Below, piece by piece: positions 1-23,635 of a DNA stretch of 23,635 nucleotides; position 1 is the first letter of the stretch, and every line of letters starts with the position of its first letter. The position numbers were made by a program, and so were the translations under genes. Under the pieces are notes generated by a model. The model saw only the letters and a list, made by a program, of their open reading frames with translations. It was not told where the DNA came from and ran no database searches. Source of the stretch: Cyanobacteria bacterium HKST-UBA02 (lineage in GTDB: Bacteria; Cyanobacteriota; Vampirovibrionia; Obscuribacterales; Obscuribacteraceae); NCBI GenBank assembly GCA_020431945.1, contig JAGQHH010000187.1:1-23635 (forward strand), read 5' to 3'.

Positions 1-1
1 T

Positions 2-1498
2 CTTCTGGGCTCCGGCGGCATGGGCACGGTCTTGAAAGCCCGCCATGTCCAGCTCAACAAGCTGGTGGCGATCAAGGTCCTCAATCTGGAGCTCCTGGGC
101 AACCAGAGCAGTCTTTCCCGTTTCGAGACCGAGGCCAGAGCCGGCGGTCAGCTCAGCCATCCTAATCTGGTGGCAGTTTTCGATTTCGGCTATACGATAG
201 ATGGCGAGCCCTTCTTCGTCATGGAATATATCGAGGGCGCCAGCCTTTCCAATCTCGTCAAACGATGCGGGAAATGCAGCAACGCCGATTTCATATTTAT
301 CTTCGGTCAGGCGCTCAAGGCGCTCAATTTCATTCACCGGAACAATATCATCCACCGGGATATCAAAGGCAGCAATATCATGCTGCAATTCATCGAAGGC
401 GACCGCTATGTCAAGCTTCTCGATTTCGGTATCGCCAAAGTCCTTGCTGCCAGCGGCATCGCCATGCAGGAAGTGACCGCCACCGGCGAAGCCATCGGAA
501 GCCCGCTCTACATGAGCCCGGAGCAGTGCCGGGGCAAGCATGTCGATGCCCGGGCCGATATCTACTCCCTGGGCTGTGTCATGTACGAATGCTTCGCCGG
601 CTACCCGCCTTTCCGCGGCGCCAACGCCATGCAGACGATTAATATGCATCAAAACGATCCGCCTCCGGCGCTCTCGGCGATCTGTCGCTCTGACCAGGAT
701 CTTCAGTTAGCCAGCTTGATTCACAAATGTATCCTGAAAAATCCGGACGATCGATTTCAAACAGCCGCCGAGCTGGCACACCATCTCGAGGAGATTGCCA
801 ATGCAGGAGCCCGGGTGCAGGCTCTGGCACGTCCGGCGCCTGGTCCTCAGGTCAATGCCGCCAATCGCTGGAAGAAGGACAAATCTACCGGTCAGGTCAC
901 GCCCCCTGCCGCTGCCGGGGGCGCCCAGACAGAGCCCGGTGGTCTGGCAGGTGTATATGGCGGGGACCACACCAGAACCTCTCCTCTCAGCCAGAGCTTT
1001 CGCAAGACTACCGGTGCTCACATCCCCATCCTCGCTTCTATGACCGGAGGGGTGCCGCCCCAGCAAGATCACACCGGGATGGTGGCACCGGGGCAGCCGG
1101 CTGCCGCTTCAACGCCTCCGGCCAATCCGGAAGCCATCGCTGACCTCTGGCATTTCCACAATGTCGCAGGTCAGCAGACAATGAACAGCGGCAGCCAGCT
1201 CGAGGCATACGGTCACTTTACCAAAGCAGTGGAGCTTGCCGAGCAGCTCGGACACAATGACGAGAGACTGCCCCAGACTCTCAACCGTCTGGCCAATTGC
1301 CTTAAACTACAGCGTCGTTATGATGAGGCGGAGAAAGCGCTGATGCGATCTCTGCAAGTTCAGGAGTCTATATTTGGACCGACATCCAGGCAACTACTCT
1401 CGGTGCTCGAGCACCACGCGAACCTTCTTCGAATAATGCAGCGAGATGCAGAGGCAGAAAAAGTCGACAAGCGAATGCAAGCGATCATGCGCGGTTAA
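2..1498 (+). CDS. Ser/Thr protein kinase (Hanks type) with C-terminal TPR region, 5' end outside window
   Basis: The reading frame is open from the first bases, and the first visible residues (LLGSGGMGTV) are the glycine-rich ATP loop. The start therefore lies upstream, and the internal ATG at 20 is not the start. Kinase landmarks follow in order: VAIKV with the ATP-binding Lys at 74-76, the HRDIKGSN catalytic loop at 353-376, DFG at 422-430, and an SPEQ variant of the APE motif before the DIYSLGC segment. The kinase domain ends near nt 800. A Pro/Ala/Gly-rich linker follows to about 1130, then a helical region with TPR-like spacing (TKAVELAEQL, RRYDEAEKAL) to the end. I see no transmembrane helix after the kinase domain, so it is probably a cytoplasmic PknB-like kinase using TPRs for protein contact. 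Its substrate is unknown. It converges on the DUF202 gene with a 10-nt gap. Confidence 0.93.
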   Translation, partial: LLGSGGMGTVLKARHVQLNKLVAIKVLNLELLGNQSSLSRFETEARAGGQLSHPNLVAVFDFGYTIDGEPFFVMEYIEGASLSNLVKRCGKCSNADFIFIFGQALKALNFIHRNNIIHRDIKGSNIMLQFIEGDRYVKLLDFGIAKVLAASGIAMQEVTATGEAIGSPLYMSPEQCRGKHVDARADIYSLGCVMYECFAGYPPFRGANAMQTINMHQNDPPPALSAICRSDQDLQLASLIHKCILKNPDDRFQTAAELAHHLEEIANAGARVQALARPAPGPQVNAANRWKKDKSTGQVTPPAAAGGAQTEPGGLAGVYGGDHTRTSPLSQSFRKTTGAHIPILASMTGGVPPQQDHTGMVAPGQPAAASTPPANPEAIADLWHFHNVAGQQTMNSGSQLEAYGHFTKAVELAEQLGHNDERLPQTLNRLANCLKLQRRYDEAEKALMRSLQVQESIFGPTSRQLLSVLEHHANLLRIMQRDAEAEKVDKRMQAIMRG

Positions 1499-1508
1499 AT
1501 TGATTTCT

Positions 1509-1934
1509 CTAGTGAAGCGTCTCGACGACGATGGCGATAATCGTCCCCAGAGTGACCACCGAGAGCAGAAGACACATGATCATGGAACGCGACCAGACTT
1601 TTACTCCAAAGCCTTCCACACGCAACTGGTGAGCGGCCTTGTAATAGTCGATGGCACCGGAGATAAGACAGATCAGACCGCAGGTCATAATCCCCAGCCC
1701 GATCCATTCTATTGAATGAGCGTCCTGTCTCGGAACTTCGATATTCTGCAAGGAGTGACGTCCAAGGAATTTCACCAGGGCGAGACCGAATCCTATTAAG
1801 CTGAGGGCGGTGCGTATCCAGGCAAGCAGGGTGCGATCCATGGCCAGGACCGTGCGAGCCGCCGCCAGCTCCTCGCCTCGATTACCTGAACTCTTAGCTT
1901 TGTCGTTCTCGCCACTTGGGCTCGGGTCCACCAT
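1509..1934 (-). CDS. DUF202 family small membrane protein (YidH-like)
   Basis: This is a 141-residue membrane protein. After a polar N-terminus of about 25 residues it carries the DUF202 signature: AARTVLAMDRTLLAWIRTAL followed by a hydrophobic helix (SLIGFGLALVKFL). Two more membrane helices follow (IGLGIMTCGLICLISGAI and the C-terminal SMIMCLLLSVVTLGTIIAIV). Three helices and this length are usual for the YidH/DUF202 family, whose biochemical role is not established. The ATG at 1934 has a good ribosome site (GGAG, about 6 nt upstream). It lies 29 nt downstream of the DUF3592-like gene on the same strand, so the two probably share a transcript. It ends 10 nt from the convergent kinase gene. 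Confidence 0.88.
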   Translation of the reverse strand: MVDPSPSGENDKAKSSGNRGEELAAARTVLAMDRTLLAWIRTALSLIGFGLALVKFLGRHSLQNIEVPRQDAHSIEWIGLGIMTCGLICLISGAIDYYKAAHQLRVEGFGVKVWSRSMIMCLLLSVVTLGTIIAIVVETLH

Positions 1935-1963
1935 CTTTTCTCCAGTTGTCTCCTGCGGTCAAT

Positions 1964-2395
1964 TTAATTCTCTCTGGCCCAGAGCACCAGAAAAGTCCCC
2001 ACCATGAAAAGCCCTATCGAGAAGGCGCTATAAAGGATCATAAAAGGACCCGCCTGGTCATCGACATAGGAACTGGTAGCGGGATTGCCGGGGTCGTAAG
2101 TGATCGGCAGTGTGTCGCCTGGCTTATAGTCACGCTCGATAACATCTTGCTCGACGACGCAGGCAAATTTTTTCTTGTCTACAACATACTCGTACTTGAG
2201 CTTCAGGTGCTTACTGTGCTCGAGGTCCTTGTATTCGGCGCTGACTACAGTAGCCTGAGCCCGCACCCACGCGAGACTCTGATACTGCAACCACGCCATG
2301 TGCGCGCAGACCAGGGAGACGCCGAAAGCAATCGCGGCGACGATAAGAATGCCGAAGATTCGTTCACGTCGTAAGTCGCTGGTATCAGTTGACAT
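1964..2395 (-). CDS. DUF3592-like membrane protein
   Basis: This 143-residue protein has an N-terminal membrane helix (IFGILIVAAIAFGVSLVCA), an extracytoplasmic middle part rich in beta-type segments, and a C-terminal helix (MILYSAFSIGLFMVGTFLVLW). The middle reads ATVVSAEY..., then a YEYVVDKKKFAC strand, then YKPGDTLPITYDPGNPATS. The pattern 'G-x-x-x-x-[IV]-x-Y-[DN]-P-x-[ND]-P' before the last helix is typical of DUF3592 proteins; their function is unknown. I chose the ATG at 2395, just before the polar STDTSDLRRER segment. In-frame starts further upstream (ATG at 2428, others to 2746) give residues unlike a membrane-protein N-terminus. It is probably the first gene of an operon with the DUF202 gene. 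Confidence 0.72.
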   Translation of the reverse strand: MSTDTSDLRRERIFGILIVAAIAFGVSLVCAHMAWLQYQSLAWVRAQATVVSAEYKDLEHSKHLKLKYEYVVDKKKFACVVEQDVIERDYKPGDTLPITYDPGNPATSSYVDDQAGPFMILYSAFSIGLFMVGTFLVLWAREN

Positions 2396-2493
2396 GCTTG
2401 CTGGAGCTCCCAGGGTCACCAGAACCATTGTATCCGGGCCCCGGTCGCTTGACTTCAGGAAGGGTAATCCCGACTGATTCCTTCTTCCCAGTC

Positions 2494-2515
2494 CGGTAAT
2501 AACTCGGTAATAACC
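2494..2515 (+). repeat. two-copy 11-nt direct repeat
   Basis: CGGTAATAACT at 2494-2504 is followed directly by CGGTAATAACC at 2505-2515. It lies between the DUF3592-like gene and the short ORF at 2570, which are divergently transcribed. It could be an operator or simple slippage. Nothing in the sequence decides between these. Confidence 0.5.
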
Positions 2516-2569
2516 CGCCATTACTATGCAAGCATTCGCCCACGTTACTTTCCGAAAGGAGCTCTTACC

Positions 2570-2713
2570 ATGTACGAAGCCAGACACAATCAATTCGAGA
2601 ACACCCTCGACGAAATCGGCGACCGCGATGTCAGCTACACCACCGACCCTGCTGACAAAAGCGGTGCCACCAGGGTGGCTTCCCTCGAGAGTCGCAAAGG
2701 CAACGATGTATGA
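2570..2713 (+). CDS. short acidic ORF (47 aa) overlapping the toxin-domain ORF
   Basis: This ORF starts at an ATG with a good upstream site (AAAGGA at 2555-2560, 9 nt away) and encodes 47 residues beginning MYEARHNQFE and ending ESRKGNDV. It is mildly acidic, has no hydrophobic segment and matches no family I recognise. Its stop overlaps the start of the toxin-domain ORF in ATGTATGA (2706-2713). Two explanations fit. It may be a small independent gene translationally coupled to the toxin ORF, for example a cognate partner. Or it may be the N-terminal part of one ancestral toxin gene that a 1-nt frameshift near 2700 has split. The continuity of the toxin-44 region across the junction makes me lean slightly to the frameshift. 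Confidence 0.5.
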   Translation: MYEARHNQFENTLDEIGDRDVSYTTDPADKSGATRVASLESRKGNDV

Positions 2714-2975
2714 GCTCTGTAAAGACGGCGGAGCCTGGGACTTCAAACAAATGGGCGGTCAGTACCAGAAATTCGGCAATTTCGCCTACGGGTTCTACAC
2801 CAGGGCTCTGGGCATGTCCGAAGCCTGGGCCAATCGATACCCGGGCTGGTACAAGGTCCATCAGGGCAAATCCAGGAACGAATGGGCAAGCACCCACTTC
2901 CAGAACCCGGCCGGCTACCGGACAACCAATGCCGGGCGCCGCTACTACGACGAGATGCAGCGCCGGCACAGCTAA
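2706..2975 (+). CDS. polymorphic toxin type 44 domain protein (small, possibly the 3' part of a split gene)
   Basis: This is an 89-residue product. It contains GGAWDFKQ, then a FGNFAYGFYTRALGM block, then NRYPGWYKVHQGK and a C-terminal RRYYDEMQRR. The order 'GG-x-W-D-[YF]-K ... FGNF-x-YG ... AlG ... GW' matches my knowledge of the Ntox44 (polymorphic toxin type 44) family, usually the C-terminal module of larger secreted toxins. Here it is almost the bare domain. I start at the ATG at 2706, which has AAAGG 5 nt upstream. Codons further upstream in this frame read as an out-of-frame shadow of the 47-aa ORF. No signal peptide, RHS/PAAR delivery domain or evident immunity gene is nearby. It lies 99 nt before the papain-like peptidase gene on the same strand. 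It may be a remnant rather than a functional toxin. Confidence 0.6.
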   Translation: MYELCKDGGAWDFKQMGGQYQKFGNFAYGFYTRALGMSEAWANRYPGWYKVHQGKSRNEWASTHFQNPAGYRTTNAGRRYYDEMQRRHS

Positions 2976-3074
2976 CCCTCACGCCGGACAGTGGACTTTA
3001 CATTCTTGCCACTACTCGGTCACGCTGGCTGAGTATTCTCGAATTGTCCCTTTACTATCCAGTGGTTTCTTCCT

Positions 3075-5099
3075 GTGCCCAGACCAGAATCTACCGAATT
3101 GGTTGTACCCGCGGACTTTCCGGGAACGAGTGCCGAGGGGCGGAAACTATTGAGTTTCGCCGACATCGGGGACGTCACCAGCTTCAATCCAGCAGCTAAA
3201 TGGACAGAGGATGGGAACAAGGCTGTCAGAGATGTCAGCGATGTGCCGGACTTCGACACCGGGGCGCTCTTCAGAGACAGCAACTCCTTCCAGGATGCCA
3301 CGAGCAGAGCAGGAATAATCAACCGTCTCCAAATCCCGATAGCCACCATAGACGGTAACTTCGAGAGGGTTCAGCAAGATAGCGGCAGCTTTGTGGACAC
3401 CAGCACCGGATCACGTCCCGGTTTCGACTACATCCTCAAGAGCACCGGCGAAGGCGACCTGGTTCTGCTGGACGGTGACCATGAGCTGCGATTCTCCGAC
3501 GACCCGGTCCTGGCCGAATCACGCAAAGCCCTTCTAGATTTAGCCAGTAAGAGTATCGACGATCCCCAGCAGCTCTCGAAGTTCACCGCCGATATGATCC
3601 GCTTCGAGAACAGAGCCAGAGAGGCCAATCTCACTCCGGAAGAAGTTCGGAAGACCTATGAAGCCACCGGCAGGCTCCTGGAGGACAACCCCGAAGCGAT
3701 AGTCGACTCAGCACTGAGAACAGTATTAGCCGAGCAGGTGATGGCCCAGGCAGCCATTCCCACAGGGATAGATCAGGGCCGTCACAACACTTGCAACGTC
3801 ACCGCGGTAGAAAGCATTATCTATACCACCATGCCCTCCAGGGCAGCCAATCTAGTGGCTGACGTTGCCACTACTGTTAGTTTTACAGGCAGCGACGGCA
3901 CCAGATACGATGTCCCCGCAACCAATATCGGTCAGGACAAAGAATCAAGAATGAATCCTCCGCCGGACGGACGACGCAGCTTTGCTTCCCAGCTCTTTCA
4001 AGTAGCAGCCGTCAATGCCGTCTACCAGAGCAGGGGAGAAAAGTATAGCTATTTTCAATCAGCCATCCCGGATCCAAACAAGCCCGGCGACACCGGTGAG
4101 CGACTTTTCGACCTGAGTGAGATGCCGCCCAGACTGATAGCCGATAACCCATACTTCTTCTCGCAAGAGATATCGGATGCTTACAGGCTGATTTCCGGTC
4201 AGGAGCTCGGCGACCGCATTTTGGACAACTCTTTCGACAGATTCAAAGACGGCAACTTCTCCACACCGGAAGAGCTGCATGCCCTCCTGACCGAGCTCAG
4301 CAAGAACGGCGGGTTCCCAGCCATCCTCAATGTGAACACCAATTTCGAGCCATTCAGATCCGATTCCGGTCGCGGTACCGCTGCTGGTGATGAGGGCGGC
4401 GACCATGTCGTCACCATAACCGGCTATGACCCCGAAACACGCCAGCTCAAAATCGACAACCAGTGGGGAAGCAGCCGGGATCACATCGACACGCCGGTGC
4501 CGCTGGAAGAGGCTTTCCTGGCCACCCTGTCGCCCGAGACCGGTGGCCTGTACAGAGCTCTCCGGGAGACGGAGAGGAACTATCCGAACCTGACGAAAGC
4601 CCAGACCAATTTCAAAGCGCTGACCGAGCATGTGAAATCCTATCCCGACAGCTACTTGTCCTTTCTGGAAGTAATTGACAGTATGGCCAATGCTGACCGG
4701 ACCTGGCAGCAACAACGCCAGGTCGCAAAATTCGATTTTAATGAGCACGACAAGACTACCGAATTCATGAACGAAGCCTTCGACCAGCTTCCGCCCTACC
4801 GAAACATGCAACTGCTGACTCTCAGGTTGCTGGAGAACGGCCGATTTTACCCACAAGGAATAGCCGAAACCGCCTATCAGGCCGAGCAGAGCTTTTATGA
4901 CGGACGATTCCTATCCGCCGCCGGTAAATCTGGTCTCACCGGCGAAGCGATCAGAAACGAGATGACCAGGATTGCCTCCGATCCCTCCGCCCTTCCCCAG
5001 GAAGGAAATGAAACTCTCTTCGAGGCAGCCAGAATAATGAGCTTACTCAGACCGGAAGAACAGGATGCCCTGCTCAGGCGGCTTTCTTCGGACCACTAG
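3075..5099 (+). CDS. large papain-like cysteine peptidase domain protein
   Basis: This is a 674-residue protein if it starts at the GTG at 3075. The centre carries a papain-like (C1/C39-type) triad. DQGRHNTCNVTAVE holds a Gln (about residue 234) before the likely nucleophile Cys240. GGDHVVTITGYD holds His444. LKIDNQWG holds Asn462. The roughly 200-residue spacing between Cys and His is long, so an insertion is probable. The N-terminal 220 residues and C-terminal 200 residues match nothing I know; the tail is helical and charged. No signal peptide or membrane helix is visible. The start is uncertain: no good ribosome site precedes 3075, the first in-frame ATG is about residue 174, and a TTG near 3150 is an alternative. 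It follows the toxin-44 ORF and overlaps a small ORF at its 3' end. Substrate and secretion are unknown. Confidence 0.75.
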   Translation: MPRPESTELVVPADFPGTSAEGRKLLSFADIGDVTSFNPAAKWTEDGNKAVRDVSDVPDFDTGALFRDSNSFQDATSRAGIINRLQIPIATIDGNFERVQQDSGSFVDTSTGSRPGFDYILKSTGEGDLVLLDGDHELRFSDDPVLAESRKALLDLASKSIDDPQQLSKFTADMIRFENRAREANLTPEEVRKTYEATGRLLEDNPEAIVDSALRTVLAEQVMAQAAIPTGIDQGRHNTCNVTAVESIIYTTMPSRAANLVADVATTVSFTGSDGTRYDVPATNIGQDKESRMNPPPDGRRSFASQLFQVAAVNAVYQSRGEKYSYFQSAIPDPNKPGDTGERLFDLSEMPPRLIADNPYFFSQEISDAYRLISGQELGDRILDNSFDRFKDGNFSTPEELHALLTELSKNGGFPAILNVNTNFEPFRSDSGRGTAAGDEGGDHVVTITGYDPETRQLKIDNQWGSSRDHIDTPVPLEEAFLATLSPETGGLYRALRETERNYPNLTKAQTNFKALTEHVKSYPDSYLSFLEVIDSMANADRTWQQQRQVAKFDFNEHDKTTEFMNEAFDQLPPYRNMQLLTLRLLENGRFYPQGIAETAYQAEQSFYDGRFLSAAGKSGLTGEAIRNEMTRIASDPSALPQEGNETLFEAARIMSLLRPEEQDALLRRLSSDH

Positions 5100-5409
5100 A
5101 GGGGCAGACCATCGGATAAACAGTTCTGGTAGAGACGAGTTCCAGTCCCTGGGCGAGATTCTCCGGGGCAAGGAGAAAGACGAGCTGTTCCAGCTCGACT
5201 CAGCCTCCACCGAGACGATCAATGGTAAGCGCGTTCTCATGCTGGAAGGCCGATACAAATCGAACGATCTGCGCACCATGTCGATGCTGATCGACTCGGA
5301 CGGCACAGGCGAAGCCGTGCAGGAGGTGGCGCTGGTGAGCCCACCTGATCGCTTCGCGGCGCTCAAGGGCACGACCCGAGAGATGTTCGATTCTATTAAA
5401 TGGAAATGA
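5065..5409 (+). CDS. small uncharacterised protein; conserved-looking C-terminal half
   Basis: A 114-codon frame starts at the ATG at 5065, inside the last 35 nt of the peptidase gene. GGAAG lies 6 nt before it, so it could be translated by coupling. The first 30 residues read like an overlap shadow (MPCSGGFLRTTRG). The rest looks like a genuine globular domain: NGKRVLMLEGRYKS, then MSMLIDSDGTGEAVQEVAL, ending MFDSIKWK. This strand-rich pattern resembles the C-terminal part of small secreted proteins of unknown function, but no signal peptide is left. It may be the 3' remnant of a longer gene whose front was lost next to the peptidase. I do not recognise a family with confidence. Confidence 0.5.
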   Translation: MPCSGGFLRTTRGADHRINSSGRDEFQSLGEILRGKEKDELFQLDSASTETINGKRVLMLEGRYKSNDLRTMSMLIDSDGTGEAVQEVALVSPPDRFAALKGTTREMFDSIKWK

Positions 5410-5647
5410 GCCCATAATAGTCTGACATACATGTCAACAAGTGAATCCATTTGATGCTAAAATCCCCTGGCGGGACGTTCCCGGTCAGGCTGAAATGCTA
5501 TTCGCTCTGGCATTTGCACTGTCACTTTCTTAGACCTGACTAATCAGAGCGGGAATCTTTTCTAATCACCAGCCTAATCACCAGAGCACCCTCGGTAACT
5601 ATTGCATCCTTTCCAACTCCATCCCAAAAAAGACGGGGACCCAGTCG

Positions 5648-6568
5648 ATGCCGATAGCCTCACCTCCCGGACAAATAAACAAGCCCGAGCCGTCTCTTGC
5701 CAAAAGACGGATTCCCAAAAGCCGCCTCACAATAATCGAGCTTCTGCGCGTCGTCAGCAGCCGGGCGAGACCGGGGCATCTGATCTGCGAGTTCGATTCC
5801 ACTTACGCCAACAATCTCCGCAAAAGCCTTGCCAGCAAAGGCATCAGAGTGACGGTCACGGCGATTCTGCTGAAAGCCATCGCCATAGCCCAGAAGACGC
5901 ATCCCAGAAGCCGGACCGAGGTCCTGCCCTTCCGGGGAGAAGTAACTTATAACGAGATCGTCGCCGGCTTCACCGCCGAGCGTGTAGTCAACGGTCAGCC
6001 CACGGTTTTTCTCGGCGAAATAGACGCCCCGATCACCAAATCGCTCCATCAGATCGCCCTGGAGCTCAAGGACTACGGCGAGGCGCCCCTGGACGATGTG
6101 AAACCATTGATGCTGCAGGAGCGCTTCTCGCACCTTCCGGGTTTTCTGCGCAATATGATCCTCACCCTGGGAGTGACTTTCCCGACTCTGCGCCTGCAGT
6201 GCCAGCACGCAACTTTCGGTGTGAGCTCCCTGGGCAAATTCGGCATCCACTCCCTTTTCACCCCCAGCCTCTGCACCGCCACTTTCGGGATCGGCTCTGC
6301 CGAAGACCGGGTGGTGGTGATTGACGGCGAGCTGGCAATCAGACAGTGCATGGCGGTCTCGCTTATCTTCGACCAGCGTATTCTCGATAGTGGCGCCGCC
6401 GGTGCCTTCGTCGATTGTGCCCGGTCTCTTTTCGAAGGCGGTCTCAACGAGCACCTTTCTGAAGACGAGCGACTGGTTTTTGAAGAAGAGCAGGTCAAAG
6501 ACCAGGAGCCGGTGAAAGAGCTAGAGCCGGTACAGATAGAGAGCCCGCGTGTCCTCGAGCTGGTTTGA
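5648..6568 (+). CDS. 2-oxoacid dehydrogenase acyltransferase (E2) catalytic-domain protein without the catalytic His
   Basis: This is a 306-residue protein related to the E2 acyltransferase/CAT fold. Supporting segments are CEFDSTYANNLRKSL (residues 47-61), VTVTAILLKAIAIA, the FGVSSLGKFGIHSL block near 190-203 (compare 'tiSNlGxfG') and RVVVIDGELAIRQCMAVSLIFDQRILDSGAAGAF at the C-terminal end. In true E2 enzymes this last motif is DHRxxDG, with His as the catalytic base. Here it reads DQRILDS (242-248), so His is Gln and the Gly is Ser. No lipoyl or E1/E3-binding domain precedes it, and no E1 or E3 gene is adjacent. The tail (about 272-306) is acidic, with repeated E-P-V units. A different acyl-transfer chemistry or a non-catalytic role is likely. 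The ATG at 5648 has only a modest GGGGA site upstream. Confidence 0.8.
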   Translation: MPIASPPGQINKPEPSLAKRRIPKSRLTIIELLRVVSSRARPGHLICEFDSTYANNLRKSLASKGIRVTVTAILLKAIAIAQKTHPRSRTEVLPFRGEVTYNEIVAGFTAERVVNGQPTVFLGEIDAPITKSLHQIALELKDYGEAPLDDVKPLMLQERFSHLPGFLRNMILTLGVTFPTLRLQCQHATFGVSSLGKFGIHSLFTPSLCTATFGIGSAEDRVVVIDGELAIRQCMAVSLIFDQRILDSGAAGAFVDCARSLFEGGLNEHLSEDERLVFEEEQVKDQEPVKELEPVQIESPRVLELV

Positions 6569-6645
6569 CACAACCAGACCCTGTTCCCGCAGTGTTCACA
6601 GAGTTTGCGATATCATTGTAGAAAGCTTCTTCCGGGAGCGGTTCT

Positions 6646-7203
6646 ATGAAGGCGACTCTCAATCTCATCCTCATCGTCTACGCGGGATATCTGGTCTTCA
6701 ATATGTTTTTCAAAGACACTGCCATTGCCAAACTGCCCGACCAGGGCAATCTCCACAAAGCGACGCTAGCTGCCGGGTGATTCTGGGGTGTTGAAGCGGC
6801 GCTTCAACGAATCGAAGGGGTCGAATACGCGACTTCGGGCTACACCGGCGGGACCACCAAGGATCCCACTTACGAAGACGTTTGCGGAGGCCGGACCGGG
6901 CATGCCGAGGCGGTGCAGGTTCTATACGATCCTGAGAAGCTGACTTTCCGGGAGCTGATCAAGAAATATCTGAGCAACTTCGCCCCCAGGCGCCGCGGCG
7001 CGGACAAGTTCAGCCAGTATCGGGCAGCGATCTTCTACCATGACGACGAGCAGAGACGCCAGGCTCTCGAGGTGCTCGGTACCATGGGCTATGACAGGGA
7101 TTCGAGCGAGCATCTGCTGGAGCCCGCCGGGATTTTCTACGCCGCCGAGGAATATCATCAGGACTATTACGACAAGATGTCCCTGGGCGTGCGCGGCAGG
7201 TAG
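6646..7203 (+). CDS. msrA: selenocysteine-containing peptide methionine sulfoxide reductase MsrA (UGA-recoded)
   Basis: The frame from ATG 6646 (GGGAG 7 nt upstream) reads into an in-frame TGA at 6778-6780 and continues to TAG at 7201. Through that codon it is a complete MsrA of 185 residues, reducing methionine-S-sulfoxide. The TGA sits at residue 45 in ATLAAG-[TGA]-FWGVEAA, exactly where MsrA has its catalytic Cys (GCFWG). Other family residues are present: Phe46-Trp47, Tyr66 in GYTGG, Cys80 in YEDVCGGRTGH, Glu88 in HAEAV, Asp120 and Tyr125 in QYR. The first 22 residues form a hydrophobic segment (LNLILIVYAGYLVFNMFF), so it is probably exported or membrane anchored. No C-terminal resolving Cys is seen. 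Cys80 is the only Cys. A hairpin fitting a bacterial SECIS begins inside the TGA. The alternative is a nonsense mutation at that very codon, which I judge less likely. Confidence 0.87.
6779..6813 (+). promoter_or_regulatory. putative bacterial SECIS element (selenocysteine insertion hairpin)
   Basis: The RNA can form a lower stem of GAUUC (6779-6783, starting within the UGA codon) with GAAUC (6809-6813). The upper 8-bp stem is GUUGAAGC (6790-6797) with GCUUCAAC (6801-6808), closed by the loop GGC (6798-6800). A 6-nt bulge, UGGGGU (6784-6789), lies on the 5' side between the stems. The apical loop begins 17 nt after the UGA and starts with G-G. Both fit the bacterial SECIS consensus as I know it: a loop about 16-37 nt after UGA with a G in its first positions. 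SelB would bind the upper stem-loop. Confidence 0.75.
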
Positions 7204-7247
7204 CTCCGGAGATTCTACCCGGGGCGACGATCCGAGCCAGGCGGCTG

Positions 7248-7253
7248 TATAAT
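7248..7253 (+). promoter_or_regulatory. possible -10 element (TATAAT) for the Ser-Asp repeat protein gene
   Basis: A perfect TATAAT lies 70 nt upstream of the ATG at 7324, in the 120-nt spacer after msrA. I see no good -35 hexamer at 16-18 nt, so this is a weak call. Confidence 0.35.
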
Positions 7254-7323
7254 GATGCCGGCTTGATTTAGTGTGCTGAAAATACAGGAAACCCGGTCTT
7301 TCGCTTCTTTGAGGTGATCATTC

Positions 7324-9618
7324 ATGCTTCGTTTCAGAAGGGTTTCGGCCTGTGTTCTGGCTGCGACGGTTCTTCTTTCTACCAGCGCCGCTGCTCAAGC
7401 ATATGACTTTCCGGGTAAAGGGGACAGGCAAGCCTGGCTTCAGGCCTGCGACCTGGCCAATCAAAGCGCGGCGATGATCCAGTCCGGTCAGTTCGATGCG
7501 GCTTTCAAGGGTTTCCACCGAGCGGTGGAGCTCTATTCCTTCGATCCTGTTCTAACCTATAACGTCGGTCTGGCGCACCAGCAATACGCATACATGGTCG
7601 GAGCAGAGTCGGACAAGCTGGCTCAGTTGAATCAGGCGCAGGAGTATTTCAAGAAAGCTGGAGAGCTGAAACCTGACACACCGGAGATCTGGATCCACCT
7701 GGCGAACGTGCAGTGCGAGCTCGGAAAATACCAGGACAGCCTAAGCAGTCTCGAGAGGACCCTCAAGATCGCCACGCTGTCAGAAAGCGATCGCGCCAGC
7801 ACCCTGCAGGCTATGGAGGTGGTAAAGGGTAAGATGTCTGTTGCCACCGGTTCTGCGAGCCCGCAGAACTCGGCGAAACAAGAGACGGCAACGAATATCT
7901 CGTGGAAGTCTTTCAAGAACGATTCGATTGCCCTGAAGCATCCGGAAGGATGGAAAGTCACTGCGGACAGCAAGACGGGACAGATCGACCTTGACTCCGC
8001 GGACGGTGCCAGACTCACTTTGCTGCCGTTTTCGACAGACAAAACGATCTCACCGTCGGCGGCACCATTAATTTTCAAGACGTTCATCAAACTGATCGCA
8101 CCGCAAGAGCAGTGGAGCGAGCCACAACGCATCGGCGAAGGCTCCTTTCAATCTACTTATTCGAATTCGACCGATGATGGCGTCGCTGCCATTTCTTTCC
8201 GCAGCTATACGAACTCCACTGCAGGACGGGTTGCGGTGGCAAAACATCCGAAGAGCGCCGGTCCCTTTCCGGTGCAGGTCTTCGCTGAGATAATCGCCAG
8301 CCTGAGCCCCCTCAAACCGGCACAGATCGCAAGCGCGCAGACCCAGGGTGATACCAGACCGGATTCATCTGCGGGCAGCAGCGAAGATGATGGTGACGAT
8401 GATTCCGGCTCTGATTCAAATTCTAGCTCCGGTTCTGATTCTGATTCGGTGTCTGATTCGGGTTCTGGCTCCGGTTCTGATTCCGGCTCAGATCCAGATT
8501 CGGACTCAGAGTCCGATTCCGATGAGGGTTCTGATTCAGATTCTGATGCAGGCTCTGATTCAGGCACCGGCTCCAACTACGACTCCAACGGATCCGGCGC
8601 AGACACAGGCTCCGAAAGTCAGACCGCAAACGGCGCCCCCGGTCAGAGCCCGGTTCCTTTCAGCGGCTGGACGACTTTTAGAGATCCGGACCAGGGCTCA
8701 TTCACCGTCGAAGTACCGGCAGGCTGGAAAGTAGAGGGCGGCATGGTCCGCCCGCGTCCTATCGACGCGCGCCCCTGGATGCGAGCGATATCACCCGATG
8801 GTCTGGTGGCAGCGTTTATAGGCGACGGAAAAATCCCCGGCTACACCATGCCCAATGGCCAATTGACCACCCTGGGATTCGGTCCGGGTCGCTGGTATAA
8901 CGGCTCACTCGTAGCCCAGTACATCCCCGCGCGCACCTTCGCCGAGAAGTATGCCGTCAAATACCTGAAGCCCTACGCGACCGACATTCGTGTCGTCGAG
9001 GCCTACAACCATCCCGACGTCGCCCGGGCTGTAAATGGCACAGTCGGGGCAAGCAAGTCAGAAGCAGTTTCGATCAAGATCACTGCGAACAAAGGCGCGA
9101 TGCCCCTGGTCGGCTATTATCTCTGCTGCACCAAAGCCACCGTCGGATACGGAACCGGCATGTGGTGGGTGACGAAAATCGCCGGGGTAGTCTGTCCGGC
9201 TCAAATGGATCGCGCCGGGCTGGGATTGATCTTGCACATGCTCCAGACATTCCAGATCGATCCCCAGTGGGGTAATGAATCAATCAAGACTGCCGGTCAG
9301 GTTTCTCGCAATTACAGGGCTGCCAGCCAGCAAGTCTCGAACTCGATCATGAACAGGTACTGGAGCCAGCAGGCGGCGAACGAGAGTATCCACAATGCCT
9401 ACTGGAACCGTCAGGCATCGCAGGATCGAGCCGCCAATAGATACTCGGATGCCTTCCGCGGGGTGGAGAATGTTCGCGATCCAAACACAGGCACCAATTA
9501 TCAAGTCCAATACGGTCCTGACAAACACTGGATGGACAATCTAGGCAACTACCAGGCCACCGACGCCAATACCGATCTCGGTCATCAGTGGCACCAGCTC
9601 ATGACTATTCCTGATTGA
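7324..9618 (+). CDS. secreted TPR protein with Ser-Asp repeat linker and uncharacterised C-terminal domain
   Basis: This is a 764-residue exported protein. A signal peptide (MLRFRRVSACVLAATVLLSTSAAAQA) precedes TPR-like helices at about 45-170 (FDAAFKGFHRAVELY, AQEYFKKAGELKPDTPEIWIHLANVQCELGKY). A first globular region at about 190-332 includes WKSFKNDSIALKHPEGWKV. A linker at about 345-435 is almost only Ser, Asp, Gly and Glu. A second globular region from about 445 includes FTVEVPAGWKVEGG and two 'HPEGW/PAGW' type strands like the first. The last 100 residues are rich in Trp, Tyr, Asn and Gln (NRYWSQQAANES, NAYWNRQASQDRAANRY) and end with GTNYQVQYGPDKHWMDNLGNY. It is probably periplasmic or surface exposed; function unknown. 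The ribosome site GAGGTGA lies 7 nt before the ATG. Its 3' end overlaps the convergent Ivy gene by 14 nt. Confidence 0.85.
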   Translation: MLRFRRVSACVLAATVLLSTSAAAQAYDFPGKGDRQAWLQACDLANQSAAMIQSGQFDAAFKGFHRAVELYSFDPVLTYNVGLAHQQYAYMVGAESDKLAQLNQAQEYFKKAGELKPDTPEIWIHLANVQCELGKYQDSLSSLERTLKIATLSESDRASTLQAMEVVKGKMSVATGSASPQNSAKQETATNISWKSFKNDSIALKHPEGWKVTADSKTGQIDLDSADGARLTLLPFSTDKTISPSAAPLIFKTFIKLIAPQEQWSEPQRIGEGSFQSTYSNSTDDGVAAISFRSYTNSTAGRVAVAKHPKSAGPFPVQVFAEIIASLSPLKPAQIASAQTQGDTRPDSSAGSSEDDGDDDSGSDSNSSSGSDSDSVSDSGSGSGSDSGSDPDSDSESDSDEGSDSDSDAGSDSGTGSNYDSNGSGADTGSESQTANGAPGQSPVPFSGWTTFRDPDQGSFTVEVPAGWKVEGGMVRPRPIDARPWMRAISPDGLVAAFIGDGKIPGYTMPNGQLTTLGFGPGRWYNGSLVAQYIPARTFAEKYAVKYLKPYATDIRVVEAYNHPDVARAVNGTVGASKSEAVSIKITANKGAMPLVGYYLCCTKATVGYGTGMWWVTKIAGVVCPAQMDRAGLGLILHMLQTFQIDPQWGNESIKTAGQVSRNYRAASQQVSNSIMNRYWSQQAANESIHNAYWNRQASQDRAANRYSDAFRGVENVRDPNTGTNYQVQYGPDKHWMDNLGNYQATDANTDLGHQWHQLMTIPD
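8359..8625 (+). repeat. Ser-Asp (GAT-TCN) repeat tract within the secreted protein gene
   Basis: The coding sequence degenerates into hexanucleotide-like units of the type GAT TCN and GGN TCN. They encode about 88 residues dominated by Ser and Asp with interspersed Gly and Glu (for example SDSDSVSDSGSGSGSDSGSD). It separates the N-terminal TPR/globular part from the C-terminal part. The composition resembles the stalk repeats of Sdr/clumping-factor surface proteins, but no LPXTG anchor follows, so the likeness is probably convergent. Confidence 0.9.
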
Positions 9619-10108
9619 TCTGCTTCTTCAACAATCCCAGTTGCGCGGCATCGGGTTTGCCGAAGATTTCTTCCTTGCCCTTTGTAAGATTGTCGGATCG
9701 CAACAAGCCGACGGCGCTGCTGCCATCCACGGCAACGACGAAGGCGAATTGATTGCCGCCGCAGTCGTGCGGCTGGCATACCGAACCGGTGAGACACTTC
9801 TTGCCACCGCTTTGAGCGGTACTCATGGGACCGGCTGTGGCATCCAGGCTATAGATCCATGCGACTTTGTGGTATTTCACCGGCACCATCTTCTGGTAGG
9901 CGGCGAAAGCCTTCGGATACTTCTTCTTCATGTCGAACGGGTAGGGCTCCTCCGCCCGGGCGCTGCAGAAGATATTGGCGATAACAGTAAGCGCTATGAG
10001 CAATACCGATAGTTTCCCGCCGGATCTCATCCCGCCAGATCTGATCCCGCCAGGTCTGAACCAGTCATGTCTGAACCCGCCGTTACTGAACAAGCAAAAA
10101 TTGAGCAT
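9605..10108 (-). CDS. ivy: Ivy-family inhibitor of lysozyme, secreted
   Basis: This is a 167-residue exported protein. After the leader it reads YPFDMKKKYPKAFAAYQKMVP and later VCQPHDCGGNQFAFVVAVDG. The CxPHDC loop, with two Cys that form a disulfide, is the hallmark of Ivy, which inserts this loop into the active site of C-type lysozymes. Usual Ivy has CKPHDC; here it is CQPHDC. Ivy-type inhibitors act in the periplasm. The ATG at 10108 has AGGAG 8 nt upstream. It gives an unusually long polar n-region (about 32 residues) before the hydrophobic core LSVLLIALTVIANIF and a likely cleavage after CSARA. A later ATG at 10029 would give a conventional signal peptide but has no well-spaced ribosome site. 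The n-region carries four 15-nt tandem repeats. A lone gene, convergent with the Ser-Asp protein and divergent from the POT transporter. Confidence 0.85.
   Translation of the reverse strand: MLNFCLFSNGGFRHDWFRPGGIRSGGMRSGGKLSVLLIALTVIANIFCSARAEEPYPFDMKKKYPKAFAAYQKMVPVKYHKVAWIYSLDATAGPMSTAQSGGKKCLTGSVCQPHDCGGNQFAFVVAVDGSSAVGLLRSDNLTKGKEEIFGKPDAAQLGLLKKQINQE
10022..10081 (-). repeat. four 15-nt tandem repeats in the Ivy leader
   Basis: Units lie at 10022-10036, 10037-10051, 10052-10066 and 10067-10081. On the plus strand they read approximately AGRTCTGAWCCCGCC, with a few changes each. On the coding strand they encode a five-residue unit ([FIM]-R-[PS]-G-G, degenerate in one copy) between the start codon and the hydrophobic signal core. 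The 15-nt period keeps the frame, so copy-number change would alter only the length of the signal-peptide n-region. Confidence 0.85.
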
Positions 10109-10139
10109 GACTGCATCTCCTGCGAAGATTCGAGCCTTG

Positions 10140-10167
10140 AATTTACATCAATTGCAGCCGGAGTCAA
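10140..10167 (-). promoter_or_regulatory. candidate sigma-70-type promoter for the Ivy gene
   Basis: On the minus strand TTGACT (plus coordinates 10162-10167) is followed after 16 nt by TAAATT (10140-10145), about 30 nt upstream of the start codon. The -35 matches 5 of 6 positions, the -10 four of 6. Confidence 0.42.
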
Positions 10168-10303
10168 GACACGTGGCAACTCACTGATTTTGCCAGCCCG
10201 GGAATTTATGCCCCCGGACCATCTATCATGTGAATGCGCAATCTGACTGTTCAGCTTGACGCCTCGGCATGACAACATAAACAAGTGAAGAAAAGACCAG
10301 CAA

Positions 10304-11830
<1,527 letters not shown>

Positions 11831-11839
11831 GGCGAATCC

Positions 11840-12061
11840 TCACACGCTCCTCACAATCGAGGAAGAGACTGGTCTCAGAGAGAGGAACAACACTCCAGGG
11901 ACCAGAACGATGAAAAGCACCAACACCAGGAAAAGACCAGCTAAATGCCTTCGAGAGCTTCCGATCGCAAGCAGAACAACCGCTCCCGAGCAGCAGAGAG
12001 CTATCGGGGCAGCGGGATCTGGTTCGAAGGCAGCTGCCAATCGAACTCCCCGGAGTTTCAT
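11840..12061 (-). CDS. possible small two-helix membrane protein
   Basis: A 73-codon minus-strand frame encodes two hydrophobic stretches (IALCCSGAVVLLAIG and LAGLFLVLVLFIVLVPGVLFL) separated by a basic SSRRH turn, as expected of a small membrane hairpin. No strong ribosome site precedes the ATG at 12061 and I recognise no family. It lies in the 336-nt space between the POT transporter and the HigA-like gene, where no other convincing coding frame exists. It may be a real small protein or a chance hydrophobic frame. The rest of this gap holds only the direct repeats near 12100. Confidence 0.35.
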   Translation of the reverse strand: MKLRGVRLAAAFEPDPAAPIALCCSGAVVLLAIGSSRRHLAGLFLVLVLFIVLVPGVLFLSLRPVSSSIVRSV

Positions 12062-12099
12062 GTCTGAATCTCAGCAAGTCGGGGTAAACTTCTAGGCAC

Positions 12100-12128
12100 G
12101 ATATCGTTTGCCAATTTGATATCGTTTG
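12100..12128 (+). promoter_or_regulatory. paired direct repeats upstream of the HigA-like gene, probable operator
   Basis: GATATCGTTTG occurs at 12100-12110 and again, identical, at 12118-12128. The 18-nt offset is slightly under two helical turns. The pair ends 38 nt before the start codon at 12167. HigA-type antitoxins bind operators next to their own promoters, so autoregulation is a reasonable inference. Each repeat also contains the palindrome GATATC. Confidence 0.5.
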
Positions 12129-12166
12129 AGAAATCAATTCGAATCGCATTTTGCGAGGTGGAGATC

Positions 12167-12580
12167 ATGAGCGCACTTAGAGCGACCAAGGAGTATATGG
12201 CTCTTATTAAGCGTTTCCCATTGCGCCCAATTCGCGACGAGGAAACACTCGATATAGCTTCGGAGATCTTCACCGAGCTCGTACTGAAGGTAGAAAGCCG
12301 TACTCCGGACGAAAGTGATTATCTGAGCGTTCTCGGCAAGCTGATCAGAGAATATGAAGAAGCGCACAAAGTGATCGCACCATCAATGACTCCGCAGCGC
12401 GCCCTTGAATCGTTGATGGAAGATAATGACCTCAATCAAGCCGAGCTGGCACGACAGTTGGAAGCACCACAATCAGTCATTTCCGAGTTCCTGTCAGGAA
12501 AGCGTGGATTGAGCAAGACTCTCGTGGTCAAACAGGCAGACCGATTCAAAGTCTCGCCTGAGCTTTTCCTGCCATCTTGA
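12167..12580 (+). CDS. HigA-like antitoxin / HTH transcriptional regulator, apparently without HigB
   Basis: This 137-residue protein has an N-terminal helical part (ATKEYMALIKRFPLRPIRDEETLDIA) and a C-terminal Xre-type helix-turn-helix (about 86-137): ALESLMEDNDLNQAELARQL, then APQSVISEFLSGKRGLSK, then ADRFKVSPELFL. The length and layout match the E. coli HigA (YgjM, 138 aa) subfamily: an N-terminal dimer/toxin-binding part and a C-terminal HTH ending in 'F-x-[VI]-SP-x-LF'. I choose the ATG at 12167 because GGTGGAG lies just upstream. An in-frame start at 12116 would extend into the operator-like repeats. No HigB-like toxin is encoded immediately before or after, so it is an orphan antitoxin or a stand-alone regulator. 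Confidence 0.78.
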   Translation: MSALRATKEYMALIKRFPLRPIRDEETLDIASEIFTELVLKVESRTPDESDYLSVLGKLIREYEEAHKVIAPSMTPQRALESLMEDNDLNQAELARQLEAPQSVISEFLSGKRGLSKTLVVKQADRFKVSPELFLPS

Positions 12581-12593
12581 ATGACTTGGAATG

Positions 12594-12649
12594 TTGCGAA
12601 TAACTCGCTTTAGTTGCGAATAACTCGCCTTAGTTGCGAATAACCACCC
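12594..12649. repeat. 20-nt tandem repeat, about 2.8 copies
   Basis: Units start at 12594, 12614 and 12634. The first two, TTGCGAATAACTCGCTTTAG and the same with one change (T to C), are complete. The third keeps 12 nt and then diverges. A further TTGCC follows at 12654. The repeat lies just after the HigA-like stop codon and before the 3' end of the convergent PH-like gene. Each unit has stop codons, so it is not coding on the plus strand. Confidence 0.85.
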
Positions 12650-12711
12650 ATATGTTGCCAAAAACTTCAAATGACTGCTGCACAGCCTTAACTGCTGACC
12701 CTGGCAGGGTG

Positions 12712-13170
12712 TCAGCCTTCAAGACTGCAGAATGCCGGGCAGTACCTTTCCGCTCCGTCCAGTCCGACGCCCCGAACCCAGATGCTGACCCCATCCACAT
12801 TGAAAGCGGTGTACTTGAGGAAAAGGGCCTGCTTCGTTCCTACATCCGTGATGTCCGACCAGGGAATCAAGAGGGGCGGATGCATGAACCTGTAGAAGAA
12901 AGCCGGTCCCAACTTCAAATAGAGCCCGCGCTCCGACATGGCTATCCAGAGCATACCTCTGGCGTGCAGGAAACCTTTGAATCTGACCGTTTGCCCGCCC
13001 AGCCAATCCAGATTTTCAGGTATGTCCTGGGCCCTGTACCTGGAGCTGAGCTGTTTCCAGCCGCTCAGATGGGAGATCAGTCCTAGCGCCAGCATCCAGA
13101 CAGCCAGAAATAGGAAGGGGAAAAGAGAGAATATGATGGTGAAGATTGTCGAACTGTTTGCGCTATCCAT
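12712..13170 (-). CDS. small membrane protein with a PH-like cytoplasmic domain (uncharacterised)
   Basis: This 152-residue product has one long hydrophobic stretch near the N-terminus (FTIIFSLFPFLFLAVWMLALGLI) followed by a soluble part: GMLWIAMSERGLYLKLGPAFFYRFMHPPLLIPWSDITDVG. The pattern 'GLYL ... hPPLLIPWSDI' is what I associate with small bacterial PH-like domains on membrane stalks. The function is unknown. The start is uncertain. I take the ATG at 13170 (MDSANSS). An ATG at 13200 lies directly against AGGAGGT, too close for that site to serve it. A TTG at 13227 is also in frame. It is 60 nt downstream of the 253-aa gene on the same strand, so they are probably co-transcribed. It stops with TGA. 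Confidence 0.62.
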   Translation of the reverse strand: MDSANSSTIFTIIFSLFPFLFLAVWMLALGLISHLSGWKQLSSRYRAQDIPENLDWLGGQTVRFKGFLHARGMLWIAMSERGLYLKLGPAFFYRFMHPPLLIPWSDITDVGTKQALFLKYTAFNVDGVSIWVRGVGLDGAERYCPAFCSLEG

Positions 13171-13230
13171 AGATCTCTCTCGCAGGTCAACCGGAATCAT
13201 ACCTCCTTTGGTCAGAGAGCAGATCAAAAC

Positions 13231-13992
13231 CTAAATGACAGCCGGCACCAGGTCCCTGATTTCCGACATACGCCAGGACCCATTTCTCATCTCGAATGAG
13301 CACTCGAGCGACCAACCAGGTCGGACGAGATCGGTAACCCCGGCTGGAACCTTCACTGGTCCAAAGTCATCATACACGTCGTCTAAGAAACCAATGAACC
13401 AGAGCTTGCCAGTCCGGACGCGCGAAATCATATAAGCTGGCTCGGCATTGCGTACGTCATCCAAATTGCCGGTTTTCGTAGAATGCTGAATAAAATTGCG
13501 AAGGAGGCGAAAGACAACAAGTCCTCTATCTCGGAGTTGTGCACTGTAGGGCGCGAAAAGTCCGTCGGGAACGCGCTCGAGGAAGCCTTCCGCTACCATC
13601 CAGTAGGCAAATTCCTTGATGCAGCCAGTCATCGTATCTCGGGCGTCCTGGGGCATACTGACTTTGTACCAGAAGAAGAAATCGATGCAATGACGGAACA
13701 GTCCAATCAACTGATCAGGAGAGCACTTAGAACAAACGGTATTCCTGGTCCCGGCCATATCTAAATTGCGCACAGGAAGATTGATGTCCTGATTGCGCAG
13801 GAGAATCGAGCCGTAGCAATCGAGGAACTCCCTCAGCAAAATAACAGTATTCTTTCGCTCGTCAAATTCACAAGAAGCGAACCTGGTCTGTGCGTCCTGG
13901 AGAAACGCTTCCATAGCTACCCTGATAGAAGAAGATCGCTTCTTCTTCAGGGACCGCTTCTGAGCCGGTCGTTGTGCGGCTTTGACGGGCAT
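13231..13992 (-). CDS. hypothetical protein, 253 aa
   Basis: I do not recognise this protein. The first 25 residues are strongly basic (KRSLKKKRSSSIR). A helical region follows with aromatic residues (LLREFLDCYGSILL, FRHCIDFFFWYKVSM, KEFAYWMVAEGFLERV). The pattern 'FL-x-x-[FY] ... x-W-[ML]-x-x-x-G-[FY]' recalls helical N-terminal modules of several uncharacterised bacterial proteins. The C-terminal half looks beta-rich (AYMISRVRTGKLWFIGFLDD, VKVPAGVTDLVRPGWSLECSFE). No signal peptide or membrane helix. Four Cys (CSKC and two others) show no complete metal-binding pattern. The ATG at 13992 has GGGGA about 7 nt upstream, and a TTGACT-17-GATCAT promoter lies 35-60 nt further up. It appears to be the first gene of a two-gene unit with the PH-like membrane protein. 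Confidence 0.68.
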   Translation of the reverse strand: MPVKAAQRPAQKRSLKKKRSSSIRVAMEAFLQDAQTRFASCEFDERKNTVILLREFLDCYGSILLRNQDINLPVRNLDMAGTRNTVCSKCSPDQLIGLFRHCIDFFFWYKVSMPQDARDTMTGCIKEFAYWMVAEGFLERVPDGLFAPYSAQLRDRGLVVFRLLRNFIQHSTKTGNLDDVRNAEPAYMISRVRTGKLWFIGFLDDVYDDFGPVKVPAGVTDLVRPGWSLECSFEMRNGSWRMSEIRDLVPAVI

Positions 13993-14025
13993 GTTTGTTT
14001 CCCCGGCGCGATTTATTCACCCCAA

Positions 14026-14054
14026 ATGATCTCGCGCCTGGACTGTCGAGTCAA
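14026..14054 (-). promoter_or_regulatory. candidate promoter for the 253-aa gene
   Basis: On the minus strand TTGACT (plus coordinates 14049-14054) and GATCAT (14026-14031) are separated by exactly 17 nt, upstream of the ATG at 13992. The -35 is strong and the -10 is a 4-of-6 match. Confidence 0.42.
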
Positions 14055-14110
14055 CGCCTCCAGGGGATATGCGAAGAATATACGAATTTCCCGCCCTCCT
14101 GAAGAAGGCC

Positions 14111-14854
14111 TCAGCACCGTTCGAGCATTCGCCTGACGCGATTGTCTCCGCGATCCATGGACCAGGAGGTGCTATTGCCGGTGGTGCCGTCTTCCGAGTG
14201 TAAGGTCAATCGTCCGCCGTCTTCCGGGACATCGGGACATTCCGACCATGCCTTCCCGAATAGATAAAGAGACTCGTAAGCATTGTAGCTGCCGGCGACA
14301 AGCGCATCGTCGGCAGGCTCGGCTCCCGGACTGAGATGCCAGCGATCTCGGTAAGCCATTTTTCCCGAGATATCGATCTGGATAGAGCTATCCATCTGCT
14401 CGAACTGCCAGCACTCACCCATGGCTATCCGTCCGGCGCTCCAGGACTCTTTCAGCAACAGCCCGCTCGATTCATGCATATCGACCTTGAGTCGCTGGGT
14501 AAAACTGGCGCCGCCTGTCAGAATAAATGGCTGCGGACAGAAGCAGAGCTTGCTCCCGTGCCCCAGCTTTATGAGCACCTCCTGCCTGGAGGCGCCGGTA
14601 TAGACCAGGCAGGCAGCCTGGGTGCGCACCTCGAGAGTGGCTCCGTCCGCCACATCGATCTCGATCTCGTGAATGTCGCCGTCTAAAAGGCCAGCCGATG
14701 GGCTGCGCAAGAAAATTGTTGGATGGCAGCTACGATTGAGATAAAGCGGGCGGTGCACCTGCAGTGGTGCCTTACCGAACTGGTAGCTGACTACCGACCT
14801 GTTCTCCAGAGGGCGAAAGTCGGTGCGCAACCGGGCGATGCCGTGGTTAAGCAC
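14111..14854 (-). CDS. ureD: urease accessory protein UreD
   Basis: UreD (also called UreH) is the scaffold that binds apo-urease and, with UreF and UreG, delivers Ni. Visible family segments are [12 protein letters not shown] near the N-terminus, [46 protein letters not shown], and [18 protein letters not shown] in place of the more usual '...GR-x-x-x-GE...F' block. I take the GTG at 14854, which overlaps the ureG stop in GTGCTTAA and has GAAGGG 7 nt upstream. This gives 247 residues. The ATG at 14910 would add 19 residues that only shadow the ureG C-terminus. Coupled translation with ureG is likely. Confidence 0.9.
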
Positions 14855-15470
14855 GCGCCAGCCCTTCGAAGAGAACGTGCTCTCGTATCCAGGCGACCAC
14901 TTGATCGACATTCTTATCGTGTCTAATATCAGTGAATATGAAAGGGCGTCCCTGGCGAATAGCACTGGAGTCGCGCTCCATGACGCTCAGGTCTGCGCCT
15001 ACATAGGGCGCCAGGTCGATCTTGTTGATCACCAGAAGGTCCGAGCGGCTTATCGCCGGACCGCCTTTTCGGGGAATCTTATCGCCCTCGGCCACATCTA
15101 TGACATAGATGAAAGCATCCACCAGCTCGGGGCTGAATGTTGCGGCTAAATTATCGCCACCCGACTCGAGAAAGACTATGTCGGGTGAAAAGCGAGCCTC
15201 CAGCCTCTCGAGGGCATCGATGTTGAGGGAGGCGTCCTCGCGAATAGCGGTGTGGGGGCAGCCCCCCGTCTCGACACCGACAATGCGCTCGGGCTCGAGA
15301 ACGCCCTGCTTGATGAGAAACTCCGCATCCTCTCGCGTATAGATGTCATTGGTGACCACAGCCACCGAATGGCTGTCCTTCATGAGTCGGCAGAGACTAG
15401 CCACCAGAGCCGTTTTACCGGAGCCGACCGGTCCCCCGATTCCTATTCTGACTGCTTTTCGATCCGACAT
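14847..15470 (-). CDS. ureG: urease accessory GTPase UreG
   Basis: This is a 207-residue SIMIBI-class GTPase that hydrolyses GTP to drive Ni transfer into urease. Walker A is at the N-terminus ([19 protein letters not shown]). It is followed by [33 protein letters not shown] with the CPH Ni-binding motif, [17 protein letters not shown], and [16 protein letters not shown], where NKID gives guanine specificity. The length is standard for UreG. The ATG at 15470 has GAGTGA upstream. It is the first gene of the minus-strand ureG-ureD unit, divergent from ureA across an 82-nt spacer. Confidence 0.97.
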
Positions 15471-15499
15471 TTTTTCACTCTACTTATTTTGAATTGAAC

Positions 15500-15505
15500 T
15501 ATACT
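15500..15505 (+). promoter_or_regulatory. possible -10 element (TATACT) in the ureG/ureA divergent spacer
   Basis: TATACT lies 47 nt before the ureA start. Its complement AGTATA, read as TATAGT one base along on the minus strand, could also serve ureG. No good -35 hexamer is seen on either strand, which may mean activator control, for example by nitrogen status. That last point is inference. Confidence 0.33.
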
Positions 15506-15552
15506 AGCCGATTGGATTGCATATTTTAGCTCAGAGAGCTTCGGGGGATGTC

Positions 15553-15855
15553 ATGCACCTTTCGCCCGTAGAGAAAGAGAAACTCTTGATCTTTCTTGCC
15601 GCCCAGTTAGCCGAGAAGCGCAAAGCCAGGGGATTGAAACTCAATCATCCCGAAGCCATGGCTATTCTCACCTTCACCCTCATGGAGGGCGCCCGTGACG
15701 GCAAGTCGGTCGCGGAGCTGATGAGTGAAGGGACCAGCATATTGAGGCGTGATGAGGTCATGGAAGGAGTTCCGGAGATGATCCGCGAGCTTCAGGTAGA
15801 GGCGACATTCCCGGACGGAACCAAGCTGATTACGGTGGAGCAACCAATTCGCTAG
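15553..15855 (+). CDS. ureA: urease subunit gamma UreA
   Basis: This is a 100-residue protein beginning [20 protein letters not shown], followed by [19 protein letters not shown] and [13 protein letters not shown]. All are near-invariant features of the small gamma subunit, which is also 100 residues in Klebsiella. The ATG at 15553, with GGGGGA 4 nt upstream, gives the exact family length; the TTG at 15517 would add a non-homologous extension. UreA, UreB and UreC assemble into the cytoplasmic Ni-urease that hydrolyses urea to ammonia and carbamate. Confidence 0.97.
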
Positions 15856-15910
15856 GGGCGCCGGGGCACGTTTAGTAAAAGTATTAGGACATTCAAGCCA
15901 GGAGAAGCAG

Positions 15911-16282
15911 ATGATACCGGGAGAGCTATTTCTGGAAGACGGAGATATCGAGGCCAATGTGGGCAGGAAGACGGTTCGATTGACCGTCCGAAACTCCGGC
16001 GATCGACCGATACAAGTGGGCACGCACTTCCACTTCTTCGAGGTGAACAGGAAGCTCCTCTTCGAGCGCGAGAAGGCGCTGGGCATGCGTCTCAATATCC
16101 CCGCCGGCACAGCGGTGCGCTTCGAGGCCGGACAGTCTCACGAGGTCGAGCTGGTGGAGCTGGCTGGCGATGGTCTCATTCACGGATTCAACCGGCTGGT
16201 GGAAGGCAACATCAATGATCCTGCAGTTCGAAAGGCGGCTTTAGAAAGAATGGCAGAATTTGTATCCGAGTCAAATACATAG
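15911..16282 (+). CDS. ureB: urease subunit beta UreB
   Basis: A 123-residue beta subunit beginning [20 protein letters not shown]. It is followed by the conserved [34 protein letters not shown] and [12 protein letters not shown] blocks. The ATG at 15911 has AGGAGA 5 nt upstream. It lies 55 nt after ureA on the same strand. UreB packs against UreA and UreC and stabilises the flap over the active site. The C-terminal extension (about 20 residues after GNIND) is helical and slightly longer than in the shortest family members, as is common in bacteria. Confidence 0.97.
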
Positions 16283-16309
16283 AATCAAATCTAGGAATCA
16301 CATCTAGAA

Positions 16310-16975
16310 ATGAACAGCAGCAACGGCGCACTCCTGAAACTCATACAGCTCACCGACTCGGCCTTCCCCATAGGCGGCTACGCTCACTCTTACGGACTCG
16401 AGACTCTTATCGAAGCCGGCGTCAGGGACGCGGATGCCTGCGCTGGAGTTATAGGATCCATTCTGGAGCGGTCAATCGCGCCGCTCGACGGAACCGCCTG
16501 TGCCCTGGGGTATGAGCTGGCGGCTGGAGGTGATCTTGCGGGTTTTGGTCGCTTGAATGAGACTCTGGATGCGATGAAGTGGCCTGACGAGATCTGCCGC
16601 GCTTCCCTCGCCCTCGGTCGGCGTACTTTGAAGATGGCAGCAGAGCTTGGCTGGATCGAGACATCCGAGTTGCAGGCAGGACACCATGCGCCTGTCTTCG
16701 GCTGGCTATGCAGGCGCATCGGCACCACAGCGGAGGACGCGGTGAGTGCCTACCTTCACTGCTCGGTCGCCGGGCTTGTCTCGGTTTGTGTCAGGTTGGT
16801 ACCACTGGGACACGGCGCCGGGCAAAAGCTCCTGGCCAGCATGGCTCCTACCATAGAAAGCCTTGCACCAGGGTGCACCAGGCGCAATATCGAAGATATG
16901 GGTACGTTTATGCCTCTCTACGAGAGGGCCTGCGCAGAGCACCGTAATGTGCCAACCAAACTTTTCCAATCATAG
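16310..16975 (+). CDS. ureF: urease accessory protein UreF
   Basis: A 221-residue all-helical accessory protein that joins UreD and UreG on apo-urease. It shows the family start LLKLIQLTDSAFPIGGYAHSYGLETLI, the HHAPVFGWLCRRIG block, and AYLHCSVAGLVSVCVRLVPLGHGAGQKLL. The C-terminus PLYERACAEHRNVPTKLFQS matches the usual 'HE-x-x-x-x-RLF-x-S' tail in form. It sits between ureB and ureC, an uncommon place, because ureF usually clusters with ureE, ureG and ureD. The spacings (27 nt before, 35 nt after) suggest one transcript with the structural genes. Confidence 0.95.
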   Translation: MNSSNGALLKLIQLTDSAFPIGGYAHSYGLETLIEAGVRDADACAGVIGSILERSIAPLDGTACALGYELAAGGDLAGFGRLNETLDAMKWPDEICRASLALGRRTLKMAAELGWIETSELQAGHHAPVFGWLCRRIGTTAEDAVSAYLHCSVAGLVSVCVRLVPLGHGAGQKLLASMAPTIESLAPGCTRRNIEDMGTFMPLYERACAEHRNVPTKLFQS

Positions 16976-17010
16976 AAAGACACAAGACCTGAATTAATTG
17001 GAGCCGGACA

Positions 17011-18729
17011 ATGACATTGAAGATCCCTCGAGAAACCTACGCATCGCTCTACGGTCCGACCAGAGGAGATCGTGTCCGGCTGGCCGACACGGATCTGCTG
17101 ATCGAGGTCGAGGAAGATCGGACCGTATTCGGCGATGAGATCAAATTCGGTGGCGGCAAGACAGTGCGTGACGGGCAGGGACAGAGCCCTACCGCATTAT
17201 CCGGCGAGGGCACCCTCGATGTCGTCATTACCAACGCCCTTATCTTGGACTGGTGGGGGATTATCAAAGCCGATGTCGGTATCAAGGGCGGGCGTATTCA
17301 AGGCATAGGCAAAGCAGGCAACCCCCACACTCAGGCAGGAGTCGACCAGGATCTGGTGGTCGGAGCGTGCACAGATGTGATATCTGGCGAGGGCTTGATT
17401 CTCACCGCTGGTGGTGTTGATGCTCACGTTCATTTCATCTGCCCTCAGCTTTGCGAATATGCCATCGCCGCTGGTATGACCACACTGATAGGCGGCGGTG
17501 TCGGACCCTCCGCCAGCTCCAATGCCACCACCTGCAGCCCCGGCGCTTTCAATATCCAGCGTATGCTGGCCAGCTCCGAAGCGTTTCCGGTCAACATCGG
17601 CTTCTACGGCAAGGGGAACTGCAGCCTGGAGGCGCCCCTCGCCGAGCAGATCGAGGCCGGTGCCTGCGGCATGAAACTGCACGAGGACTGGGGCTCGACA
17701 CCCGCTGCAATCGACGCTTGCCTGAGCGTCTGCGATCGCTATGACGTGCAGGCGGCCATTCATACCGACACCCTCAACGAGGCTGGCTTTGTCGAGGATA
17801 CGATAAAGGCGATCGCCGGAAGAGCCATCCATACATTTCACACCGAAGGCGCCGGCGGCGGCCACGCTCCGGACATCATCAAGATAGCCGGCTACGCGAA
17901 CATCCTGCCGAGCTCCACCAATCCGACCCGCCCCTTCACGGTCAATACCATCGAAGAGCACCTCGATATGCTCATGGTCTGCCACAACCTCCACAAGGAC
18001 GTCCCGGAGGACGTCAAATTCGCAGAGTCCAGAATCAGACCGCAGACCATCGCGGCTGAGGATGTTCTTCAAGACATCGGCGCCATCTCGATGTTTTCCT
18101 CCGATTCGCAGGCCATGGGTAGAATAAGCGAAGTGGTGCTGCGTACCTGGCAGACCGCCGACAAGATGAAGAAGCAGTTCGGACCGCTGGATACCGACAG
18201 CGATCGCAACGACAATACCCGCGCCAAGAGATATGTCGCCAAATATACAATCAACCCCGCCATCACTCACGGAGTCGGCCATATCATAGGCTCGATCGAG
18301 ACCGGCAAGTGGGCCGATCTGGTCCTATGGCACCCGCAATTCTTCGGGGTAAAACCGGAGATGGTGCTCAAGGGGGGCATGATCGCCTACGCCCAGGTCG
18401 GCTCGCCGGCGGCCTCCATACCCACACCACAGCCAGTGCTGCCACGCCCGATGTTCGGTAGTATGGGCGGTGCCCGCTCCTTATCCAACCTCGTGTTCAT
18501 GTCTGGGGCAGGAATTGCCAGTGGTGTTCCCGAGAAGTTGAATCTCACCAGGCAGGTGGTAGCCATCGAGAATTGCCGTTCTATTGGAAAGAAGGACATG
18601 CGTCTCAATGACGCATTGCCTTCCATCGAGGTCAATCCCGAGACCTACGAGGTCTTCGTGGACGGCAAGCTGGCGAAGACAGAGCCTTCCGAGAAGCTGC
18701 CGATGGCTCAATTGTATTTTCTGTTTTAA
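17011..18729 (+). CDS. ureC: urease subunit alpha UreC (catalytic)
   Basis: This 572-residue catalytic subunit is of normal length. Ni ligands and catalytic residues are all visible: His139 and His141 in DAHVHF, the carbamylated Lys222 and His224 in MKLHEDWG, His251 in AIHTDTLNE, His277 and His285 in [13 protein letters not shown], Asp365 in [10 protein letters not shown], and the mobile-flap Cys324-His325 in MVCHNLHKD. In many ureases the flap reads CHHL; here the second His is Asn, while the catalytic His next to Cys is kept. The N-terminus ([23 protein letters not shown]) is typical. The ATG at 17011 has GGAGCC 5 nt upstream. With UreA and UreB it forms the active enzyme in the cytoplasm. 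I expect it to be active. Confidence 0.98.
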
Positions 18730-18746
18730 TCCAAAGGGAGGTTGTT

Positions 18747-19220
18747 ATGACCATTATCGTCGAGGCTCTGCCGGACCAGGAAGAGGGCGCAGAGAAGGGC
18801 GCAAATAAGGGAGCAGAAAAGGGACCAAGCGAAGTCGATCATGTCGAGCTCAATTATCACGATCGCTGCCGCCCGCGCCAGAGGGTCTCGACCACAGGCG
18901 GGCGCGAGCTGGCTCTGGCACTTCCGCGCGGGACGGTCCTTGCCGACGGAGTTGTGCTCCACCGCGACCAGGGGCTTGTAGTATCCGTCATAGCCAAGCC
19001 GGAGAAAGTGGTCCGAATTCAGCCGGATGGACATCGCCAGCTCTGCCTGGTCGCGCATCATCTGGGGAACTGGCACCGCTCTCTGGAGACTCTCGAGGAT
19101 GGGAGCGTTCTAGCGGAGCTGGACGGGCCGCTGGAAGACTGGCTGAAGCGGCAGGGTATTGGATACAGCATTGAGGAACGAGCGTATCAGCCCAATCTGA
19201 AGGGCGATTCGCACGATTGA
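18747..19220 (+). CDS. ureE: urease accessory Ni metallochaperone UreE
   Basis: A 157-residue protein that donates Ni to the UreG complex. The N-terminal domain reads CRPRQRVSTTGGRELALALPRGTVLADGVVLH. The C-terminal domain has the UreE core LVAHHLGNWHRSLETLEDGSVL (family GNRH; here GNWH, keeping the central metal-binding His) and ends GPLEDWLKRQGIGYSIEERAYQP. There is no His-rich tail, only KGDSHD, so Ni storage capacity should be low. Between the first strand (MTIIVEAL) and the rest sits an unusual insert of about 18 residues made of AEKG-type units. The ribosome site AAAGGGAGG lies 5 nt before the ATG. It is the last gene of the ureABFCE unit, 17 nt after ureC. Confidence 0.9.
   Translation: MTIIVEALPDQEEGAEKGANKGAEKGPSEVDHVELNYHDRCRPRQRVSTTGGRELALALPRGTVLADGVVLHRDQGLVVSVIAKPEKVVRIQPDGHRQLCLVAHHLGNWHRSLETLEDGSVLAELDGPLEDWLKRQGIGYSIEERAYQPNLKGDSHD
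18789..18824 (+). repeat. three 12-nt tandem repeats in ureE
   Basis: Units at 18789-18800, 18801-18812 and 18813-18824 encode AEKG, ANKG and AEKG. The period of 12 nt keeps the frame. The insert falls in the N-terminal peptide-binding domain, after the first strand, where other UreE proteins have a short loop. Confidence 0.85.
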
Positions 19221-19243
19221 TATTCTTATCGCTTCAAGCTGTC

Positions 19244-19249
19244 TATAAT
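19244..19249 (+). promoter_or_regulatory. possible -10 element (TATAAT) for tex
   Basis: A perfect TATAAT in the 102-nt gap between ureE and tex, 73 nt before the start codon. TTGATA at 19217-19222 is the nearest -35-like hexamer, but the 21-nt spacing is too long for a standard promoter. Confidence 0.38.
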
Positions 19250-19322
19250 ATGCCTGAGATTTAGAACAAGCGGTTATCCGCCGCTTCTCGCTAGCGCCTG
19301 TGAAGACGAAGGGAAAATATCG

Positions 19323-21482
19323 ATGCCTGTGCCTGATTATGCCGCGGCAATATCCAGAGAGCTTAATATAACTGTCAGCCAGGTAAGCGCCACTCTAGCG
19401 TTACTGGATGAAGACTGCACGGTTCCATTCATAGCCCGCTATAGGAAGGAAGCCACCGGCTCACTGGACGAAGTGGCAATCACCAATATCAGAGACGCGA
19501 GACAGCGCCTCAGTCAACTCGACAAACGCCGCGAGGCCATGCTCAAATCACTGCAAGAGCGGCAACTTCTCACCGAAGAATTGCAATCGAAGCTGGCCGC
19601 TGCCACCAATTTGAACGACCTGGAAGACATCTACCTGCCTTTCAAACCCAAGCGCAAGACCCGTGCCAGCGTCGCCCGAGAGAAAGGTCTCGAACCCCTG
19701 GCTCTGGACATTTTCAATTACCGCATCAAAGATGTAAAACAAGCAGCCCAGTCTTACCTGGACAAAGAAAAAGGCGTAGAGTCGATTGAAGAAGCCATAG
19801 ACGGCGCCAAAGACATTATGGCCGAATGGATGAGCGAACACCCGCAAGCGCGAAAACAACTGCGAGCTTACTGGTTGAAAGAAGCGGTGATCACCTCCAA
19901 GCTGGCCAAAGGCAAAGAAGAGGAGGCGCAAAAGTACAAAGACTACTTCAAGTGGTCCGAAAAAGCTTCGGCATCCCCATCCCACAGAATTCTAGCCATG
20001 CTGCGCGGTGAAAACGAAGGCATGATAAAACTGAGCCTGGCGCCAGATGACGAAGAAGCCCTGATCATCATGGACAAAAACTTCCTCAAGGGGGAGGGCG
20101 CTTGCCGAGATCTGATCGAGGTGACCATTGAAGATGCCTACGACAGGCTCCTGGCTCCTTCTATGGAAACCGAATTGCGAGCCGAACTGAAAAAGCGCGC
20201 CGATCAAGAGGCGATTAAAGTCTTCTCCAGGAATCTGAGAGAGCTTTTGATGGCACCACCCCTGGGGCAAACTTCCATCATCGCCCTTGACCCCGGGTTT
20301 CGCACCGGCTGCAAACTGGTCTGCCTTTCTCCACAGGGCGATCTGCTTCACCACGACGTGATTTATCCGCACATGGAAGGCGGCGATGGCGCCAGGCAGG
20401 CCAGAGCCAACGCGGAGAAGAAGCTTCTGGATTTATGCAAAAAACATTCGGTGATAGCCATCGCCGTAGGAAACGGCACCGCCGGCAGAGAAACCGAGAC
20501 GTTTCTTCGCTCCATCGACTTTGCAGGCGCCGATCTTCCGGCACCCCAGATAGTCATGGTAAACGAAAGCGGTGCCTCAATCTACTCTGCCTCCGATGTA
20601 GCCAGAGAAGAGTTCCCCGACCACGACCTGACCGTAAGAGGTGCTGTCTCAATCGGTCGAAGGCTCATGGATCCGCTGGCCGAACTGGTAAAACTCGATC
20701 CAAAATCTATAGGAGTCGGACAATATCAGCATGACGTCGATCAAAGCGAATTGAAAACCAGCCTCGACGATACGGTCGTTAGTTGCGTCAACTCGGTAGG
20801 AGTGGAACTGAACACCGCCAGCAAACAGTTGCTTTCTTACGTATCCGGACTCGGCAAGCAAATTGCCGGCAACATCGTGCATCACCGCCGGGAAAACGGA
20901 CCCTTCAAATCACGGGCAGAATTGAAAAAGGTCAGCCGCCTCGGTCCCAAAGCCTTCGAGCAGTGCGCCGGCTTCCTGCGTATTCGGGAAGCTGCAAATC
21001 CACTTGATGCCAGCGCCGTTCATCCGGAAAGCTACAAAGTAGTGGAAGCCATGGCCAAGGATCTTGGTTTAAAAGTCGCAGATCTCATGAAAGATGCGGA
21101 AGCGCGAAAAAGAATCGAACTCAACCGCTATGTCACAGACAAGATCGGTATGCCGACTCTGCAAGATATTTTGCAAGAATTAGAGAAGCCGGGCAGAGAC
21201 CCCAGAGCCAAGCTCGAACCGGTACAGTTCGCCGACGGCGTGCATTCCCTGGACGACCTGAAGGAAGGCATGAAGATTCCCGGCATCATAACCAATGTCA
21301 CCGCCTTCGGCGCCTTTGTGGACGTAGGCGTGCACCAGGACGGACTCGTGCATATAAGCGAGCTCTCCAACAAGTATATTAAGGATGCCAGCGAAGTGGT
21401 AACCGTTCAGCAAAAAGTAGAGGTGACAGTGCTTGGCGTAGATAAGGCGAGGAAGCGTATTTCACTCAGCCTGAAACGCTAG
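19323..21482 (+). CDS. tex: Tex family RNA-binding transcription accessory protein
   Basis: This is a 719-residue cytoplasmic protein. Tex binds nucleic acids and is thought to act with RNA polymerase; it is the bacterial relative of Spt6. The N-terminal helical part holds VPFIARYRKEATGSLDE and LEDIYLPFKPKRKTRA, both diagnostic. The YqgF/RNase H-like domain begins near 317 (IIALDPGFRTGCKLV), followed by NGTAGRETETFL and the ESGASIYSASDVAREEFP block. VGQYQHDVDQSELK leads into the helix-hairpin-helix region (about 505-560). The C-terminus is an S1 domain (GIITNVTAFGAFVDVGVHQDGLVHIS, about 653-719). The length is slightly below the usual 750-780. AAGGGA lies 9 nt before the ATG. A single gene. 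Confidence 0.97.
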   Translation: MPVPDYAAAISRELNITVSQVSATLALLDEDCTVPFIARYRKEATGSLDEVAITNIRDARQRLSQLDKRREAMLKSLQERQLLTEELQSKLAAATNLNDLEDIYLPFKPKRKTRASVAREKGLEPLALDIFNYRIKDVKQAAQSYLDKEKGVESIEEAIDGAKDIMAEWMSEHPQARKQLRAYWLKEAVITSKLAKGKEEEAQKYKDYFKWSEKASASPSHRILAMLRGENEGMIKLSLAPDDEEALIIMDKNFLKGEGACRDLIEVTIEDAYDRLLAPSMETELRAELKKRADQEAIKVFSRNLRELLMAPPLGQTSIIALDPGFRTGCKLVCLSPQGDLLHHDVIYPHMEGGDGARQARANAEKKLLDLCKKHSVIAIAVGNGTAGRETETFLRSIDFAGADLPAPQIVMVNESGASIYSASDVAREEFPDHDLTVRGAVSIGRRLMDPLAELVKLDPKSIGVGQYQHDVDQSELKTSLDDTVVSCVNSVGVELNTASKQLLSYVSGLGKQIAGNIVHHRRENGPFKSRAELKKVSRLGPKAFEQCAGFLRIREAANPLDASAVHPESYKVVEAMAKDLGLKVADLMKDAEARKRIELNRYVTDKIGMPTLQDILQELEKPGRDPRAKLEPVQFADGVHSLDDLKEGMKIPGIITNVTAFGAFVDVGVHQDGLVHISELSNKYIKDASEVVTVQQKVEVTVLGVDKARKRISLSLKR

Positions 21483-21642
21483 GAAGAAGGCTCGTAGTCA
21501 GCCTGGCTTGAGCCAGATACCTGGAACCATCCGGGGCGCCCTGAGAGCCCGATAGTAGAACGCTGCTCCCTAGTTTGAGACAGATTTAAGGTGAAGATTA
21601 CAGGAGGTAGCTGGACGGGCACTCCGGCGGCACCGTAGCATC

Positions 21643-21723
21643 ATGAGCCCATCCGTACTCCCATCCGTAATCCCATCTGTACTGCGTGCCTGCCTGCAGC
21701 AATCCTGGTATATCGAACCATGA
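21643..21723 (+). CDS. possible 26-codon leader ORF overlapping the patatin start
   Basis: A small frame (MSPSVLPSVIPSVLRACLQQ, then SWYIEP) ends with a TGA that overlaps the patatin ATG in ATGA at 21720-21723. The patatin ATG itself has no ribosome site, so coupling to this leader would explain its translation. Against it, the leader start has no well-placed site either: AGGAGGT at 21602-21608 is 34 nt upstream. The first half is encoded by the 12-nt repeats. Confidence 0.3.
   Translation: MSPSVLPSVIPSVLRACLQQSWYIEP
21648..21683 (+). repeat. three 12-nt tandem repeats before the patatin gene
   Basis: CCCATCCGTACT (21648-21659), CCCATCCGTAAT (21660-21671) and CCCATCTGTACT (21672-21683) lie 37 nt before the patatin start, within the possible leader ORF. 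The 237-nt gap between tex and the patatin gene otherwise holds a short inverted repeat CTGGC-TTGA-GCCAG at 21503-21516 without a T run, and an unused AGGAGGT at 21602. Confidence 0.85.
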
Positions 21724-22790
21724 AAAAACTCTATCCGACCATCGTCTGCGCTGTTTTATCGACTTGCTTCCTCGCTGCCCAGGCACAGGACAACCCAGTC
21801 TCTGAGGAAGGGTGGTCTAAAGCGCAAACCGAGCAGTCGGCTCCGGAGAATTCCAGTGCCGCCGGCGAGCCGGGCTCCTCAGACAAGTCACTTTCGAAAC
21901 GGCCTCGTATAGGACTGGCTCTTGGAGGCGGCGGCTCAAGAGGCGCCGCGCATGTCGGCGTGCTCAAAGTCTTGAAAGAGGAGAACATCCCCATCGACAT
22001 GATAGCCGGCACCAGTATCGGTTCTGTTGTCGGAGGCTTCTATGCCGCCGGCAAGCCCATCGATGAGATCGCCGAGATATTTCACAAGAACAAGTTCACC
22101 AAAGAATTCACCCCCATGCCGGGTCTTCGCCTTGCCACAGAGCCTGCCGAGCTCATGCTCCGCCTGGTCGGCTACAAACCATATGACGGTCTCTACTATG
22201 GATGGAAGTTCAGGAAGTATGTGAGCAAGCTTCTGAACAACAAGCAGATAGAGGAGCTGTCCATCCCGTATGCCGCTGTCGTGACCGATGTGGTGACCGG
22301 CAAGAGCAGCCGGCTCACATCAGGCGATATCGCCCTGGCGATGCAGGCGAGCACCGCCGTACCTGGACTGAAGAAGCCGGTGCAGGTTGGCGACAAACTA
22401 TACTGCGACGGTGGGCTGATCAATAACGTACCGGTCAATCATGTGCGCGAGATGGGTGCCGATTTCGTCATCGCAGTCGATATAGACGAAAAGCTGAAAG
22501 ACCAGCCCCTGGACAAGTTCAAAGGTCTGGGCTCGATGGCTCGTCAGGCCCTCAGAATTCAACTCGCCACCCTCGACGAGCTGAGCGACCAGAAAGCCGA
22601 TTGCTACATTCATCCGGATACCACCGGTATAGCCCTGGTCTCCTTCAAGAAGGGAAGCGGCGAGCATGGACTGGAGGCAGGCGAAGCTGCCGCCCGAAAG
22701 GCGATTCCGGAAATCAAGAAAAAGCTCGCAGCGCTGGGCGTCTCGCTGGAGCAGCCGGGCACTCTATCGTCGACTGGCGAGCCTCAGTAG
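21720..22790 (+). CDS. secreted patatin-like phospholipase (RssA/NTE-type)
   Basis: This is a 356-residue serine lipase-fold protein. A signal peptide (MKKLYPTIVCAVLSTCFLAAQAQ) is followed by a Ser/Pro/Glu-rich linker of about 40 residues. The patatin domain begins at RIGLALGGGGSRGAAHVGVLKVL, which holds the oxyanion-hole glycine stretch. The nucleophile elbow is GTSIGS, and DGGLINNVPV gives the Asp of the Ser-Asp dyad. QASTAVPGLKKPVQVG is also typical. The C-terminus (ADCYIHPDTTGIALVSFKKG) matches bacterial RssA-like members. It probably hydrolyses acyl-ester bonds of membrane lipids in the envelope or outside the cell; the substrate is not evident. The Cys in LSTC is a poor lipobox (Thr before Cys), so cleavage after AQA by signal peptidase I is favoured. 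The start lacks a ribosome site. Confidence 0.92.
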   Translation: MKKLYPTIVCAVLSTCFLAAQAQDNPVSEEGWSKAQTEQSAPENSSAAGEPGSSDKSLSKRPRIGLALGGGGSRGAAHVGVLKVLKEENIPIDMIAGTSIGSVVGGFYAAGKPIDEIAEIFHKNKFTKEFTPMPGLRLATEPAELMLRLVGYKPYDGLYYGWKFRKYVSKLLNNKQIEELSIPYAAVVTDVVTGKSSRLTSGDIALAMQASTAVPGLKKPVQVGDKLYCDGGLINNVPVNHVREMGADFVIAVDIDEKLKDQPLDKFKGLGSMARQALRIQLATLDELSDQKADCYIHPDTTGIALVSFKKGSGEHGLEAGEAAARKAIPEIKKKLAALGVSLEQPGTLSSTGEPQ

Positions 22791-22815
22791 CTAGTTTCAG
22801 CTCTCTTTGTAGGAG

Positions 22816-22867
22816 CTAGAGAACCCTCACACGCAGGCTCCAGATGCCAATAGCATTTTTTCTCTAG
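22816..22867. repeat. 8-nt inverted repeat between patatin and methyltransferase genes
   Basis: CTAGAGAA (22816-22823) and TTCTCTAG (22860-22867) are perfect complements 36 nt apart in the 119-nt spacer. A run of T precedes the second arm rather than following it, so it does not look like an intrinsic terminator for the patatin gene. Confidence 0.4.
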
Positions 22868-22909
22868 TCTTGTGTGCGCGTGGAAGCAGTAGGCAGATTT
22901 GCAGGCTAA

Positions 22910-23635
22910 GTGAACTACGACGACACTATCCAGAAATATAATTCAAGAGTCGGTGAGCTGGCGGCGAAGTACGAGAGCGTCTCTTTCGAGGATGTTCATC
23001 CAGGTCTTTGCGTTCATCTGGAGGCGCTCTGCTCCAGCCGTGAGGAGACCAGAAGTGCCCTGGACATAGGAGCCGGCTCCGGGCGCGATGCCGGCTGGCT
23101 TGCCCGTCGTGGATTCGAGGTGGTGGCTGTCGAGCCGGCACAGGAGTTTGTCGCCGAGGGCCGGAGGCGGCATGGAGAAGCTGACATTCGCTGGGTGCAG
23201 GACAGCCTTCCAGATCTGACCAGGACGATTCGCCTGGGGATGTCGTTCGATCTGATTCTTGTCAGCGCAGTATGGATGCATGTGGCTCCGGAGGACCGGG
23301 CACGGGTGTTCAGGAAGCTGGTGTCGCTCATGAAGCCAGGAGGACTGCTGGTCATTTCTCTGCGGAAGGGACCGCATCATATAGCTGACTCGATTTTCCC
23401 GGTCAGCAGCCTGGAGCTGGAGAAGTTGTCTATCCAGCGAGGTCTGGTTGTAGTTTCGAAAGAGAGGACGCCTGACCGTCTGAATCGACCCGATGTCGAA
23501 TGGGAGACGGTGATTCTGCGTTTGCCGGACGACGGCACCGGTGCTCTGCCTCTCCTGCGGCACATCATCACCAGGGACAGGAAGTCCTCGACGTACAAGC
23601 TCGCACTTCTGCGGTGCATCCTGAGAATCGCCGAC
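22910..23635 (+). CDS. class I SAM-dependent methyltransferase, 3' end outside window
   Basis: An open frame starts at the GTG at 22910 (VNYDDTIQKYNSRVGELAAKYE) and runs off the window after 242 codons. Motif I for SAM binding is clear (SALDIGAGSGRDAGWLARRG), followed by the acidic end of strand 2 (VVAVEPAQEF). Motif IV-like DLILVSAVWMHVAPEDR and the post-motif region LVSLMKPGGLLVISLRKGP follow. The last residues (SSTYKLALLRCILRIAD) begin a further helical module that continues outside. I have seen this 'TYK-x-ALLR' ending after methyltransferase domains, but its role is unknown to me. The substrate (small molecule, protein or other) cannot be told. The GTG has only AGG upstream. The next in-frame ATG lies too far into the fold, so GTG is preferred. 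Confidence 0.88.
   Translation, partial: MNYDDTIQKYNSRVGELAAKYESVSFEDVHPGLCVHLEALCSSREETRSALDIGAGSGRDAGWLARRGFEVVAVEPAQEFVAEGRRRHGEADIRWVQDSLPDLTRTIRLGMSFDLILVSAVWMHVAPEDRARVFRKLVSLMKPGGLLVISLRKGPHHIADSIFPVSSLELEKLSIQRGLVVVSKERTPDRLNRPDVEWETVILRLPDDGTGALPLLRHIITRDRKSSTYKLALLRCILRIAD

Follow-up and report, generated by a model that had tools for sequence, protein, structure and literature searches.

How is a methionine sulfoxide reductase made from a gene in which a stop codon stands where the catalytic cysteine should be? The question is raised by a stretch of 23,635 nt (the window, by which we mean the whole stretch of DNA analysed), in which a single frame of 185 residues runs from an ATG at 6646 to a TAG at 7201-7203 and contains one internal stop, the TGA at 6778-6780. 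The initial annotation had described this frame and its sole interruption, which our ORF search and translation confirm, and had proposed that the TGA encodes selenocysteine (Sec). Our analysis indicates that the window gene does encode an MsrA whose catalytic Cys codon is replaced by TGA, and that this UGA is very probably translated as selenocysteine, aided by a predicted SECIS hairpin, a reading to which we assign a probability of roughly 0.95. Of the readings considered, a Sec-MsrA is far ahead of the others because TGA and Cys form a conserved pair at one position, because a SECIS-like hairpin with frozen synonymous sites follows the TGA, because the order to which the host most likely belongs has the Sec machinery, because the Sec orthologs lack a C-terminal resolving Cys, and because TGA otherwise acts as a normal terminator in the window. 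The features discussed below are collected in Table 1.

Table 1. The msrA gene and the features read or predicted within it, in window coordinates
Feature	Positions	Strand	Basis
msrA, read through UGA (peptide-methionine (S)-S-oxide reductase), 185 aa	6646..7203	+	frame, Pfam and NCBIfam matches, alignment with solved MsrAs
Predicted membrane anchor: hydrophobic stretch at the N-terminus (residues 4-22)	6655..6711	+	hydropathy scan
Predicted Sec codon: TGA in frame at residue 45, the catalytic Cys position	6778..6780	+	TGA at this codon also in four orthologs and 16 other MsrA genes
Predicted bacterial SECIS hairpin: stem 6789-6797 / 6801-6809, loop GGC 6798-6800	6789..6809	+	folding, stem scan, synonymous freeze in codons 46-57
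Cys80 codon (VCGG), the protein's only cysteine	6883..6885	+	translation, comparison with orthologs

The msrA frame and its TGA codon

With residue 45 entered as Cys, the read-through protein matches the PMSR domain (Pfam PF01625) over residues 38-179 with 157.1 bits against a cut-off of 23.7, and the NCBIfam model TIGR00401 (msrA) with 142.9 bits against a cut-off of 108.1. The TGA is codon 45, in the context ATLAAG-U-FWGVEAA, where the active site reads GUFWG, and residue 45 aligns onto the Cys of GCFWG in two solved MsrAs, which we take to be their catalytic Cys. The placement of the TGA at the MsrA catalytic site, as first annotated, is therefore upheld by both the profile matches and the alignment. 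From its family membership, we infer that the enzyme would reduce methionine-S-sulfoxide. It had also been predicted that standard gene callers would lose the catalytic half, and this is what we see: a plain ORF listing (minimum 80 aa) keeps just 6913-7203 in the msrA frame, which is the fragment after the TGA, and the database protein P0003 (131 aa) is, its first residue excepted, the protein of a related genome (G001, see below) starting just behind the TGA region. A further database protein, P0012, compared as protein sequence only, also starts behind the TGA site.

Scanning genome contigs with the window MsrA gave, among the best 80 of 573 loci, mostly far phyla, plus one contig from an Obscuribacterales MAG (L036), whose genome G001 has an MsrA that is 70% identical to the window's and contains one TGA. 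Across 53 genomes of the order Obscuribacterales, the ortholog group of the window gene consists of the MsrA genes in G001, G017, G040 and G050 (70, 65, 63 and 58% identity). Every one of them has a single TGA, always at the catalytic codon, so that the alignment with closest relatives proposed in the initial annotation finds TGA at the same codon in 4/4 orthologs. Since four orthologs in other genomes share it, TGA at the Cys codon exceeds what chance would give. More broadly, 52 of the 53 genomes have an MsrA match, and 24 of the order's matches have an internal stop (20 TGA, 4 TAA). The 20 TGA codons, from 18 genomes, occupy the catalytic codon without exception. The four TAA codons lie elsewhere, three upstream of a Met start and one internal (G053, L108). 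In a draw from the phylum, a control restricted to matches at E<=1e-32, a level reached by 11 of the order's 20 TGA matches, TGA occurred in 0 of 37 MsrA matches from 33 of 385 other genomes, and TAA in three of the 37. The Cys counterpart is P0002, a protein from a 'Cyanobacteria bacterium' MAG that is 59% identical to the window protein over 98% of the length; it has a similar hydrophobic N-terminus and differs in carrying a catalytic Cys (GCFWR) at the position aligned with the window's TGA and three extra cysteines at its C-terminus.

Could the TGA simply be a chance nonsense mutation, or a base-call error, in a Cys-MsrA gene? A single assembled contig is the sole source for it, and draft genomes do carry intragenic stops, examples being the TAA in the G053 MsrA and the TGA in the Tex gene of G050 (G050:C15:14601-16727, one internal TGA). 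However, the same codon is TGA in the four orthologs and in 16 further MsrA genes, selection is purifying on either side of it (dN 0.19-0.61 vs dS 1.8 or saturated, in both halves, for the window against the four orthologs over codons 1-44 and 58-185), and synonymous sites are frozen just after it. We reject this explanation, which the conserved TGA contradicts, as very improbable. We consider even less probable a genome-wide reassignment that gives UGA a standard meaning, for instance Trp or Gly, under which the msrA frame would likewise stay open through a TGA: in the window TGA is a normal terminator, ending 8 of the 20 ORFs picked as likely genes, the Trp close to residue 45 is encoded by TGG, and the aligned residue is Cys both in P0002 and in the solved MsrAs. 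This reading, too, we reject in favor of selenocysteine.

The TGA-bearing MsrA loci of the order (L133-L147, L089, L081 and L084-L086, in 18 genomes) represent several divergent MsrA subfamilies, and G040 alone carries three such genes (L085, L140, L143). An MsrA tree of 57 rows (21 Sec, 34 Cys, 2 truncated) needs five Sec/Cys changes, two of which are forced by well-supported branches; the tree omits some of the order's MsrA matches. The loci L172, L173, L176, L178, L001 and L024 are not part of it, and L083, L087, L091, L092 and L108 yielded no row.

Several other features of the window may be mentioned here. Fifteen other TGA-bridged frames, those listed for the window, were set aside because they resemble shadow frames or genuine gene ends. 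Downstream of msrA lies a TPR protein containing an extended Ser-Asp repeat (7324-9618), and a urease cluster occupies 14111-19220, with UreC at 17011-18729 from a profile match and its accessory neighbours read from translations. An Rfam match to 5_ureB_sRNA (17171-17456, minus strand, 65 bits) is antisense within this urease alpha gene and may reflect conserved coding sequence instead of an sRNA.

A predicted hairpin behind the UGA and a protein with one cysteine

Selenocysteine insertion in bacteria calls attention to the RNA just downstream of the UGA. Here the predicted hairpin has a 9-bp stem that starts 8 nt behind the UGA, with 17 nt from the UGA to the loop, and, of 161 codon positions scanned in the gene, no other yields a stem of at least 7 bp; its folding z-scores are -2.6 and -2.2 in two stretches. 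A small apical loop with a guanosine is described as a common trait of bacterial SECIS elements in the portion of the source available (PMC1088965), and the window hairpin has this form, being a stem-loop just after the UGA with a small, G-bearing apical loop. Among the five orthologs, pairs of sequences use the same codon in 76/97 comparisons over codons 46-57, against 74/229 over codons 1-44 and 299/788 over codons 58-185. This synonymous freeze is more than amino-acid conservation accounts for.

How general is the hairpin? A stem of at least 7 bp is present in 12 of 21 Sec genes vs 2 of 19 Cys genes (stem length, one-sided p=0.0016), a comparison that includes all 21 Sec genes and 19 Cys genes, the latter not being every Cys gene of the order; the site was lacking in 8 of the 48 sources scanned (L083, L087, L091, L092, L093, L095, L108, L109). 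The remaining 9 of the 21 Sec genes have no simple stem of this length in the scan. In an alignment of nine genes (eight distinct rows), 93% of the hairpin's pairing cells can pair, compared with 36-48% when partners are slid, while 0 pairs have compensatory change on both sides and no covariation measure rises above shuffled letters for the hairpin. The support for the hairpin is therefore synonymous conservation, not covariation. Two Cys-MsrA genes, L088 and L090, retain a hairpin of 8 bp where the SECIS would lie; they are placed in a Sec-rich group of the MsrA tree, and may be Sec-to-Cys switches in which the hairpin was kept. In the subfamily of L142, L145 and L146 there is a different hairpin, of 9-10 bp, whose loop lies 25 nt past the UGA.

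The protein itself fits an enzyme of the 1-Cys type, that is, an MsrA without a C-terminal resolving Cys. No cysteine occurs behind the GHAE motif in 5/5 Sec orthologs (the window included), against three in the Cys ortholog P0002. The best-described comparison is CoMsrA, the Sec-MsrA of Clostridium oremlandii OhILAs, which according to the available text (PMC4479559) likewise has Sec at the catalytic position and no resolving Cys. In the same text, its Sec form is 20-fold more active than the Sec-to-Cys form, and a catalytic dimer is resolved by glutaredoxin. The two proteins differ in that CoMsrA has zero Cys, compared with the single Cys80 of the window protein, and in that the window protein, unlike this enzyme of a strictly anaerobic Gram-positive, adds a predicted N-terminal membrane anchor. 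The hydropathy of that N-terminal segment is 1.79-2.89 in 6/6 proteins (the window, the four Sec orthologs and P0002).

In the mechanism that we propose, SelB and Sec-tRNA would bind the hairpin, leading to insertion of Sec at residue 45. The Sec45 selenolate would then attack methionine-S-sulfoxide in oxidised proteins, releasing methionine and leaving a selenenic acid. Because there is no C-terminal resolving Cys, an external thiol of the glutaredoxin or thioredoxin type, or else a dimer, would probably serve to reduce this selenenic acid, as in 1-Cys MsrAs. The predicted N-terminal segment would anchor MsrA, as a repair enzyme, at the envelope.

Selenocysteine machinery in the Obscuribacterales

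If UGA is to be read as selenocysteine, the components for doing so should be found in the order. tRNA-Sec (RF01852) is above cut-off in 42 of the 53 genomes, with best scores of 62-76 bits (the remaining genomes reach at most about 42), SelB in 40, SelA in 38 and SelD in 45. All four occur together in 31 of the 53, and SelA, SelB and tRNA-Sec are all missing from 7. Taken by itself, the cut-off for tRNA-Sec is the most permissive of these, since 5 of 14 control genomes pass it; 2 of the controls are above cut-off for SelB, 1 for SelA and 2 for SelD. ARAGORN reports a tRNA-Sec with a tca anticodon in 6/6 of the order loci given to it, and no tRNA gene in the 23,635 nt of the window; the SelB of G001 has the EF-Tu-type domains together with the SelB winged helix. 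SelD also serves selenouridine and so is not by itself proof of Sec use, as stated in the accessible part of PMC1273633.

Among the genomes with a TGA-MsrA, tRNA-Sec is present in 17 of the 18 and all four genes in 13. The exception, G041, has SelD above cut-off and SelA, SelB and tRNA-Sec below; it looks incomplete, since the EF-Tu-like match is also absent from it in the SelB search. Across the 53 genomes the association is marginal and weak on its own: tRNA-Sec occurs in 17/18 genomes with a TGA-MsrA vs 25/35 of the others (one-sided Fisher p=0.049), and the corresponding values are p=0.12 for all four genes and p=0.23 for any of SelA, SelB and tRNA-Sec.

One could instead imagine that the same tRNA and SECIS system supplies Cys at the UGA, either always or facultatively when selenium is scarce. 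In some organisms Cys can enter the Sec pathway by way of thiophosphate, and at the protein level Sec and Cys look alike from sequence. Against this stand the presence of SelD, the selenophosphate synthetase, above cut-off in most genomes of the order, and the observation that the Sec forms of the ortholog group do without the C-terminal cysteines present in the Cys ortholog P0002. We judge cysteine insertion to be highly unlikely, and retain selenocysteine as the residue encoded by the window's UGA.

What is the host, and does it have this machinery? The closest named matches of a patatin-like protein in the window are from Cyanobacteria bacterium SZAS-4, 'Cyanobacteria bacterium', Candidatus Melainabacteria and Candidatus Obscuribacterales, and NCBI taxonomy places Candidatus Obscuribacterales within Candidatus Melainabacteria, beside Cyanobacteriota. 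PsaA/PsaB were absent in searches of G001, G017, G040 and G050. Most probably, the host is a non-photosynthetic bacterium of the Obscuribacterales/Melainabacteria, from a sister group of the oxygenic cyanobacteria rather than from among them. The suggestion that the host might be related to cyanobacteria would then hold at the level of the phylum, without extending to an oxygenic cyanobacterium. By its Tex protein, which has matches at E<=1e-100 in 36 of the 53 genomes, the window has 11 nearest kin at 75-78% identity (one fragment is at 84%); ten of these have SelA, tRNA-Sec and SelD, nine of them with SelB as well, which leaves G020 with SelD alone. We infer from such relatives that the window's own organism would have the Sec machinery. 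The four carriers of the MsrA ortholog have Tex proteins at 64-66% and are not the window's nearest kin, implying that, among the genomes compared, gene transfer or repeated loss is involved and the history of the gene is not simply vertical.

A known enzyme in a new lineage

Sec-MsrA is a known type of selenoprotein; the lineage is new. As the initial annotation had noted, Sec-MsrAs exist in bacteria (PMC13188914, PMC1794560, PMC9312934) and in green algae (PMC6627142), as the available portions of these papers confirm. One bacterial case, likened here by description only, is the Sec-MsrA of Syntrophobacter fumaroxidans, a deltaproteobacterial anaerobe for which 31 selenoproteins are listed in the text at hand (PMC1794560). 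That oxygenic cyanobacteria are not known for Sec also agrees with the accessible parts of papers from 2006, 2015 and 2022, where Sec decoding is not detected or lacking in Cyanobacteria (PMC1794560, PMC5322559, PMC9312934); in the available text of a survey of 5207 genomes, Cyanobacteria are named solely for an orphan SelD (PMC5029168). The further claim that no selenoprotein had been described in the host's lineage needs qualification. We found no description of a Sec-MsrA or of a Sec trait in Obscuribacterales, in a literature coverage outside which most subscription papers and bioRxiv lie, and nothing in it on Sericytochromatia and selenocysteine. However, a single Sec-bearing protein from Candidatus Melainabacteria (PWT95605.1) is mentioned in passing in the accessible part of PMC9529120; it is from the same broad group, and we compare it by description, its family not being given there.

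Looking beyond the order, of the 382 genomes searched in the class 38 pass the SelA cut-off, every one of them from within the order. In the phylum draw it is above cut-off in 8 of 386 genomes, namely G001 and seven outside the 382 (G383, G387, G393, G399, G401, G411, G417). PsaA/PsaB are absent from these seven, and the nine MsrA matches found in five of them have no internal stop; the seven are likely a second set of Sec users. Of five other genomes of the phylum, three have PsaA/PsaB, and SelA is above cut-off in none.

More generally, the Obscuribacterales may be a hidden Sec-using lineage in which divergent MsrA subfamilies, with up to three Sec copies per genome, switch between Sec and Cys. 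Sec decoding would then be old in the non-photosynthetic branches and missing from the photosystem-bearing members (three checked), and the absence of Sec in Cyanobacteria would mark a loss or a failed acquisition. We regard the arguments for and against this broader picture as evenly balanced. With a Sec-MsrA, a SECIS-like hairpin and the machinery in most of a non-photosynthetic sister order, a loss of Sec on the way to oxygenic photosynthesis becomes a testable possibility. Moreover, as gene calling cuts the enzyme short and drops its catalytic residue, as in P0003, annotations of this group probably understate its methionine-sulfoxide repair.
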